Shown here: piece after piece, positions 1-64,000 of the stretch
Position numbering within the stretch: position 1 is the stretch's first letter
Layout of the letters: every line of letters starts with the position of its first letter
Assembly: GCA_025934775.1 (NCBI GenBank)
Contig: JAICWO010000006.1
Span: forward strand, 1 to 64,000
Direction of reading: 5' to 3'
Length of the DNA stretch: 64,000 bases
From: Gemmatimonadaceae bacterium
Lineage (GTDB): Bacteria > Gemmatimonadota > Gemmatimonadetes > Gemmatimonadales > Gemmatimonadaceae
Program-made: the position numbers and the translations under genes
Notes under the pieces: generated by a model
Told to the model about the DNA's origin: nothing
The model's database searches: none
Seen by the model: only the letters and a program-made list of their open reading frames with translations

Positions 1-90
1 CGCCGGCGGCGGGATCAGCAGTTTCAACTTCTGCCAGAGCGGCTCGGGAATCGTACTGAAGCGCTTGTCCATGCGCCGGTCGATCCGCAT
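1..90 (-). mobile_element. IS5-like transposase, N-terminal end (runs off window)
   Basis: Reading leftwards from 90, the frame gives a start (Met-Arg-Ile-Asp) followed by a segment containing EPLWQKLKLLIPP, the typical opening of IS5-family transposases with an E-[PQ]-W-x2-[LI] motif. A second ATG at 72 and a more upstream one at 114 are also in frame. Only about 30 residues are inside the window. The AT-rich stretch 119-141 just outside the gene may be the terminal inverted repeat of the element, but its other end is not visible. Family assignment rests on this short N-terminus only. Confidence 0.6.
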
Positions 91-148
91 ACTCAACGCC
101 AAGCCATCCCACATTCAGCAAATTTTGAGACCGGTTCTTAGGTGAAGC

Positions 149-214
149 GCGCTCACGTTGCGCTCACGGTGTGCTCACGGTTCCCGTGAGGCGCGCTCAC
201 GGTGCGCTCACGCT
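149..214. repeat. Six-unit 11-bp tandem repeat array
   Basis: Six consecutive 11-bp units: GCGCTCACGTT, GCGCTCACGGT, GTGCTCACGGT, a divergent unit TCCCGTGAGGC containing the inverted core CGTGAG, then GCGCTCACGGT and GCGCTCACGCT. The period is close to one helical turn. The same unit occurs twice more at 7878-7899. Function unknown; phased protein binding sites are one possibility. Confidence 0.85.
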
Positions 215-481
215 TCCTATCCATATTGTCGCGCAGCTGAGGTGTTCGCACGCACTCAGAAATTAAGGCCTTCCAATCTGAGGAATCGCTGTGCTGCCTG
301 GTGCCCGGAAGGGCGGTGCCCCACAGCAATTGCGCCAATTCGAGATAGTGGTCGAGGCTGCGTGTCTGCCGCTTCCCGTTGTGGCAGTCACGCTTTGTGC
401 GCCTGGAGAGCGCAGAAGTAGCGGGCAGGGAGAGTCAGCATTTTCGATTGCCAAATTCATATTCCAAAACAGGAGATTCCC
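215..481. other. Non-coding leader upstream of the small secreted protein gene
   Basis: No convincing gene. It contains an AT-richer segment (about 435-475) directly upstream of the 482 gene where its promoter probably lies, and a clear Shine-Dalgarno (AGGAGA) just before 482. No promoter hexamers are assigned with confidence. Confidence 0.5.
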
Positions 482-700
482 ATGCAGAAAAGGCTTCAGA
501 AGGTGACAATGCTGTTTGCGCTCGTGTGCGTTGCGAATGCCGCATACGCATCGCGCGCGCTTGCGCAGGATGAAATCATCGCGTCTTGCTCCGGCTCCTG
601 CAAACAGCTTTCAGACTGTAGCGGCCTCGCGTCCTCCACCGGGAGTTGCGCCTGCTTTGCGAATCCTTTCGGGCCGACGTGCATTGAAAACCAGGGGTGA
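482..700 (+). CDS. Small secreted six-cysteine protein with EGF-like cysteine spacing
   Basis: A 72-residue protein with an N-terminal signal peptide (basic MQKR start, hydrophobic MLFALVCVANAAYA core) and a likely cleavage after ALA near residue 28. The mature ~44 residues hold six cysteines spaced C-x3-C-x5-C-x9-C-x-C-x8-C, the order and spacing class of EGF-like domains, ending in CACFANPFGPTC. Three disulfides are therefore plausible. AGGAGA precedes the ATG. It heads a same-strand cluster with two thiol oxidoreductases, a beta-propeller lipoprotein and a TonB-dependent receptor, which suggests it is their substrate or ligand. Function not recognised; a secreted signal, bacteriocin-like peptide or metallophore-type peptide are all open. 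Confidence 0.75.
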   Translation: MQKRLQKVTMLFALVCVANAAYASRALAQDEIIASCSGSCKQLSDCSGLASSTGSCACFANPFGPTCIENQG

Positions 701-796
701 TCCGGACCGGCCAGTCCGACGCAGGCCTGGCGTGACGTACTAAACCTGCAAGACTCTCCCTCCCTGCATTCTCATCAGTCGGAGTTCACGCGTCTC

Positions 797-1453
797 ATGA
801 AGACAGTCTCGATAGTCACCCCTGCGGCCGCTGCGATTCTAGGTCTTTGCGCGTTGGTGATGACAATCGCGAACGTGCGCACGTCATTCGCCCGCAACCA
901 CACTCCTCCAACGGAGCCGTGGGATTCAGTCGCGAATTGGAAGTCTTACGAGCGGACGAGCCTGCGCATCGGTCCGGCTAGGCCGCGTGTCAGCATTATA
1001 GTATTTACGGACTACGAATGCCCCGCCTGCAAGCAGCTTGCAAAGCGGCTCGGAGCGCTCCGGCGGGAATATCCGACTCGTCTTGCCGTGTTCATACGTC
1101 AATTTCCTCTCGAGGGGCACCCAATCGCTCCGCTCGCGGCGAAGGCTGCCGTATGCGCCGAACAGCAGGGCAAGCTTGAACAGTTCGACAGCCTGCTTGT
1201 GCAGGCGCCAACCCTCGAAGGTAAAACGATGGTTAGTTGGGCACAGGCGGCCGGCGTCGGCGACACCACGGCTTTTGCCAAATGCACCGGCAGTCCCGCC
1301 ACTGCTCGAATTGTTGACGCGGACATCGCCGACGGCCGGCGACTTGGAGTCGTGGGGACACCGACTCTACTCGTTGACAACGAGGAGTACGTTGGCATTC
1401 CATTTGGGCTGGAAAGTATCGTGTCTCGACATCTGGACAGGTCCGCGCCATGA
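797..1453 (+). CDS. DsbA-like thiol:disulfide oxidoreductase (first copy)
   Basis: A 218-residue protein with one N-terminal hydrophobic segment (residues 8-25, signal peptide or anchor), then a thioredoxin fold of the DsbA/Thioredoxin_4 type. The active site CPAC is at residues 75-78 after VFTDYE; the cis-proline loop GTPTLLV lies near residue 188. Such enzymes form or isomerise disulfides in the periplasm. Its stop overlaps the next start (ATGA at 1450), implying translational coupling with the propeller lipoprotein. A paralog with a CPYC site lies at 2595. The six-cysteine secreted protein just upstream is the obvious candidate substrate (inference). Confidence 0.88.
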   Translation: MKTVSIVTPAAAAILGLCALVMTIANVRTSFARNHTPPTEPWDSVANWKSYERTSLRIGPARPRVSIIVFTDYECPACKQLAKRLGALRREYPTRLAVFIRQFPLEGHPIAPLAAKAAVCAEQQGKLEQFDSLLVQAPTLEGKTMVSWAQAAGVGDTTAFAKCTGSPATARIVDADIADGRRLGVVGTPTLLVDNEEYVGIPFGLESIVSRHLDRSAP

Positions 1454-2598
1454 GCTCGGTCCATCACCGAGGTGCGGCGTACATCAGCATTCTGGCCGTT
1501 TCTGCCGCCATGCTTTCAGTCGCGTGCGCGACGTCCGAGTCGAATTCGCTGAAGGAGCGGGATCTCACTGCGGCAGAAACTTGGGTGGCCGACGCATCGC
1601 CGGTCTTCGACGTCGCCGCCACGGGAGATGACGGCGAACGCAATTTCGCAGGCGCCGTAGGCGCGGTTGAGCTCTCGACGGGAGCGGTTCTCGTTGTTAG
1701 CGGATGGTCTGCGTCGGTTAGCCTGTTCGATCGCACCGGGCGACTCGTATCGTCAACGAGGGACACCGCCCGGATGGCTTCGGCTGCTTGGGCTGGAGAG
1801 TGCCGCCCCGACTCCATCTTCGTTTGGGACAGAGTGAAAAATCGGGTGGAAGTCTTAGGGCCAACGGGTCGGATCGCGCGTGAATTTGCATTTCCGGTGA
1901 AGCCGGTCATCGTCTCTTGCTCGCCTGACGGCCAGTTCGCACTTCTCGGAACTCCACAGGACCTTGGGAAGCGTATCAAGCGCGGCGATGGAACGGCCCT
2001 AGAAGCTCGAGTGTGGCTAGTGAATGATCTCGGCAGCATTGTCGGGAACATTCGGCCAGTAGTTGCGGGATACGCGGTGCCGTTTGGGCGTGTGACCCGG
2101 ATTGCGCGCACAAACACTAGCATCTTCGTCGGCACCGGTGACTCCGCATACGTGGACAGGTATTCTGCGGCAGGGACTTTCACGGGTGCAATCCGCACCG
2201 GCGTAGCCGCTCATGCGCCAACAATTAGCAACAAGAAGCGCGCGATCGACCGAATGACGGCCTTCTTGACCGTGGAATCGCAACGCGCGACGGCTGCTCG
2301 GATGCTAGCAAATAACCCGATGCCGCCTCGCCTTCCGCCCTATTCAGAGATCCTCACCGACTCTGCCGGAGTCGTCTGGGTCGTCCTTTCGTCGCCGGGA
2401 GACGCAACGACGCGCCTGCGGGCCTTCAACCGCGGCGGCGCCGTAATTCGAGATGCTACAATCCCTTGCGACGTTGATGTTATCGGGATCTCTGGCTCAC
2501 GACTAATCGCGGTTAGGCGAGACTCGGTCACCGGGGTTCAGCATGTAAGTATTTATGCTCTGCACAAGACCGGTTCACTCGCGGAGCGAAGACAATGA
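1450..2598 (+). CDS. Beta-propeller lipoprotein (6-bladed propeller-like)
   Basis: A 382-residue secreted protein. The N-terminus has a hydrophobic stretch and a cysteine at residue 26 (LSVAC), a plausible though not ideal lipobox. The body consists of repeated beta-rich segments with Gly/Asp turns (for example VFVWDR-, LFDRTGRLV- and AFNRGGAVI-type blades), as in the 6-bladed propeller proteins often found near secreted small proteins in Bacteroidota. No catalytic motif is seen. It is coupled to both DsbA-like genes by ATGA overlaps (1450 and 2595), so the three are one translational unit. Probable role: periplasmic binding or scaffold partner; unproven. Confidence 0.65.
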   Translation: MSSVHHRGAAYISILAVSAAMLSVACATSESNSLKERDLTAAETWVADASPVFDVAATGDDGERNFAGAVGAVELSTGAVLVVSGWSASVSLFDRTGRLVSSTRDTARMASAAWAGECRPDSIFVWDRVKNRVEVLGPTGRIAREFAFPVKPVIVSCSPDGQFALLGTPQDLGKRIKRGDGTALEARVWLVNDLGSIVGNIRPVVAGYAVPFGRVTRIARTNTSIFVGTGDSAYVDRYSAAGTFTGAIRTGVAAHAPTISNKKRAIDRMTAFLTVESQRATAARMLANNPMPPRLPPYSEILTDSAGVVWVVLSSPGDATTRLRAFNRGGAVIRDATIPCDVDVIGISGSRLIAVRRDSVTGVQHVSIYALHKTGSLAERRQ

Positions 2599-3266
2599 AT
2601 CGCCAAAAGGTCACTGCTTTGGGCGCAGCGTTGTTTACAATGGCGGCTCTTGTTGCAGCTGGGGCTATGCTACGCAGCAGTTTCCGCTTGTACGCCCGCG
2701 GGGGCGCCAGAGTTACCCAACGAGCCGATTGGGCACGGTTCGCAGTGGGCATCGCCCAAGTCGGACCACACTCGGCGCCGCTTACGATTGTTGAGTTTAC
2801 GGACTTTCAATGCCCGTATTGCCGCATGCTCACGCGGCGGCTCGCCTCAGCCGACAAGAGATACCCCGGTCAGATTCGGCTGGTTTTTAGGAACTTTCCG
2901 CTGAATGACCACCCTGCAGCGCGTGCGGCGGCCCTCGCGGGTATCTGCGCGGCGCGCGCGGGCAGATTCAAGCCGATGCACGACTTGCTGTTTTCATTGC
3001 AGGATTCTCTCGGGATACTGCGATGGAGCGAACTCGCGCTGCGTGCCGGAATTCGGGATACTGCTGCATTTGGTAGGTGTCGCCGGAGCTCTCAGGCGCA
3101 AGCGCAGCTCACTCGTGACCTGAGTGCCGCGAGCCAGCTCGGCGTACAAGCAACACCGACGTACCTGGTTAATCAATTCTTAATTACAGGTACATTGTCC
3201 GATAGCGACTTCAATGCAATCATCAAGCGGCAGCTGAATTCGTCACGCGGAGACGTGACGCACTAA
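2595..3266 (+). CDS. DsbA-like thiol:disulfide oxidoreductase (second copy)
   Basis: A 223-residue paralog of the 797 gene: N-terminal membrane or signal segment (residues 8-25), thioredoxin fold with CPYC at residues 73-76 following VEFTDFQ, the NFPLNDHPAA segment matching FPLEGHPIAP in the first copy, and cis-Pro loop ATPTYLV. Conservation of both active cysteines implies a working periplasmic oxidoreductase. The different CxxC dipeptides (PA versus PY) suggest different redox properties, for instance one oxidase and one isomerase or reductase. The start overlaps the propeller lipoprotein stop (ATGA). Confidence 0.88.
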   Translation: MNRQKVTALGAALFTMAALVAAGAMLRSSFRLYARGGARVTQRADWARFAVGIAQVGPHSAPLTIVEFTDFQCPYCRMLTRRLASADKRYPGQIRLVFRNFPLNDHPAARAAALAGICAARAGRFKPMHDLLFSLQDSLGILRWSELALRAGIRDTAAFGRCRRSSQAQAQLTRDLSAASQLGVQATPTYLVNQFLITGTLSDSDFNAIIKRQLNSSRGDVTH

Positions 3267-3326
3267 CGCCAGCGCGGACGCATGCATTCATACGAGTTGC
3301 CACATGCCTCACTGCAAGTTGCCCGA

Positions 3327-6300
3327 ATGAACCCGACGCGAATCGCCCTAGTCTGCGCGATCCTCGTGCTCGGCGCGCGCGCTAACTGCCAAGTGCAAGT
3401 TCCGCATGCCGACGTCATTACGGGACGGGTCACGACCGACAGTGGTGTGGCTATTCAAGGAGCCAGCATCATTGCGACAATGGCGCCGAACCGGGAGCTG
3501 TTCCAAACAGCGTCGGACTCGGCGGGCAACTACGCATTGAAAATCTCCAATGGAACCGGTGACTACCTGGTTCACATCGGCGCCGTCGGGCGCGTTGGAT
3601 CACGCCGCCGCATAACTCGCGGGGCCGCCAGCGATTCAGTGTTCCATGTTGATGCGAGCCTCCGCTCCGCGGCGCCAGTTCGTCTTGCCGCCGTTCGCGT
3701 GAGGGCGGCCAACCCGTTGCCGCAGAGGGGCAGAGATATCCAGCCGAGCCCCGGTGGTGGTGAGACAGTTGTCGACGGAGTTCTTGGCGTCCTGCCTCCC
3801 GATCTCAGTGGTGACATCGCGTCGATCGCGGCACAAACACCAGGTATTATTGGCACCCCAGATGGATTCTCGGCGCTCGGTCTTCCGAGCGCGCAAAACT
3901 CGACCACCCTAAATGGGCTCGCCTTCGGCGGAGCGGATATCCCGCGTGACTTGCCCGTAATCTCCAGGGTCGCAACGAGCTCGTTTGACCCAGCGATAGG
4001 CTGGTTCAGTGGCGGAAACGTCGACATCGACGTCCAGCCCGGCAGCATTTTTGCGACGCGTACCGGGCACGTCACCGCCGACTCCCCGCATCTCCAAACG
4101 CGAGAATCGTTTCCCTCCACCAGCTCCGGGATTTCGCGCTTAGATGCCAGCATGGGCGGAAGCGGCGGTATCACGGATGACGACAAGTACTTCTACAGCT
4201 ATGGTGTTCAGGCTGGCCGTGCATCGCGAAGCTCGATGCCATTGTCGAATGCAGGCCCGTTCTTGCTGAAGCAACTTGGCATCAGTTCCGACTCCGTGAG
4301 CCGATTGCTCGGTGCGGTGGCCGCCGCGGGGATTCCGGAGCCCGAGCGGTCGGCGCCGGATTATCGCGTCACTCAGAACGTGCTTGCGATCGCCCGGATC
4401 GATCATACCCCTTTTGATTGGGAAAACCTGAAACCCTCGCCCACACACGAAGCGATAACTGCTTACGCGCGAATGGTGGACGATGACGGTGCGGGCTTGT
4501 CGCCGCTCAGCACCATCTCCGCGACCGGCCGAAGTTTGGGCCGTGCGTTCGTACTTCAGGGACTACTTTCACACTACTTCAATAATCAATTCCTCGCGGA
4601 CACGAAAACGGCTCTCAGCTATTCGCGGAACGTGACCAGCCCATATCTGCGCATTCCTGCAAGCCAGGTCCTGCTCCGATCGACGGGCACTAATGGTACG
4701 GGCGGCGCGGACCTCGTGAACGTTGGGGCGGATCCATCGCTTTCCAATGATCGTCGGGCAATCTCGTGGGAGACGTCGCAAGAACTGCAATTCTACTTGA
4801 ATCATCGATCGAATCATCGAATTAAATTGACAGCCGACGCAAAGCTCGATCATTTCGCACGCGCTTCGCCCGACGCTGACCTCGGCGCCTTCTACTTTGC
4901 GTCACTGTCCGATTTTGTTGCGAATCAGCCGGCATCATTCACTCGGACTGTTGGCGGCCTATCGAGTTCGTCCTCGGAGTGGAGTAGTTTCGCGGCTGCG
5001 AGCGACACGTGGAGTCCAAACTCACGGCTTCAGGTTCAATACGGTATGCGCGGTGAGGTGAATCGCTTTCTCACGACGCCCGCGTACGATGCGAATGTAT
5101 TCCGGCAGCTTGGAGTCCTTACGAATAGATTGCCGAATACGTGGGGTGTCAGCCCGCGACTCGGCTTCACTTGGCTTCTTGGAAACAACGACGGGACTAC
5201 GGCACTCAGCCGCTTCGGCCCCGTCTACAGGGGACCGACGGCTGCTCTCCGTGGCGGTATTGGCCTCTTCCGCGGCGCGCTAGCGCCGACGCTCGTAAGT
5301 GGGACGACTGCCCAGGAGGTCGGTCGAGCCGGTCAACTAACATGCCTCGCGGCCTCGGCGCCGTCACCGGAATGGGCGAAATACGCCGCGAATCCGTCTT
5401 CCATTCCGGTGCAGTGCGTCGAGCCAGAGTCCACGGCGTTTTCGGATTTACAGCCAGACATACACTACTTCAAGCCGGGTTACACGGCGCCCCAAAGTTG
5501 GCGCGCAAACTTGGGGTATTCACGAGGCTTCGCGCGCCTGCTTTGGTCTGTCGACGCTACGTATTCACTAAACGTGAGGCAGCCGGGAGTAATTGATGCG
5601 AACCTTTTACGGCTGCCGCAGTTTCTCGCAGGCGGGGAACACCGGCCCGTTTACGCGAGTGTCGGCGCAATTGATCCCCGGACTGGTGCACTATCCGCCG
5701 CGACTTCGCGTGCAGATTCAAGTTTCGGTCGTGTCATCACGAGCGTTTCCGATACTCGATCCATCGCGAAGCTCCTGACGTTGACCGTCCAGCCAGACTT
5801 CCGTGTGATCGGCTTCAACCGATGGATCGGGTCGGCATCGTACTCCTTGGCGTCAAGCCACGTTCAGCAACGTGGCTTCGATGGCACGACCTTTGGAGAT
5901 CCAGCCGAGCTATCCTGGTCTCGGAGTGCGCTAGACGTTCGTGATCGCATTCTGTTGCGCGCCGGCTACGCGACTCCGGCAGCGAGAGTCGTGCTGTACG
6001 CGTCATTCATGTCGGGACTTCCGTTTACACCAATCGTGCGGGGAGATGTGAACGGCGATGGCCTGGCAAACGACCGCGCCTTCGTATTTGACCCTGCCCA
6101 CACGATTGATTCGAGTGTAGCCAATGGCATGCGCCTGCTGATGGCTGATAGCCGCCGGGCCCGGATGTGCCTCGCGTCGCAGTTGGGGCATGCCGCCGAT
6201 ACGAACGGCTGCGACGGGCCGTGGTCGATTCAGATGAACACCCAGCTGAGCCTCACAGGCGCAGCGCTTCACTTACCAGAGCGCGTAGCTGCGGTCACGC

Positions 6301-6998
6301 TAAACCTTGCAAACCCGGCCGCCGTGCTTGATGAGCTGCTGCATGGCAGTAATTCGCTGAGAGGATGGGGAGGTGCCTCGCAGCCCGATCCAACACTGCT
6401 CTCGGTGGTCGGTTTCGATCCGTCGGCTCAAGCATTCAAGTACACAGTTAACCCGCACTTTGGGCAGACTAGTCCGGCTCTTGCCCGGTTGACTGCGCCA
6501 TTCCGTATCACGCTGGATGTAAGCATCGATCTCGGGCATTCATGGGAAGAGCAGCAACTGGAACGAGCCCTCAGGCCGGGGCGGCGTGGACATGCGGGAG
6601 CGCGGCTCACCGAGCAACAGCTCTTGACGAACTACTCGCGTGCCGTTCCTGATCCGTACGCTGCGCTTCTCCAGCAGTCGGACTCGTTACTGCTCTCAAG
6701 GGATCAGGTCGACGAACTCGCTCAAGCCCATGTGGCTTACCGCGTGCGCATCGATTCCGTTCTCGCGCCACTCACCAAACGCTTCGCCGCGATCGGAGAT
6801 CAGTTCAATACGGACGAGGAGCTCAAGCTACAAAACAGTGTTATCGATTCTGCCTGGGATATGACTCGCGCTGACGTCCAAGCCCAATTTGCCAGGATCC
6901 TGTCGCCGATTCAGTTGCGCTTACTGCCAAGCTGGGCGTGGCGATTTTACAACGCCGCGGCACCGATGCGCGCGCCTCGACTAACAATCTCTCGGTGA
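3327..6998 (+). CDS. TonB-dependent receptor with carboxypeptidase-regulatory-like N-domain
   Basis: About 1223 residues from the chosen ATG (an in-frame ATG at 3282 would put 15 hydrophilic residues before the signal peptide MNPTRIALVCAILVLG, so 3327 is preferred). Order of parts: signal peptide; a CarboxypepD-regulatory-like beta-sandwich (residues ~25-110, GRVTTDSGVAIQGASI); a plug-like region (~130-250) with the NSTTLNG motif; a long Oar-type outer-membrane barrel to about residue 1090; then a helical C-terminal extension instead of ending at the last strand. It presumably moves a substrate across the outer membrane using TonB energy. Being last in the cluster with the six-cysteine protein and the Dsb pair, it may import or export that peptide (inference). 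Confidence 0.88.
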   Translation: MNPTRIALVCAILVLGARANCQVQVPHADVITGRVTTDSGVAIQGASIIATMAPNRELFQTASDSAGNYALKISNGTGDYLVHIGAVGRVGSRRRITRGAASDSVFHVDASLRSAAPVRLAAVRVRAANPLPQRGRDIQPSPGGGETVVDGVLGVLPPDLSGDIASIAAQTPGIIGTPDGFSALGLPSAQNSTTLNGLAFGGADIPRDLPVISRVATSSFDPAIGWFSGGNVDIDVQPGSIFATRTGHVTADSPHLQTRESFPSTSSGISRLDASMGGSGGITDDDKYFYSYGVQAGRASRSSMPLSNAGPFLLKQLGISSDSVSRLLGAVAAAGIPEPERSAPDYRVTQNVLAIARIDHTPFDWENLKPSPTHEAITAYARMVDDDGAGLSPLSTISATGRSLGRAFVLQGLLSHYFNNQFLADTKTALSYSRNVTSPYLRIPASQVLLRSTGTNGTGGADLVNVGADPSLSNDRRAISWETSQELQFYLNHRSNHRIKLTADAKLDHFARASPDADLGAFYFASLSDFVANQPASFTRTVGGLSSSSSEWSSFAAASDTWSPNSRLQVQYGMRGEVNRFLTTPAYDANVFRQLGVLTNRLPNTWGVSPRLGFTWLLGNNDGTTALSRFGPVYRGPTAALRGGIGLFRGALAPTLVSGTTAQEVGRAGQLTCLAASAPSPEWAKYAANPSSIPVQCVEPESTAFSDLQPDIHYFKPGYTAPQSWRANLGYSRGFARLLWSVDATYSLNVRQPGVIDANLLRLPQFLAGGEHRPVYASVGAIDPRTGALSAATSRADSSFGRVITSVSDTRSIAKLLTLTVQPDFRVIGFNRWIGSASYSLASSHVQQRGFDGTTFGDPAELSWSRSALDVRDRILLRAGYATPAARVVLYASFMSGLPFTPIVRGDVNGDGLANDRAFVFDPAHTIDSSVANGMRLLMADSRRARMCLASQLGHAADTNGCDGPWSIQMNTQLSLTGAALHLPERVAAVTLNLANPAAVLDELLHGSNSLRGWGGASQPDPTLLSVVGFDPSAQAFKYTVNPHFGQTSPALARLTAPFRITLDVSIDLGHSWEEQQLERALRPGRRGHAGARLTEQQLLTNYSRAVPDPYAALLQQSDSLLLSRDQVDELAQAHVAYRVRIDSVLAPLTKRFAAIGDQFNTDEELKLQNSVIDSAWDMTRADVQAQFARILSPIQLRLLPSWAWRFYNAAAPMRAPRLTISR

Positions 6999-7124
6999 GC
7001 GCTTAACGAGCGCGGAATCGCGACGTGCCAATGCGCGAACGCTCTAACATCGCGCCTCGACGCCCGCTTGTTAACTCTGCCCGTTCGGGATCCTACGTGC
7101 CTAGATGACGGCTACCTCGGTGCC
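6999..7124. other. Intergenic, small hairpin
   Basis: Directly after the receptor stop there is a short inverted repeat (GCGCT-TAACG-AGCGC around 6999-7013) that could act as a weak terminator, though no T tract follows. Nothing else is seen. Confidence 0.3.
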
Positions 7125-7341
7125 ATGCCGCCATCGGAAATCCCGTTTATTGTTGAAGAATCCGAGGAAGGCCGGTACACGGCGCACGCCGTCCGCGTCG
7201 ATCGTCACCGAGAGCGACACGCTCGAGGAGCTCCGCGAGACGTTCCCCGAGGCGGTGGAGTGCGACTTTGACGAGCACTACGCGCAGCGCTCAATGTCCA
7301 TCCGGCTGCACGTCGTGCACGTCGAAGTGCTGGCGCTGTAA
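7125..7341 (+). pseudogene. HicB-like antitoxin family protein, frameshifted relic
   Basis: Two consecutive frames together match one small HicB-like protein. The first frame from ATG 7125 gives EIPFIVEESEEGRYTAHAV; the continuation IVTESDTLEELRETFPEAV and the terminal IRLHVVHVEVLAL lie in the +1 frame. The join is around 7190-7200, requiring one extra base relative to the parent gene. The HicB-like half-barrel pattern (VEESxEGxYTA, DTLEELRE) is clear. The bases after 7341 contain a weak possible HicA-like start (SGRDVPRALR), also broken, so a decayed toxin-antitoxin pair is plausible. A sequencing error cannot be excluded. Confidence 0.7.
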
Positions 7342-8160
7342 CGCGTCACGTCGATCGCCAGCACTTCGCCCCCGCGCGTCTTCTCAGGCCGCGATGTGCC
7401 GCGTGCGCTCCGCCACGATCGCATCGAGATCACGCGCGAAGCGAACGGCTGCGGGTTCACGACGGCACATCCTGGCGAGCGTACGTCAGATTCCCGAACA
7501 ATGATGAGCTTCGCATGAAGACGCTCTCGAGCATTCCGCCGCAGATCGCGCCGCATCTCACGATGGGCCGCCACGGGTGCTCGAGTGCCCCTTTGTGCGC
7601 GGCTTTCTCACGCTGTTGCGGCTTTGCCTGAGTGTGCGGCACGATCCGGCGCCTGGTGCGGATAGCGGCATCCACGAGCACGACACCGCGCGGCTCGCTG
7701 GCGACCACCGCTCGGCTCTCGCGCAACTGCTCCGGCTCGGGGCTCGCCGTCGCATCACCAAGTTTGATCGTCCAGCAAGGCCTGAGCAGAGCTGTGAGCA
7801 CCGCGCGCCGCGAAGCGACCCGTTGGCCGGGCGATCTTCAACACCGAGTAGACGATCCGCGGCGCGAGACCGCCGGCGCGCTCACGCCGCGCTCACGCAT
7901 AGTGTGTACACTAGCTGGCGTGATGCGAAGATGCACCGCATTAGCGCCGATCCGCGCTCGCTTCGAACGATATTCCTGCGAGGCGAAACTGTGCGAGACC
8001 CGGTGCGTTGAGGACCTTCGGCACGAGAAAACGCGGTTAATGGGGTCACGCATCACAAGCCTAAGCGTTCGAACTTGCCGACTTGCCCTGAAATAATTTG
8101 CTAATTCGCGAAATGATACAGGCAGAAATCTAAGTAAATACGGGGGGTCGGTCTTCTTGC
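7342..8160. other. Region without a convincing gene
   Basis: About 800 bases with short open frames on both strands that lack recognisable domains or consistent codon bias; probably decayed DNA. It holds the two-copy 11-bp repeat (7878-7899), a TAGTGT-GT-ACACTA palindrome (7900-7913) and an AT-rich stretch (8090-8145) that may contain the promoter of the following sigma-factor gene. Confidence 0.5.
7878..7899. repeat. Two copies of the 11-bp repeat
   Basis: GCGCTCACGCC followed directly by GCGCTCACGCA, the same unit as the six-copy array at 149-214. The two arrays flank the secreted-peptide/receptor cluster. Confidence 0.8.
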
Positions 8161-8212
8161 TGTGCACGGCGCGAGCAAACGCGCCTCGCACCTCCTCGAC
8201 ATCGGAGCCAGC

Positions 8213-9181
8213 GTGAACCACCTCCCTGTAATCCCCGCCGCCGAATCGCTGCCCCGCACAGAAGCGGACGTCTACCGCTGCATCCTCGACATGGCGCGTA
8301 CGGCTGCGCGCGGCCTGGGCGTCGAGCGCCCCGATGCCGATGATGTCGCGCAAGACGTTGCATTCCTTTGCTACACGATCGAGGAGCGCGGCGGCATTGA
8401 CCTCGTCGCAATGCCCACGCGGGAGCTCGACGCGTACGTGAGTCGGATCGCCGGTAACTGCGCCAAACAGAGATTTCGCAGCATCAATCGCTCCGGCCGC
8501 AAGGACGCGCAGTTCGCGAGCGAGCGTATGGCCAGCGTGTATGAATGGTCGCGGCCCGATTCGTCGGCTGAAGCGCGCCTCTACGATCGCATGTATGAGG
8601 AAACGGTTGCGCAATTCCCGCGACTCACACGGCGAATCTTCCTCACCGTTCGGGAAGGCAGACTCACTCACGCCCAGGCGGCGGCGCAACTCGGCGTCTC
8701 GACCTCGCGCGTGTCGAGGCACATGGTAATCGCGCAGCGGGCCTTCCGTCGAATGCTCGAGGAACTCGGGGTCGTTGTGCCGGTGAGCCGCCGATCCAGC
8801 TCGCGAGTGCGCGCCTGCGGCGACGCGAGCGCGAAGTCTCGGCAGTTGATCAGCACCGTGGCTGAGGCGACTGAACCCCTTCACAACACCGCGCGCACCG
8901 CTAGCCGGGAGACGAGCCTCAGTCGCGAGGCTGACGCCACTGATAGTGATTCGATGCGCACCGAAGGCCGCAGCGCCCGGATCACTCACGGAGCGAGAGC
9001 CATCGCCGGTGAGAAGAGATGTCGCGCAAGCGCGTCGATCGGCGCCGCTTGCGATGCCACGGGGATCAGCGGTGAGCCGGCGAGCTCAGCTCGCGACGCC
9101 GCTCGCGCTACACGCGTGTCGAACAGCGCCACCGGAGCGGCGAGCGATCCCGCTCGCGTGATGTACGGCACCACACGTTAG
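8213..9181 (+). CDS. ECF-like RNA polymerase sigma factor with long disordered tail
   Basis: About 322 residues from the GTG at 8213 (an in-frame GTG at 8162 would add 17 residues). Residues ~20-110 form a sigma-region-2-like helical domain (ADDVAQDVAFLCYTIEE); residues ~130-185 form region 4 with a helix-turn-helix (LTHAQAAAQLGVSTSRVSRHMVI). The remaining ~130 residues are rich in Ser, Arg, Ala and Thr without motifs, unusual for ECF factors. It reads in the same direction as the small-gene run that follows and may control it (inference). No anti-sigma gene is adjacent. Confidence 0.72.
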   Translation: MNHLPVIPAAESLPRTEADVYRCILDMARTAARGLGVERPDADDVAQDVAFLCYTIEERGGIDLVAMPTRELDAYVSRIAGNCAKQRFRSINRSGRKDAQFASERMASVYEWSRPDSSAEARLYDRMYEETVAQFPRLTRRIFLTVREGRLTHAQAAAQLGVSTSRVSRHMVIAQRAFRRMLEELGVVVPVSRRSSSRVRACGDASAKSRQLISTVAEATEPLHNTARTASRETSLSREADATDSDSMRTEGRSARITHGARAIAGEKRCRASASIGAACDATGISGEPASSARDAARATRVSNSATGAASDPARVMYGTTR

Positions 9182-9485
9182 CGCTCCGACACCGTTCGTT
9201 CGAAAAAGGACAGCGCGGGCGAGCTCGGCGCCGTCATCGATCACTTGAATGAGATCGTGCGCGTGAGCAAGCGCCCCGGTAGTCAGACGAGTCGCACCAC
9301 GCAGCCGCGTGTACGCAGCAGCCGAGAGAGACCACGCACCGGTTCCTGCGAATACTGAACTACTCATAAGCTCAACACTGGGAGGCGGCCATCACTCATC
9401 TGGTGGAGGGAACGCGCGCGCGCGACGCGACACGCGCGCGATCCGACAACGATCTCGCGATCACACCCATGCATTGGAGAACAGC
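9182..9485. other. Intergenic region
   Basis: About 300 bases. The frame of the preceding gene stays open for a further ~57 codons after its TAG, but nothing recognisable is encoded. A CG-alternating stretch occurs at 9413-9440. The promoter of the following operon probably lies here. Confidence 0.4.
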
Positions 9486-10253
9486 ATGAAGAGTGTGCAG
9501 GGCGCAGTTCAGCAGACGCTAACCGGAGTCCAACGCTTCCTCGACGACAATGCGGCGAAGTTGCCGGGCATCGCGGGGAGCGGAGCGCGGCAGCGGCTCG
9601 ACGACGCGATCGCCAGGCTCTCCGGCCACGCAACCGCGCAGGACGGCCACGCGATCATCGCGCAGGGTGCCACGCAGACGTACCGCGACCGCCGCACCGC
9701 GCTGCTTCGCGATCACGTGCGCCCGATCGCGCGGATCGCAGCCGCGGAGCTCGCGGGCACGCCGGCCATCGAGTCGCTCCGCATACCCAGGGGCAAGCTG
9801 AGCGCGCCGAAGCTCGCCGCGCTCGCGAATGGCATGGCGACGGCTGCGGCGCCATACGTGGCCGTCTTTACCAAGGCGGGCCTTCCGGCCGACTTCCTCG
9901 CGCAGATCACCGCAGCGTCGGACTCGATGATGGCATCGTTGAGCGATCGCGCGACGAGCCGCGGCAAGCGCGGTGGTGCGACGGCGGGGCTTACCGTCAC
10001 GGCGAGTGACGCGCGCAAGGTGATCAACATGCTCGACGCACTCGTGAAACGCGCATTGGGCGGCACCGAACCGGCGCTGCTCGCTGACTGGAGAATCGTG
10101 AAGCACGTGCCGCAGAAAACGAGCGTGAGTAAGCCGAGCACGCCCAGCACGCCCAGCACGCCGGCGGGCTCCGCGCCTGCGGCACCGCCGCTGCCGGCAC
10201 CACCGACACATCCGGCACCTGCGACGGCGGCGACACCATCGGCGAGCGCATGA
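9486..10253 (+). CDS. Conserved-looking alpha-helical protein of unknown function
   Basis: A 255-residue protein from ATG 9486. It is predicted mainly helical, Ala-rich, without signal peptide or membrane segment up to residue ~210, followed by a Pro/Thr/Ala/Ser-rich low-complexity tail. I do not recognise a domain. It opens a run of tightly packed genes (the next ATG overlaps its stop at 10250) ending in an amidase, so a structural or phage-derived role is possible. The GC-rich sequence has strong third-position bias, supporting that it is coding. Confidence 0.6.
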   Translation: MKSVQGAVQQTLTGVQRFLDDNAAKLPGIAGSGARQRLDDAIARLSGHATAQDGHAIIAQGATQTYRDRRTALLRDHVRPIARIAAAELAGTPAIESLRIPRGKLSAPKLAALANGMATAAAPYVAVFTKAGLPADFLAQITAASDSMMASLSDRATSRGKRGGATAGLTVTASDARKVINMLDALVKRALGGTEPALLADWRIVKHVPQKTSVSKPSTPSTPSTPAGSAPAAPPLPAPPTHPAPATAATPSASA

Positions 10254-10507
10254 CGCGAGCCCGGCACAGGCGTCGGCTCGCGCGCCACGGCCCGAACGTG
10301 TGGGTGGTGCGTCGCGGCGGAAAGTACGCCGTGACGGAAGAGTGCACGGGGTTCGTGCTCACCCCGCCCATCTCTCAGCAGCTCGCAATCCGTATCGCGC
10401 GACTCATCGCTCGGGCGAATCGCAGTGAGCTGATCGTTCAGGCGCGCAGCGGCAGGATCCGGATCAAGGACAGCCACGGTGTCGACCCGTTCCCGCCGAG
10501 GGGCTAA
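10250..10507 (+). CDS. DUF2188-like small protein
   Basis: An 85-residue basic protein. The C-terminal half SELIVQARSGRIRIKDSHG followed by DPFPP resembles the DUF2188 family signature (hydrophobic strand, basic strand, then KDSHGxDPxPPxG). The N-terminal VVRRGGKYAV is the corresponding opening strand. A second and more canonical copy is at 20204. It starts by ATGA overlap with the preceding gene and its TAA overlaps the next ATG by one base. Function of the family is unknown. Confidence 0.65.
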   Translation: MTRARHRRRLARHGPNVWVVRRGGKYAVTEECTGFVLTPPISQQLAIRIARLIARANRSELIVQARSGRIRIKDSHGVDPFPPRG

Positions 10508-10875
10508 TGGTCATGCGCAACGCAATACTCTCGTTCGCGGGCTGGGCGGCCGCGGTGCAGGTGGTCGACGGCGTACCGCGCCTCAGTCAAATCGGCCACG
10601 TGCTCTCCATCGCGGGCCAGCTCACGGTGCTCACGATCGCAGTGTACCGCCTCGGTCGCTGGCATCAAGCGATGGAGCACACGAGAGCCGATGTCTTAGC
10701 GGCCGTGAAAAGAATCGAAGCCGCGGTGAACGAGCGGCTCGATCGCACAGAGCGGCGGATCGATGGCCTCGACCACATGGCGACCATCGCAGTCGAAGCT
10801 CGCGCAAAGGAGGCGCGGCGGCACTCCAAAGTCGACCGCCGATTGCTGCGGCTCGAGCAGGTGGTGCTGTCATGA
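10507..10875 (+). CDS. Small membrane protein with C-terminal coiled coil (holin/spanin-like)
   Basis: A 122-residue protein: one or two hydrophobic segments between residues ~5 and 50 (ILSFAGWAAAVQVV and VLSIAGQLTVLTIAVY), then a charged heptad-like helix to the end (AAVKRIEAAVNERLDRTERR). No catalytic motif. Position two genes before a peptidoglycan amidase in an overlapping gene run resembles phage holin or spanin genes, but the sequence alone does not prove it. Its stop overlaps the next start (ATGA at 10872). Confidence 0.55.
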   Translation: MVMRNAILSFAGWAAAVQVVDGVPRLSQIGHVLSIAGQLTVLTIAVYRLGRWHQAMEHTRADVLAAVKRIEAAVNERLDRTERRIDGLDHMATIAVEARAKEARRHSKVDRRLLRLEQVVLS

Positions 10876-11249
10876 TGGACGAGTCAACGAGTTTCAGCGC
10901 CGTGCGAGGCGTTCGCGGCGCGGCGCTGGCGTTAGCGACGCCGCTGCTCGAGAAGAACGCTCGCAAGACGGAGCACCTGGGCCTGCCGATCGTGTTCTCC
11001 ATGGCCCGAGTCATCGTCGTGGCGTTCGCGGTGGTGCTCATCAGGCTGACGTGGCGCGCCGGCGTGGCGGGCTGGCCCCAGGCGACGGAGTCGATCGCGG
11101 TCGTGTTGGCGTTACCGATCCTCAATGCGCTCGAGCGTGTGCGGCCCGAGGATGTCGTGGCGCTTGCCACCACGCTGCTTAGCCGGTTCGGCATCGGGGA
11201 CGTCGGGGCTCGGGAGCCATCGAAGTACGACGATCACCGCGGCGACTGA
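10872..11249 (+). CDS. Small membrane protein, unknown
   Basis: A 125-residue protein with two probable membrane helices (IVFSMARVIVVAFAVVLIRL, residues ~40-60, and ATESIAVVLALPILNAL, ~72-88) and a charged C-terminus. It is translationally coupled to the upstream coiled-coil protein and lies 12 bases before the amidase gene. It is a second candidate holin. No family recognised. Confidence 0.55.
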   Translation: MMDESTSFSAVRGVRGAALALATPLLEKNARKTEHLGLPIVFSMARVIVVAFAVVLIRLTWRAGVAGWPQATESIAVVLALPILNALERVRPEDVVALATTLLSRFGIGDVGAREPSKYDDHRGD

Positions 11250-11261
11250 GGAAAGCCACAC

Positions 11262-11810
11262 ATGCGTATTCCAAATCTCCGAATCGACCGCAAGCTCACG
11301 ACGCACGTTCTCGAAGCGCCACTCGCCGCGCCGCGTCGGGGCGTCATGCTCCACTACGACGATTCGTCGCGTGATGATTGGGCCGTGGAGTGGTTCACCG
11401 ATCCGCGCTGCACGAACGGCTATACGTGGCTGGTGTTGGACAGCGGCGCGGTGATCGAGCTGGCCGACCCGCAAATGCGCACGCCGCACGCCGGACCGTG
11501 TACGACGCCGTACGCGAACTCCGCGTACTACGGCATCTCGGCGGCGACGAACGGGCTCGTGCCCGCCACGATCGCACAGCTCGAATCCATTGCGATGATC
11601 TGCGCGGCGTTACTGCACTATCACGGTTGGCCCGCGGATTCACTCGACGAGCGGCTCGTTGGTCACGATGCCCAGGCCGTTTGGACGTCGAGATACACGC
11701 CGAACCGGCTCCTGTGGGGCCACACCGGCCGTAAGGTCGACCCGACCGGTGTGCGATCCGACCGCCAGCCGATCATCGACGTCGCGGCCATGCGGAATCG
11801 GCTCCGGTAG
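11262..11810 (+). CDS. N-acetylmuramoyl-L-alanine amidase (Amidase_2/PGRP type, endolysin-like)
   Basis: A 182-residue single-domain enzyme cutting the lactyl-Ala bond of peptidoglycan. The zinc-ligand pattern of the Amidase_2 fold is present: H31 in MLHYDDSS, H76 in TPHAGPC, and the C-terminal GHTGRKVDPTG loop (near residues 157-167) carrying the last ligand and the Lys/Asp catalytic region. YTWLVLDSGAVIEL is the central sheet. No signal peptide, so export would need a holin or lysis, as for phage endolysins. A good ribosome site (GAGGAAAG) lies 8-15 bases upstream. It follows two small membrane proteins. Confidence 0.82.
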   Translation: MRIPNLRIDRKLTTHVLEAPLAAPRRGVMLHYDDSSRDDWAVEWFTDPRCTNGYTWLVLDSGAVIELADPQMRTPHAGPCTTPYANSAYYGISAATNGLVPATIAQLESIAMICAALLHYHGWPADSLDERLVGHDAQAVWTSRYTPNRLLWGHTGRKVDPTGVRSDRQPIIDVAAMRNRLR

Positions 11811-11833
11811 ACAACTCACAACTGAGAATAATC

Positions 11834-12430
11834 ATGATGAAACGAACTGCCGTGGCGCTATGCGCCGCGGTGTTGGTGGCCATCGTCGCTCCCGTATCCG
11901 TCGGACACAGCACACCGGCACGAGCGCTGGACCGCTCACATTCGGCGCAGGTCTCGAGGTACTCGCTCTCCGAACCCAGCACGGGTGCCGCGGAGCTCCT
12001 CGGTGACTCTCTGACTCTCGAGAAGGCGCGCGCACTTCAACTGGCGCAGCACGCGGCCGAACTGGATCACGCGCTGCACCGGGAGAAGGCGTCGCGACAT
12101 GCGGCGGATGTGTCGAATGACTCCCTCTCCGGAGTCCTCGGGGCACATCTCGCGGACGACTCGAGCATGGAGCGCCACGCCACGTTCGACCTTCGGCAGC
12201 CGCCGTACAGCGTGCACGCAGAAGTGAGCATGCCGAAGGCGAGCGACTCTGTGTATCTAGCGCTGCGAATCCGGCTCGATACTACGAACGTCGACGCGCG
12301 AGTGATGTGCACGTCGGCGGATGCGAACGGTCTACGTGCAGCGTCGGTCGAGGCGCAGACGCCGCGCTGGCTGGCGCTCAGGGTCCGGCACGTCGAGCAG
12401 TCGCCAGATGTGTGTCCGCAAGGACGTTGA
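11834..12430 (+). CDS. Secreted coiled-coil protein of unknown function (spanin-like position)
   Basis: A 198-residue protein with a signal peptide or membrane anchor (residues 4-22), a disordered stretch, then a helical heptad-rich segment around residues 60-90 (LTLEKARALQLAQHAAELDH) and a beta-rich C-terminal half with two cysteines. The anchor plus periplasmic coiled coil directly after an amidase gene is the layout of inner-membrane spanins (Rz-like), but the C-terminal domain is larger than in known spanins. No family recognised. Confidence 0.5.
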   Translation: MMKRTAVALCAAVLVAIVAPVSVGHSTPARALDRSHSAQVSRYSLSEPSTGAAELLGDSLTLEKARALQLAQHAAELDHALHREKASRHAADVSNDSLSGVLGAHLADDSSMERHATFDLRQPPYSVHAEVSMPKASDSVYLALRIRLDTTNVDARVMCTSADANGLRAASVEAQTPRWLALRVRHVEQSPDVCPQGR

Positions 12431-12596
12431 GGCGTCGGGCCGGCGAGCAGCCTCGGGGCTGATCGGCCGGAATTCGCGATCCACGTCTGGGTCGAGACTG
12501 GAGAGTTGAGATAACTCGAAACGAACGCGATCGGTCGCGTTGCTAGCTCCGGCCGAATCGCGAGCGCGTAGGTCCACTCATCTAAGGGGAGGCAAG
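12431..12596. other. Intergenic region
   Basis: About 165 bases without a gene, ending in a very strong Shine-Dalgarno (AAGGGGAGG) for the tiny gene at 12597. Confidence 0.4.
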
Positions 12597-12668
12597 ATGT
12601 TGGCGATCATCAGCGATGTCGTCATCTGGGGCGTGTGCGCCTTGGGGACCGTCATCATCTGGTCGTAG
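12597..12668 (+). CDS. 23-residue hydrophobic peptide
   Basis: A 24-codon reading frame encoding MLAIISDVVIWG followed by VCALGTVIIWS: one membrane-spanning helix and nothing else. The ATG is preceded at ideal distance by AAGGGGAGG, one of the strongest ribosome sites in the window, and the stop is followed 14 bases later by a near-perfect terminator hairpin. That combination supports translation. It could be a mini-holin, a type I toxin or a small regulatory membrane peptide. Confidence 0.6.
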   Translation: MLAIISDVVIWGVCALGTVIIWS

Positions 12669-12682
12669 CGGCGGGTAGCGGG

Positions 12683-12720
12683 AAAGCGGCTCGGCCACAT
12701 TTCGGTGGCCGGGCCGCTTT
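12683..12720 (+). terminator. Strong hairpin terminator
   Basis: AAAGCGGC-T-CGGCCAC-ATTTCG-GTGGCCG-G-GCCGCTTT: a stem of about 15 pairs with one T/G mismatch and a six-base loop, flanked by A on the left and T on the right, so it may terminate from both directions. It ends the 9.5-12.7 kb gene run. Confidence 0.85.
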
Positions 12721-12959
12721 CCTGTATCAATGCAATCGCGTGCCTGCACGTCAAGTACAAAAGCTGCGCCGGTAGCTCCGGTGCGGCGCTGACAACGAGT
12801 TTGGTCGCTCGAACATAACGCAGGATTTCGACGGCTTGGTTCGAGCAGTAATGATGTACGCATGCCGGACTGCACGAGACCACCCGCCGGTGCTGTGAGC
12901 CCCAATTGGACGAGACAGTTTGGAAAGCGTAGGTTGGCTTTTCAACTGAGGATCGTTCG

Positions 12960-13313
12960 ATGGAAACGCAACGCCGGGGTTCGGATGGGAGGCGGCTCTT
13001 CAGCGCCGAGTTCAAGCGGGAGCAGGTCGCGCGCGTGCTGCGCAAGGAGATCACGTTTGCGGAGTTGAGCCGCGAGCTGGGCATCGATCAGTCGGTCGTT
13101 CGTCGGTGGCAGCACTTGGTCGATCGCGGGAGTCGCACGGCCGTGGCGGCGAACGAGGATGTCGTGCCGGCGAGCGAGCTCCGCGCGGCCCAGCTGCGCA
13201 TTCGGGAACTTGAACGCGCGCTCGGAAAGAAGACGATGGAGGTGGAGATCCTCCAGGCCGCGCGAGACGAAGTCAAAAAAAAGCCACGTTGGTACGGCGT
13301 GTCCAAGCGATGA
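12960..13313 (+). CDS. IS3-family transposase OrfA
   Basis: 117 residues with the IS3/IS911 helix-turn-helix: RLFSAEFKREQVARVL, then FAELSRELGIDQSVVRRW, followed by a leucine-zipper-like helix (AAQLRIRELERALGKKTMEV). It binds the element ends and dimerises. Near its end a run of eight A (13275-13282) provides a slippery site for -1 frameshifting into OrfB. Confidence 0.9.
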   Translation: METQRRGSDGRRLFSAEFKREQVARVLRKEITFAELSRELGIDQSVVRRWQHLVDRGSRTAVAANEDVVPASELRAAQLRIRELERALGKKTMEVEILQAARDEVKKKPRWYGVSKR

Positions 13314-14137
13314 CCGGCCGGAAGATCGCGCCCATCTGTCGGGTGCTCGGGATCGGCCGCGCCTCGGCGTACCGCAAAGAGAAGCCGCGTGGCCCGCGCT
13401 ACGTCAAGGCGGACGATCGCGTGGTGACGGCGCAGATTCGCGAGGTGATCCGCACGCGCGCCACGTACGGCTCGCGGCGGACGTGCGCGCTCGTGAATCG
13501 CGCCTTCGACACCGGCTATAACGGCAAGCGCATCCGGCGCGTGATGGACATCGCGGGCTGGAAGTTGCCGCGAAGCGCGCGGCGTCGGACGGGCCGCGCG
13601 CACACGGGGCAAGTACAACGCCCCGCGTCGAACGAGCGGTGGTGCAGCGATGGGCTCGAGGTCGCGTGCTGGAACGGCGAGTACATCCAGGTCGGCTTCG
13701 TCCTCGACTGCCACGATCGCGAGTGCCTCGCGTGGTGTGCGGTGCCCCGCGATCTCACGGCGCGGGACATTCAGCAGCTCATGCACGCCGCCGTGGCCCA
13801 GCGCTTCGGAGTGGGACGGCGCCCGGATGGGCCCATTCAATTCCTGAGCGACAACGGCTCGATCTACACCGCGCTCGACACGATCTGCACCGCGGAGCGA
13901 CTCAACCTCGAACCCATCACGACGCCGAAGGCCAGTCCGCAGTCGAACGGGATGTCGGAAGCCTTTGTGAACACGCTCAAGCGCGACTACGTGAGCGGGG
14001 CCGATCGGAGTGAGGCGGCCGCGCTACTCGACCAAGTTGCGCCCTGGATCGACGACTATAACGCGATCGCGCCGCACTCGGCGCTCGGCTACCGATCGCC
14101 CTGGCAGTACCGCGCCGAAGTGCTGGCATTGGTCTAA
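13289..14137 (+). CDS. IS3-family transposase OrfB (DDE integrase core)
   Basis: 282 residues in the -1 frame relative to OrfA: an HTH_21-like segment (YGSRRTCALVNRAF), then the rve integrase core with the DDE triad: D in WCSDGLEV, D in FLSDNGSIY, and E in GMSEAFVNTLKRDY, the classic IS3 ending. It is probably expressed mainly as an OrfAB fusion by slippage on the A8 run at 13275-13282. The frame looks intact, so the element may still be active. Confidence 0.9.
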   Translation: MVRRVQAMTGRKIAPICRVLGIGRASAYRKEKPRGPRYVKADDRVVTAQIREVIRTRATYGSRRTCALVNRAFDTGYNGKRIRRVMDIAGWKLPRSARRRTGRAHTGQVQRPASNERWCSDGLEVACWNGEYIQVGFVLDCHDRECLAWCAVPRDLTARDIQQLMHAAVAQRFGVGRRPDGPIQFLSDNGSIYTALDTICTAERLNLEPITTPKASPQSNGMSEAFVNTLKRDYVSGADRSEAAALLDQVAPWIDDYNAIAPHSALGYRSPWQYRAEVLALV

Positions 14138-14182
14138 TTGGTTAGCCCAATCTGTCTCATGAATTGGGGCTCACAGCACCGG

Positions 14183-14266
14183 GTAGCTGATGTGCGTATC
14201 GCAAAGGAGGCTTTGCACACATGTATTATTTACTTCCCGTCGTAAGAGCTGCCCCGTCGGGTAGCT
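14183..14266. other. Spacer with duplicated 12-mer
   Basis: Contains GGGTAGCTGATG at 14181 and again near 14259, and a small GCAAAG-GAGG-CTTTGC hairpin (about 14199-14214). Probably debris of the IS3 relic that follows. Confidence 0.35.
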
Positions 14267-14391
14267 GATGCGCGCCATGGCCGCTCATGCAGCAGGCGCA
14301 CGGCCTCGCGCTTGAATTCCTCGGTGAACGCGCCGCGCTCTCGCCGCAGCGCCTTACTCGTTTCGACTGCCTGCTTCCGTCGTGCTGTCAT
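14267..14391 (-). pseudogene. IS3-type OrfA relic, N-terminal ~40 residues
   Basis: Read leftwards from the ATG at 14391 the frame gives a Lys/Arg-rich start and then AFTEEFKREAVRLLHE, the characteristic opening of IS3/IS911 OrfA. It loses similarity after about 40 residues near 14267. Bases 14392-14452 upstream look like the terminal repeat of the lost element. It is a different subgroup from the intact IS3 next door. Confidence 0.7.
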
Positions 14392-14527
14392 TGAACACCT
14401 CCGCCCTCAATTTGGGGCGCGTGAGGTGTCCATCAAACCGGGTCAGGTCCACGCTGAAGCTGAGAGAGAAGCTATGGATTTGTTTGCGGTTGCGCCGCAA
14501 ACCATTTCTCAAGCCCTTGCAGCGTGG
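14392..14527. other. Debris between IS3 relic and helicase fragment
   Basis: Holds a short leftward open stretch (GLEKWFAAQPQTN then stop, about 14474-14525) that looks like the C-terminal end of an unidentified gene, and the putative IS end near 14430-14452. Confidence 0.3.
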
Positions 14528-14908
14528 CTAGGGCCGGTTCTCGAGTCGCTTGCTATTTGCCCTGCCAAGCGTCGGAACGCTGGCGACTACGACCTTCGCG
14601 GCGCGGTCGGCATGTCGCACCCCCTGCTCGATAGTTACTGACGCCTCAGGTACGTGCTGCTTGAGCTTGTCCCGAGCCTGTTCGAGAAGTTCGTCCCGAT
14701 GCGCAAGCACAAGGAGCTTCTTCTTCATTCGAAACGCTCGCACAAAGCTGACGAAGACAACGGTCTTCCCGGTGCCTGTCGGCAGCGAAACGAGCAGCCG
14801 ACGACGACCGTGCTTGTACGCGGCGAGAATGCTGTCGATGCAATCCGTTTGATAGGGCCGCAACGAGGTCAGGCGTTCTTCGTTCGGTAGTCGTGGGAAA
14901 GGCGTCAT
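14528..14908 (-). pseudogene. SF2 (DEAD/ResIII) helicase, N-terminal fragment
   Basis: Read leftwards from ATG 14908: a Q-motif-like LRPYQTDCIDSI, Walker A PTGTGKT, motif Ia region LVLAHRDELLEQA, then VVVASVPTLGR, all typical of DEAD/ResIII-type superfamily 2 helicases. The frame ends after about 126 residues in SKRLENRP, where the DEAH box should soon follow; the rest is missing. The truncation coincides with the IS3 debris and was probably caused by it. No other part of the gene is seen in the window. Confidence 0.8.
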
Positions 14909-15485
14909 CCGAAAGCCCGAGTACAGCGAAACACCAGAAGAGTTCCGGAGAGAGAAGTAGGGACGAGACAGGGCGGGACAAAATGCGCGCCGGCGGCACA
15001 TCGTGCGTGCCATCAACGGGCCTAAGCGCTCGCGGTTGCCGAGCTCAATGTCGCAGATCGTTCGCCAGGTTCACAAGAGCTGCTCGTTACGGGCGAAGCC
15101 AAGTGCGCTGGCCACGTATGGCTAAGGGATCAGTCACCAAGTCAGCGTCACTTCTCGTTCTGAGCGGCGGGAAGGCATAGGGGCGACAGCGGCGGTTTCA
15201 AACCCCTCGACTTGCTGAGACCAACGGCCGACTCTGCACATCGCATGTCCTATCGCGAGGGTTCGACGGTCTGGCCGCTTGCTGATTACTGCGGCTGATA
15301 TACCGGACTTAGACGCCGAGCATTAAAACGACTTTAATACGCGGACTGGCGCGGTCGCTCACTTGACGCTCTCGTTTCCACGTCGCAAACTCGTTTGGGA
15401 TGGTTCGCTTGATCGCGTCGGAACACGTACCCACTCCATAAACCTAGCGCGACGCCGTGCCGCGCTTGTCCGTAAGTCTGCGCCC
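14909..15485. other. Region without a recognised gene
   Basis: About 580 bases. Short rightward frames (for example 15118-15180, 20 residues) are not recognisable. Close to its right end is the ATTAAA-ACGAC-TTTAAT inverted repeat (15322-15338), and the promoter of the following operon most likely lies around it. Confidence 0.4.
15322..15338. promoter_or_regulatory. AT-rich inverted repeat upstream of the ATPase/kinase/regulator operon
   Basis: ATTAAA-ACGAC-TTTAAT, perfect 6-bp arms separated by 5 bases, about 150 bases before the ATPase start, in otherwise GC-rich DNA. A candidate operator or part of the promoter, possibly bound by the operon's own response regulator (inference). Confidence 0.4.
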
Positions 15486-17387
15486 ATGCAAAAAAGCAAC
15501 AGTTCAACGCGACAGCACGCGCATCATCGTGTAGTGCGCCTTCGAGTCACAGGAGGCTTTCTGGGCGGCGTCGATATTGAACTCGCCGATGGCCTGAACT
15601 GCTTCATCGGTGGACGCGGCGCCGGCAAGACTACTGCCCTTGAATTCCTGCGTTACGGACTTGGTTTGATGCCCGATGCAAAGGCCAGCCCGCAGCGGTT
15701 CAAAGCGCTCGACAGCCTCGTCCAGGCCAACTTGCGCGGTGGCCGACTAAACATCGAATTGAAGACGAAAGCTGAAATGCTCTACACGGCAAGACGAGCC
15801 GTAGGTGAGAGTGTGGAGGTATTGAATGAGCAGGGGGTCGCCGTCCCGGTAACTCTCGACCGAGATCATATTTTCAGCGCAGACGTCTTTAGCCAGAACC
15901 AGATTGAGGAGATTGCATCGAATCCGAATGCTCAGCTCGACCTACTCGACCGGTTCCAGGAGCAGGCATCGACAACTATTTCGCGGGAACTCGCGCAGTT
16001 GGATCAAGAACTCCAGCGGTCGAACGATCTCTTGCGTCGGTTAGATGAGGAGATGGATGCACTACGCGCGAAGGCGTCTGAAGCATCGGCTATCGAGGAA
16101 CGTCTGCGTGGCCTAATGGCAGTCGCCGGGCCGGACGCAGAGCGAATGAACTCTGCGCATGGAGCACAGGCCTTACGTGCTCGTGAGCAGCATTTGTTCC
16201 AGATCGCTCTCGATACTCTTGCTCGCCTGGCTACCAGCATCGCTGAAGCAGAGGCTGGGTTTGCCGCTTCGATTCGCGACCAATTTGACGAGGCAGTTCG
16301 CACGGGTGAAAACGGCGACATCCTCCGCAGCTTGGAATCAGAATTAAGCTCTCTTCAGGCCGCAGTCGGGCAAGCCCTTGATTCAATTCGATCCTCGTCT
16401 CGATCGACGGAATCTGCGATTCGTCGTTGGGTAACCGCGCTGGAAGAGCGTCATGCTGTTCAGGGCGCCGCGTACCGCGATCTTCTCGAACAGTCGAAGG
16501 AAGAGGGAGGGAGAGCGGCTGAGCGCGCGTCGCTTCAGGCTTCACTTGCGGCATCCCAGGCTGCTGCTATCGAGCTTCGCGCGAAGGAAAGGCAAAGAGG
16601 AGATGTTACTTCGGCGCGTCGGGCGCTTACGAATCGCGTCTCCGAGTTGCGCGATGATCGCTACTTACTTCGCAAGCGCGTGGCTGAACGCCTTACCCAG
16701 CAATTCACTGCGTTGCGAGTCAGCGTTGCTCAGGCCGCCGACCTGCAGGCCTATCGTGAACTGCTTGCCGCTCGTCTCAAGGGAGTGGGTGTAAAGCAAG
16801 GAATGGCGGCGGAGCGTATCTCCGAAGTGCTCTTGCCTGCGGAGTTGGCCGCCCTTCTGGCCGCCAACGACGTCAGAGCTATCGAGGATCGCTGCGGGTT
16901 TGAGGCGGAGAGGGCAAGGAAGATCGTCGATGCACTCCGTGCAGACGGCGGAGCGTACGACATTGAGATAGTCGACATTGAGGACCGGCCCTGCATCGAG
17001 TTACGAGACGGTGAGCAGTACAAAGAGTCGCCGCGACTATCAACTGGACAGCGATGCACCACGATACTGCCAATCCTACTTGTCCAGAATGAGCGGCCCT
17101 TGTTGATCGATCAGCCCGAAGACAATCTCGACAATGCATTCGTCTACGACACAATTGTAACAGCGCTTCGCGCCGTGAAGGGGAGCCGGCAAGTCATTCT
17201 TGTTACACACAATCCGAACATCCCCGTGTTGGGTGAAGCCGAACGTGTGTTCGTCTTCGCGTCCGATGGCCAGAATGCGCGGGTGCAGTCATCGGGAACA
17301 GTCGACGATTGCAAGGATCTGATCGAGCGTATTCTCGAAGGCGGTCGAGAAGCGTTTCTCGAGCGCAAGACGCGCTATGGTCATTGA
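15486..17387 (+). CDS. SMC/TrlF-like AAA (ABC-type) ATPase
   Basis: 633 residues from ATG 15486 (an upstream TTG at 15363 is less likely). N-terminal ABC half: VTGGFLGGVDIELADGLN then Walker A GGRGAGKTT (residues ~42-50) and a Q-loop-like region FSQNQIEEIA. A long coiled coil spans ~160-470. The C-terminal half has a signature-like LSTGQR and Walker B LLIDQPEDNLDN (~538-549) followed by VILVTHNPNIPVLG, as in TrlF/RecN/SMC-like ATPases found in defence genes. No PHP or nuclease domain is fused. It overlaps the kinase gene by 11 bases. Likely a DNA- or damage-sensing ATPase feeding the kinase (inference). Confidence 0.82.
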   Translation: MQKSNSSTRQHAHHRVVRLRVTGGFLGGVDIELADGLNCFIGGRGAGKTTALEFLRYGLGLMPDAKASPQRFKALDSLVQANLRGGRLNIELKTKAEMLYTARRAVGESVEVLNEQGVAVPVTLDRDHIFSADVFSQNQIEEIASNPNAQLDLLDRFQEQASTTISRELAQLDQELQRSNDLLRRLDEEMDALRAKASEASAIEERLRGLMAVAGPDAERMNSAHGAQALRAREQHLFQIALDTLARLATSIAEAEAGFAASIRDQFDEAVRTGENGDILRSLESELSSLQAAVGQALDSIRSSSRSTESAIRRWVTALEERHAVQGAAYRDLLEQSKEEGGRAAERASLQASLAASQAAAIELRAKERQRGDVTSARRALTNRVSELRDDRYLLRKRVAERLTQQFTALRVSVAQAADLQAYRELLAARLKGVGVKQGMAAERISEVLLPAELAALLAANDVRAIEDRCGFEAERARKIVDALRADGGAYDIEIVDIEDRPCIELRDGEQYKESPRLSTGQRCTTILPILLVQNERPLLIDQPEDNLDNAFVYDTIVTALRAVKGSRQVILVTHNPNIPVLGEAERVFVFASDGQNARVQSSGTVDDCKDLIERILEGGREAFLERKTRYGH

Positions 17388-18516
17388 AATCGACGACGGC
17401 GCCGGAGAGCCGTTACCGGCGTTCGTTGCAGCGTTGCGTGGCAATGACTGGGCTGACGTACTCGATGCTCTATCGCGAGCTGATACGTGGATTCGGGAGG
17501 CAATGCCGGGACACGCGCACGCCGCTTCCGTGACCGAAGCGGTTGCCGCTCTCGCAGATCATCCCAAGTGGGAAATCCGCCGTGCCGTCGCTCTCACCGC
17601 TGCGCACTGCCTCAGTCGCGCCTTTGAAGCCCCGCTCGTACGTCTCGTCGTCGATGACAACGCGCGAGTGCGCCAAGCCGCAGAGCAAGCAGTACTACGA
17701 CGACGTGATGGCCGTCAGGCGAGTCTGCTCGGCAAGCAACATGAAGACCGCATAAATGCCCTGCTCGAAGACATTGAGACGAGATTTGGTGTTCGCGGTC
17801 GCGCCGGCGTGAAGCGAGCGGCTGATGAGATTGCGAACCTCTTCGCGCGAGAACTCTACCACGAGGTAGTAAAGCTGCTTACACCACTCGCGGTGTCGGC
17901 GGAACGGTTGAAAGTCACTGTTGCGGCTGACACGCGCATTGCCGGCGAAGCGCACGCGGAGATCTCTCGCATAGATCGGCAAGTCCGGCAACTGCGTGCG
18001 GTGCTCGACGCGATGCGCTCCTATACGACCGTACCGCGGCTGAACTTCGCGAGTGAGACGCTGCGTGAAGTCGTGGACGAGGCGTGGGGTCTTGCACGAG
18101 TTGCGCGCACTGGCTTCGCAGTACCGGCGATCAAGATTGAGATGCCCGCAGAAGCGAGCGCGCAGGTCGCTCGCAGTCGGCTTGTTCAGGCGTTGACAAA
18201 CCTGCTGATGAACGCGATCGAAGCCTATGACGGAAGAGATTCGCGAGAGCCGATCTACGTCAGTGCAGACGCGCGGCAAGGGCACGTTGTTCTGGTGATT
18301 AAAGACAATGGCTGCGGGATGTCGCCGGAGGCCGTCGTCGATGCACGAACGCTGTTTGCGACGAATAAGCCGAACGGTACAGGGTTCGGCTTACCACTCG
18401 CGATCAAGATCATCGAGTCGGAGCATCGAGGTCGGTTGACGCTTAGGAGCGAACTCGATCAGGGTTGCGAAGTAGAGGTGATCCTCCCTCGCGAACAGGC
18501 GTTGGGCGAAACATGA
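17377..18516 (+). CDS. Soluble HEAT-repeat sensor histidine kinase
   Basis: 379 residues without membrane segments. Residues ~40-110 contain HEAT-like helices (WEIRRAVALTAAHCL; DDNARVRQAAEQAVLRR). A DHp-like helix carries a probable phospho-acceptor H162 in LYHEVVKLLTPL. The HATPase_c domain shows the N box NLLMNAIEA, the D box DNGCGM and the G2 box NGTGFGLPLAI. HEAT repeats normally bind proteins, so the input is likely a partner such as the ATPase encoded just upstream rather than a small ligand. It overlaps both neighbours (17377-17387; ATGA at 18513), one tight operon. Confidence 0.85.
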   Translation: MVIEIDDGAGEPLPAFVAALRGNDWADVLDALSRADTWIREAMPGHAHAASVTEAVAALADHPKWEIRRAVALTAAHCLSRAFEAPLVRLVVDDNARVRQAAEQAVLRRRDGRQASLLGKQHEDRINALLEDIETRFGVRGRAGVKRAADEIANLFARELYHEVVKLLTPLAVSAERLKVTVAADTRIAGEAHAEISRIDRQVRQLRAVLDAMRSYTTVPRLNFASETLREVVDEAWGLARVARTGFAVPAIKIEMPAEASAQVARSRLVQALTNLLMNAIEAYDGRDSREPIYVSADARQGHVVLVIKDNGCGMSPEAVVDARTLFATNKPNGTGFGLPLAIKIIESEHRGRLTLRSELDQGCEVEVILPREQALGET

Positions 18517-19367
18517 GTGAAGGGCACCTAGTACTTATAGTCGAGGATGACGCCGAGACCGCCGACGCGCTCCAGCAGATAGTTTCTGCAGAGGGCTGGC
18601 GCAGCGTCATTGTCGACAATCGAACCGATGCAGTAAGCCGTCTGCAGGCCAACAAGTTCTGTATTGTTATACTGGACTTGCAGATCAAAGGCGACGGCAA
18701 CGCAATCAAGGGGCACACGTCACACGGCAAAGCACTCTTGAGGCAAATCAGGCAACTGCATCAGGAGCACACAGGGCGGGCGTTTTGGTTGCCGGTGGTG
18801 GTAGTCAGCGGGTTCGCCTCCGAGCGCGCCGAGGCAATCGAAATCATGCGTGATGGCGCTGCAACTTTGATCGAAAAGCCATTCAAGGATCGGGTCATCG
18901 TAGAGAAGCTTCACGCCGAACTTGAGCGATGTGGCAGAGATACACACGAGCGCTGCTCGCGGCCACCAGTGTCGCAGCCCGAACCTGACGGCCAAGTCGC
19001 GATCGAGCTCCCGGGATCGCGCGATGGTCGGCGTACGGAAGTTCTAGTCGCCGGACACACCCTCAGCCTACCAGACAGCGAACTCCGGACGCTTCTTGAG
19101 CTGATCGCGGCGCATCAATCCGGCAAAACGGTCCACAAAGTTGCTCTTGGGCACAAGAAGCATCAAGGATTCAAAGCGGTCTCTCGTCTCCGGCTAGCCC
19201 TGAAACCAGCGCTTGGTAGCATCGACGTCATCACGAACGACCGTCACGGCGAGTATGGACTTACGAATGCCGTGGTCGTGCGCTGTTGCAACGCGGCAAA
19301 GTTCGGTGCAGTGGACGACGCTCGGATCATTTCCCTTGCAGAGACGATCGAAAAGAGCCTGAAATAG
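18513..19367 (+). CDS. Response regulator with OmpR-like C-terminal domain
   Basis: 284 residues from ATG 18513. The N-terminal receiver domain has the acidic pair in LIVEDDAE, phospho-acceptor D55 in VILDLQI, the Ser/Thr position in VVVSGFAS and the conserved Lys in IEKPFKD; there is a loop insertion after D55 (KGDGNAIKGHTSHG). The C-terminal part (~160-245, LSLPDSELRTLLELI; FKAVSRLRLALKP; NDRHGEYGL) follows the pattern of a Trans_reg_C winged helix. It probably converts kinase output into transcriptional control. It is the cognate partner of the HEAT-kinase by operon position. Confidence 0.85.
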   Translation: MSEGHLVLIVEDDAETADALQQIVSAEGWRSVIVDNRTDAVSRLQANKFCIVILDLQIKGDGNAIKGHTSHGKALLRQIRQLHQEHTGRAFWLPVVVVSGFASERAEAIEIMRDGAATLIEKPFKDRVIVEKLHAELERCGRDTHERCSRPPVSQPEPDGQVAIELPGSRDGRRTEVLVAGHTLSLPDSELRTLLELIAAHQSGKTVHKVALGHKKHQGFKAVSRLRLALKPALGSIDVITNDRHGEYGLTNAVVVRCCNAAKFGAVDDARIISLAETIEKSLK

Positions 19368-19370
19368 GAT

Positions 19371-19385
19371 CCGTCAAATTGACGG
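19371..19385. other. 15-bp palindrome after the operon
   Basis: CCGTCAA-A-TTGACGG, perfect 7-bp arms, four bases after the response-regulator stop. No T tract follows, so it is either a weak terminator or a protein-binding site. Confidence 0.45.
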
Positions 19386-19502
19386 AACTTGGCCGCAATC
19401 TCCGCCACACCTCCGCCGATCGTCGGCGCTACCGCTCGCTAATAGACTGAGACCCGCAGACCCCAGTCGCGGTAATCTCAGTCCTCAGCTTCGGGAGGTT
19501 GT

Positions 19503-19652
19503 ATGGCGAAAGTCTCGCCGTGGCACTCGATCAAGCAGTCGGTGCACCACGACAATACGAAGTGCACCGAAGGCAACAACATCGAGACGGAAAACCGTCG
19601 GTCCGGCACAGGCGGGAAGCCATTGTGCTCGCATTGCGCTCGACTCGACTAA
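19503..19652 (+). CDS. Small conserved-type protein, cysteine/histidine containing
   Basis: A 49-residue protein starting MAKVSPWHSIKQ, with the pattern VHHDNTKCTEGNNIE, then GTGGKPLCSHCARLD at the end. The VxHDNTxCTEGNNIE and LCxHC blocks resemble small hypothetical proteins seen widely in bacteria; the CxxC plus upstream Cys and His could bind zinc. GGGAGG lies just upstream of the ATG. Function unknown. Confidence 0.7.
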   Translation: MAKVSPWHSIKQSVHHDNTKCTEGNNIETENRRSGTGGKPLCSHCARLD

Positions 19653-19724
19653 CAAGCGGCCGTTGCCGAGGAGGCGCACGATGCGGTGCCTCTTCGGCAG
19701 CGGTAGCCAACTGGATTGATCGAA

Positions 19725-20180
19725 ATGCCCAACAAGAACACACACGCAGTCGTTGGTTTGGTTTCCGGCGCGGCGATCGGCGGGATTGCTGCCGTATCCG
19801 TGCCAGAGGAACATCGCGCGATCGAGGTCGCATTTGCGGGTCTCGGAGGCGTATTTGGCGGATTAGCGCCAGACGTTCTCGAACCGGCAACCTCGCCGCA
19901 GCATCGGGCGACTTGCCACAGCATACTTGTCGGCGGAGCGGGGGTAATCGCCGGTGTTACCCATCTTCGCGCCTACTGCGCCGAACGCGCGTCGGGATGT
20001 GAATCGCGCTCGGCCGCGGCAACGCCCGGCTCAGCTCTCGCGAGTTCGGAATCGTGGAAGGCGCTCGCTTGGCGTGCGTTCGGTGCCTTCGCTCTCGGCT
20101 TCGCCGCCGGTTACGTATCTCACCTTCTGCTCGACGGCGACACGCCAGACGGTATTCCGCTGGTTGTTCGCGGACTTTAA
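19725..20180 (+). CDS. YdjM-like membrane-bound metal-dependent hydrolase (DUF457)
   Basis: 151 residues from ATG 19725 (a TTG nine bases earlier is also possible). The signature histidines and aspartates of the DUF457/YdjM family are present: NTHAVVGLVSG near the start, GGLAPDVLEP, HRATCHSILVG and SHLLLDGDTPDGIPL. Hydrophobic segments at ~10-25, ~62-75 and ~118-132 suggest a small integral membrane protein. The family is induced by DNA damage in E. coli and also occurs in archaea; its substrate is unknown. Confidence 0.75.
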   Translation: MPNKNTHAVVGLVSGAAIGGIAAVSVPEEHRAIEVAFAGLGGVFGGLAPDVLEPATSPQHRATCHSILVGGAGVIAGVTHLRAYCAERASGCESRSAAATPGSALASSESWKALAWRAFGAFALGFAAGYVSHLLLDGDTPDGIPLVVRGL

Positions 20181-20203
20181 CTCGCCCTCAGGGGAGCCCC
20201 ACC

Positions 20204-20428
20204 ATGGGAAAGAACATTCATGTCACACATCGTGCGGACGGTTCGTGGGCGGTGATCGGAGAGGGAGATTCGCGCGCATCGAGTCTGCATGACACTCAGG
20301 CAGACGCGATCAACGCTGCACGCCCGCTCGCCATCAACAATCGGTCGGAGCTGGTCATTCACGACCGCCACAATCGAATCCGCGACAAGGACAGCCACGG
20401 CAGTGACCCATATCCACCGCCGGGGTGA
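20204..20428 (+). CDS. DUF2188 family protein
   Basis: A 74-residue protein with the full DUF2188 pattern: VTHRADGSWAVIGEG, ATHDTQADA-like helix (LHDTQADAINAARPLA), NRSELVIHDRHNRIRDKDSHG and the terminal DPYPPPG. A GGGGAG ribosome site precedes the ATG. A divergent copy lies at 10250. Function of the family is unknown; they are small stand-alone proteins often found in accessory DNA. Confidence 0.88.
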   Translation: MGKNIHVTHRADGSWAVIGEGDSRASSLHDTQADAINAARPLAINNRSELVIHDRHNRIRDKDSHGSDPYPPPG

Positions 20429-20917
20429 ATGGCACGTCATGTACGGGCACGCCACTTTCGATCCAGCCGCGATCAGCGAATGCGTCCTTCCTCAAGGGAA
20501 TCTCGTAGCACAACTCTTGTCGACCCGCAGGCGTATAGCGCGTGAAACAGCGGTGCTGTTGCCCCCGTCAAACCCCGGTTTTTCGAGAAACAGCACCCGG
20601 CACCGACGCTCGGAAGCCATTGAAAAACCGACAAGTTAGCGGTTTTGACAGTTCCCCGCAGCGGGCCTGCACTGCCCGCGAGGCGGCCCACCGAGGCAAC
20701 ATTAGAGGTCTTTAATTTTGGTGTAGGGCCCCGCCTCGACGGGGCTCGTATCACGCAATCGCCGCTAGCGGTTCTGGCGCCGGCAGTGAACATTTGGGGG
20801 CCCGGCATCGCCTATCGAGACGACGAGCCGCGCCCGTCGCGGTGACTCGACGATTCGATACCGCGCGGTGCTAGGCGATACTACGGCCCGCAAATCCTCC
20901 CACGGTCCTGCACTGGC
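20429..20917. other. Hairpin-rich intergenic region before the methylase
   Basis: About 490 bases without a convincing gene. It holds three inverted repeats in series: GGTGCTGTT/AACAGCACC (20552-20560 and 20589-20597), AAAACCG/CGGTTTT (20624-20646, 9-base loop) and GCCCCG/CGGGGC (20728-20745, 6-base loop). It could contain an attachment or resolution site, a structured leader or a non-coding RNA. Confidence 0.45.
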
Positions 20918-21973
20918 ATGCGCTCGCCTTCCGACCCGCTCAGCACATCGGCGTCGTCTGCACGTCCTCGCGCCGCCCCGACCGCAGGCCAAACGCGTCG
21001 GAGCGGTCGCAAGCGCGCCGAGGCCCCGCTATTAAGCCCACTGCGGTATCCGGGCTCGAAACGCCGATTGGCCACCCACGTCGGTGAGATTCTCGACCTC
21101 AATGAGCGTAGCCCCGAGCTCTTTGTGGAAGCATTCGCGGGCGGAGCGAGCGTCGCCATTCGCCTGCTCCAACTCGGGCGGGTCAAGTCGATTGGGCTCG
21201 TCGATCTCGACCCGATGATCGCGGCATTCTGGCGGACAGTGTTCTTTGATACAAAGTGGTTGTGCCGCGAGATCGCGAAGGTCCCCGTAACGCTGGCGCA
21301 GTGGGAGACCTACCGGGCGACGAAGCCGCGGAGCGACCGTACCCGCGCACTCGTCTGCCTCTTCCTCAATCGCACGAGCTTCTCGGGCATCTTGAATCCG
21401 CGGTCGGGTCCAATCGGCGGGTACGAACAGAAGGGCGAGTTCAAGATCGACTGCCGGTTCACCCGCGAGACGCTCATCGATCGCATCGAGAAAATCGCCG
21501 CGTATCGGGACCGCGTGGCGTTCATATGGAACACGTCTTGGGATCAAGCGTTGATGGACGTCCGGACGAAACAGGCCGCAGACGAACTCCCCCAGGATGT
21601 GTTCTACTACTTCGATCCGCCGTTTTTCGAGAAGGCCGAGAAGCTCTACACCTTCTACTTCGACGACGCCGACCACATCGCCCTTCGCGATGCCCTTGTC
21701 GACATGACCGACCATGCGCGCGAACCGTGGGTACTCAGTTACGACATGGCAGACCGGTTGGAAGAGCTATATGGCGACAGACCCGAGTCGACGCACATCG
21801 AGCTGCTGTACAGCACGTCGGGAGGCGGCGACCGAAGGGTGGCGACGGAGGTCATCCTGTCGAACCTGCCGAGGCTCCCGATCCCCTCGGTGGAGGACAA
21901 GCGCCGACGCTCCAAAGCCCACGGCGGCGAGCGACCGAAGGCTGCGAAGCCCCAAAAGACGCGGGTCGCATAG
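20918..21973 (+). CDS. D12-class N6-adenine DNA methyltransferase (Dam-like)
   Basis: 351 residues. After a ~35-residue basic leader comes PLRYPGSKRRLA (SAM-binding opening of the D12 family), FVEAFAGGASVAI (motif I), a region NRTSFSGILNPRSGPIGG, and the catalytic motif IV YYFDPPFF near residue 230. These residues define Dam/D12-type adenine methylases. It is the first gene of the run methylase-HerA-NurA-nuclease-like-CHAT and is most likely the self-marking component of a defence system. No adjacent classical restriction subunit is present. Confidence 0.88.
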   Translation: MRSPSDPLSTSASSARPRAAPTAGQTRRSGRKRAEAPLLSPLRYPGSKRRLATHVGEILDLNERSPELFVEAFAGGASVAIRLLQLGRVKSIGLVDLDPMIAAFWRTVFFDTKWLCREIAKVPVTLAQWETYRATKPRSDRTRALVCLFLNRTSFSGILNPRSGPIGGYEQKGEFKIDCRFTRETLIDRIEKIAAYRDRVAFIWNTSWDQALMDVRTKQAADELPQDVFYYFDPPFFEKAEKLYTFYFDDADHIALRDALVDMTDHAREPWVLSYDMADRLEELYGDRPESTHIELLYSTSGGGDRRVATEVILSNLPRLPIPSVEDKRRRSKAHGGERPKAAKPQKTRVA

Positions 21974-22224
21974 TGTATGCGCGCGGGTTGCCTCGAATGG
22001 GCGATATGCAGCCATGGCAGTCGCGGGCTTTGAGGCGAGGCCTTCCTCGCGGTCGCAGCGAATACTTGAGGATTCTATGATACGAGAGGATCCCGCCGGT
22101 CTCGGGCGCGAGGAGGAGCGGTGTGTCCCATCGGCCCCCGCACCCACGTTCCGTGCACCGCGGCGTGGGCCTGGATGCACCAAGCCGGGTTGGACAGAGT
22201 CAGCATGAACGTGCGGAGACCGAC
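21974..22224. other. Spacer between methylase and HerA genes
   Basis: About 250 bases. An open frame continues the HerA frame upstream (from 22123), but the composition and the ribosome site GGAG before ATG 22225 favour 22225 as the real start. It could hold an internal promoter. Confidence 0.4.
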
Positions 22225-24195
22225 ATGAACGTTGTCAACAAACTGGCCGCGAAACACAGCGCGTTACCCAAACTCGTTCAGCAGGACAATTTCGTCGGCT
22301 GGACGTACCAAGTCGGCTTCGACGCCGTGAAGGTGTTGACGAATGACGCTTTCAAACGGGCCGTTCGCGGAATCCCGCATAACGCCTTCCTGGTGGCGAC
22401 CTCGTTCGACCCCGAGAAGTTCATGTCCGTCGACGAGTTCGAGCAGGAGGTGCTGCTCCTTCGGGTTGTTGGCTCATGCCCTCTTCCACACGACAACGAC
22501 CTCACGCGCATCAAGGTTGATAGCGCGCAGGCGATCAAGGACAAGTTCGAGATGGTCGAAAAGACGACCGACACGCTGACCCAGGGCCAAATCCAGTACG
22601 GCGGCCTGGAGTGTCGGATCCTCGGGACGTTCTACATGCAGGACGGTGTACTCCATCTCGGAAGCGACCAGGAGACGTTCAGCGCCTCGGCGCGCCTGAG
22701 GGTCTTCCGCCCGAAAGGCGAGGCCCTACGCCTGATCGTGAACCACGTCGATCCGACGCGCGCGGCCCAGGCTGAGGAACTCGCGAAGGCGGCCGGCATG
22801 GCGACGATGCCGGAGCCGATCCGGATCGGCGACGTCCGCTACACGTCGACTGCCCGGCTGCATCGCGCGCAAGAGGAAGAGCTCGTACCAGTCACGATTT
22901 TCCCTCAGGACTTTCTCGCACGCCGGACTGCCGTGCTCGGGATGTCTCGTACCGGAAAGTCGAACACCGTCAAAACAATGGTGTCAGTCGTAAAGGGCGT
23001 GGCCGACAAGAGCGGCGTCAAGATTGGACAGATCATCTACGACATTAACGGCGAGTACGCCAACGCGAACCAGCAAGACAAGGGCTCGATCGCGGACATG
23101 TTCCCTCAGCACACCGTCCGCTATCGCATGGTGAAGACGCCCGGGTTTGAGGAGATGCAGAACAACTTCTACCGCCAGGTGGTCGAGGGCCACGCCATCA
23201 TCAGCAAAATCCTGTCGGAAGACAAGGCGAACAAAGCTGCGGGAGACGTCGAGGTGTTCCTCAACGCCTCATTCGAGGAGCCTGATCAGGCCGACGTCGG
23301 CGAACACAATCGCTGGCAGGTGCGCGTCGCGGCGTTCCAGGCGCTGCTCTACAAGGCCGGTTTCGAGGCCCCGGAGAACTTCAAGGTTCGCTTCAAGGCC
23401 AATCAGGGCGTCCTTGACGCGGTGAAGAAGGCGAACGCCTCGTGCAAGGACCCGTCAGCGGGCCTGACGCTCGATGACGCGATCGACTGGTTCGTTGCAC
23501 TCCGCAAGGCGAACAAGGAATCCGCGCTGAAGAGCTCCAGCGGGAAGGACTGGGTCGACACCGAGACCGACGCGATCCTGAACATGCTCGTCAATCAGAA
23601 CAAGAACGGCATCTACATCCGCGGCTTCAAGGTGCTCGTTCCGGCCCGGGATTACCACTCTCCGCGCCGCGCGCAGGAGGTCGGGGACGAGGTGTACGCC
23701 CATCTCGTCGCGGGCAAGATCGTCATCCTCGACCTCTCGGTCGGCGACCCGACGCTGCGGGAGCGCCTGAGCAAGCAGATCGCTGCCGACATCTTCAACA
23801 AGTCCATGGGCACGTTCATCACGGGGAAGACGCCACCGAACGTGATGATCTTCGTCGAGGAAGCCCACAACCTCCTCGGCCGGGGGATGGAGATCACGGA
23901 GACGTGGCCTCGGCTCGCGAAGGAGGGCTCGAAGTATCGTATCGGCTTGGTGTTCGCGACGCAGGAGGTGACTTCCATGCACCCGAACATTCTCGCCAAC
24001 ACCGAGAACTGGTTCGTGACGCACATCAACAATGCGAACGAGGTGAAGGAGCTGGCGAAGTTCTACGACTTCGCGGACTTCAGCGACTCCCTGATCCAGG
24101 CGCAGGACGTTGGCTTCGCCCGGGTGAAGACTCTGTCGAGCCCATTCGTCATCCCGGTCCAGATCAGCAAGTTCGACCCGAGCGCGCGGCAGTAG
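22225..24195 (+). CDS. HerA-type hexameric DNA translocase/ATPase
   Basis: 656 residues. The N-terminal ~200 residues form a beta-rich region like the HAS barrel of HerA. The motor domain has Walker A GMSRTGKSNT (~239-248), IIYDINGEYAN, and Walker B NVMIFVEEAHNLL (~538-550) followed by KEGSKYRIGLVFATQ. A helical insertion lies between ~310 and 460. HerA proteins pump DNA and work with the NurA nuclease; the NurA gene follows 36 bases later. In bacteria such pairs often belong to phage defence loci. Confidence 0.9.
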   Translation: MNVVNKLAAKHSALPKLVQQDNFVGWTYQVGFDAVKVLTNDAFKRAVRGIPHNAFLVATSFDPEKFMSVDEFEQEVLLLRVVGSCPLPHDNDLTRIKVDSAQAIKDKFEMVEKTTDTLTQGQIQYGGLECRILGTFYMQDGVLHLGSDQETFSASARLRVFRPKGEALRLIVNHVDPTRAAQAEELAKAAGMATMPEPIRIGDVRYTSTARLHRAQEEELVPVTIFPQDFLARRTAVLGMSRTGKSNTVKTMVSVVKGVADKSGVKIGQIIYDINGEYANANQQDKGSIADMFPQHTVRYRMVKTPGFEEMQNNFYRQVVEGHAIISKILSEDKANKAAGDVEVFLNASFEEPDQADVGEHNRWQVRVAAFQALLYKAGFEAPENFKVRFKANQGVLDAVKKANASCKDPSAGLTLDDAIDWFVALRKANKESALKSSSGKDWVDTETDAILNMLVNQNKNGIYIRGFKVLVPARDYHSPRRAQEVGDEVYAHLVAGKIVILDLSVGDPTLRERLSKQIAADIFNKSMGTFITGKTPPNVMIFVEEAHNLLGRGMEITETWPRLAKEGSKYRIGLVFATQEVTSMHPNILANTENWFVTHINNANEVKELAKFYDFADFSDSLIQAQDVGFARVKTLSSPFVIPVQISKFDPSARQ

Positions 24196-24231
24196 GCGGT
24201 CGAACGCCCTCAAGCCTGCCGAGTCGCCGCC

Positions 24232-25680
24232 ATGCCCTTCGAGAACGAGCGCTCCAACAAAACGTCGCACGGCGACGTGCTGCGGAATCCCGACGTAGTC
24301 AGCTTCCTCTCGCAGTGCCAGGTGATGACGCCGCCCACGGACGCAGAGGGCATGGCGTTCGCCTCGCAATTCGTCGATCCGCCCTCGCGCGATGGCGTCG
24401 ATCTGCCGCAGACCGTGATCGCCCTCGACGGGAGCCTCTACGAGTCCCAGGTCTACCCGGGGCAGTTGCCTAGCACGCGCGTCGGCTACGTGAAGGTCAG
24501 CACCTTTATGATCGACACTCACCAGTTCGCGGGAGTCGTCGACCAGGCCTCGGGCTTGGTTGACCCGTTCCGCCTGGCGAGGCTCCACGACGACGCCAGC
24601 GCGCTATCGATCGCTCTCCCGGGGCCCAACGTGCGCTACGGCGGTCGCGCCACGGTGCGCGAAGGATTCCGAGCTGCCCTTGAGAGGCACTTCCTCAGCC
24701 CCAACACGTGGGTTGACGACGACCCGAAAAAGAGCTTGCGGGCGACGCTCTTCGCGTTGGCGGCGAACCGCAGCCAGAAGTCGAGCCTCTACACGGGCGA
24801 TCCCAAGGTCATCCGGCTCCACAAGTGCCCGAACTGTGACGAGGTTGCTGGGCCAGGGCAGCGGATCGAAGTTCACGACGTCGCGGATCCTCAGCACTGC
24901 CCTCATTGCAGCGGCGAGATCTTCGCTACGGACTGCCTTCGCATTTGGGAGGCCGTGGCGGAAGGCGCCCCGATCGGCGAAGCCCTCGGTCGTACGATGT
25001 CTGTCGTCGAGCACATCATGCCGATGCACTACGCCCGCAACATTGCCGCGGCCGACCTGGACGCTATCTCCGGGGTCACGTTCTTCGTCGACGGACCGCT
25101 GGCCGTCTTCGGGAACGCTGCCTGGATCCACGCCGGCATTCTCCGGATGTACAACAAGATCAACACGTATCTCGTGGCCAAAGGACGCGAGCCGATGCAC
25201 ATGCTCGGGCTGCAGAAAACCGGCGGCCTCCGCGAGCACGTGGACCTCATCGAGCGCTTCGTCGGGCCCGACCGCATCCTGCCGGTAGGCGATGAGTATC
25301 GCTACAAGCATGTGTCGCCACGCGACGTGTCGCAGATGGACCCAAAGGACGAGATCGGTTTTGGCCTTGAGACCTATTATGGCCAGGACTTCATCTACAA
25401 GACGCCGGGTTCGAAGACCTTCGTGTTTGCCATCCCGTACCCCTTTGAGTCAAAAGCTGAGTCCAAGGCGCAGACGGGAAAGGCGTTCAAGCAGGCGAAG
25501 CTCGAACTGCAGCGGTATCCGAACCTCGCGAAGATCCTCAAGGTGCTCGACTACTTCGAGTCGGACCTCTACACAAACGCCAGCATCCCCCTCGCCCTCG
25601 CACATCAGCACACGGCGATCAGCCTCATGCCCGGCGGGAAGGTGCTGGACATCATGACGCACAAGAAGCTGACAAAATAG
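24232..25680 (+). CDS. NurA-domain nuclease with zinc-ribbon insertion
   Basis: 482 residues. The NurA signature is clear: a first catalytic aspartate in TVIALDGSLYESQV (~residue 67) and a second in TFFVDGPLAVFGNAAW (~286), followed by a helical region ending in YFESDLYTNASIPLALAHQHT with the late conserved His. Between them a zinc ribbon is inserted (CPNC around 199-202 and CPHC around 223-226). NurA is a 5'-3' exonuclease and endonuclease driven by HerA. The pair is most likely the DNA-destroying machine of this locus. Confidence 0.88.
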   Translation: MPFENERSNKTSHGDVLRNPDVVSFLSQCQVMTPPTDAEGMAFASQFVDPPSRDGVDLPQTVIALDGSLYESQVYPGQLPSTRVGYVKVSTFMIDTHQFAGVVDQASGLVDPFRLARLHDDASALSIALPGPNVRYGGRATVREGFRAALERHFLSPNTWVDDDPKKSLRATLFALAANRSQKSSLYTGDPKVIRLHKCPNCDEVAGPGQRIEVHDVADPQHCPHCSGEIFATDCLRIWEAVAEGAPIGEALGRTMSVVEHIMPMHYARNIAAADLDAISGVTFFVDGPLAVFGNAAWIHAGILRMYNKINTYLVAKGREPMHMLGLQKTGGLREHVDLIERFVGPDRILPVGDEYRYKHVSPRDVSQMDPKDEIGFGLETYYGQDFIYKTPGSKTFVFAIPYPFESKAESKAQTGKAFKQAKLELQRYPNLAKILKVLDYFESDLYTNASIPLALAHQHTAISLMPGGKVLDIMTHKKLTK

Positions 25681-25802
25681 TGCGGCTTGCCATGGTCGTC
25701 CCCACGCGCTCCGGGACATCGGGCGCGGCGTCGCCGGAGCCCGAACTCGTGGGCCGGCAGCCGGAGAGCCTTCGGACGCAGCTCTGCTAATCTCGCTACC
25801 GC

Positions 25803-28800
25803 ATGCAGTCACTCGTCCTTGCTACCGCTCGTGACCTCGCGCGATGGGCCGCCTACCGAACTGCGCAGGAGGAGCTGCCGACACTCGTTCGTCGGCTTAT
25901 CCACGCGACCACGACGACCGCGACGCGGGTGGGCATTCCCGCCGGCGATGCCGTGCAGATCGGCGGGTACGACGGCATCGTCGTAATCGCGGAGGACCAC
26001 GCCTTCGTCCCGAACGGAGCGTCAGTCTGGGAGATGGGCGTCACGGCGCACGTGGCGACCAAGGCGAACGGCGACTACGAGAAGCGGACGCGCGAGCAGC
26101 CGGTGAGCGATTGGGGCCGCGTCGTGCCGGCTGAAACGACGTTCGTGTTCGTGACTCCACGCCGCTGGCCGGCGAAGGCCGAGTGGGCGGAGGCGCGCCG
26201 GCGCGAAGGCGTATGGCGCGACGTGCGCGTACTCGACGCCGACGACCTTGAGGCGTGGCTCGAGCAAGCGCCGGCGACCCACGTCTGGTTCTCCGGGCGC
26301 GTAGGGGCGCGTCCGCCGGGGGCGGACGACCTCGGAGAGGTGTGGCAGGATTGGGCACAGAGCACGAATCCGCCGCTTTCGCCAGCGCTGATGTTCGCCG
26401 GCCGAGAGGGCTCGCGGGATGCGATTGCGGCTTGGCTTCGCGGTAGCGGAGGGCGACGCAGGCGCGACCTCGCCTACCCTCGGCGTCGAGTCGGAATCGC
26501 CGGAGGAGACCGTCGCGCTGATCGCCGCTGCCATCCAGTCCCTCGGGCCGGAGGAGCGCGTCGCCGCGCTTGCGCGCACCGTTCTGGTTCACGACGCCGA
26601 CGCCCTCACGCAACTTGCGGGCAGCGGCGAGCCCCTCGTCATCGTGTGTGGATTCGCACCGGGTGACCTCGCGCAACGCGCCGTGCGGGCGGGACACCGC
26701 GTGCTCATCCCGCGCGTCCGTGGGGAGGGCGTGACCGGCACGCTCAACGTGCCGCGACCTCACCGCGAGGCAGCGACCTCCGCGCTCGAGGTCATGGGTC
26801 TCTCGCACGACCGCGCGCGTGAGCTTGGTGGGCTTGCACGGCGGAGCATGCTCGCACTCCGGCGCAGGTTGGCCACGAGCGCGGCCGTCGGACAGCCGGC
26901 GTGGGCGGGTCCTGAGGTCGGCCCGAATCTGCTCCCAATGCTGCTCCTCGGAGCGCTGAACGATCAGATTGAGGGTGACCGCGATGTTCTGACGGCGCTT
27001 GCCGGTGAATCCGCCGACGCAGTGCTCGCGCGGTTGGTCGGCCTCGCGGCCGCCGCGGACCCTCCAGTACTTCGCAGGGGCAGCGTGTGGTACCTGGCGT
27101 CGAAGGCCGACGCTTGGGAGGCACTGTCCCGTTACATCGCCCGCACTCTGCTGGAGCGCTTCGAGACAGTGGCTGTTGGCGCGCTCGGTACTCCGGACCC
27201 GAGCTTCGAGCTGCCGCCCGACCAACGCTGGGCGGCAGGACTGTATCAGAAGAAGCGCGCGCATTCGGGGCTTCTTACGCGCTCGATTGCCGACACTCTT
27301 GCGCTCCTCGGGGCGCGGGTTGGCGTCGGGAGCGTGGGTGGCGGTATGACGGCCGCCGACATCGCCGCCAGGGCGGTGCGCCGCCTGTTCGAGCAGGCAG
27401 GCCGCGACTGGACTCGCTGGGCCTCGCTCGCGCCGGTGATGCCGTCACTTGCCGAGGCGGCGCCCGACGATTTTCTGAACGCGCTCGAGGCGGGGCTCGC
27501 GGGCGATGAGCCGTCGCCGGTCATGGGACTATTTGGCCACGACGTCGCTCACACCTTCTCGTCGTCTCCGCACACGCACTTGCTCTGGGCGCTCGAGCGG
27601 GTGGCGTGGAGCCCGGCGCTCCTCGGGAGGGCGGCCCTCGTGCTCGCGGAGCTCGCACGGCGTGACCCAGGAGGCTCGCTCCAGAACAGGCCACGTAAGA
27701 GCCTCCGGTCGATCTTCCTGCCGTGGATGTCCGCGACGGCGGCGCCGATGGAGACGCGCCTCGAAGTGATCGACTTGCTGCGCGAGCGTGAACCTGAGGC
27801 CGCGTGGGAGCTAATGGCGGACCTCCTCCCGCGCTGGCACGATTCGAACATGCGCGCCGGGCGGCCGGACTGGCGCGAGTGGGCCCCCCACGGGGAGACG
27901 CGCACGACTGGGATCGTTCTCGAGCGGCACGCCGAGGAGATGGTTCGTCGCCTCATCGCGGACGTAGGGACCGATGGGTCGCGGTGGCGCGTGCTGGTCG
28001 AAGCGGTCGACGATGTCCCGCTCGCGGCGCACGAGGCGCTCCTTGGGGCCCTCGCGGGCGCAGCGGATGCGGCTCTGCCTTCGGCGACGCGAACGGCGGT
28101 CTGGAACGCGCTGCGCGAGCTTCTCCACAGGCACCGCTCGGTCAACGAGGCTGACTGGCGGATGCCCGACGACCGGCTCGACGCCATCGACGGGATTTTC
28201 CGCCGCTTCGAGCCTGAGGAGCTGGTCGAGCGCTACGCCTGGCTCTTCTCGAACCGCCCTGCACTCCCGGACGGAAGGGGCGACTACCGCGACCACGGTC
28301 GTCGCGTCGAGGAACGTCGGATTGATGCCATGCGGGCCTGGTACCCGCTGCTCGGTGTATCGGGAGTCCTCGAGCTCGCCGCGCGGCTCGACCGGCCGGA
28401 CGCGCTCGGCCAGGCACTTGCCGAGACGCAGCTCGTCGAAGCAGGTGCGGACGAGGCGGCGTTCGTGCACTCCGCGCTCGCGAGCGCGGCACGCGGCGCG
28501 CGGGTGGCAGGACGAGCGTACCTCGTGACAGCGACGCGTTTGCGCGGACCGGACACGATCCCCGCACTGGTGGACGTCGAGGGCGCCGCGTGGCCGCACA
28601 CGGTCCGAGCGGAGGCGGTCTTGGCACTCCCTATGGGACAGTCCACATGGGCGATTGTGGATCGCCTCGACGACACCGGCCAGGCGCACTATTGGGGCGA
28701 GGCGCCGCACTTTTGGGTTGAGGGTCCCGACGTCGAGCGCGCGATGAGGGAGCTCGTTCGCCACGGTCGGGCGCAAGCCGCGCTTGACTTGGCGGCCGCG

Positions 28801-29625
28801 TATGCCGATAAGCCGCACGCACCTGTTGCAGCAGTCGTCAGGGAGACGCTGCTCGCCGCTGCCCGGCTTGCTCTCGACGCCAACGGAGAGCGTGTGTCGG
28901 GATATGAGATCACCACGCTGTTCGAGCTCCTCGAGCGGGCGGTGGCCGCCGGCGAGATCGGGGAAGAGGAGGTCGCACAACTCGAGCTCCTCTACCTTCC
29001 CGCGATCTCCGACGAGCGGCCGCCGCGGCTCCTCCACGCGGCCATGGGGCGTGAGCCAACCCTGTTCGTGGACGCGGCGTGCCTTGCCTTCCGTGGCGAG
29101 GGGGAGGCCCCACGCGACCTCACTCCGGAGGAGCAGGGGCGTGCGCAGCTTGCGTACGAGCTGCTGCACGGCTGGCGAACGCCCCCTGGGCTCGTGGATG
29201 GCGTGATCGACGGCGTGCAACTCATTGCATGGGTGACGGAGGCGCGGCGCCGCCTTGCGGAGGCGAACCGCGCGGCCATTGGGGACATCCTCATCGGAGA
29301 GCTGCTGAGCGGCTCGCCTCCGGGGACGGACGGCGCGTGGCCCGCGGAGCCTGTGCGTGACGTCATGGAGCAGACGCGGAGCGACGAGCTTCTGAGGGGC
29401 CTTCGGACCGGTCGCTTCAATCAGCGCGGCGTCGTGTCGAAGCACCCGCTCACTGGAGGAGCGCTCGAGCGTGCCATCGTCGAACGCTACGAGGCGGACG
29501 CGGCGACGGTCGCGGCGCGTTGGCCGCGGACTGCGGCCTTCCTTCGGAAATTTGCGCAGTCATACGCGCACGACGCCGAGCGGGAAGATCTCGACGCGGA
29601 GTTGCGGCACGACCTCGACTGGTAG
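25803..29625 (+). pseudogene. Large nuclease-like defence-type protein, split by one frameshift
   Basis: About 1270 residues when read across a frame change. The first frame from ATG 25803 runs through a probable Mrr/PD-(D/E)xK-like nuclease domain: YDGIVVIAEDHAFV, VWEMGVTAHVATKA, DYEKRT, then VFVTPRRWPAKAEW. It continues to FAGREGSRDAIAAWL near 26445. The +1 frame then carries on without a break to 29625 (ATSPTLGVESESPEETVALI onward), a long helical region without a clear P-loop. One extra G in the run at 26451-26453 explains the shift. It may be a true mutation, a sequencing error or programmed. Its place between NurA and CHAT genes makes it part of the same locus. Confidence 0.75.
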
Positions 29626-29787
29626 CCGCGTGCGGGAGCGGCGCTCGCTCGTGTCGCAGAGCGTCCAACCGCCGTGCGGCTATCTTGTGCGGGATGGGGG
29701 GCGACGCCGGCCATGCTTCCCGTCGCGCTCCCATCCAGTGTGCGCTGCCCTTCAACTTCACATCGTAAGGCCTCGCGCATCACGGTA

Positions 29788-32025
29788 GTGTCCACCTTTT
29801 CCGAAGCATTCCCCGCGTGGCACGCGGTGACGCGACATCCACACGACCGGCGCTGGCAGCTCGCCGCGCGCGCGGGCGATCCGCGCGTCCTGCACCACGC
29901 TCTGACGCTCCTCGATGACGAGCTTGAGGCCGTGTGGCCGCTGGGGTCCGACGCAGTGTTCGCCGTGGCGGCGGCGGTCAGCTGCGACACGGCGGAATCC
30001 GGTCCGGCACACCGCGCACTCATCAGGGCAGACGCAGTCGCAGCCCACGGCGATGGTATGCCTGTCCGTGTTGCGTTCTTGCGGTTGGCCGCGGTCAACG
30101 CCGCACTGGAGATCGCGTGCGGGTTCGGCCGGTGGGGCGATGCGTACGATCTGCTTCTTTGCGCGCTGGAAGATCGACCGCTGGTCACTGCTGCCCCAGG
30201 CGCACAGGCTGAGGTCATTGGCTGGGGCACGCGCCTTGGCGTGTTTTTGGGCTCGGCCGATCCGGTTGTCTTCGAGCAGGCTCCGCACGAAGTGCTGCGG
30301 TGGGCGGCTCGCGCCTACCAGGTCGGCCGCTCGTTCGGCGGCCCGCAGGACGCCCTTCGTGATGCCGCGACGGTGGTGCTTCGTGTCGCCAGGTCTGCCG
30401 GTCACACAGGAGACGCCGAAGCGCAGGTGCTCGTCGTGTCTGCCTTCTCGCAACTGGCATCGTGGGCGATGGCGTACCATGACGAAACTGTGTGGCAGGA
30501 TGCAGTGACGGGGTTGGAGGCGTTGCTCCTGGGCGGCCGCCTCGGCCCTGATGCCTGGGCGCAGGCGATCGTCACGCTGACGACGCGAGCGGGCGAGGTC
30601 GGGAGAGTTTCACCTGCCACGTGGGCCGCGCGAGCGCTCCCCCGCCTTGCGGAGCTCCCTGCCTCCCACCGACCGCTGGTGCTGCATGCAGCCGGCAAGG
30701 CGTTAGCTCTCGACAGGGAGGATGGTGTCTCGCCAGCGCTCCTCGCCGCGGCGGACGCGGCGAGTCAGGATGCCGTCGCTCAGGCCCACGGCGACCGGGC
30801 GGCGGACGCCATCATCCTCTCCCAGCACTACGACCACGTCCGCGGGGTGGTGAGCGCGCTCGCGAATCGAGGCCGTGTTTCAGCGGCCATGCGGCTTGCG
30901 GGACGGTGGTTCGGGGCGCGGCCGCCCCGACAGCGTTCGACCCTGTACTGCGCACCGTCAGATCCGCGGGGACCGACGTATGCGGTGGACGGTCGCGAAG
31001 TCGTGCTGGCGCGCGCCGACGCGGACGCCGCGCTCGCGCGAGTAACCTCGGCGACAGACGCAGCACTCGGTGGTTCCACCGTGATCCGTGACGCCCTCGC
31101 GCGCGGCAACCCGGAAGTCGACCCGAGGGCGCTCGTCCACGCCTCTGGCGCCGCCGAGTTCGAGTCAACGCTGCGCGACTTTTACCAGCTCGAGAGATTG
31201 GGCTCCGCATTCGCTCGCCAAGACCTCGCGGGTCTGGGCCTGTTCCTGCCGCACGTGTTCCGGCACCCTGTGCAGGCGCTGTTGCTTGAGGTGCTGGGGC
31301 ACGTGTTTCCGCTCGTCGCCAGCCACGAAGAGGCCGCTGCCGATCGACCGCTCCGCCGTGCCTTGGTCTGGACGGCCGGCGTGCAAACGGGAGAGGCTGA
31401 GACGCGCGTCGCGGTCGACGTCTTGGAGGCGAACGGCGTCGAAGTTGTTGACCTCACGAACCGCGACCTCACACCCGACCAACTGCTAGAGCACTACATC
31501 GATCCGTCGTACGACCTGCTCTGGCTCGTCGCGCACGGCGCATTCAACGCCGGGCGGCCGTCAGCATCGACGATTCAGCTTGACTGGGATGTCCGGCATT
31601 TCCTGACGCTCGATGCGTGGGCGGCCGCGGCCGTCCCCGCCACGAACGGCAGGCGTCTGCTCGTACTGAACCTCTGCGAGAGCGGAATCGCTCAACAGTC
31701 ACCGGCACCCCCGCGCGTCGGATTCGGCCCGCTCCTCGCCAGCAGGCACCAAGCCGTAGTAGGACACCTTTGGTCGGTAGAAACGATGGCGGCCGTCGCG
31801 TTTGGCGCGCTGCTAGTCGTCCGCCTGTCGGAGGGCGCATCGTACGTCGACGCCTTCGCGTGCGCCCTCCGTGCGCTGCGCAGTACGTCGAGCGACATCG
31901 CAACGGCGCTAGAGCGACTCGGCGCGGCCGCGACTGACGTGGCCACGCGGCTTCGCTTCGGCCGCGATGACGTCTTGGCGGATCGCGGGGTACTGACATG
32001 GGGCTCGCCCGCGTTCTTCGAATGA
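29788..32025 (+). CDS. CHAT-domain (caspase-like) protease with helical N-terminal region
   Basis: 745 residues from the GTG at 29788; in-frame starts at 29674 and 29713 are possible but add odd sequence. Residues ~1-480 are helical, TPR/HEAT-like, without clear motifs. The C-terminal CHAT domain has the catalytic dyad H583 in LLWLVAHGAFN and C630 in LLVLNLCESG, then the family signature GHLWSVETMAAVAF. CHAT proteases cut partner proteins to start abortive responses, as in Craspase or gasdermin loci; no gasdermin is visible here. Its likely substrates are products of the neighbouring genes. The sequence is very GC-rich like the four genes before it. Confidence 0.85.
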   Translation: MSTFSEAFPAWHAVTRHPHDRRWQLAARAGDPRVLHHALTLLDDELEAVWPLGSDAVFAVAAAVSCDTAESGPAHRALIRADAVAAHGDGMPVRVAFLRLAAVNAALEIACGFGRWGDAYDLLLCALEDRPLVTAAPGAQAEVIGWGTRLGVFLGSADPVVFEQAPHEVLRWAARAYQVGRSFGGPQDALRDAATVVLRVARSAGHTGDAEAQVLVVSAFSQLASWAMAYHDETVWQDAVTGLEALLLGGRLGPDAWAQAIVTLTTRAGEVGRVSPATWAARALPRLAELPASHRPLVLHAAGKALALDREDGVSPALLAAADAASQDAVAQAHGDRAADAIILSQHYDHVRGVVSALANRGRVSAAMRLAGRWFGARPPRQRSTLYCAPSDPRGPTYAVDGREVVLARADADAALARVTSATDAALGGSTVIRDALARGNPEVDPRALVHASGAAEFESTLRDFYQLERLGSAFARQDLAGLGLFLPHVFRHPVQALLLEVLGHVFPLVASHEEAAADRPLRRALVWTAGVQTGEAETRVAVDVLEANGVEVVDLTNRDLTPDQLLEHYIDPSYDLLWLVAHGAFNAGRPSASTIQLDWDVRHFLTLDAWAAAAVPATNGRRLLVLNLCESGIAQQSPAPPRVGFGPLLASRHQAVVGHLWSVETMAAVAFGALLVVRLSEGASYVDAFACALRALRSTSSDIATALERLGAAATDVATRLRFGRDDVLADRGVLTWGSPAFFE

Positions 32026-32078
32026 CCGAGCCGCAGTGAGCCTATCCGAGCTGACGCGCGCTACGCTTCCGGCAAGGG

Positions 32079-32208
32079 GGACCAGTAGCGGGACCAGTTA
32101 GGTGCGATTTCGGTCCATTTTACTGGGAATTTCTTCCGATTGGAGCAAGCTAAGTCGTTGGATTTCCTACTCGGTCCATTTCGCCGGGGATCGGTCCCAT
32201 TGATGGGG
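32079..32208. repeat. Degenerate short repeats, possible IS21-like end
   Basis: GGGACCAGTAGC/GGGACCAGTTAG in tandem (32079-32102), then CGGTCCATTTTACTGGGAA (32111-32129), CGGTCCATTTCGCCGGGGA (32172-32190) and CGGTCCCATTGATGGGG (32192-32208). Multiple spaced GGTCC-type repeats resemble the terminal arrays of IS21-family elements, but no istA or istB gene is nearby. Confidence 0.4.
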
Positions 32209-32530
32209 TTCAGGGGGTCGCGGTTACAATTCGCGCCATACGGATTTTGTACAGGTGGTAGATCAACATCTCATTAGCCGCGAGTCAATTCTCACGACTC
32301 GCCGCTTTGGCCCTGGTTCTCACTCACGCCTTTTAAGTATTCCTGCGTCGCTTGGACTCGAGCGCTCGTCGTGCCACAAACTGGTGGCGACGGACAGCAT
32401 GCTGCGCAAATCCGAGCCGGCACCCGTGATCACGTCCACGAAAGTATGCGATTATCAGGCAACACATCGGAATGTTGTGAGAGGCCGACGATGTCAGGCC
32501 TTAGCCGCACTCGCCCCCGCGGCTGAATCA
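32209..32530. other. Region without a recognised gene
   Basis: About 320 bases. A rightward frame beginning near 32255 is antisense to the XRE gene at its end and carries no recognisable domain. Nothing else is seen. Confidence 0.4.
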
Positions 32531-32794
32531 TTACTGCCTTGGCGCGCGTACCCGCGGCGATTGACCGAACGGACGAAAGAACTCCGCCAGCCCGACCCCC
32601 AGCGGTTCGATTATCGCGACGAGCGCCTCAACAGTGACGCCACTCTCACCGCGCTCTAGCCGTCCAACGTACGTCCGGTGAACTCCGGCGCGTTCCGCCA
32701 GGCCCTCCTGCGAGCTGACCCCGGCGCGCTCGCGTAGTTCGCGAATTCGAAGGCCAATCTGTCTGCGCAGCGCGGCGTTCTGGTGCTCGGCCAT
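32531..32794 (-). CDS. XRE-family transcriptional regulator
   Basis: An 87-residue single-domain protein with a Cro/C1-type helix-turn-helix: IGLRIRELRERAG, SQEGLAERAGVHRTYVGRLERGE, then VTVEALVAIIEPLGV, typical of XRE and of controller proteins of restriction-modification loci. A perfect 13-bp inverted repeat lies 14-54 bases upstream of its start, so it is probably autoregulated. It diverges from the small gene at 32960, and may repress both. It may also belong to the defence region on its left. Confidence 0.88.
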   Translation of the reverse strand: MAEHQNAALRRQIGLRIRELRERAGVSSQEGLAERAGVHRTYVGRLERGESGVTVEALVAIIEPLGVGLAEFFRPFGQSPRVRAPRQ

Positions 32795-32807
32795 GGCGCG
32801 CGCACGC

Positions 32808-32848
32808 TACTTCTATGCTCTATGCATTTGCGACAGCATAGAAGTAGC
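32808..32848. promoter_or_regulatory. Perfect 13-bp inverted repeat, probable XRE operator
   Basis: CTACTTCTATGCT (32808-32820) and AGCATAGAAGTAG (32836-32848), identical arms separated by 15 bases, AT-rich in GC-rich surroundings, directly upstream of the XRE gene and in the divergent promoter region. A related half site TATGCT/ATAGC occurs in the spacer and at about 32853. Confidence 0.8.
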
Positions 32849-32959
32849 ACTATCATAGTTCGCCCCGCACTTTCGGACTTGCCAATCCCAGCATGCGCAG
32901 GTCTCTCGGCGTCGTAAATTTCACCGCTGCTTCGTCCACTCGATTGGCAAGGAGCTCTC

Positions 32960-33238
32960 TTGCGCGACCGTGACTCCCGCCCCGTAGGCTTGGTGATCTC
33001 ACCGGGCGACGGCGCAACGCTATCGTGCACCGTGCGTCAGATGTCCGGTATCCACGGAGACCGGTGGGTGATTCGCACGCAGAACGGCACTGTCCTCGTC
33101 GGGCCACCGGCCGGATGCGCGCGCAACGGAGATATTGAGTCGCTCATCACAGAGTGGTGGGAGATCCGAAAAGCGCTCGGGTACGCCGACGTGAATGCGG
33201 CGTCTCTCCGCGCGCGATTCGCTGCTACGGCGAATTAG
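32960..33238 (+). CDS. Small protein of unknown function
   Basis: 92 residues from a TTG at 32960; no ATG is available in this frame before GTG/ATG codons further in, so the start is uncertain. The core (VISPGDGATLSCTV, DRWVIRTQNGTVLVGPP) looks beta-rich and the end (LITEWWEIRKALGY) helical. No signal peptide. It diverges from the XRE gene across the shared operator, suggesting co-regulation. I do not recognise a family. Confidence 0.45.
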   Translation: MRDRDSRPVGLVISPGDGATLSCTVRQMSGIHGDRWVIRTQNGTVLVGPPAGCARNGDIESLITEWWEIRKALGYADVNAASLRARFAATAN

Positions 33239-33307
33239 CGCAGACGTCTCGATCTATACGCCTTCATGCGCCGCGCCCTTGCCAGTTCACCTCGAGCATC
33301 AAACGGC

Positions 33308-34063
33308 ATGCGCTCCATCCGAATTGCGCTCGTTGCCGCAGCGAGCGTTGTCGGATCGTCAACTCGCACGGATGCCCAGGAGCACCCGCGCGCGCACCTT
33401 CCGGCCGTTGCGCAAGCCGACAAGCAGACGGCCGAGCTCCTTACGTTTCACGGCTGCGGACCAGACGGCGATCACTCCAACACGAAACAGGACGCCGATG
33501 AGAATAGGCTCAAGAACCGCGTCGACGTGCCCGCGGGCAGCTACTACTGGATTGAGCCGTCGGCGATCACGGAGCTGAGTACGCGGACCAATCTCAAGGA
33601 CATCCCACGGGCGAAATGGACGGATAGTGTACGTGACTCTGTGGAAGCGCACGAAGGAATTCCCGTGACGATCCAGGGCTACCTGGTCGACAGCGGTACC
33701 GTCCACGGAGCGAAGGGCGAAGGGAAGGAGGCCACAAACTGCGACAGCACGCGTGGGCCGCTCGTGGACTGGCACGTGTGGCTCGTTGCGGACGTTGGCT
33801 ACCAGCGCGACTCCGCCATCGTCGTCGAGTTCACTCCGCGGATGCGAGCCAGGAATCCGGGTTGGACGCTCGCTAAGGTCCAAGCGGCTGCTCGGCGAGG
33901 CTTGCCGGTGCGCGTTAGCGGGTGGACGCTTTTCGACCCTGAGCACCCGGAGCAGTTGCATCACTTTCGCCAGACACTCTGGGAAGTGCATCCGATCACG
34001 AAATTTGAGATTAAAGTCGGGTCGGACTGGAAGCTGCTCGAGACGTGGGATCCATCGTCGTAG
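33308..34063 (+). CDS. Secreted protein of unknown function (OB-fold-like)
   Basis: 251 residues from ATG 33308, chosen because it gives a proper signal peptide (MRSIRIALVAAASVVGSS, cleavage near DAQ). The mature protein has a beta-rich pattern (VTIQGYLVDSG, DWHVWLVAD, LPVRVSGWTLFDPEHPEQL, LWEVHPITKFEI) with two cysteines, one in HGCGPDGDH and one in ATNCDSTRG. The GWxxFDPEHP and WEVHPI motifs are reminiscent of small bacterial OB-fold-like secreted proteins. Single gene; no operon partner apparent. Confidence 0.6.
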   Translation: MRSIRIALVAAASVVGSSTRTDAQEHPRAHLPAVAQADKQTAELLTFHGCGPDGDHSNTKQDADENRLKNRVDVPAGSYYWIEPSAITELSTRTNLKDIPRAKWTDSVRDSVEAHEGIPVTIQGYLVDSGTVHGAKGEGKEATNCDSTRGPLVDWHVWLVADVGYQRDSAIVVEFTPRMRARNPGWTLAKVQAAARRGLPVRVSGWTLFDPEHPEQLHHFRQTLWEVHPITKFEIKVGSDWKLLETWDPSS

Positions 34064-34276
34064 GTTCGAGTTGATCTTGTCGGTGAAACAGCCTGCCTCG
34101 AAGCGGGTGTCCGCATCCGAACACACCGTCCCACATCCAAACACCAACCCGCCCACTCGACTCACTCCCACTCGCCTAACTCATTGCCACCACGGGCCTT
34201 CGACGCATGAGCGCGAGGTACGGATCTTCCCTCCGGGAACCATGGTCCCAGCCTCCACCTCACAGGATCTCCCCCC
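34064..34276. other. Intergenic region
   Basis: About 210 bases including a C/A-rich stretch (34125-34190); presumably carries the promoter of the TolC-like gene. No hairpin or gene noted. Confidence 0.35.
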
Positions 34277-35740
34277 ATGCGTCACCTCTCGCCGATCGCG
34301 CTGCTCGCGATCCTCGCGCCGTTCGCCGCCGCTCAACAGCCCGCCCCGCGCTCCCTCACCCTCGACCAAGCCGTCGAGATCGCGCACCAGAACAACCCGA
34401 TCTATCGCCAGGTCGAGAACAACCTGCGCACGCAGAGCTCGCAGGTGCGCGAGGCGTACGCGGCCTTGCTCCCCTCGGCGTCGAGCAACTTCAGCGCGCT
34501 CTATCAGCAGGCCGGCACCCAGTACTTCCAGGGCGTTCCGATCGCCGGCAGCGCCGACACGTATCAGTCGAGCTACTCGCTCGGCCTCAACTACCGACTC
34601 GGCGCGTCGATCCTGTACGCGCCGCGCGCGGCGCGCGCCAACCGCAACGCCGCTGACGCCGACATCGCGAATCAGAGCGAGGTGCTCCGCTCGCAGGTCG
34701 CCACACAGTACATCACCGCGCTCCAACAGCAGGCGACCGCCGCGCTCAACGACACGCTCGTCCAGACCGCCGCGGGCCAGCTCGAGCTCGCGAAGGCGAA
34801 GATGGCCGCCGGCGGCGGCACCATCCTCGACGTGCGCACCGCCGAAGTCGCGCTCGGTCAAGCGCAGGTGAACGCGCTCACCGCGCACAACCAGGCGGTG
34901 ATCGAGAAGCTCAAGCTCTTTCAGTTGATGGGCGTTCCGGCCGACACCACTACGCAGCTCACCACGACGTTTGTCGTGACGCCGCCGCCGGAATCGCTCG
35001 ATTCGCTCCTCGCCCTCGCGAAGCACGTGAACCCGGACGTGGAAGCGAAGAAAGCGCGGCAGTACGCGGCGCAGATGCAGCTCAACTCGAGCCGCACGGG
35101 CTTTCTGCCCACGCTCTCCATCAATACCGGATGGGGCGGCAACTCGTTCTCGTTCGCCAGCGGCGATTACGCCGTCAACCAGGCGATCGCGTCGCAGCTG
35201 AACAATTTCAAGAGCTGTATGCTCACCGACTCGCTCCGGGTCGGCGCCGGCCTCGCCGCCAAGCAATGCGGCGCGCCGACCCTCACCGCGGACCAGATCT
35301 CGGCGGTGCGTTCCGGCAACAGCAGCTTCCCGTTCCGCTTCAACCGCAGCCCGTTCGGCGTCTCGGCGAGCTTGTCACTTCCGATATTCAATAACTATCA
35401 GCGAGAGGCGCAGATCGAGCAGGCCCAGGTGACGCGCGACAACGCCGCGTTCGATGTCCGCGCGCGCAACCTCCAGCTCACGACCGACGTGACGCAGGCG
35501 TATCTCACGCTGGTCACCGCCGCCAAGACGGTCGAGCTCCGCACACAGAACGCGCAGAAGGCCACCGAGGAGCTGGCATTCGCCGAGGAGAGCTATCGCG
35601 TTGGCGCGAAGACCTTCCTCGACGTGACCACGGCGCGCGGGCAGTTCGAGCAAGCGCTCATCGACCGGCTGAACTCGGTCTATGACTACCACAAGGACTT
35701 CGCGACGCTCGAGAACGCGGTGGGCCGGCCGCTGCGCTGA
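34277..35740 (+). CDS. TolC-family outer-membrane efflux protein
   Basis: 487 residues: signal peptide (residues 1-19, ending FAAAQ), then two OEP repeats. The first repeat contains LTLDQAVEIAHQNNPIYRQ and the helical region around SQVATQYITAL; the second ends with LDVTTARGQFEQALIDRLN and the typical YDYHKDFATLENAVGRPL. The strand regions YSLGLNYRLG and FGVSASLSLPIF match the barrel strands. It provides the outer-membrane channel for a tripartite exporter; no adaptor or pump is adjacent, so it may serve the MacB-type operon at 49-54 kb or others. Its stop abuts the convergent gene's stop. Confidence 0.92.
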   Translation: MRHLSPIALLAILAPFAAAQQPAPRSLTLDQAVEIAHQNNPIYRQVENNLRTQSSQVREAYAALLPSASSNFSALYQQAGTQYFQGVPIAGSADTYQSSYSLGLNYRLGASILYAPRAARANRNAADADIANQSEVLRSQVATQYITALQQQATAALNDTLVQTAAGQLELAKAKMAAGGGTILDVRTAEVALGQAQVNALTAHNQAVIEKLKLFQLMGVPADTTTQLTTTFVVTPPPESLDSLLALAKHVNPDVEAKKARQYAAQMQLNSSRTGFLPTLSINTGWGGNSFSFASGDYAVNQAIASQLNNFKSCMLTDSLRVGAGLAAKQCGAPTLTADQISAVRSGNSSFPFRFNRSPFGVSASLSLPIFNNYQREAQIEQAQVTRDNAAFDVRARNLQLTTDVTQAYLTLVTAAKTVELRTQNAQKATEELAFAEESYRVGAKTFLDVTTARGQFEQALIDRLNSVYDYHKDFATLENAVGRPLR

Positions 35741-37558
35741 TCACCGCCGCGGCAGCACTTTCACCTCGACGTTCGATGGGTGCGCCGCCGTGCGGAAGAC
35801 GCGGTGCGTCTCCGCACGGTAGTCCGACGGCTTCGCCTCGAAGATGTTCGGCACGAACGTCTGCGGATTGCGATCGTAGAGGGGGAACCAGGTGCTCTGC
35901 ACCTGTACCATGATCCGGTGCCCTCGCTCGAACGTGTACGTCTGGTCGTGCAGATCGACGGTGAACGGCGTGATCTGATTCGACGGAATCGCCGCCGGGT
36001 GCTCCCAACTCTTCCAGTACCGCCCGCGCATGATGTCGGCGTTCACCATCAGCTCGTAGCCGCGCATCATCGTCGACGGCATCGAGTCGGGATAGACGTC
36101 GATCAGCTTGACGATCCAGTCCGCGTCCGAGCCGGTCGTCGATGCGAAGAGATGCGCGACGATGTCGCCGGTGACGGTGACCGCGCTGTCGAGCGGCGGC
36201 GTTTGCCAGACGAGCACGTCGGGCCGCCCTTCGACGAAGCGCTGATCTTCGGTCATCCACCGACGCCAGCGCGAGCCGGGGCCGTACGTCCACTCGACCG
36301 GCCGCGGACGATACGGCACCGGATGCTTGGGGTCGGAGACGAACGAGTCCGCGGCGGCGGTCGCCTGCGCGGGCGGCGTCCACGAGAGCACGCCATCGTC
36401 GTGGAAGTAGAGCCTACGCGTCACGGCGCGCTTCGCCGGCCACGCATCGAAGCTCTTCCACGTGCTGTCGCCGGCGTCGAAGACGCGCACCTCGGGAAAG
36501 TCCTTCGAGCCTTTGCCCTTGAGCCAGTAGTCGAACCACGGCTGCTCGATCTTCGTGCGGAAGTACTCGCTGGTGTTCGAGCCGAAGGCGATGTTGCCGA
36601 GCGAGTCGCCCGTGAGGCCGGACCACTCGCCGTGATACCAGGGGCCGAGCACGAGGAAATTCAAGCGGCCGGCATCGCTCGGCTCGCGCGCCGCGTACGT
36701 CGCTTGCGGCCCATAGAGGTCTTCCTGGTCCCAGGTGCCGCCGACGGTGAGCGTGGGCACGGTGGTGTGCTTCAGATAGAGCGGCACGGCGCGGCTCTGC
36801 CACTCGGCGTCGTAGGACGGATGCGCGACGAAGCGGCGCCACGTCGGCCAGTTCATCGCGCCGATGCTCTTCGCGAGAGAATCCAGATTAGGAAACGATA
36901 AATACCATGTGTAGGTATCGAAACGCGACGGCGTCGGGAGCACGCTCTGGTCCTTGCTCGCCTCCATCATCCACGCGTACTCGGTGCCGTACGTCTGCCG
37001 CCACGCGCCCTGATGAAAGAAGTCGTCGCCCATCCACGTGTCGCCCATGCTCGCTTGCGGGCTCACCGCCTTGAGCGCCGGGTGCGCGCCGATGAGCGCC
37101 TCGTCGGTGAGCCAGCCAGGATAGCTGATGCCGAACATGCCGACGCGGCCGTTGTTGCTCGGCACATGCTTCACGAGCCAGTCGATCGTGTCCCAGGTGT
37201 CGGTGCTCTCGTCCGTCGTGCCGCCGGGCGGCCGGTTCATCACGAACGTGCCCTGCGATTTGTTCATCCCGCGAATGTCCTGCTCCACGAAGATGAATCC
37301 GTCCTCGACCAGCTCTGGGTAGCGCGTGCCGCTCTCCATGCCGCGCGCGGCGGCATCAGCGCCATACGGCGTGCGCGTCATGAGAATGGGGAGCGTTCCG
37401 CTCTGGTTCCTGGGCACGAGGATCACCGTGTAGAGCTTCACGCCGTCGCGCGCGGTGATCGTGGTGTCGATGCGGGTGAATGGGCTGGTTTCGTGCGCTT
37501 GCGCCGATGCGGCGTGCACAGTTCCGGCCAGAAGCGCGATGCCGAGCAGCGTCTTCAT
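35741..37558 (-). CDS. CocE/NonD-family hydrolase (X-Pro dipeptidyl-peptidase S15-like)
   Basis: 605 residues with a signal peptide (MKTLLGIALLAGTVHAASA). Alpha/beta-hydrolase domain with the nucleophile S145 in MFGISYPGW, upstream GVKLYTVILVPR and FVEQDIRGMNKSQG, and a C-terminal jelly-roll PepX_C domain (VTGDIVAHLFASTTGSDAD onward). These enzymes are secreted alpha-amino-acid ester hydrolases or acylases. Its TGA lies back to back with the TolC stop in the sequence TGATCA, so the two genes converge without any spacer. Confidence 0.92.
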   Translation of the reverse strand: MKTLLGIALLAGTVHAASAQAHETSPFTRIDTTITARDGVKLYTVILVPRNQSGTLPILMTRTPYGADAAARGMESGTRYPELVEDGFIFVEQDIRGMNKSQGTFVMNRPPGGTTDESTDTWDTIDWLVKHVPSNNGRVGMFGISYPGWLTDEALIGAHPALKAVSPQASMGDTWMGDDFFHQGAWRQTYGTEYAWMMEASKDQSVLPTPSRFDTYTWYLSFPNLDSLAKSIGAMNWPTWRRFVAHPSYDAEWQSRAVPLYLKHTTVPTLTVGGTWDQEDLYGPQATYAAREPSDAGRLNFLVLGPWYHGEWSGLTGDSLGNIAFGSNTSEYFRTKIEQPWFDYWLKGKGSKDFPEVRVFDAGDSTWKSFDAWPAKRAVTRRLYFHDDGVLSWTPPAQATAAADSFVSDPKHPVPYRPRPVEWTYGPGSRWRRWMTEDQRFVEGRPDVLVWQTPPLDSAVTVTGDIVAHLFASTTGSDADWIVKLIDVYPDSMPSTMMRGYELMVNADIMRGRYWKSWEHPAAIPSNQITPFTVDLHDQTYTFERGHRIMVQVQSTWFPLYDRNPQTFVPNIFEAKPSDYRAETHRVFRTAAHPSNVEVKVLPRR

Positions 37559-37688
37559 GATGATTCTCGATCGAGAGATCAGCGAGTCTAGGTCGAATAT
37601 GCGGATCTCGTCAAGCGGCCCGCCACATCATCGCGCTCGGAGGCTCGACGAAACTTGACACTCATACCACGACGCGATAGCTCGGCGC

Positions 37689-39377
37689 ATGTTCCGATTT
37701 GCGCGCTTCTCGATGCGAGCGTTCGCGCTCTGTGCCGCGATGCTTCTGCCGGCGGCGGCGGACGCGCAGTGCACGTTCTCGAACTCGTCGACCCCCGCGC
37801 GGTCGGTGCTCGTGTACCGCTTCGCGGTGCGCGAGGTCGGAGACTCCGCGGTGCTCGGCGTGACGCTCACGTTCACGGGGAGCACGAGCGGCATCGACAC
37901 GATTGTAGTTCCCGCGCAGTGGGCGGGGCAGCGGCTCCACGCGATCCGAAATCTCCACCCGCGCGACGCCGACGTTCGGATCGACTCGATCGCCGGCCGC
38001 GGTGCGCTCGTCGTGCGGCACACGGCGGCCGCACCGGTCGACATCTCGTACGACGTGGTCAAGGATTGGACGGGACCACTGGACCATCCGTACGAGTTCC
38101 ATCCCATGATCTTCAGCGACTACGTCGAAGTGACCGGCGCGAACGCGCTTGTACATCCACGCGCCGATCGGTACGAGCCGGTGATCGCGCACTTCGATTG
38201 GACGGCACTGCCGCCATCGTGGACGCTCGCCACGAGCTTCGGCACGGTCGAAGTAGGCGTGGGCGCGTCTGCCGATCGGTGTCAGACCGTGATCGGCACG
38301 TGGAGCGACATCGGCGACGCGCTGTACGCGGCGGGCGAGTTCCGCGTTCGGCGGTTCGACATCCGCGACAAGCCCGCAGTGCTCGCGATTCGCGGCACGT
38401 GGCCGTTCAGCGACAGCGCCGTCGTCGCCGAGATTCAGCGTGACGTGGGAGCCGTGCGTGCGTTCTGGCACGACGACAATTTCCCCTATTTGCTCGTCAC
38501 GTGGGCACCGTTCGACCGCGATTACGGCAGCGACGACGGCTCGGCGTTCACGAACGCGCTCTGGATCTTCATGTCGCGAAAGGAATCGCTCGCCTCGCAA
38601 GTCACCCAGCTCACGCACGAGAGCTTCCATACGTGGGACCCGGGGCGGATGGGTGCGCAGGTCGACAGCGAGGAGAGCAAGTTGGGCTGGTTCCGCGAGG
38701 GATTCACGATGTACTACGCGGACATGATCGCCCATCGTGCGCGGTTGATCTCGCTGGCGACGGCGGTGGAGCGCGCGAATCGCCATTTGCGGAGCTTTGC
38801 CGGCTCGACCGACCCGTACACGCGGGGCGACGTGATCGCACGATGGCTCGATGGCGCCATTCGCGCGCACACGCACAATACGCGATCGCTCGACGACGTG
38901 ATGCGCGCCTTGGTGCAGAGCGCGAATCAGCCGCTCACGCTCGAGCGCGTGCTCGCGACCGCCGATCGCAACCTCGCCCCGAGCGACCGGAAAACACTCC
39001 GCGACCTCCTCGCGGCGCCCGGGCCCGTACCCGCGAACTTCTCCGCTGGCGTGCTCGCGCCGTGCGTGCGCGTGTCGCTCGATTCAATGTATGCGTTCGA
39101 CGCGGGCTTCGATGTTCAGGCCTCGATCGCCGCGAGCCGTGCGACCGGCGTGCGCGAGGGAAGCGCCGCATATGCCGCGGGAATGCGCGATGGTCAGCGC
39201 CTGGCCGGCGCATCGATTTACCCCGGCAACCCTGACAAGCCCGCGGTGTTCACCGTTGTTAATGACAGCACGAAGTCGCGGATCTCGTACCTTCCTCGCG
39301 GTCCGGTGTTCGCCGCACCTCAACTCCACGTCGTCGACGACAGCGGAGCGGCGCAGCCGGTGCGGTGCGGCCGGTGA
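37689..39377 (+). CDS. M61-like secreted metallopeptidase
   Basis: 562 residues with a signal peptide (FALCAAMLLPAAADA). The N-terminal half is beta-rich, as in M61 enzymes. The zinc motif HESFH (residues 310-314, in QLTHESFHTWDPGRMG) fits HExxH, and the third-ligand helix is in WFREGFTMYYADMI. The C-terminal part has a weak PDZ-like pattern (GVREGSAAYAAGMRDGQRLAG). M61 peptidases are glycyl/alanyl aminopeptidases or related proteases. Length and order match the family; the PDZ is poorly conserved. Monocistronic and divergent from the CocE gene. Confidence 0.8.
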   Translation: MFRFARFSMRAFALCAAMLLPAAADAQCTFSNSSTPARSVLVYRFAVREVGDSAVLGVTLTFTGSTSGIDTIVVPAQWAGQRLHAIRNLHPRDADVRIDSIAGRGALVVRHTAAAPVDISYDVVKDWTGPLDHPYEFHPMIFSDYVEVTGANALVHPRADRYEPVIAHFDWTALPPSWTLATSFGTVEVGVGASADRCQTVIGTWSDIGDALYAAGEFRVRRFDIRDKPAVLAIRGTWPFSDSAVVAEIQRDVGAVRAFWHDDNFPYLLVTWAPFDRDYGSDDGSAFTNALWIFMSRKESLASQVTQLTHESFHTWDPGRMGAQVDSEESKLGWFREGFTMYYADMIAHRARLISLATAVERANRHLRSFAGSTDPYTRGDVIARWLDGAIRAHTHNTRSLDDVMRALVQSANQPLTLERVLATADRNLAPSDRKTLRDLLAAPGPVPANFSAGVLAPCVRVSLDSMYAFDAGFDVQASIAASRATGVREGSAAYAAGMRDGQRLAGASIYPGNPDKPAVFTVVNDSTKSRISYLPRGPVFAAPQLHVVDDSGAAQPVRCGR

Positions 39378-39473
39378 TTCGCGGCGGCCGCGCGCCATAG
39401 TCGCCAACTGAGCGCGCGGCCTCATACTTGCGACCGCTTGCCCCCCGCACGCGACCACAGAGGCGATTCGCAC

Positions 39474-40865
39474 ATGGCCGACGCACGCGCCGACGTTCGC
39501 GGCATGCTGACGCTCGAAGCACTCCGCAAATCCATCTCGACCGGGGAGATCGACACCGTCGTCGTCGCGTTCACCGATCACTACGGGCGCCTCATGGGCA
39601 AGCGCTACGACGCCGAGATGTTCGCGGAGAGCATTGCCCGGGATGGCGCGCACGGCTGCAACTATCTCCTCACGACCGACATGGAGATGGATCCCGTGCG
39701 CGGCTACCGCTTCGCGAACTGGGAGCTCGGCTACGGCGATTTTCATCTCGTGCCGGACATGAACACGCTACGCGCCGCCGCCTGGCTCCCGCGCTCCGCG
39801 CTCGTGCTGTGCGACGTCCACGACGAGAAATCGCACGCGCCGGTCGCGATCGCGCCGCGGTCGATGCTGCGCCGGCAAGTGGATGCCGCACGCGCGCTCG
39901 GCTTCGACACGTTCGCCGCCTCCGAGCTGGAACACTATCTCTTCCGCGCGAGCTACGCGGATGTCTCGCGTGCGGCGCTGCGCGAGATCGCGCCGGCCGG
40001 CTGGTACCTCGAGGACTATCACCTGATGCAGGGCGCGCGAACCGAAGATTTCCACGGCGCCGCCCGGCGGCATCTCAAGGATTCCGGCGTTCCGGTGGAG
40101 AACTCCAAGGGCGAGTGGGGACGCGGGCAGCACGAGGTGAACGTGCGGTACGCCGACACACTCACCATGGCCGACCGGCACGTCGTGTTCAAGCAGTGTA
40201 TGAAGGAGCTGGCCGATTCGATGGGCCTCGCCGTCACGTTCATGGCGAAGATCGCGTCGGACCAGGCGGGCTCGGGATGCCACATTCATTTCAGCTTGTG
40301 GCGTGACGGACGAAATGCATTTGTCGGCGAAAACGCGTTCGGCCCGATCCGCTGCTCCAACGAGTTTCGCTGGTTCCTCGGCGGGTGGATCGCGCGCGTG
40401 CCGGACGTGATGGTCTTCTATGCGCCGACGGTCAACTCGTACAAGCGCTACGTCGACCTCTCGTGGGCGCCGACGCGGCTCGCGTGGAGTCGGGACAATC
40501 GTACGGCGGGATTTCGCGTCGTCGGCGACGGCGAAGGGCTGCGCATCGAATGCCGGCTGCCGGGCGCCGACTGCAACCCGTACCTGGCGTTCGCCGCGTC
40601 GCTCGCGTCGGGGCTGGAGGGCATCGCGAGCCACACCGAGCCGCCGGAACACTTCAGCGGCGACATCTACGCCGCGCAGGACTTGCCGCGCGTTCCCCAC
40701 ACGCTGGCCGAGGCGACCGAGCGGTTTGGCCGCAGCGAGTTCGCCAGACGCGCATTCGGCGACGACGTCGTCGAGCACTACCTCCACTTCTTCCAGTCGG
40801 AGCAGCGCGCCTACGACATGGCCGTGACGGACTGGGAGATCAAACGCTACTTCGAGCGTATTTAA
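39474..40865 (+). CDS. Glutamine synthetase family protein (gamma-glutamyl-amine ligase-like)
   Basis: 463 residues from ATG 39474 (an earlier in-frame start adds 12 residues with no ribosome site). It has the GS beta-grasp start VVVAFTDHYGRLMGKR and catalytic domain pieces: SELEHYLF, KGEWGRGQHEVNVRY, GSGCHIHFSLW, the Asn/ATP region APTVNSYKRYV, and RIECRLPGADCNPYLA. The sequence resembles PuuA/GlnT-type ligases that join glutamate to amines rather than assimilatory GS. It lies three bases before an SDR gene, then an ALDH gene; together they suggest an amine or polyamine catabolic pathway (inference). Confidence 0.85.
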   Translation: MADARADVRGMLTLEALRKSISTGEIDTVVVAFTDHYGRLMGKRYDAEMFAESIARDGAHGCNYLLTTDMEMDPVRGYRFANWELGYGDFHLVPDMNTLRAAAWLPRSALVLCDVHDEKSHAPVAIAPRSMLRRQVDAARALGFDTFAASELEHYLFRASYADVSRAALREIAPAGWYLEDYHLMQGARTEDFHGAARRHLKDSGVPVENSKGEWGRGQHEVNVRYADTLTMADRHVVFKQCMKELADSMGLAVTFMAKIASDQAGSGCHIHFSLWRDGRNAFVGENAFGPIRCSNEFRWFLGGWIARVPDVMVFYAPTVNSYKRYVDLSWAPTRLAWSRDNRTAGFRVVGDGEGLRIECRLPGADCNPYLAFAASLASGLEGIASHTEPPEHFSGDIYAAQDLPRVPHTLAEATERFGRSEFARRAFGDDVVEHYLHFFQSEQRAYDMAVTDWEIKRYFERI

Positions 40866-40868
40866 ATA

Positions 40869-41642
40869 ATGAGACTGGAAAACAAAGTCGCTCTGATCAC
40901 CGGCGGCGGGAGCGGCATCGGCCGCGAGGCGTCGCTCCTCTTCGCGCGCGAAGGCGCCGCGGTCGTCGTGGTGGACGTCACGGACGATGCCGGACGGAAG
41001 ACCGTCGACGAGATCACGAGCGCGGGTGGCCGCGCGTCGTACGTCCACGCGGATGTTTCGTCCGCCAAGGACAGCGAAGCGATGGTCGCGCACGCCGAGC
41101 GCGAGTTCGGCGCGTTGCACGTGCTGTTCAACAACGCCGGGATCATGCACTCGTCCGACGACGACGCGGTCTCGACGAGCGAGGAGACCTGGGAGCTGAC
41201 GATGCGCATCAACGCGCGCGGCGTGTTCCTGGGCTGCAAGTACGGCATTCCCGCGCTGCGCCGCGCCGGCGGCGGATCGATCATCAACACGGCGTCGTTC
41301 GTCGCCAAGCTCGGCGCCGCGACGCCGCAAGTGGCGTACACGGCGAGCAAGGGCGCGGTGCTCTCGATGACGCGCGAGCTCGCCGTGATTCACGCGCGCG
41401 AGAACATCCGCGTGAACGCGCTCTGCCCCGGCCCGCTGCGCACGCCGCTCCTCATGGCATTTCTCGACACGGACGCCAAGCGCAATCGGCGGCTCGTGCA
41501 CATTCCCATGGGCCGGTTCGGCGAAGCGTCGGAGATCGCGAAGGCGGCGCTCTTCCTCGCGTCCGACGATTCGTCGTTCGTGACGGGCGCCGAGCTGCTC
41601 GTGGACGGCGGCATCACCGCCGCGTACGTGACGCCGGAATGA
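40869..41642 (+). CDS. Short-chain dehydrogenase/reductase
   Basis: 257 residues, classical SDR: cofactor motif TGGGSGIG (residues ~11-18), NNAGIM, catalytic Ser in NTASF, YTASK with Tyr and Lys (~158-162), and the C-terminal LVDGGITAAYV. The acidic residue after beta-2 (VVDVTDD) predicts NAD(H) preference. It sits between the glutamine-synthetase-like and aldehyde dehydrogenase genes and overlaps the latter by ATGA, so it probably oxidises an alcohol or amino-alcohol intermediate of the same pathway. Confidence 0.9.
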   Translation: MRLENKVALITGGGSGIGREASLLFAREGAAVVVVDVTDDAGRKTVDEITSAGGRASYVHADVSSAKDSEAMVAHAEREFGALHVLFNNAGIMHSSDDDAVSTSEETWELTMRINARGVFLGCKYGIPALRRAGGGSIINTASFVAKLGAATPQVAYTASKGAVLSMTRELAVIHARENIRVNALCPGPLRTPLLMAFLDTDAKRNRRLVHIPMGRFGEASEIAKAALFLASDDSSFVTGAELLVDGGITAAYVTPE

Positions 41643-43048
41643 ACGCCGCCAATACCGACCGCGCCTTCGAGACGGTCTCGCCAATCGACGGCTCGATCGT
41701 CGTCGAGCGCCCGTTCGCGTCCGAGCGGGAGATCGACACCGCCCTCGCGCGCGCCGTGGACGCGCAGCAGCGCTGGGCCGGCGTTCCCGTGGAGGAGCGC
41801 GCGGCGGTGTGCACGCGCGCGATCGACTGGTGCGTGGCGCACGCCGGCGCGCTCGGGGCCGAGCTGACGTCGCAGATGGGGCGCCCGATCGCGCACTCGC
41901 CGCTCGAGATCACGCGCGGCTTTCAGGAGCGCGGGCGCTACATGGCGGGCATCGCCTCGCGCGCCCTCGGCGACATGGAGATCGAGCGTAATGAGAGTTT
42001 TCATAAGCTCATCCGACGCCAGCCGCTGGGCGTCGTGCTCGTGCTCGCGCCGTGGAATTATCCGTGGCTCACGTCGGTGAACGCCGTCGTACCGGCGCTC
42101 CTCGCCGGCAACGCGGTGATTCTCAAGATGTCGGACCAGACGCCGCTCGTCGCCGAGCGGTACGCGGAGGCGTTCGCCGCGGCGGGGCTGCCCAGCGGCG
42201 CGTTTCAATATTTGCACATCGACCACGACCAGGTCGCGCGCACCATCGCCGATCCGCGCGTGGCGTTCGTGGCGTTCACGGGGTCGGTCGCCGGCGGCCA
42301 CGCGGTGCAGCGCGCCGCGGCGGATCGCTTCATCGCGACGGGGCTCGAGCTGGGCGGCAAGGATGCGGCGTACGTGCGCGCCGACGCCCCGTTCGACTAC
42401 GCCGTCGAGAACGTGGTCGATGGCGCGTTCTTCAATGCGGGACAGTCGTGCTGCTCGGTGCAGCGCGTGTACGTCGACCGAACGATTCACGACCGCTTCG
42501 TGGAAGCGGCGGTCGCGCTCGCGAACAAGTACGTGCTCGGCGATCCCCGTGATCCGGCGACGACCCTCGGCCCCGTCGTGCGCGCAGCTGCCGCCGAGTC
42601 CGTGCGTCGGCAAGTGGAGGAGGCGATTCAGTCGGGAGCACAATCGCTCGTCGATCGGTCGCGGTTCGCCGCGGACAAGAACGGCACGCCGTACATGGCG
42701 CCGGTCATCCTCACCAACGTGAGCCACGACATGCGCGTGCTGCGCGACGAGACGTTCGGGCCCGTGATGACCGTCATGCCGGTATCAGGCGACGAGGAAG
42801 CCGTCCGTCTGATCAACGACTCGCACTACGGCCTCACATCGTCGGTGTGGACGACCGACGCGGACGCCGCGCTCGCGATCGGCGACCGGATCGAGACCGG
42901 GACGTGGTACATGAACCGGTGCGACTATCTCGATCCCGCGCTGGCGTGGACGGGCGTCAAGGACTCGGGGCGTGGGTGCACATTGTCGCGGCTCGGGATC
43001 GAGACGTTCACGCGGCCGAAGTCGTTCCACCTGCGGCTCAGGACGTGA
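41639..43048 (+). CDS. NAD(P)-dependent aldehyde dehydrogenase
   Basis: 469 residues. The ALDH landmarks are present: VLVLAPWNYPW, FTGSVAGGHAVQ, the general base Glu in LELGGKDAAYV, the nucleophile Cys in FFNAGQSCCSVQ, and ETFGPVMTVMPV near the C-terminus. Two adjacent cysteines follow NAGQS. In Puu-type polyamine breakdown an ALDH oxidises gamma-glutamyl-aminobutyraldehyde, which would fit the GS-like gene upstream; other aldehydes are equally possible. Translation is coupled to the SDR (ATGA). Confidence 0.92.
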   Translation: MNAANTDRAFETVSPIDGSIVVERPFASEREIDTALARAVDAQQRWAGVPVEERAAVCTRAIDWCVAHAGALGAELTSQMGRPIAHSPLEITRGFQERGRYMAGIASRALGDMEIERNESFHKLIRRQPLGVVLVLAPWNYPWLTSVNAVVPALLAGNAVILKMSDQTPLVAERYAEAFAAAGLPSGAFQYLHIDHDQVARTIADPRVAFVAFTGSVAGGHAVQRAAADRFIATGLELGGKDAAYVRADAPFDYAVENVVDGAFFNAGQSCCSVQRVYVDRTIHDRFVEAAVALANKYVLGDPRDPATTLGPVVRAAAAESVRRQVEEAIQSGAQSLVDRSRFAADKNGTPYMAPVILTNVSHDMRVLRDETFGPVMTVMPVSGDEEAVRLINDSHYGLTSSVWTTDADAALAIGDRIETGTWYMNRCDYLDPALAWTGVKDSGRGCTLSRLGIETFTRPKSFHLRLRT

Positions 43049-43103
43049 ACGTGCGGCGTCACTGCCGCCGCCCGCACCGCCGTCTTGCTTCCGCGCTCAG
43101 TTC

Positions 43104-43119
43104 GGACTAGACTTAGTCC
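43104..43119. promoter_or_regulatory. Palindromic operator of the antitoxin-toxin pair
   Basis: GGACTA-GACT-TAGTCC, perfect 6-bp arms, ending one base before the antitoxin ATG at 43121. No Shine-Dalgarno fits in this space, so the transcript may be leaderless and binding here would directly block initiation. Phd/YefM antitoxins are typical autorepressors. Confidence 0.65.
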
Positions 43120-43120
43120 A

Positions 43121-43429
43121 ATGGAGACCTACAACATTCACGAGGCCAAGACACACTTCTCCCGCCTCGTCGACGCCGCGGCCGCGGGGGTGGAGATCAT
43201 CATCGCCAAGGCCGGCAAGCCGGTCGCGAAACTGGTCCCCGTGACCGCGGTCTCGGGTGCGCGCAAGCTTGGCGCCCTCGCCGGAAAAGTCCACGAAGCG
43301 CCGGGCTGCTGGGAGCCCGATTCCGAGATCGAGGAATTGTTTTACGGCGGAGCAATCGAACCGGCGCCGGTACGTCACGTTGCCGAACGCCCCGGCCGTG
43401 CGCGTCGCTCGCGGAAGCCGAAGAAGTGA
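43121..43429 (+). CDS. Type II antitoxin, Phd/YefM family
   Basis: 102 residues beginning METYNIHEAKTHFSRLVDAAAAG, the Phd/YefM DNA-binding opening, followed by IIIAKAGKPVAKLVPV and a C-terminal toxin-wrapping tail rich in Glu/Pro then Arg/Lys. It neutralises the PIN toxin encoded next (GTGA overlap at 43426) and likely represses the pair through the palindrome at 43104-43119. Confidence 0.93.
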   Translation: METYNIHEAKTHFSRLVDAAAAGVEIIIAKAGKPVAKLVPVTAVSGARKLGALAGKVHEAPGCWEPDSEIEELFYGGAIEPAPVRHVAERPGRARRSRKPKK

Positions 43430-43803
43430 ATCTGCTGCTCGATTCGCACACGCTGCTCTGGGCGCTGCACGATCCGCGTCGCCTGCGGCGCGACGCGCTC
43501 GACGCGATCCAGGATCCGTCGAACGGCGTGTTCTTCAGCGCCGCCTCGGCGTGGGAGCTCGAGATCAAGTGTGCCCGCGGGAAGCTCCGGCTCCCCACGG
43601 GCTGGCTCGCGGCGGCCGAGCGCGCGGGCTTCGTGCACATGGCGATCAGGGCAGACGAGGCGCGCGCGAGCGCTCACCTGCCGTGGCATCATGCCGATCC
43701 ATTCGATCGCCTGCTCGTGGCGCAGGCGCGGGCGCACAGCCTCACGCTCGCCACGCGCGATCGCGCCATGGCGCCGTACGGGGTGGCGATTCTCGAGGTG
43801 TGA
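43426..43803 (+). CDS. VapC-type PIN-domain toxin ribonuclease
   Basis: 125 residues starting at GTG 43426. The PIN acidic residues are in place: Asp in NLLLDSHTLLWAL, Glu in ASAWELEIKCARGKL, and Asp in HHADPFDRLLVAQA and LATRDRAM. Such toxins cleave tRNA or rRNA until bound by the antitoxin. It is of the subgroup that pairs with Phd-like antitoxins. All catalytic residues are kept, so it should be active. Confidence 0.93.
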   Translation: MNLLLDSHTLLWALHDPRRLRRDALDAIQDPSNGVFFSAASAWELEIKCARGKLRLPTGWLAAAERAGFVHMAIRADEARASAHLPWHHADPFDRLLVAQARAHSLTLATRDRAMAPYGVAILEV

Positions 43804-43811
43804 GCGGGACG

Positions 43812-44909
43812 ATGAACCTTCGATACGTCCTCGCGGCGACCGCGCTCCTGTCGTACGCGCACGCCAAATCGCTACCGGCACAGTCCGCGGCGGCCGCGCA
43901 GCCGTGCTACGCGACCGCCGCGTCGATGACGCCCGCATCGTGGCGCATGCCGGCCGCGGTGCGCACGCGGGCGCCGGCGGCCGGACTGACGCTGATCGAA
44001 CAGATCCCGCTGCCCGGACCGGCGAACCGCTTCGACTACCAGGCCTTCGATGCGGCGGCCGGCCGGATCTACATGAATCACATGGACCCCGGCCGGACGC
44101 TCGTCTTCGACGCGGATTCGAATCGCGTGATCGCGGAGATCCCGGGGGTGCCGCGCGCGACCGGAGTCTGGGCCGTGCCGCGGCACCACATGGTGTACAT
44201 CTCCGCCGCGGGCGCGCACGAGGTCGCGATCGCTGATGATAGAACGCTAAAGATCGTGGCGCGGGTCGGCGGCATCCGCTTCCCCGACGGCATTGCCTAC
44301 GCGCCCAACGAAGACAAGGTGTTCGTCTCCGACGAAGCCGGCGGCGCCGACGTCGTGATCGACGGCGCCAGCAACGCGAAGCGGGCGACGATCGCGCTGG
44401 GCGGTGAAGCGGGAAACACCCACTACGATTCGGTGTCGCACTGCATCGTGGTTGCAGTGCAGACCCGCAATCAGATGGTCGCGATCGACCCGGTGAGCGA
44501 GCGAATCGTGCAGCGCTACGAGCTTCCGGGCTCCGACAGTCCGCACGGCTTTGCGATCGACGAACCCGATCGTCTCGCGTTCGTCTCGTGCGAGGGCAAC
44601 GCCGCGCTCATCGTGCTCGATCTCCGAACGATGAAGCCGGTTCAGCGGCTCACGGTCGGCGACGATCCCGACGTGCTCGCCTGGGACCCGGGCTGGCGAC
44701 GGCTGTACGTCGCGTCGGAATCCGGCGTGCTCTCGGCGCTTTGGCTGGACGGGACGACGCTGCGGCCAGTCGGCGAGATCAGAGCTCCGCACGCGCATAC
44801 GGTCGCCGTCGACGCGCGCACGCACCGGCTCTATCTGCCGCTCGAGAATATCGGCGGGAAGCCGGTGCTCCGGGTCTATCAGCCGTCGCCGGAACCGCCG
44901 CTACGTTAG
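43812..44909 (+). CDS. YncE-like seven-bladed beta-propeller, secreted
   Basis: 365 residues with a signal peptide (MNLRYVLAATALLSYAHA). Repeats of the YncE/NHL-type propeller follow: RIYMNHMDPGRTLVFDADSN, KVFVSDEAGGADVVIDG, RLAFVSCEGNAALIVLDL and RLYVASESGVLSALWL, each a blade. No enzyme motif; the family binds DNA or ligands in the periplasm in some cases. It lies eight bases after the toxin gene but is probably unrelated functionally. Confidence 0.8.
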   Translation: MNLRYVLAATALLSYAHAKSLPAQSAAAAQPCYATAASMTPASWRMPAAVRTRAPAAGLTLIEQIPLPGPANRFDYQAFDAAAGRIYMNHMDPGRTLVFDADSNRVIAEIPGVPRATGVWAVPRHHMVYISAAGAHEVAIADDRTLKIVARVGGIRFPDGIAYAPNEDKVFVSDEAGGADVVIDGASNAKRATIALGGEAGNTHYDSVSHCIVVAVQTRNQMVAIDPVSERIVQRYELPGSDSPHGFAIDEPDRLAFVSCEGNAALIVLDLRTMKPVQRLTVGDDPDVLAWDPGWRRLYVASESGVLSALWLDGTTLRPVGEIRAPHAHTVAVDARTHRLYLPLENIGGKPVLRVYQPSPEPPLR

Positions 44910-44940
44910 AGTCCAAGAATTCAGGTTCGTTGAAGTCCGC

Positions 44941-45402
44941 TCACGGCTCGAATCGCGCGACCTCGATGTGCCCGCCCCACTGTTTGAACGGGCACGACGC
45001 CGCGATCCGCGCCGCGGCGGCATCGTCCGCCGCCCGCACGATGAACAATCCGCCGAGCTCCCCGGGCCCGACGACGCGGCCGGCGCGTTCGAACTCGCCG
45101 TGCGTCTCGAGACTGTCCGCCCAGCGCGAGAGCACGGCGATTCGCTCGGTGTTGTCGCCGCCGGGCGGCGGACGGTAGGTCGAATCTTCATAGAGCAGCA
45201 CGACGTACGAGTTGCCGCGCGCGAGGGGATGCCGCGAACGCACCACCGTCACGCCGAGGACCAGCACGATGACGGCGGCCGCCGCGACCGCCCACGCCGG
45301 CCAGACGCGGCGGCGGCGCACGAGGCCCGCCGCGACGAGCGCGGACACCACGCGCTCCTCGAGCTCCGGCGCCGGTGCGGTCTCGCGTGGAAGATCCATC
45401 AT
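44941..45402 (-). CDS. Membrane-anchored anti-sigma-like protein with YCII-like domain
   Basis: 153 residues: short cytoplasmic N-terminus (PELEERVVSALVAAGLV), one membrane helix (~38-56, WAVAAAAVIVLVLGVTVV), and an extracytoplasmic part with the YCII-like pattern YVVLLYEDSTY, ADSLETHGEFERAGRVVGPGE and a VRAADDAAAARIAASCP helix. Its start overlaps the stop of the ECF sigma gene (ATGA), the layout of sigma/anti-sigma pairs. A YCII-type domain on the outer side is unusual for anti-sigma proteins. Confidence 0.65.
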   Translation of the reverse strand: MMDLPRETAPAPELEERVVSALVAAGLVRRRRVWPAWAVAAAAVIVLVLGVTVVRSRHPLARGNSYVVLLYEDSTYRPPPGGDNTERIAVLSRWADSLETHGEFERAGRVVGPGELGGLFIVRAADDAAAARIAASCPFKQWGGHIEVARFEP

Positions 45403-45905
45403 GGGAGCGAGCTCCGAAGCAGAAACCGCGCGCGATTGAGCTGGCTCTTCGACGTGCCCTCGACGATGCCGAGCAACCCGGCGATCTCGCGATGCGTGTA
45501 CCCGTGCACGTCGTGCAGGACGTACACGTCCCGCGCACCGTCGGGCAGCGCCGCGATCGCGCGCTCGAGATCGATCGCGTCATCCGGGTCGGCCGCATCC
45601 GCCAGCGGCTCGACGTCCGGTGCGTCGACGACTCGCCAGTCGATGCGCATGCGCCCGCGGCGAACATTCACCAGCACGCCGCACAGCCACGAGCGCAGGG
45701 CCGACTGTGCGCGATAGGTGCGCAGCGCGGTCAGCGCGCGCACCCAGCTCTCCTGCACGAGATCCTCCGCTTCGCCGCGATCGCCGCCCGTGAGGCGCAG
45801 CGCCAGCGCGTAGAGCGCCGGCGTGTGCGCGCGATACAGCGCGCGAAACGCATCCTCGCCGCGCCCGCGAAGAAATCGCTCGACGAGCGCGCGGTCGTCC
45901 GTCAC
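45399..45905 (-). CDS. ECF RNA polymerase sigma factor
   Basis: 168 residues from GTG 45905. Region 2: FRALYRAHTPALYALALRLTGG and GEAEDLVQESWVRALTAL; region 4: LPDGARDVYVLHDVHGYTHREIAGLLGIVEGTSKSQL, ending in RARFLLRSSL. Size and order match group IV sigma factors. It is coupled upstream to the secreted protein at 45902 (GTGA overlap) and downstream to the anti-sigma-like gene. Confidence 0.92.
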   Translation of the reverse strand: MTDDRALVERFLRGRGEDAFRALYRAHTPALYALALRLTGGDRGEAEDLVQESWVRALTALRTYRAQSALRSWLCGVLVNVRRGRMRIDWRVVDAPDVEPLADAADPDDAIDLERAIAALPDGARDVYVLHDVHGYTHREIAGLLGIVEGTSKSQLNRARFLLRSSLP

Positions 45906-46537
45906 TGACCCGGCGTTGCTGGCTCGGTCCAATCGCGCACCACGATGACGAGCCGCGACAACGGCGTACCGTCCTCGTCGACCATCGGAACGTCCATGTT
46001 GTTCGAGTCGACGAGCCCCAAGCTCTTCGCCTGCATGTTGGGATAGAACAGCATCAGGTGCGGAAAGAATCGCGTGGGATGCTCGCCGTTCGGATCGGTG
46101 ATCACCTGCGCCGACGAGGTCATGTACGTGAGCGCCGGCCGCCGCGGCAGCCGAAATCGGCCAGAGGACAAGCCGCCGGCGACCTCGGATTTTATCGCCG
46201 TCTGCGACTTGCCGGCGAGGCGCTCCTCGGTCTCGAAGCGCGCGATGGCCATGACCGTGGAATCGGCCTCCGCGTCGCCGCAGATCGGCACGAGGGACTT
46301 GGGATGCTCCCGCGTCACCGCGCAGGCCATGCCCGACGTGCCCTTCACCGCGACGACGTAGTGACCGCTCTCCAGGACCCACACCATCGCGTCCTTCGAC
46401 ACGTCCGCCGGCGCGGCGCTCCGCGCGTACCGGATCTCGTCGGCGCGCGAGAGGTTCACCGGCGCAGCCGGCGGCGAAGGCCGCTGGGCCGAGGCCAGGG
46501 CAGGAACGAGGAACGAGGCAGCGAGCCATACCCGCAT
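45902..46537 (-). CDS. Secreted protein of unknown function in ECF operon
   Basis: 211 residues with a signal peptide (MRVWLAASFLVPALASAQ). The mature part contains ADEIRYARSAAP, MVWVLESGHYVVAVKG, ACAVTREHPKSLVPICGD with two cysteines, and a C-terminal LVIVVRDWTE. No known domain recognised. First gene of a three-gene operon with the ECF factor and the anti-sigma-like protein, so it may be a sensor or target. A 12-bp palindrome lies five bases before its start. Confidence 0.6.
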   Translation of the reverse strand: MRVWLAASFLVPALASAQRPSPPAAPVNLSRADEIRYARSAAPADVSKDAMVWVLESGHYVVAVKGTSGMACAVTREHPKSLVPICGDAEADSTVMAIARFETEERLAGKSQTAIKSEVAGGLSSGRFRLPRRPALTYMTSSAQVITDPNGEHPTRFFPHLMLFYPNMQAKSLGLVDSNNMDVPMVDEDGTPLSRLVIVVRDWTEPATPGQ

Positions 46538-46541
46538 TGAG

Positions 46542-46553
46542 CACCGATCGGTG
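46542..46553. promoter_or_regulatory. 12-bp palindrome before the ECF operon
   Basis: CACCGATCGGTG, fully palindromic, five bases upstream of the operon's first start codon. Candidate repressor site; the protein is unknown. Confidence 0.4.
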
Positions 46554-46626
46554 TTGGAGTCACCAATGAGTAGCGTTGCACGGGCGAATGGTTGGAAGGC
46601 TCGCCGATCGGGCGCGGCTCAGCGGC

Positions 46627-47031
46627 TCAGGGGCTCGAGCCGGCGGCGACGAAGTCGAACGCTTCGGCCGCGAGGTCACGCCAGCTCGCCTTGGGGCTGG
46701 TGACGAACAGCCATTCCTTCATGAGCCGGCCGTGTCCGGGATCGAACGGCATGCCCACGCCGCCGGCCACCAGCGCTCGCACGCGCGGCGCCGGCAGCTT
46801 CACGACGAGCGAGCCCTGCGCGATCATCGCGAAGATCTTTCCATTCACCCGCAGCCCGTTCGATCCGAACTTGCGCGGCGCTCCCGAGTGCTGCCGCGCC
46901 CGAAACTCGGCGACGGCGCTCGCGTAGCGGCGGTCGGATGCGAGCGCGTCGCACAGCCGCAGAAAGCGCGGATCGGGAGCGCGCGAATCCGTATCGGTCC
47001 CGGCGGCACTGGACGCCTTGCGCGGGCTCAT
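46627..47031 (-). CDS. TfoX N-terminal domain protein
   Basis: 134 residues from ATG 47031, which overlaps the preceding stop. After a disordered start come the TfoX_N features GAPRKFGSNGLRVNGKIFAMI, SLVVKLPAPRVRALV and FDPGHGRLMKEWLFV. Proteins with only this domain are common in actinobacterial and soil-type genomes next to SRPBCC and DinB genes. Last gene of the ArsR-SRPBCC-DinB-TfoX operon. Confidence 0.85.
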   Translation of the reverse strand: MSPRKASSAAGTDTDSRAPDPRFLRLCDALASDRRYASAVAEFRARQHSGAPRKFGSNGLRVNGKIFAMIAQGSLVVKLPAPRVRALVAGGVGMPFDPGHGRLMKEWLFVTSPKASWRDLAAEAFDFVAAGSSP

Positions 47032-47525
47032 GCGAGCGCCTCCCACGACGCCGCCGGCCGTTGGAGCAAGTACCAGAGGATCAGGTCGGTCGTCGGGGGC
47101 ACGCCGCCGAGCTCGCGCAGCCGCGTCGCATTCTGCGCGCGACGATGCTGGCCGTGCATCGCGCTCTGCGTGAGCGCCTGCGTTCGGGTGATCCGGAGCG
47201 CCGATTGCGGAAATGGTATGTCAATCCACTCATCGAGCGCCGCGTCGTCGAGCCGGCGAACGTGGGCGCGCTCGGACGCGTGCGTCGCCTGGACGTGCGG
47301 GAGCAGCTCGCCGACGCTCGAGACGCCGTCGGCGGCAGGCAGCGCGTCGCCGGGGCCATTCGCGCCGATCGCCGACAGAAAGTGACGCTGCACCTCGGCC
47401 ATGTGGTGCACGCGGCGAACGATCGCGGGATCGGCCGCGGCGCGCTGGTGCGCGACGATGGCGCGCAACTGGACCGCATCCGCCCCTTCGCGATGCGCGA
47501 GCAGGTCGCTGAGCAGCGCGTTCAT
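47028..47525 (-). CDS. DinB-like protein
   Basis: 165 residues, four-helix pattern with the metal-ligand histidines expected for DinB/YfiT-like proteins: RVHHMAEVQRHF, HASERAHVRRL, and MHGQHRRAQNATRLRELGGVPP. These enzymes are mycothiol/bacillithiol-type or unknown thiol transferases. Starts at 47525 overlapping the SRPBCC stop, and its own stop overlaps the TfoX start. Confidence 0.82.
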   Translation of the reverse strand: MNALLSDLLAHREGADAVQLRAIVAHQRAAADPAIVRRVHHMAEVQRHFLSAIGANGPGDALPAADGVSSVGELLPHVQATHASERAHVRRLDDAALDEWIDIPFPQSALRITRTQALTQSAMHGQHRRAQNATRLRELGGVPPTTDLILWYLLQRPAASWEALA

Positions 47526-48034
47526 GTGCTCGCCTCGGTGCGCGAGATGAGAATGCTCATCGCGTCGAGGCACGCGGTCCATCCCGCGCGGTGTCCCGGG
47601 ACCGGGCGCGGAGTGGGGAACCCGTCGTGGCGGAGCACGATCTCCGTCCCTCCGTCGCGTTCGTGGAATTCGACGGTCACGATCGTCTCGCGGCCGATGA
47701 CATCGGGCTCCCAGTTCCAGGTGTAGACGATTCGCCGCGGGCGGTCGACCTCGAGAAAGACGCCGCCGCCGGTCAGCGCGCGTCCGCCGGGACCATCCAT
47801 CACCATGCGCCACGCACCGCCGGCGCGAAGCTGCAGCTCGACGCTGCGCAGCGGGACGGCGCCTGGTTTGAACCATTCGGGGATGAGCGCGGCGTCGGTC
47901 CACGCATCGAACACGCGATCGCGCGGCGCGGCCACGACGCGCCGGAGCTCGAGCGATGCGCTCGGCGCGACGCTCGCCGCGGCGAGCGTCGCGGCCGGTT
48001 TACTTCGCGCGGCGTGTCGGGCGGCGTTTCGCAT
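47522..48034 (-). CDS. SRPBCC (AHSA1-type) protein
   Basis: 170 residues from ATG 48034. The Bet v1-like hallmarks are seen: RRVVAAPRDRVFDAWTDAALIPEWF, GGAWRMVMDGP, YTWNWEPDVIGRETIVTVEF, and GWTACLDAMSILI at the end. It begins inside the ArsR gene (35-base overlap in another frame). ArsR genes followed by AHSA1 genes are a recurring arrangement; the ligand is unknown. Confidence 0.9.
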   Translation of the reverse strand: MRNAARHAARSKPAATLAAASVAPSASLELRRVVAAPRDRVFDAWTDAALIPEWFKPGAVPLRSVELQLRAGGAWRMVMDGPGGRALTGGGVFLEVDRPRRIVYTWNWEPDVIGRETIVTVEFHERDGGTEIVLRHDGFPTPRPVPGHRAGWTACLDAMSILISRTEAST

Positions 48035-48398
48035 TGCTGCGCCTCGTGGCGATGGGGGTGTGACGAGCGTCGGCGTCAGCGATCGTGAGAAATGCATCGA
48101 GCGCATCGAGCTGCCGGCTCCAGAACGCGCGATAGCGATCGAGCGCGGCGGACGCCTCGCGGAGCGGGGCGGCGCGCAAGCGCACGCGCCGCGCGCGGCC
48201 GTCCCGCCGAATGGTGGCAAGGCCCGCGCGCTCGAGCACGTGGACGTGCTTCGAGACCGCCGGCAGCGTCATCTCGAAGCGGCTCGCGAGATCCATGATC
48301 GTGTGCTCGCCCGTGGCGAGGCGCGCGAGCATCGCCCGCCTGGCCGGCGCGGCGAGCGCCGCGAACGTCGCGTCGAGCGAGCCTTCTTTGTAAACCAT
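48000..48398 (-). CDS. ArsR-family transcriptional repressor
   Basis: 132 residues with the winged helix of the ArsR/SmtB family: FAALAAPARRAMLARLA, TIMDLASRFEMTLPAVSKHVHVLERAGL and RRDGRARRVRLRAAPL. No cysteine metal site, so it is not a metal sensor; it belongs to the ArsR class paired with SRPBCC genes. It heads the operon, and the palindrome GTAAACC-N4-GGTTTAC covers its start codon. Confidence 0.92.
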   Translation of the reverse strand: MVYKEGSLDATFAALAAPARRAMLARLATGEHTIMDLASRFEMTLPAVSKHVHVLERAGLATIRRDGRARRVRLRAAPLREASAALDRYRAFWSRQLDALDAFLTIADADARHTPIATRRSNAKRRPTRRAK

Positions 48399-48407
48399 GT
48401 GGTTTAC
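48390..48407. promoter_or_regulatory. ArsR operator overlapping the start codon
   Basis: GTAAACC-ATGT-GGTTTAC, perfect 7-bp arms. The start codon (on the minus strand, 48396-48398) lies inside, so there is no room for a ribosome site and the transcript may be leaderless. Nearly the same site (GAGTAACC-N4-GGTTACTC) precedes the other ArsR gene at 62.6 kb. Confidence 0.8.
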
Positions 48408-48431
48408 TTTAGCGCCGGCACCGCCCCGGTG

Positions 48432-48815
48432 TCAACGCGCGGGTTGGCCGGGCGCGCCGCCGTGCGCGGCGCGCTCGAGCGCGAAATACCGGTCGCGCTG
48501 GTTCGGGTGCAGCACGCTCACGATCTCCGACTGCGCCGAATCGATCGTCGCGCGCACGCTGGGCCGCAGCGTGCGCCACGCGGAGTCGATCGTCGCCTGC
48601 CGCCGCGTCAGAATCTCGAGAATGGCGTCGCGCTGTGCGGCGTCGAGATTCAGATCGCGGCCGAGGCGCTGCACGAAGGCATGTGGCTCCATCGGGTTCG
48701 CGGCCGATGGCATCCGAGGCGCCGGCGACATTCGGCCGATCTCGAAGCCGGCGACGCCGCCCAGCGCGAACGTCACGCCGAGCAGCAGCACGGCTCGCGT
48801 CCACGCGGGCATCAT
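48432..48815 (-). CDS. Spy/CpxP-like periplasmic protein (heavy-metal sensor type)
   Basis: 127 residues: one N-terminal hydrophobic segment (AVLLLGVTFALGGVAGFEIG), then a helical region with LNLDAAQRDAILEILTRRQ and LHPNQRDRYFALE, similar to the LTxxQ repeats of Spy/CpxP-like proteins. Last gene of the MacB/ECF operon, coupled to the anti-sigma-like gene (ATGA, 48812). Such proteins often modulate envelope stress signalling. Confidence 0.65.
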   Translation of the reverse strand: MMPAWTRAVLLLGVTFALGGVAGFEIGRMSPAPRMPSAANPMEPHAFVQRLGRDLNLDAAQRDAILEILTRRQATIDSAWRTLRPSVRATIDSAQSEIVSVLHPNQRDRYFALERAAHGGAPGQPAR

Positions 48816-49189
48816 CGCCGGTTCTCCGATGCCGATGGCGGAGCCATCGTGAGCGCCGTGAGCGCGGGCGGCGCCTGCGGCTCGAGCAGCGCGCGCGCCA
48901 ACCCGTCCTGCGGGATGAGCGCGACCGTGAGCGACGCCTCCGCGGCGGACGACGCGGCGCGCTTCCAGGCCAGCGACGTGCCGCGCGCGGCGGCGCCGGC
49001 GAGCGCCGCCGCGACGAGCCACGCGCGCGGGCTGCTCGCGAGCCACCCCATCGCGGACCTCCGCCGAAGCGCGCCCTCGGCGATGCGGCCGGACAACGCC
49101 GTCCAATACGCCGCGTCGTCGGGGATCATGGACGTGTCGAACTGTTCAGTCACGGCTCCTCCGGTCTCCGTCCGTATGAGAATCATCAT
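48812..49189 (-). CDS. Anti-sigma-like membrane protein
   Basis: 125 residues (a GTG at 49153 would make it 113). A cytoplasmic segment DDAAYWTALSGRIAEGALRRR precedes one membrane helix (AWLVAAALAGAAARG, ~55-70) and a short outer part. The sequence is diverged, but position after an ECF sigma gene with ATGA overlap fits an anti-sigma factor. Confidence 0.55.
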   Translation of the reverse strand: MMILIRTETGGAVTEQFDTSMIPDDAAYWTALSGRIAEGALRRRSAMGWLASSPRAWLVAAALAGAAARGTSLAWKRAASSAAEASLTVALIPQDGLARALLEPQAPPALTALTMAPPSASENRR

Positions 49190-49779
49190 CGCTCCGCCGG
49201 CGCATCGGTAAAGCGCGCGGGCAGGCCGCCGATGAGCGGCTCCAGCCGCGCGCGCAGAGCCTGCCGCGCTCGGAAGACGTGTTGCCGTACGGTGGATGCG
49301 CTAATGTCGTACATCGCCGCGACGTCGTCGACGGCGACGTCGCGCATCACCACCAGCTCGAAGCACGCGCGCTGCATCGCGGCGAGGCCGCGCAGCTCGC
49401 GGCGGACCAGCGCGAGGTCGCTCGCCGCCTCGACGGCCGCTTCCGCGCTCGCCGTGCGCGCGTCGTCGTCGCCCCGCCAGCGGCGCCAGAGTGCGCGCCG
49501 CCGCGCCTGCCGCGCGTGTCGCTTGAGCGCGAGGCGGCGAACCACGGCGAAGAGCCACGGGCCGAACGGCCGCGTCGAGTCGAGATCGGCGGCACGCTCG
49601 ACCGCGAGCACGAACGCAGCCTGGACCACGTCCTCCGCGTCGTCGCGGTCGCCGAGCAACTGAGCCGCGAAGAGCGTCGCCGGCCGCGCGTATCGCTGCA
49701 CCAGCTCCGCGCACGCGGCGTCATCGCCCGCGGCGAGGCGGGCCACGAGCGCGCCGTCCGCCGACGGATCACGCGGCAC
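49186..49779 (-). CDS. ECF RNA polymerase sigma factor
   Basis: 197 residues from GTG 49779; upstream in-frame codons overlap the permease gene and are not needed. Region 2: CAELVQRYARPATLFAAQLL, DDAEDVVQAAFVLAVERA; region 4: MQRACFELVVMRDVAVDDVAAMYDISASTVRQHVFRARQAL. It overlaps the end of the second permease by 11 bases and is followed by an anti-sigma-like and a Spy-like gene. Confidence 0.9.
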   Translation of the reverse strand: MPRDPSADGALVARLAAGDDAACAELVQRYARPATLFAAQLLGDRDDAEDVVQAAFVLAVERAADLDSTRPFGPWLFAVVRRLALKRHARQARRRALWRRWRGDDDARTASAEAAVEAASDLALVRRELRGLAAMQRACFELVVMRDVAVDDVAAMYDISASTVRQHVFRARQALRARLEPLIGGLPARFTDAPAER

Positions 49780-50974
49780 GGAGCGCCGTCGCCGGGGTGC
49801 GCCGCGCCGCGATGAATGCCGGCGCGGCGGCGGCCGTCGTCGAGAGCGCAACGACGGCTGCCGCGCCCGCGATCGCGACGCCGATCGAGACGGGCGCGGC
49901 CATCACCGCGTCGACGGCGACGCCGATCGCGAGTCCGATCGCGGTTCCGGCGATGGACACCACGCCGGACTCGATGAGAAATTGGCCGACGATCATGCCG
50001 CGCCTCGCGCCGATCGCGCGCCGCGTGCCGATCTCGACCCGCCGCTCGCGAACGGCGAGCAGTTGCAGCGCGAGCGCACCGACCGCCGCGGTGCCGACGA
50101 GCGCCGTGGAGAACGCGAGCTCGAACGCGCCGAGCCGGCGAATCGTGTTGTCGCGCAGCGACACGAGCCGCCGCTGATCCTGCACGCGAAAATCGCGCGG
50201 CTCGGCATCGGATCGATGATGACGTGAGTCGAGGAGGGCGACCACCGCGGCGCCGATCGCCGGCATGTCCCGCGCGGACGACGCTCGAATGTATAGTCGC
50301 TGCACGAACGCCACGTGAAATACCCGCCGGCGCGCGGTCTTGAGCGGAATGAACGCGACTTCGTCTTCGTCGAACGCGTCGAGCCCCGCACCGCGATCCG
50401 GCAGCACGCCGACGACGGTGAAGGGAATGCCGCGCACGCGAAGCTGGTCGCCGACCGGATCGCGTCCGGGAAAGATCGCGCGCGCCAGAGACGCGCCCAG
50501 CACGACGACGCGCGCCGCGGCGTCGTCGTCGTTCGTCGTGAAGAACGTGCCGCTCGCGACCGGCGCGTCGCGGAGCAACGCGTAGCTCGGCTCCACGCCG
50601 GCGACGGTCGCCTGTCTCGCGAGTCCGCCGGCGGTCACCGGCACCGTCGATCGATACTCGGCTGCCAGCACGCGCACGCCGGGAACCTGCGATTCGACGA
50701 GCCGCGCGTCGCTCGAGGTCAGCGTGGTCACGACCGTTCCCGTGCGCGCCCGGTCTCCCCGATTGCGACTGTCTTCCGCGCTGACGATGAGGACCGTCGC
50801 GCCCATGCGCCGGATCTCGTCGAGGGCCGTGCGGCGGCCGCGTTCCGCGACGGCGACGGCGACGAGGAGCGCGCCGACGGCGAGCGCGGTGCCGGACACG
50901 GCCAGCCCGCTGCGCAGCGGCCGGCGCGCGACCGCGCGAAGCGCGACGTGGAGACGCGCCGCTCGCGCGGTCAC
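49769..50974 (-). CDS. MacB-type ABC transporter permease (second)
   Basis: 401 residues: N-terminal membrane helix (~25-45), a large MacB_PCD periplasmic domain (~50-265, including GASLARAIFPGRDPVGDQLRVRG and FTVVGVLP), then three C-terminal helices of the FtsX domain (LAFSTALVGTAAVGALALQLL; VEIGTRRAIGARRGMIVGQFL; VAIAGAAAVVALSTTAAA). It forms the membrane part with the adjacent permease and ATPase. Start overlaps the upstream permease stop (50971). Confidence 0.92.
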   Translation of the reverse strand: MTARAARLHVALRAVARRPLRSGLAVSGTALAVGALLVAVAVAERGRRTALDEIRRMGATVLIVSAEDSRNRGDRARTGTVVTTLTSSDARLVESQVPGVRVLAAEYRSTVPVTAGGLARQATVAGVEPSYALLRDAPVASGTFFTTNDDDAAARVVVLGASLARAIFPGRDPVGDQLRVRGIPFTVVGVLPDRGAGLDAFDEDEVAFIPLKTARRRVFHVAFVQRLYIRASSARDMPAIGAAVVALLDSRHHRSDAEPRDFRVQDQRRLVSLRDNTIRRLGAFELAFSTALVGTAAVGALALQLLAVRERRVEIGTRRAIGARRGMIVGQFLIESGVVSIAGTAIGLAIGVAVDAVMAAPVSIGVAIAGAAAVVALSTTAAAAPAFIAARRTPATALRAA

Positions 50975-52194
50975 TCGGCGGCGCGGAGCGCGTCGGCCGG
51001 CGCGATCGACGCCGCGCGCCGCGCCGGCAGATAGCCCGCGGCGGTGCCGATCGCGATCGTGACCAGCACGGCGCCGAGCGTGGCTGCCCAGGGCATCGAG
51101 AGCTGCGCCCGCATCATGAACGCGCCGGCCGCGATGACGCCGTTGGCGATCGCGGCGCCGATCACGGCGGCGGCGGCCGAGATCAGCGCCGCCTCGGACC
51201 AGAACTGCCCGCGGATGTCGGCCCGCGTCGCGCCGACGGCGCGGCGCACCGCGATCTCGATCCGCCGCGCGCTGGCCGCGGCGAGCATCAGCACCGCGAC
51301 GACGATGCCGCCGATGACGAGCGCCAACCCGCCGATCCAGACGAGCATTCGGCGGAGGGTCGAATCGACGCCGGCCATGCGCGCAATCATCGCCTGCGGC
51401 GAGGTCACGCGGAAATCGTCGAGCGCCGCGCCCGTCGTGCCGTGCCGCTGCCGCACGAGCGCGTGGACCGCCGCGGCGGTTTGCGCCCAGCGCGACGGAT
51501 TTGCTAATTTTATATTAACAATATTCAGATAGTCGCGATTGAACACCCGCCGGCGGGCGGTCTCGAATGGGATGTAGGCGATGTTGTCCATGCTGAACCC
51601 GCCCGGTCCGGCGCCGTTGGGCGCGATCACGCCGACCACCGTGAAGTCGATCGCTTTCATGCGAAGATGCTGGCCGACCGCGCCGGTGGGGAACAACTCG
51701 CGCGCGACGTCCGATCCGATCACCGCCACGCGCGCGAGCGCGCGCCCGTCGTCGTCGGTGAAGAACGCGCCCTGCGCCATCGAATCGCCGCGGATGACCG
51801 CGTAGTTCGCGCTGGTCGCGAAGAGGGGCGTCGTCGTGTTCCGTCCGTTCGCCTCGACGACCGCGCCCAGCTCCACCTGGGCGACGCCGACGTCCGCGAC
51901 GTTGGGCACCGACTGGCGGATCGCGGCGGCGTCGTCCGCCGTGAGCGTCGTGATCGACGTCTCCAGATTCGCGCGGCCGCGCTGCGCGTCGCCGCCCGGC
52001 TGCACGAGGAGCACGTCGAGGTCGCCGATCATCGCGCGGAAGCTCTGGCGCACGGCGGTGCGGGCCGCCTCGCCGGTCGCTTCCGTGAGCGTGATGCTGA
52101 CCACGCCCACGATGAAGCCGAGCGCCATCACGAACGAGCGGCCCTTGTTGCGGCGCAGCGTGCGGAGCACGAGACGAACCGTGGCGTCGCTCAT
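50971..52194 (-). CDS. MacB-type ABC transporter permease (first)
   Basis: 407 residues, same architecture as its neighbour: helix ~20-40 ([19 protein letters not shown]), MacB_PCD domain with [46 protein letters not shown], and an FtsX domain with [21 protein letters not shown]. Two different permeases imply a heterodimer. A short AT-rich stretch (around 51505-51525) interrupts the GC-rich sequence without breaking the frame. Confidence 0.92.
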
Positions 52195-52883
52195 CGTGAG
52201 GCTCCCGCGAGCACCGCCGGCGCCGACGTGCCGGCGATCCGCCCGTCGGCCAGCTCGATGACGCGCTCGGCGCGCCGCGCCACGGCCGCGTCGTGTGTCA
52301 CCATCACGATCGTCAACCCGTCGCGGTGCAGCTCGGAGAGCAGCGAGAGGATCTGCGCGCCGTTCGCCGAGTCGAGGTTGCCCGTGGGCTCGTCGGCGAT
52401 GAGCAGCGACGGCGAGCGGACGAGCGCGCGCGCGATCGCCGCGCGCTGCTGCTCGCCCCCGGAGAGCTCGTGAGGGAAATGTCGTGCGCGATGTGTGATG
52501 CGGACGCGCTCGAGCACGTGCTCGACGCGCGCGCGGTCGATCCGGCCGTCCCCGTACAGCATCGGCGTCTCGACGTTCTCGGCCACCGTGGTCCGCGCGA
52601 TCAGGTTGAAGCTCTGAAAGACGAAGCCGATGCGCTCGTTGCGAATCCGGGAGAGCGTGGCGTCGTCCATCTCGCTCACCGTCGTGCCGTCGAGCACGTA
52701 CGTACCCGACGTCGGCACGTCGAGGCAGCCGATGATCTGGAGGAGCGTCGATTTGCCGGAGCCGGACGGCCCCACGACCGCCACGAACTCGCCGCGCCCG
52801 ATCGCGAGCGAGACGCTCGCCAACGCGGTGACGGGGTGGTCGGTGCCGCCGTAGTGTTTAGTGATCTCGGATAGTGCGATCAT
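52191..52883 (-). CDS. MacB/LolD-type ABC transporter ATPase
   Basis: 230 residues from ATG 52883. Walker [14 protein letters not shown]-loop FVFQSFNL, signature [15 protein letters not shown], Walker [14 protein letters not shown] and the H-loop MVTHD are all intact. Typical of exporters that push peptides, lipoproteins or macrolides from the periplasm to TolC. Overlaps the first permease (52191-52194). Confidence 0.95.
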
Positions 52884-52900
52884 GGGAAGGCTCGCGAGGC

Positions 52901-53974
52901 TCAGGTGGGGTCGGGGAAGCCGGCGGTCAGCACCGTGTCGCCTGGCGCGAGGCCGCCGAGTATTTCCGTGAGATCCTGCTGTCGAGCACCCGTGCGTACG
53001 GGGACGCGCTCGGCGCGGCCGCTGCGACGACGCCAGACGTACGCGCCCGCCGGCGCTTGCCGCAGGGCGGGCGTTGGGACGACGAGCCCGCGCCGGGCCG
53101 CGCCGCGCAGGCTCACCGTCGCGGTCATCTGCGGCTTGAGATCCGCCACCGGCCCGCGCAGCGCGACCGTCACCTCGTAGTCCACGACGCCGCCGACGAT
53201 GCTCGCGTCCGGCGCGATGCGCGACACGACGCCGCTGAACTCTCGCCCGGGATACGCATCGACCGTGAAGGTCGCGGAATCGCCGGCGCGCACGCGCGCG
53301 ATGTCGGTTTCGTCGACGAGCGCGACGCATTCGATGCGTGCGGGAGCGACCAGCGTCATGAACGCGGGCGCCGCGAACGACGCGGCGACCGTTTCGCCTT
53401 CGTGCGTCGTGACCGACGCCACCACGCCGTCGATCGGCGAGCGGATCGTGGCGTAGCCGAGGTCGATGCCGGCGAGATCGCGATCGGCGCGCGCGCCCGC
53501 GAGCCGTGCACGGGCCGTCGCGAGCGCGGTGCGCGCGTTCGCGACGTCGGCGAGCGTGGCGCCGTTCGCGCGCGCGAGCGCCGACGTGCGCTCCAGGTCA
53601 GCGGCCGCCTGCGCCTCCGCCGCGGCGAGCTCCGCGACGCGTGCCTCCGCCGACGCGAGCTTTGCCGCGAGCTCGGCGGTATCGAGCCGGGCCAACACTG
53701 TGCCGCGGCGCACGCGCGTGCCCTCGGTGACCGGCAGCGAGGCGACGACGCCCGACGTCTGCGCACCGACCACGATCCGCGCACCGGCCAGGAGCCGGAT
53801 CGAGCCCTGTGCGACCACGCGCGGCGTGAAGTCGCGCTCCGCGACCACGGCGATGCTCCCAGGCGATGCAGGCGCGGGAGCGTTGGCTGCGCGCACGCGG
53901 CGCGCGACCACGAGGCCCGCGACGACGACGAGCGACAGAGCGCCACCGGCGCCGAGTGCATGACGAAGAGACAT
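52901..53974 (-). CDS. Periplasmic adaptor (HlyD/RND membrane-fusion) protein
   Basis: 357 residues: membrane anchor (~10-25), lipoyl half-motifs (IVVGAQTSGVVASLPVTEGTRVRRGTVLARLD and DGVVASVTTHEGETVAA), a helical hairpin between (~115-175, Ala/Arg/Glu-rich), then beta-barrel and membrane-proximal domains (DYEVTVALRGPVADLKPQMTA; GLAPGDTVLTAG). It links the MacB-type pump to a TolC channel and heads the operon. Confidence 0.92.
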   Translation of the reverse strand: MSLRHALGAGGALSLVVVAGLVVARRVRAANAPAPASPGSIAVVAERDFTPRVVAQGSIRLLAGARIVVGAQTSGVVASLPVTEGTRVRRGTVLARLDTAELAAKLASAEARVAELAAAEAQAAADLERTSALARANGATLADVANARTALATARARLAGARADRDLAGIDLGYATIRSPIDGVVASVTTHEGETVAASFAAPAFMTLVAPARIECVALVDETDIARVRAGDSATFTVDAYPGREFSGVVSRIAPDASIVGGVVDYEVTVALRGPVADLKPQMTATVSLRGAARRGLVVPTPALRQAPAGAYVWRRRSGRAERVPVRTGARQQDLTEILGGLAPGDTVLTAGFPDPT

Positions 53975-54120
53975 GACACTCGAACTTCCCGCGAGCTGGC
54001 GGAGTGTTTACCCGGGCCGTCTCGCGGCGCCGACGTGAATGTCGAGAAACGCCCGGCACGAACGTCCTCTGGCCAAGCTGGCGCACCGCGCGCCAGCGTC
54101 ACCTTCACGGAGGAACGCGC

Positions 54121-54501
54121 ATGCCCTCAACCGCCATTGGCAATCACGCCAAGATCAGCGCTCGAACGATCGACCGCGAGCGCATTCGCAAATTCTATCA
54201 CGAGGTGCTCGGCTGCGAGATCACGAAACGCTCCAACGAGATCGACTTCTTTCGATTCGACGGAGAATTCTTCGTCGCCGTGATCTACGACGACACCGCG
54301 CTCCCGGACGACGAGCACACGCGGGCGACGTGGCTCGAGCTCAAGTCGGACGACCCTATCGCGCTCACGAAGCGGATCCGCGACTTCGGCGTCCGCGAGC
54401 TCGAGACCTGGGAACGCGACCGGCTGTACTTTCAGGCGCCTGGCGGACAGGTGTTCCGCGTCGCCGGCTCGCGCGAGGATCTCTCGCGGTTCGAATCGTA
54501 G
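54121..54501 (+). CDS. VOC/glyoxalase-like protein
   Basis: 126 residues: two beta-alpha-beta-beta-beta units typical of the vicinal-oxygen-chelate fold. IDRERIRKFYHEVLGCE opens it and RLYFQAPGGQVFRVAGS closes it. A related gene (57231) shares both motifs, so they are paralogs. Substrate unknown. Single gene facing the ECF42-type operon. Confidence 0.85.
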   Translation: MPSTAIGNHAKISARTIDRERIRKFYHEVLGCEITKRSNEIDFFRFDGEFFVAVIYDDTALPDDEHTRATWLELKSDDPIALTKRIRDFGVRELETWERDRLYFQAPGGQVFRVAGSREDLSRFES

Positions 54502-54545
54502 TCGCGGCCCCGAGCCGCGACTCGCGCGTCGGAGCGGGCGAGCGC

Positions 54546-55763
54546 TCAGCGATCGAGCGCTCGCCGCTTCCGGCGAAGCAGCGCCACCTGCGCCGCGGAC
54601 GATTGACACGCGATCGCTCGGTCGAGATACGATCGCGCCGCGTCCAGCTGCTCGAGCGATGCGTACAGCTCGGCGTAGGCGGCGAGCGCGTACGGATAGC
54701 GCGCGACCACGTCCCGCTCCGGGATCGCGTCGAGCTCGTCGAGCCCGCGTTGCGCGCCCGCGTGCATCGCCACGGCGAGCGCGCGGTTGACGTCGATGAC
54801 GAGCGACGGCGCGAGCTCGCGCAGCACGTCGTAGTGGGAGGCGATCTGCTCCCAGTCCGTGCCGGCGTAGCTCGGCGCAACCGCATGACACGCCGCGATC
54901 GCGGATTCCACGTGAAACCGGGTGAGCGACGTGGCGGCCGCGGCATGCTCGAGACAGCGGATGCCTTCGTCGATCAGCGCCGGGTCCCACCGGGATCTGT
55001 CTTGCTCGGAGAGCAGCAGCAGACTTCCGTCGTCGGCGACGCGCGCCGCGGCACGGGCCGCGTGAAAGCAGAGCAGTGCGCGCAGCGCGAACGCCTCGGG
55101 GGTCGCGGTGTCCCGGCGTTCGGTGAAGAGCCGCGTGAACCGGAGCGAGTCGCGGCACAATCCGGGATCGATCGATTCGTCGCCGACGCTGGGCGTGTAG
55201 CCTTCAGAGAATACGAGATAGAGCACGTCGAGCGCGATCGCGACGCGGCCCGGGAGCAGGTTCTCCGTCGGCACGTCGAAGCGTACGCCCAGGTCGCGCA
55301 GCCGCTGCTTCGACCGGACGATGCGCTGCGCGATCGTGCGCTCGTCGCCGACGAACGCGGTCGCGATCTGACGCGCCGAGAGGCCGAACGCGACGTTGAG
55401 CACGAGCGCGATCTGCGAGGCGCGCGACAGCGCGGGATCGCAACACAGGAACATGAGCCGGACTTCATCGTCGTCGTCCGGCGTCGGCGGCTCGTCGTGC
55501 GTGAGGTCGCTCGCGGCGTCGAGCGATTCCGCGCGACGCTCGCGCCGGAGCCCGTCGACGATGACATTGTGCGCGACGCGCACGAGCCACGCCTCGGGAT
55601 CATCCGGAACCCCCGACGCGGGCCACCGCTCGAGCGCGCGCGCGTACGCCTCCTGGAGCGCGTTGTCCGCGGCCGGCATGTGCAGCACGCCGAACCGGCG
55701 CGTGAGCGCGGCAATGATGCGCGCGTGGCTCGAGCGGGCGTGCCGCTCGAGCGTCGCGATCAC
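54546..55763 (-). CDS. ECF42-type sigma factor with C-terminal TPR-like extension
   Basis: 405 residues from GTG 55763. Region 2 AALTRRFGVLHMPAADNALQEAYARALERW, region 4 ALVLNVAFGLSARQIATAFVGDERTIAQRIVRSKQRLRDLG, then a ~230-residue helical extension (AEGYTPS-type FSEGYTPSVGDE; LCFHAARAAARVAD; HYDVLRELAPSLVIDVNRALAVA). This is the layout of ECF42 factors, which occur beside DGPF/YCII genes, as here: the YCII gene lies directly upstream with its stop two bases before this start. Confidence 0.92.
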   Translation of the reverse strand: MIATLERHARSSHARIIAALTRRFGVLHMPAADNALQEAYARALERWPASGVPDDPEAWLVRVAHNVIVDGLRRERRAESLDAASDLTHDEPPTPDDDDEVRLMFLCCDPALSRASQIALVLNVAFGLSARQIATAFVGDERTIAQRIVRSKQRLRDLGVRFDVPTENLLPGRVAIALDVLYLVFSEGYTPSVGDESIDPGLCRDSLRFTRLFTERRDTATPEAFALRALLCFHAARAAARVADDGSLLLLSEQDRSRWDPALIDEGIRCLEHAAAATSLTRFHVESAIAACHAVAPSYAGTDWEQIASHYDVLRELAPSLVIDVNRALAVAMHAGAQRGLDELDAIPERDVVARYPYALAAYAELYASLEQLDAARSYLDRAIACQSSAAQVALLRRKRRALDR

Positions 55764-55764
55764 T

Positions 55765-56127
55765 TCATCGGCGGACGTCAGGGCGCGCCTCGATCGCCCG
55801 CACTTCGACGTACCCATGCTGCAGATCCAGACCGGGGCACGAGCGCGCGACCTCCGTCGCGTCGTCCAGCGAGTCGGCCTGGATGATGAAGATCCCGCCG
55901 ACCGCGTCCTTCGATTCGATGAACGGCCCATCGATCACTTCACCGCCGCGAAACGTGAGCCGCCGCCCGGCCTGATCGTACAGCTTGCGCGAATCGACAA
56001 AGCGGTTGCTCTCGCGGAGCTCGCGCATCCACGCCGTGTACCGCTCCAGCATCCGCGGCGCGAACTCCGGATTGCCGTTGCGCTTGTCCATGTCCGCGCC
56101 GCCCACGATCAGCAAATACTCAGGCAT
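55765..56127 (-). CDS. YCII/DGPF-domain protein
   Basis: 120 residues from ATG 56127: MPEYLLIVGGADMDKRNG, the family motif GGEVIDGPFIESKDAVGG and IIQADSLDDATEVARSCPG, then HGYVEVRAIE. These proteins are the usual partners of ECF42 sigma factors. Enzyme activity is unclear. It lies between a double SRPBCC gene (8-base overlap) and the sigma gene. Confidence 0.93.
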   Translation of the reverse strand: MPEYLLIVGGADMDKRNGNPEFAPRMLERYTAWMRELRESNRFVDSRKLYDQAGRRLTFRGGEVIDGPFIESKDAVGGIFIIQADSLDDATEVARSCPGLDLQHGYVEVRAIEARPDVRR

Positions 56128-57100
56128 TGGATCCGCGCTCCGCGTCCAGGTAGGTGGCAAGATAGCCGAGGAAACCCACCCATCCTTCGGCGTGATGATC
56201 GGCCGCGACCCGCAGTCCCGCGAACCCATCCTGGCGAACGGTGATCCGGCTCCCGGTGCTGATCGGGTCGATGCGATACGTCACCGTGGTGTCGCGGCGG
56301 CCCAGCTCCGGATAGTCGAAATCATAGTGGCGCGTCAAGACGACGCGATGCGGCGCTTCGACCGCGAGGTACGTTCCGCCCGCGGGGAACTTGCCGCCGT
56401 CCGGCGTGACGACGACGAGCGACCACGCGCCGCCCACGTCGAGCTCCGACTGCCAGTTCGCGATGCGATACGTCTCCGGGGCGCCCCACCACTGCTCCGT
56501 CTCACGCGACGTGAGGGCGCGGAAGACGCGCTCCGGCGCCGCGGCGAGGTCCGTCGTCGCGAGAATCGTGTCGCCGTCCGTCACCGCGCGCACGTGGGCG
56601 TCGTGCGATGCCGGCGCCGAGTCGCTCGCCGGCGCGTGCTGCTCTTCGATGAATCGCGCGAACCGGCCGAGCAGGTCGGTCCAGACCGCGTCGTGCATGT
56701 CGCGCATGCGCGCCGCGCGATCGCCGTAGCTCTCGAACCCGCGATGCACGAGCGTCACGTTCGTCGCGCGCGGCGCCGGGCTCTCGAACCGGATCTCGAG
56801 CGTGGTCGAGTTGCCGTCCGGCTTCCAATCGGCGGCGAGCCGCTCGCCCGGCTCCCACGCGAGGACGCGGGCCCACTCGCACTCGCTGCCGTCACTGCCG
56901 CGCTCGAACCATCGGCCGCCGACGCGGCCTTCGATGACGATCTGGGCGATCGGCGACTTGGTCGGATTCGCCGACACGGCCGGATTCCACCACTCGCGCA
57001 TCGCGGCGGTGAACGTGCGGAATGCGCGGGCGGGCTCCGCTGGAACGCGAACGGACTGCCGAACCGTCGCCCCGGTTGTCTCGGAGGTGGACTGCACCAT
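56120..57100 (-). CDS. Tandem SRPBCC (AHSA1-type) protein
   Basis: 326 residues with two Bet v1-like domains: one at ~10-150 (VRVPAEPARAFRTFTAAMREWWNP; GGRWFERGSDGSECEWARVLAW) and one at ~175-320 (TDLAAAPERVFRALTSRETEQWWG; AVEAPHRVVLTRHYDF; VRQDGFAGLRVAADHHAEGW). Duplicated AHSA1 domains are less common than single ones. It heads the SRPBCC-YCII-ECF42 operon. A GCGATCG-GG-CGATCGC palindrome lies 30 bases upstream. Confidence 0.88.
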   Translation of the reverse strand: MVQSTSETTGATVRQSVRVPAEPARAFRTFTAAMREWWNPAVSANPTKSPIAQIVIEGRVGGRWFERGSDGSECEWARVLAWEPGERLAADWKPDGNSTTLEIRFESPAPRATNVTLVHRGFESYGDRAARMRDMHDAVWTDLLGRFARFIEEQHAPASDSAPASHDAHVRAVTDGDTILATTDLAAAPERVFRALTSRETEQWWGAPETYRIANWQSELDVGGAWSLVVVTPDGGKFPAGGTYLAVEAPHRVVLTRHYDFDYPELGRRDTTVTYRIDPISTGSRITVRQDGFAGLRVAADHHAEGWVGFLGYLATYLDAERGSNA

Positions 57101-57129
57101 TGCTCAACTCCTGTGTAGGTCGATAACGC

Positions 57130-57145
57130 GCGATCGGGCGATCGC
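57130..57145. promoter_or_regulatory. Palindrome upstream of the SRPBCC-YCII-ECF42 operon
   Basis: GCGATCG-GG-CGATCGC, 7-bp arms, 30 bases before the operon start (57100). Possible regulatory site; in GC-rich DNA this can also arise by chance. Confidence 0.35.
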
Positions 57146-57230
57146 TTTGATCCGAGGACGCTGCAGCCGGTCTGAACTCGACATCGGCTCGTGCGGGATC
57201 GTGCTCATGCGGATCGTGGACGAACCGCGG

Positions 57231-57659
57231 TCACTCCGCTCCTTCGTATTTCGACATGTCCTCGTGTGATCCGATGAGTCGAAACACCTGCCCGCCGGGG
57301 GCCTGGAAGTAGAGGTGCGGATCCGGGACGTCGAGCACGCGGACGCCCGAGGCGATGATCTTTCGCCGCATGTCGTCGACGTCGTCCGCTTTCAGCTCGA
57401 GAAACATCGCTTTCAAGAAGTCGTCGTCGCTCAACACATCGGCCGCGGCATACGAGACGCCCCGGTCGACGTCCACGCCGCTGCCGCCCGCGTATAAAAA
57501 CGCGACGTAGTAGTCATCACCCAGCTGAAAGTCGTCCTTATCATCGAACGTCCGCACGAGCCGGCAGCCGAGGACGTCGCGATAGAATCCGCGAATGCGC
57601 TCGCGCTCGGCGCGCGATACGCGAACGGCGGCATGATTGCCAATCATCACTTTTGTCAT
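57231..57659 (-). CDS. VOC/glyoxalase-like protein
   Basis: 142 residues from ATG 57659: RERIRGFYRDVLGCRLV near the start and LYFQAPGGQVFRLIGSHED near the end, matching the protein at 54121 but with a short insertion (GGSGVDVDRGVSYAAADVL). VOC fold; substrate unknown. Its start overlaps the stop of the SRPBCC gene upstream (57656), so the two form an operon. Confidence 0.85.
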   Translation of the reverse strand: MTKVMIGNHAAVRVSRAERERIRGFYRDVLGCRLVRTFDDKDDFQLGDDYYVAFLYAGGSGVDVDRGVSYAAADVLSDDDFLKAMFLELKADDVDDMRRKIIASGVRVLDVPDPHLYFQAPGGQVFRLIGSHEDMSKYEGAE

Positions 57660-58105
57660 GGGTTTTTCTCGGTGAACAGGACCGAACCCGTCTCCAACAG
57701 CGTCTTCAGGTTGGAGATCACTCGCGGCCATCCCTCGGAGACCGCCGCGATCAGCTTCGACGGTTCGCGCGCCATCGTGTGGGTGATCGAGAGCTTGACG
57801 GTTGCATCGACCGGCAGGAGGTCGAGGGTGCACAGCGATTCACCTTCCGCGCGCAGCTCGGGACGCTTCTGATGGCGCCAGCGAACGATCATCCGCCGCG
57901 GCGGCTCGGCCGCGAACACCTCGCCGGTATCGACGACCGTTCCGTCGCGGTCGAATCGCGTCCAGGCGGCGCCGGGCGTCCACTGGCTCTGGCAATGCAT
58001 GCCGAACCAATATTGCTTCATGACGTCCGCGTCGGTCAGCGCGGACCACACGGCGTCCGGCGTGGCGCGGATGTACGACTCGTACACGAATCTTGATTCC
58101 GACAT
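57656..58105 (-). CDS. SRPBCC (AHSA1-type) protein
   Basis: 149 residues: SRFVYESYIRATPDAVWSALTDADVMKQYWFG, PGAAWTRFDRDGTVVDTGEVF, and the terminal VSEGWPRVISNLKTLLETG. Typical single-domain AHSA1 protein. Divergent from the sigma gene at 58232, with 126 bases between the start codons. Confidence 0.92.
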   Translation of the reverse strand: MSESRFVYESYIRATPDAVWSALTDADVMKQYWFGMHCQSQWTPGAAWTRFDRDGTVVDTGEVFAAEPPRRMIVRWRHQKRPELRAEGESLCTLDLLPVDATVKLSITHTMAREPSKLIAAVSEGWPRVISNLKTLLETGSVLFTEKNP

Positions 58106-58231
58106 TGGTCTTCTCGAAATGAACGTCGATAGATGCAGTGACGTGCGGGGCCGGCAGCCCGGATCGCGCCGCCTCGCGCTTCCATGGTGTACGACACCGG
58201 CCGGTGTCGAGACTGGGCGGCCGGCGGCGTG

Positions 58232-59248
58232 ATGACGGATCTCTTGGCCCGCGCGCGCGCGGGCGACGGCGACGCCTTTGGCCAGCTCGCGGAGCCCCAT
58301 CGGCGCGAGCTGCAGTTGCACTGCTATCGTCTCCTCGGCTCGGTCCAGGATGCCGAGGACGTGCTGCAGGACGCGCTGCTTGCCGCGTGGCGAGGACTGA
58401 GCGGATTCGAGGAGCGCTCTACGCTCCGCGCCTGGTTGTATCGCGTCGCCACCAACCACTGCCTGAATGCGCTCCGCACGGCGCGCCGCCGTCCCGCCGC
58501 GGCGTGGCCGCTGCCCACTGTGGAGCCGCCGGAGCCGAGCCGGATGGGCGAGGTCACGTGGCTCGAGCCCTATCCCGATGCGCTCATCGACGACATCGCG
58601 GCCGCACCGCCAAGCCCCGACGTGCGGTACGAGCTCACCGAGGCGGTGTCGCTCGCGTTCGTCACGGCGCTCCAGCTCCTCCCGCCGCGGCAACGCGCGG
58701 TGCTGATTCTGCGCGACGTGCTCGGCTATCATGCCTCGGAAGTCGCCGAAATGCTCGGCACGACGGTGGAATCGGTCACGAGCGCGCTGAAGCGCGCGCG
58801 CGCCTCCATCAGCCGGCACCAGCAGCGCCGCGAGCCCGCGCCATTGGCGGGCTCGCCGGCGGAGCAGGAGTTGGTCTCGCAATTGGTACACGCATATCAA
58901 AACGGTGATGTCGAAACGCTCACGGCGCTCCTCACCGACGACGTCGTCGTCGCGATGCCGCCGGTGCCGTTCGAGTACTGTGGCCGCGATCTGGCCGCCC
59001 AGTTCTACGCGACGATCACGTTCCGTCAGGGCCGCCGGTACGATCTCGTTCCGACGCGCGCCAACGGCCAGTTCGCGTACGGCGTGTACCTGCGCGATCC
59101 AGCCGGTGGCGCCCGCCGCGCCGAGGGACTCCGCGTGCTGACGCTGGCGGGAAACCGCATCGGCGGCATGACACGGTTCGACTCGAGCCTGCTGCCGCGA
59201 TTCGGGCTGCCGCTGTCGCTGCCCGGTGGCGGGTCGGCGTCGGAATAG
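58232..59248 (+). CDS. ECF sigma factor with SnoaL-like C-terminal domain (SigG-type)
   Basis: 338 residues from ATG 58232 (an in-frame ATG at 58184 is less typical). Region 2: FGQLAEPHRRELQLHCYRLLGSVQDAEDVLQDALLAAW; region 4: LPPRQRAVLILRDVLGYHASEVAEMLGTTVESVTSALKRAR; then a SnoaL/NTF2-like domain from ~215 (LVHAYQNGDVETLTALLTDDVV; YDLVPTRANGQFAYGVYL). Fused SnoaL domains replace the anti-sigma factor in this subgroup by controlling the sigma intramolecularly (family knowledge). Confidence 0.92.
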   Translation: MTDLLARARAGDGDAFGQLAEPHRRELQLHCYRLLGSVQDAEDVLQDALLAAWRGLSGFEERSTLRAWLYRVATNHCLNALRTARRRPAAAWPLPTVEPPEPSRMGEVTWLEPYPDALIDDIAAAPPSPDVRYELTEAVSLAFVTALQLLPPRQRAVLILRDVLGYHASEVAEMLGTTVESVTSALKRARASISRHQQRREPAPLAGSPAEQELVSQLVHAYQNGDVETLTALLTDDVVVAMPPVPFEYCGRDLAAQFYATITFRQGRRYDLVPTRANGQFAYGVYLRDPAGGARRAEGLRVLTLAGNRIGGMTRFDSSLLPRFGLPLSLPGGGSASE

Positions 59249-59281
59249 AGCCCAGCGGGCGTCGCTTTGCATCGTGGCGCG

Positions 59282-59571
59282 TCATTCCGAGAAGAGGAAA
59301 AACTGATCCCGCTCGTCTTTGATTTTCCCTTCGTCGTCCAGCACGTATAAGAAGGCCCTCGCCATCGTCACCATGCTCCCGCCGGCACCGAGCGCGATTC
59401 GCATCGTGACGGACACCAGCGCGTTTCGTGCATCGCCAATCGCCGACGACAGTTGAACGCTTCCGACGCGTGCACGTCCGTCGCCAGCATTGCTCTGATC
59501 CTCTCCCAGTCGTGATGACTCCACGCCTCGATGTGCGCGAGCGCGACCTGGACCGCCGGCGAATGTTCCAT
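59282..59571 (-). pseudogene. NTF2/SnoaL-like protein, frameshifted and internally deleted
   Basis: From ATG 59571 the frame gives AVQVALAHIEAWSHHDWERIRAMLATDVH, the standard start of nuclear-transport-factor-2-like proteins. The matching end, VQLSSAIGDARNALVSVTMRI and ARAFLYVLDDEGKIKDERDQF, is found in another frame reaching the stop at 59282. The middle of the domain (about 40 residues) is missing. It is therefore a decayed gene. Confidence 0.75.
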
Positions 59572-59649
59572 TGCGTTTCTATTGAGTCGAGGTGGCGATG
59601 GACGCACGGTGCGCGATGCCTTGAAATTCTCGAGAACGCCTGCGCTCGA

Positions 59650-59994
59650 TCAGCCGACCGGCATCATTCGCGTCGGCCGGATCTCGATCGCCGCGACCCG
59701 ATCCAGCGGCGCGCGCTTGGCCCACGCGATCGCCGCGTCGAGGTCCGGGACCTCGATGACGCAGAGGCCGCCGAGCTGCGCATCGCCGTTCGAGTACGGG
59801 CCGGCGTCCACCTGCGCCGCGCCGCTGCGATCGCGCACGACCCGCCCGGTCTCGGCCGGCTCGATGCCGAGCAGGGCGCGCAGCACGCCGGCTTCCTGCA
59901 TGGCACCCACGAACTGTCCGAACGCCTGCGTGTTGGCCTCGTCGCGGGCCGCGAACTGGCTCGGGGTCTGATGGAGCATCAGCGAGTATTGCAT
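59650..59994 (-). CDS. YCII-domain protein
   Basis: 114 residues from ATG 59994: MQYSLMLHQTPSQFAARDE, FVGAMQEAGVLRALLGIEP, then GGLCVIEVPDLDAAIAWAKRAP and IEIRPTRMM. A compact YCII-like fold related to the partners of ECF42 factors; no sigma gene is directly adjacent on the same strand. Confidence 0.85.
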   Translation of the reverse strand: MQYSLMLHQTPSQFAARDEANTQAFGQFVGAMQEAGVLRALLGIEPAETGRVVRDRSGAAQVDAGPYSNGDAQLGGLCVIEVPDLDAAIAWAKRAPLDRVAAIEIRPTRMMPVG

Positions 59995-60091
59995 TGGATC
60001 GATCCTCGTTGGTTGAGCGAGCGTGAATGGGTGTGCTGAAATTCGACTGCCTTCACCCATTGAGACACCGCCGCGGTCCGAAACTGGGCGG

Positions 60092-61273
60092 TCACGACGC
60101 GCGCAGCCTTCGAAAAAATTCCCGCAGCTCCACGGCGAGCAGGTCCGGCTCCTCGTGCGCCGGGAAATGGCCGCCGCGCGGCATCTCCGTCCAGCGGACG
60201 ATTCGATACGCGCGCTCCCCCCACTCCCTGGGCGGGTGCGCGATGTCGCGCGGGAAGATCGCGACGCCGCACGGCACCTCCACGCGCTCGCCCGGCGCGA
60301 GGCGGCGAGGGTGCAGGCGGCCTTCATAGTACAGGCGCATCGACGGCCCGATGCTGCCGTACGCCCAGTACAGTGTGATCGTGGTCAAGAGCTCGTCGAA
60401 CGTGAACTTGCGCGTGACGTCGCCGCCGCAATCCGACCACGTTCGATACTTCTCCGCAATCCACGCCGCGAGTCCGACCGGCGAGTCGTGCAGCGCGTAC
60501 GCCAGCGTTTGCGGCTTGGTCCGCTGGAGATGCGCGTAGCCTCCCTCCAGCTCGCTCCACTCCGCAACTCGCTGCAGGAATGCACGCTCGGCGGCGGTGA
60601 GCGGCGGAGCGCTGCCGCCCATGTCGCGCACGATCGCGGAACCCGTGACCGAGGCGAGGTGCACGCCTGTCACGTTCGCCGGCGCATCGAGTCCGATGAG
60701 CGACACGACGCTCGCGCCGATGTCGCTGCCATGTGCTCCATACTTCGCGTAGCCGAGCACGCGCGACATCAGCGCATCGTACAACTCGGCGATCCGCCCG
60801 ACGTGCGTGCCAGGCGCCAGCGGCGCCGGCGAGAGGCCGAACCCCGGCAGCGACGGAATCACGACGTCGAATGCGTCGCCGGGGTCGCCACCGTGCGCGC
60901 CGGGGTCCGTCAATAACGGAATGATCTTCTCGTATTCCAGGAAAGAGCTGGGCCAGCCGTTCGCCAGGAGCAGCGGCATCGGCGCGGGACCGCGTCCACG
61001 CACATGGACGAAGTGGAGTCGTTGCCCCGCGATCGCCGTGTGAAAATGCGGCAGCGCGTTGATGCGCTGCTCCTGGGCGCGCCAGTCGAACTGCTCCGAC
61101 CAGTACGCCGCCAGCGCACGCATAAATGCGCGATCGGTGCCGTCGGCCCATGGCTCGGCCGCAACGGACTCTGGCCAGCGCGTGCGAGCGAGGCGCGTGG
61201 TCAGATCGCGCAGCGTGCCGGCCGAAACTCGCACTGCGAGTCGCGATGCCGTCGTCCGTGCCTGCCGCGTCAC
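60092..61273 (-). CDS. Epoxide hydrolase-like protein (EHN plus alpha/beta hydrolase)
   Basis: 393 residues. The N-terminal EHN domain shows LRDLTTRLARTRWPES and YWSEQFDWRAQEQRINALPHF. The hydrolase core has nucleophile D184 in YGAHGSDIGASV, a lid, and a catalytic His in RGGHFPAHEEPDLL. The oxyanion motif normally HGWPGS is NGWPSS (N105), an unusual change that could reduce or alter activity. Overlaps the next gene upstream (61270-61273). Confidence 0.88.
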   Translation of the reverse strand: MTRQARTTASRLAVRVSAGTLRDLTTRLARTRWPESVAAEPWADGTDRAFMRALAAYWSEQFDWRAQEQRINALPHFHTAIAGQRLHFVHVRGRGPAPMPLLLANGWPSSFLEYEKIIPLLTDPGAHGGDPGDAFDVVIPSLPGFGLSPAPLAPGTHVGRIAELYDALMSRVLGYAKYGAHGSDIGASVVSLIGLDAPANVTGVHLASVTGSAIVRDMGGSAPPLTAAERAFLQRVAEWSELEGGYAHLQRTKPQTLAYALHDSPVGLAAWIAEKYRTWSDCGGDVTRKFTFDELLTTITLYWAYGSIGPSMRLYYEGRLHPRRLAPGERVEVPCGVAIFPRDIAHPPREWGERAYRIVRWTEMPRGGHFPAHEEPDLLAVELREFFRRLRAS

Positions 61274-61623
61274 GCCTTTGGCGTCGCCGGCGATGCGTGG
61301 TCGATCGACCAGAGCGGTTCGTAGTTCGCGATCTTGTCGAAGCGGACGCCCGCCGCCTCGAGAATCGGCCGCTGCGCGAGCATCGCGGCCAGCGTCTCCA
61401 TCTGCTTGGCGGCGGCGAGGTCAGACCAGATGCTGACGTTGACGACGGTGTTCGTCACGGGGTCGACGGCAGCCCAGTAGTAAAGCAGACCGCGAAGCTG
61501 TTCGAGGGCGGGAACGAGCGGCGTGGCCGATGCGTCGATGAGTTTCCGAACCGCCTCGTATTGCTCGGGAGCGAAGTGCCCCTTGGAGATTCGTACGACG
61601 GGTGCCCCGTTTACCGGTGTCAT
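61270..61623 (-). CDS. ABM-type (dimeric alpha/beta barrel) protein
   Basis: 117 residues: VRISKGHFAPEQYEAVRKLIDA, LRGLLYYWAAVDPVTNTVVNVSIWSDLAAAKQMETL, and FDKIANYEPLW. The pattern suits the antibiotic-biosynthesis-monooxygenase-like fold, small enzymes or regulators of unknown substrate. Coupled to the epoxide hydrolase-like gene by a 4-base overlap. Confidence 0.75.
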   Translation of the reverse strand: MTPVNGAPVVRISKGHFAPEQYEAVRKLIDASATPLVPALEQLRGLLYYWAAVDPVTNTVVNVSIWSDLAAAKQMETLAAMLAQRPILEAAGVRFDKIANYEPLWSIDHASPATPKA

Positions 61624-61762
61624 GTGCGTTCAGTGAAAAAGTGTACGTGGGCGATTCGCGCGGCTCTCGCTTCGCGAACCGTAGGAATTCCCGCAAACTC
61701 GCGCCTCGTTTACACGGGCGTCCACAGCATACATCAGACGCTGCGCCGCGAGTGCCTCGCGC

Positions 61763-62230
61763 TCACGACTCCAGGAACCCCGTCAGCAGACGCAGCACGC
61801 GCTCCCACCCGCGCTCGTGGCTCTCGCATGCGGCGCGATCGGTAAATCCGGAGTGCCGCACCGTGACGCGCGACCCGCCGTCGATCGCCTCGATGTGGAA
61901 TCGCACGGTCGTGAGGTCGCTCGGCTTGTGCTCGTACCGCCACGTCTGCACCAGGAGCGTCGGCGGCTCGACTTCGACGATGTCGCCGCTCACCGCGAAC
62001 GTCGTCCCGTCGGCCGACTCGCCCTCGCTCCGCCACCAGCCGCCGGGACGCACGTCGCCCGTCCACCGCGTCACGCGGTACGTCTCGGGGGACCCCCACC
62101 AGCTCGCGATCTCATCCGAGCAAATCGCGCGAAAGACGCGTTCGGGGGCCGCGGCGATCTCCACGGAGGCGAGGATCACTCCACTCGTCAAATCCGCCAC
62201 GGCTCGCGCCGAGCGCAGCTGACTCGGCAT
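61763..62230 (-). CDS. SRPBCC (AHSA1-type) protein
   Basis: 155 residues from ATG 62230: VEIAAAPERVFRAICSDEIASWWG, WTGDVRPGGWWRSEG, VQTWRYEHKPSDLTTVRFHIE and the final ESHERGWERVLRLLTGFL. Second gene of an ArsR-SRPBCC operon (its ATG overlaps the ArsR stop by one base), equivalent to the pair at 47.5-48.4 kb. Confidence 0.92.
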   Translation of the reverse strand: MPSQLRSARAVADLTSGVILASVEIAAAPERVFRAICSDEIASWWGSPETYRVTRWTGDVRPGGWWRSEGESADGTTFAVSGDIVEVEPPTLLVQTWRYEHKPSDLTTVRFHIEAIDGGSRVTVRHSGFTDRAACESHERGWERVLRLLTGFLES

Positions 62231-62550
62231 CACCGCTCCTCCAGCCGCCGCTTGAGGTTGTCGAGACTCGTGACCCAGAACGCGCGGTAGCCTTCGATCC
62301 AACCGACCACGCGTTGAAGCGGCACGGGATCGAGTTGGTACACGCGCTCGCGCCCGACGCGCGTCTCCCGCACCAGCCGCGCTTCGCGCAGCACTCTGAG
62401 ATGTTTGGAGATGGCCGGGCGGCTCTGCTCGAATTCGTCAGCGAGCGCGTTCACCGGCGCGCTGCCGCCGCGGAGCCGATCGAGAATGGCGCGCCGCGTC
62501 GGATCGGCGATCGCCCGGAAGACATCGGTGCTCGCTGCAATGCGTCCCAT
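62230..62550 (-). CDS. ArsR-family transcriptional repressor
   Basis: 106 residues: FRAIADPTRRAILDRLRGG, NALADEFEQSRPAISKHLRVLREARLV, RVGRERVYQLDPVPL then the helical tail VVGWIEGYRAFWVTSLDNLKRRL. No metal-binding cysteines. It represses its operon, most likely by binding the palindromes at 62555-62570 and 62629-62648, which also flank the divergent gene at 62672. Confidence 0.93.
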   Translation of the reverse strand: MGRIAASTDVFRAIADPTRRAILDRLRGGSAPVNALADEFEQSRPAISKHLRVLREARLVRETRVGRERVYQLDPVPLQRVVGWIEGYRAFWVTSLDNLKRRLEER

Positions 62551-62554
62551 TCTC

Positions 62555-62570
62555 GTAACCTATCGGTCAC
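62555..62570. promoter_or_regulatory. ArsR operator, imperfect copy
   Basis: GTAACC-TATC-GGTCAC, five bases upstream of the ArsR start codon; one mismatch from the perfect site at 62629. Confidence 0.65.
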
Positions 62571-62628
62571 TGCAAGGTCCAATAACGCGCGGCTGGCGAC
62601 TTGACTTCGGAAGCGAGGCTCATAATTT

Positions 62629-62648
62629 GAGTAACCAATCGGTTACTC
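62629..62648. promoter_or_regulatory. ArsR operator, perfect copy
   Basis: GAGTAACC-AATC-GGTTACTC, perfect 8-bp arms, 23 bases before the divergent gene at 62672. Same core (GTAACC-N4-GGTTAC) as at 62555, so the repressor may control both directions. Confidence 0.82.
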
Positions 62649-62671
62649 ATTCTCACTCCAGTGAGGCCCGT

Positions 62672-63115
62672 ATGCGCGCACCGCCGGCCTACCGCGCCGC
62701 CGCAATCCTTCTTCTCTTATTCGCACTCGGTCATACGCTCGGATTCAACCGCGTCGATCCTCGCTGGGGAGTGACGGCGCCGATCGCGGCGCTGCAGTCG
62801 ATTCGCTTCACCGCCCAGGGGACGGCCGCGCGCACGTACTGGGGCTTCTATCTCGGCTTCGGCTACTTCTGCTCGGTGCTCATGCTGTTCGCCGCCGCGC
62901 TGGCGTGGCAGTTCAGCAGCCTCCCGACTGACGTGCTGCGTCGCCTCCAGTTGATCGAGTGGTCGTTCGTCGTGGTGTTTCTCGCGATCACCATACTCAC
63001 GTGGCGGTTCTTCTTTACCGCGCCTATCGTTTTCGCCACGCTGATCACCGTGAGCCTCACGGCCGGCGCGTGGCGGGCGCGCGTCGATCGGCCAACCGAG
63101 CGAGGCAGCCGATGA
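62672..63115 (+). CDS. Four-helix membrane protein, unknown
   Basis: 147 residues with four predicted membrane helices (YRAAAILLLLFALGHTLG; YLGFGYFCSVLMLFAAALAW; WSFVVVFLAITILTWRFFF; APIVFATLITVSLTAGAW). The GHTLGFNR and WGFYLGFG motifs resemble small unnamed bacterial membrane proteins, often next to ArsR genes. It diverges from the ArsR operon and is coupled to a YCII-like gene (ATGA, 63112). Confidence 0.75.
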   Translation: MRAPPAYRAAAILLLLFALGHTLGFNRVDPRWGVTAPIAALQSIRFTAQGTAARTYWGFYLGFGYFCSVLMLFAAALAWQFSSLPTDVLRRLQLIEWSFVVVFLAITILTWRFFFTAPIVFATLITVSLTAGAWRARVDRPTERGSR

Positions 63116-63444
63116 TCGACATCAGCGACGAACAAATGCACGCCATTCGAGCCTCGAGCCGCCCGTATACGCTCGTCGTGCTCGGGGCGGGTCCGAATTA
63201 TCGAATGGACGGTGCGCGCGCGATCGTGTGGGAACACGTCCGCCGCTGCTTCGCGCTGCGTGCGGAGGGTGTGATGCCGCTCATTTTTCCCGTCGGCGTG
63301 GACGGCCTCGCGGGCATCTGCATTCTCACCGTCGGCCGCGACGAGGCGCAGCGGCTGATGGCGGACGATCCCGGTGTGGCGGCGGGGATCTTTACCCTCG
63401 ACGTCTACGACACGCGGGGAACTCCCGGCTCCGCCCTCCCGTGA
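63112..63444 (+). CDS. YCII-like protein
   Basis: 110 residues: YTLVVLGAGPNYRMDGARAIVWEHVRRCFAL, FPVGVDGLAGICILTVGRDEAQRLMADDPGVAAG, and FTLDVYDTRG. It matches the YCII-related fold of ferredoxin-like plait. Second gene of a short operon after the four-helix membrane protein, probably under ArsR control through the palindrome at 62629. Confidence 0.75.
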   Translation: MIDISDEQMHAIRASSRPYTLVVLGAGPNYRMDGARAIVWEHVRRCFALRAEGVMPLIFPVGVDGLAGICILTVGRDEAQRLMADDPGVAAGIFTLDVYDTRGTPGSALP

Positions 63445-63473
63445 TGAGCGTTCGCGAATCGTGCATCGCGCCG

Positions 63474-64000
63474 TCAGCGCGATGAAGTCGTCGTCGCCGC
63501 CGCGGCGGTGGCCTTGTCGAAGTGCGTCCGGAACCAGCCGAAGATCCGCGACCAGTGGTCCTGGAATTCGTCGGGTGTGCCCGCGCGGCCGGCGCCGTGG
63601 CCGGCGTGCGCGTACTGCACCCACACCGCTTCCTTCCCGAGGCGGCGGAGCGCGTAGTACATCTCGCGCTCGTTGGTGTCGGGTACGTTCCAGTCGTCGC
63701 GGCCGGTGAGCATCAAGAGCGGCGTCGTGATGCGATCGGCGTAGAAGATCGCCGAGTGCTGGATGTACTTCATCGGCGCCTGCCACAGCGTGGCGCCGAG
63801 GCGGTCCTGCCCGTTCTCGGCCGCGCTGTAGTTGCGCGTGCCGATGCGCGGGCTGTCGCCGAGGAAGGAGATGATGTCGACCTTGCCGGAGATATTCACC
63901 GCGGCCTTGAAGCGATCGGTCTGCTCGATGAGCAGGTTCGCGGCGTAGCCGCCGTAGCTCTGCCCCTCGACGCCGAGCTTCGTGCCGTCGACGAGCCCGC
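63474..64000 (-). CDS. S9 prolyl-oligopeptidase-family peptidase, C-terminal part (runs off window)
   Basis: The visible 174 C-terminal residues form an alpha/beta-hydrolase: nucleophile Ser in EGQSYGGYAANLL, Asp in LLMLTGRDDWNVP and His in YAHAGHGAG, the triad of S9 peptidases. The N-terminal propeller lies outside the window to the right. Such secreted peptidases are abundant in Gemmatimonadota-like genomes. Confidence 0.92.
   Translation of the reverse strand, partial: GLVDGTKLGVEGQSYGGYAANLLIEQTDRFKAAVNISGKVDIISFLGDSPRIGTRNYSAAENGQDRLGATLWQAPMKYIQHSAIFYADRITTPLLMLTGRDDWNVPDTNEREMYYALRRLGKEAVWVQYAHAGHGAGRAGTPDEFQDHWSRIFGWFRTHFDKATAAAATTTSSR

Follow-up and report, generated by a model that had tools for sequence, protein, structure and literature searches.

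A D12-class adenine methylase, a HerA-type translocase and a NurA-like nuclease are encoded one after another in a 64,000-nucleotide stretch from a Gemmatimonadaceae bacterium (assembly GCA_025934775.1, contig JAICWO010000006.1, positions 1 to 64,000; hereafter the window). We consider it probable, at about two chances in three, that they form a mobile, restriction-modification-like three-gene module which degrades unmarked DNA, and that the large gene and the CHAT protease gene lying downstream are separate neighbours. The trio is a widespread and, in the catalogues tested, apparently unnamed cassette: no name for it was found in PADLOC, Pfam, NCBIfam or the openly accessible journal papers searched.

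Genes of the module and their setting

The preliminary description of this locus had listed five same-strand genes with short gaps. Five consecutive genes are indeed present on the + strand of the window (ORFs 20918-21973, 22123-24195, 24232-25680, 26419-29625 and 29674-32025), but the fourth, the large gene, turned out not to be a single open frame. The first, second and fifth ORFs were assigned to families by Pfam, PADLOC or NCBIfam (D12 methylase, DUF87/HerA and CHAT, respectively), and the third (NurA) and fourth (large) ORFs had no match to any family of these three collections.

The first gene of the module (20918..21973, +) encodes a D12-class N6-adenine DNA methyltransferase, in line with the adenine methylase with a DPPF motif proposed earlier: the protein matches PF02086 of Pfam (5.6e-12) and the PADLOC models PD-Lambda-5_B (9.1e-74) and MTase_II (5.7e-52), and the motif is intact at residues 233-236. 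The second gene (22225..24195, +) encodes a HerA-type hexameric DNA translocase. A GTG start at 22123 is possible, but the ATG at 22225 agrees better with relatives; the gap to the methylase gene is 149 bp in the former case and 251 bp in the latter. The protein matches DUF87 of Pfam (1.1e-8), and the intact Walker A and Walker B motifs ascribed to it previously were both found (GMSRTGKSN and FVEEAHN). Among solved chains TdpA was the best match, with 4.6e-29 by profile (the next being 2.8e-14) and 3.1e-19 with a single sequence. TdpA was also the top Foldseek match of the AlphaFold model (pLDDT 85.7; 6e-27, next family 2e-20). In structural comparison TdpA scored a Z of 30.2, level with a defence HerA (29.2), and the fold of the model matches Sulfolobus and Thermococcus HerA as well.

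The third gene (24232..25680, +) starts 36 bp downstream of HerA. The sequence of its product gave no match in the PDB either, and its fold was revealed only by structure prediction. The model (pLDDT 91.8) matched TdpB with a Z of 20.2 over 314 residues and Sulfolobus NurA with a Z of 15.1, as well as Thermococcus NurA, which points to a NurA/TdpB-like RNase H-fold nuclease. The protein has about 480 residues, compared with 358 modelled residues in TdpB, and contains an inserted zinc-ribbon-like region with a CxxC...CxxC pair. Judging from this model and from an alignment, it probably retains both catalytic aspartates that had been attributed to it: D66 is conserved in 51 of the 53 aligned proteins and D287 in 47, and D234, R237 and E240 are likewise conserved.

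The G+C content is 0.61-0.63 from the methylase to NurA versus 0.69-0.70 in the large and CHAT genes, with a step at 25.7 kb. Neither a terminator nor a promoter signal was seen when looked for at the NurA/large-gene junction, and no clear terminator was found between any of the five genes. On the scale of the window, G+C is mostly lower from its start to about 26 kb (0.58-0.66) and mostly 0.65-0.73 in the remainder. With this lower G+C and an IS3-type transposase gene (rve, HTH_21) at 13289-14137 (+), the setting of the module seems to be an acquired island. Also upstream, at 15363-19367 (+), three closely packed genes are possibly a two-component-controlled defence cassette. They encode a TrlF-family AAA ATPase devoid of the N-terminal part of the model (the match to NF045780 begins at its position 282), a HEAT-repeat protein that also has an ATPase domain of the histidine-kinase type, and a protein with a receiver domain.

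Conservation, spread and divergence of the trio

When 84,980 genomes, one per species, were scanned with a HerA alignment, 461 HerA relatives were obtained. The loci of the best 80 of these were collected with flanks of up to 10 kb, a set in which distant forms are under-sampled. NurA directly follows HerA in 64 of the best 80 of 461 loci, and a D12 methylase homologue directly adjoins the pair in at least 57 of the 80, locus L040 being additionally scored through a second methylase. The median gaps are as short as 5 bp and 2 bp in the 39 trios that are strictly adjacent, and DPPF/DPPY or SPPY is kept in every methylase of usable length in the related loci. Hosts of these loci include Chloroflexota, Bacillota, Pseudomonadota, Bacteroidota, Cyanobacteriota and archaea; no match was obtained in the E. 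coli genomes searched. As this HerA occurs in only about 5 of the 295 genomes of the window's class, acquisition of the module is probable.

The distances among HerA proteins and among NurA proteins were strongly correlated (Spearman 0.85-0.88), versus 0.26-0.44 between the methylase and either of them. The proteins of loci L045 and L047, for instance, share 73% identity in HerA and 63% in NurA, and 32% in the methylase; in this pair, as in L055/L074 and L047/L048, HerA proteins about 70% identical go with methylases only 31-33% identical. As read from these sequences, HerA and NurA diverge together and the methylase is swapped, the pattern of a marking component that can be exchanged on a motor-nuclease that is itself conserved. 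In deeper branches (Nonomuraea, Phycisphaeraceae, Halorarius, Deferribacter and genome G018), the methylase beside HerA-NurA is of an unrelated SPPY type, and in relatives on cyanobacterial plasmids HerA and NurA are present and an adjacent methylase is absent.

Copies of the module are found on plasmids and beside integrases. In two Vibrio temperate phages HerA, NurA and the methylase lie between the integrase and the excisionase, a usual cargo site, and IMG/VR contigs also carry the trio; scans of viral contigs with NurA alone or CHAT alone as a query returned no match. The neighbours of the trio include Schlafen AlbA (PDC-S50), UvrD/GajB-like helicases and other methylases, and defence-type genes, not transfer genes, are the commonest. 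The occurrence of the trio across phyla, its prophage and plasmid carriage, these neighbours, and TdpAB as the nearest solved relative give good support to a defence-like unit of methylase, HerA and NurA, a part of the earlier proposal.

Two kinds of loci contain an additional gene. A UvrD-type helicase gene follows NurA in eight loci (L018, L020, L022, L024, L025, L027, L028 and L030), mostly of Chloroflexota-like hosts, and overlaps the NurA stop codon in several of them; one of the three helicases scanned has a possible C-terminal PD-(D/E)xK domain. These loci are a four-gene variant of the module. Another four-gene variant, mostly from Bacillota, has Schlafen AlbA directly before the methylase (12 genome loci and one viral contig: L032-L036, L038-L041, L044, L075, L091 and L127), with PADLOC PDC-S50 among those scanned. 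A different situation was observed in Verrucomicrobia subdivision 3, in which HerA occurs without NurA or the methylase (L051, L057, L061-L063, L065, L070-L073, L080 and L081) in a repeated chromosomal setting, adjoining aspS in several loci; this HerA is seemingly domesticated and vertically inherited.

The large gene and the CHAT gene

The large gene (25803..29625, +) had been described as encoding a protein with a PD-(D/E)xK-like N-terminal domain. The domain is present (GYDG ... WEMGV ... K, within ORF 25803-26666), but it belongs to the first of two ORFs, as the gene switches frame near 26,450, from ORF 25803-26666 to ORF 26419-29625. In plasmid relatives both parts are contained in a single frame of 1320-1356 aa, after an exchangeable helix-turn-helix domain; therefore, a frameshift, due either to real decay or to a sequencing error, breaks the gene here. 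A relative 60% identical to it, in genome G035, is also broken, at different points, and another one (L123) is divided into two overlapping ORFs.

Relatives of the large gene were found in 11 of the other 394 genomes sampled from the phylum, mostly standing alone and as one ORF of about 1320-1465 aa. A CHAT domain is altogether absent from ten of the 11 genomes and lies about 330 kb away in the remaining one. Plasmid-borne large genes sit among toxin-antitoxin genes or backbone genes. The family, represented for instance at L113 (5089-9159), L114 (5098-9135), L115 (5071-9033) and L119 (7865-12013), is unannotated, and its members consist of the exchangeable helix-turn-helix part, the PD-(D/E)xK-like domain and about 1000 further residues that match nothing in Pfam or PADLOC. 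We regard it as a candidate single-gene defence family.

The CHAT gene (29674..32025, +) is a full-length BovA, and thus a protein already named, in PADLOC, as that of the Borvo system. Its product matches BovA (PDLC03832) with 9.7e-87 over residues 133-783 and the CHAT domain of Pfam with 5.9e-11. The His-Cys dyad reported earlier as H583 and C630 is intact, but in the numbering of ORF 29674-32025 it is H621 and C668, as the earlier start was placed 38 residues later. A BovA CHAT protein with its dyad is what makes up Borvo, which was originally described as a one-gene system (PMC12322248; PMC10952713); in the window this system is represented by the neighbouring gene and is no part of the module. 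In the same 394 genomes the CHAT gene has no full-length relative and one weak partial match. The large and CHAT genes were also considered as a pair of their own, and this was rejected in view of 11 relatives of the former versus no full-length relative of the latter.

Relation to known systems and possible function

In the TdpABC system of Thermus, self DNA receives phosphorothioate from TdpC, and restriction is the part of TdpAB; an antiphage role of the system has been published. TdpAB (PDB 8wet, 8wfd) is the nearest solved relative of the module's HerA in sequence and fold and of its NurA in fold, and both systems combine a motor, an RNase H-fold nuclease and a DNA-marking enzyme. They differ in the marking enzyme, which is an adenine methylase in the module and a sulphur-transfer enzyme in TdpABC, and the sequence identity is low (about 15-20%). 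The locus contains a TdpA-like motor with a TdpB-like nuclease beside it, but a methylase in the place of a TdpC-type enzyme (with enzyme class as a proxy); the genome has a single PF01507 (PAPS-reductase-type) gene, which lies on another contig (C5 instead of C21). Since TdpA and TdpB came out independently as the nearest relatives, the module resembles a TdpAB motor-nuclease with a methylase replacing the sulphur-marking enzyme. Other systems share single features with it. HerA-SIR2 (Nezha) and HerA-DUF4297 join a HerA motor to an effector enzyme in phage defence, but the effector is another one and a methylase is missing. PD-Lambda-5 provides the best PADLOC match of the methylase (its component B), but HerA and NurA are not its components, and PD-Lambda-5_A was not matched by any of the nine window proteins scanned. 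In the wide sense of restriction-modification, the module has a methylase genetically linked to a nuclease.

From this we infer an antiviral role, with methyl sensing and degradation of unmarked DNA. The D12 methylase would mark the cell's own DNA, a hexamer of the TdpA-like HerA would pump double-stranded DNA into a dimer of the TdpB-like NurA, and NurA would degrade DNA lacking the mark, e.g., injected phage DNA; both downstream genes, large and CHAT (Borvo), would be separate neighbours in a defence-gene cluster. As close HerA-NurA pairs go with very different methylases, they probably do not read one fixed site; the specificity would then come from the methylase, or else the motor would recognise the mark in a more general way. 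More tentatively, and at somewhat less than even odds, the module may represent a new class of restriction-modification, in which a processive TdpAB-type translocase-nuclease works without a site-specific endonuclease and is guarded by an interchangeable methylase, of adenine or another type, so that both the chemistry of the mark (sulphur or methyl) and its site could be swapped.

The preliminary description had instead suggested that all five genes may be one system, in which restriction is combined with a protease-driven back-up; in the form considered here, the large protein and the CHAT protease would provide an abortive response. The genes are consecutive, share a strand, are separated by short gaps and have no clear terminator between them, which would fit such a system, but when conservation of the gene order was checked, relatives of the large or CHAT gene were present in none of the best 80 of 461 HerA loci, an outcome that the preliminary description itself had named as a refutation. 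In addition, the frame of the large gene is broken here and its relatives mostly stand alone, genomes with a large gene lack CHAT in ten of 11 cases, BovA was originally a system of one gene, and G+C changes at the NurA/large-gene junction. We therefore rejected the five-gene system, which we regard as highly improbable; a protease back-up tied to restriction found no support. An unlikely explanation, if clearly less so, is that HerA and NurA are a bacterial repair pair resecting the ends of double-strand breaks, with the methylase as a chance neighbour. End resection is the function of HerA-NurA in archaea and Deinococcus, and these proteins resemble the pair studied here in pairing and fold, including that of the Sulfolobus and Thermococcus proteins, but they have no methylase and a housekeeping role. 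The constancy of the methylase, directly beside the pair in most of the best 80 of 461 loci and across phyla, and the patchy spread of HerA within the class make this explanation less likely, and the one clade with a seemingly vertical HerA, that of Verrucomicrobia, has neither NurA nor the methylase.

Marginally more plausible than repair, though still improbable, is a function in DNA donation or in the machinery of mobile elements, in which HerA would export chromosomal DNA or handle the DNA of an element, as TdtA does in ICETh1 of Thermus thermophilus. The tdtA operon of this mobile element is the closest methylase-NurA-HerA operon to have been studied by experiment. It unites the same three functions, a NurA-like nuclease, a HerA/FtsK motor and a methylase (PMC5365140), and without NurA or TdtA donation is abolished or much reduced (PMC5365140, PMC7767461); the plasmid-borne and integrase-associated copies of the module would also fit. 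As far as the described gene content can be compared, the operon differs in its order (type IIG enzyme, NurA, motor, methylase), in its methylase of N4/N6 type (pfam01555) and in having DNA donation as its demonstrated function (PMC5365140). The type IIG enzyme is required for Thermus donation (PMC5365140), but none lies beside the trio in the window, nor is it a regular neighbour of the relatives. Moreover, the trio occurs as cargo in temperate phages, and these package their DNA themselves; the prevalence of defence-type over transfer genes around related loci also argues against donation.

If the restriction-modification-like reading is correct, the TdpAB-type motor-nuclease would be a general back end guarded by different marks, and phosphorothioation would be linked to ordinary methylation. 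It would also pose the question of how one motor-nuclease respects many methylation marks. The trio is common, with 461 relatives, crosses phyla and extends to archaea, and is carried by phages and plasmids, and its natural methylase swaps allow this to be tested.
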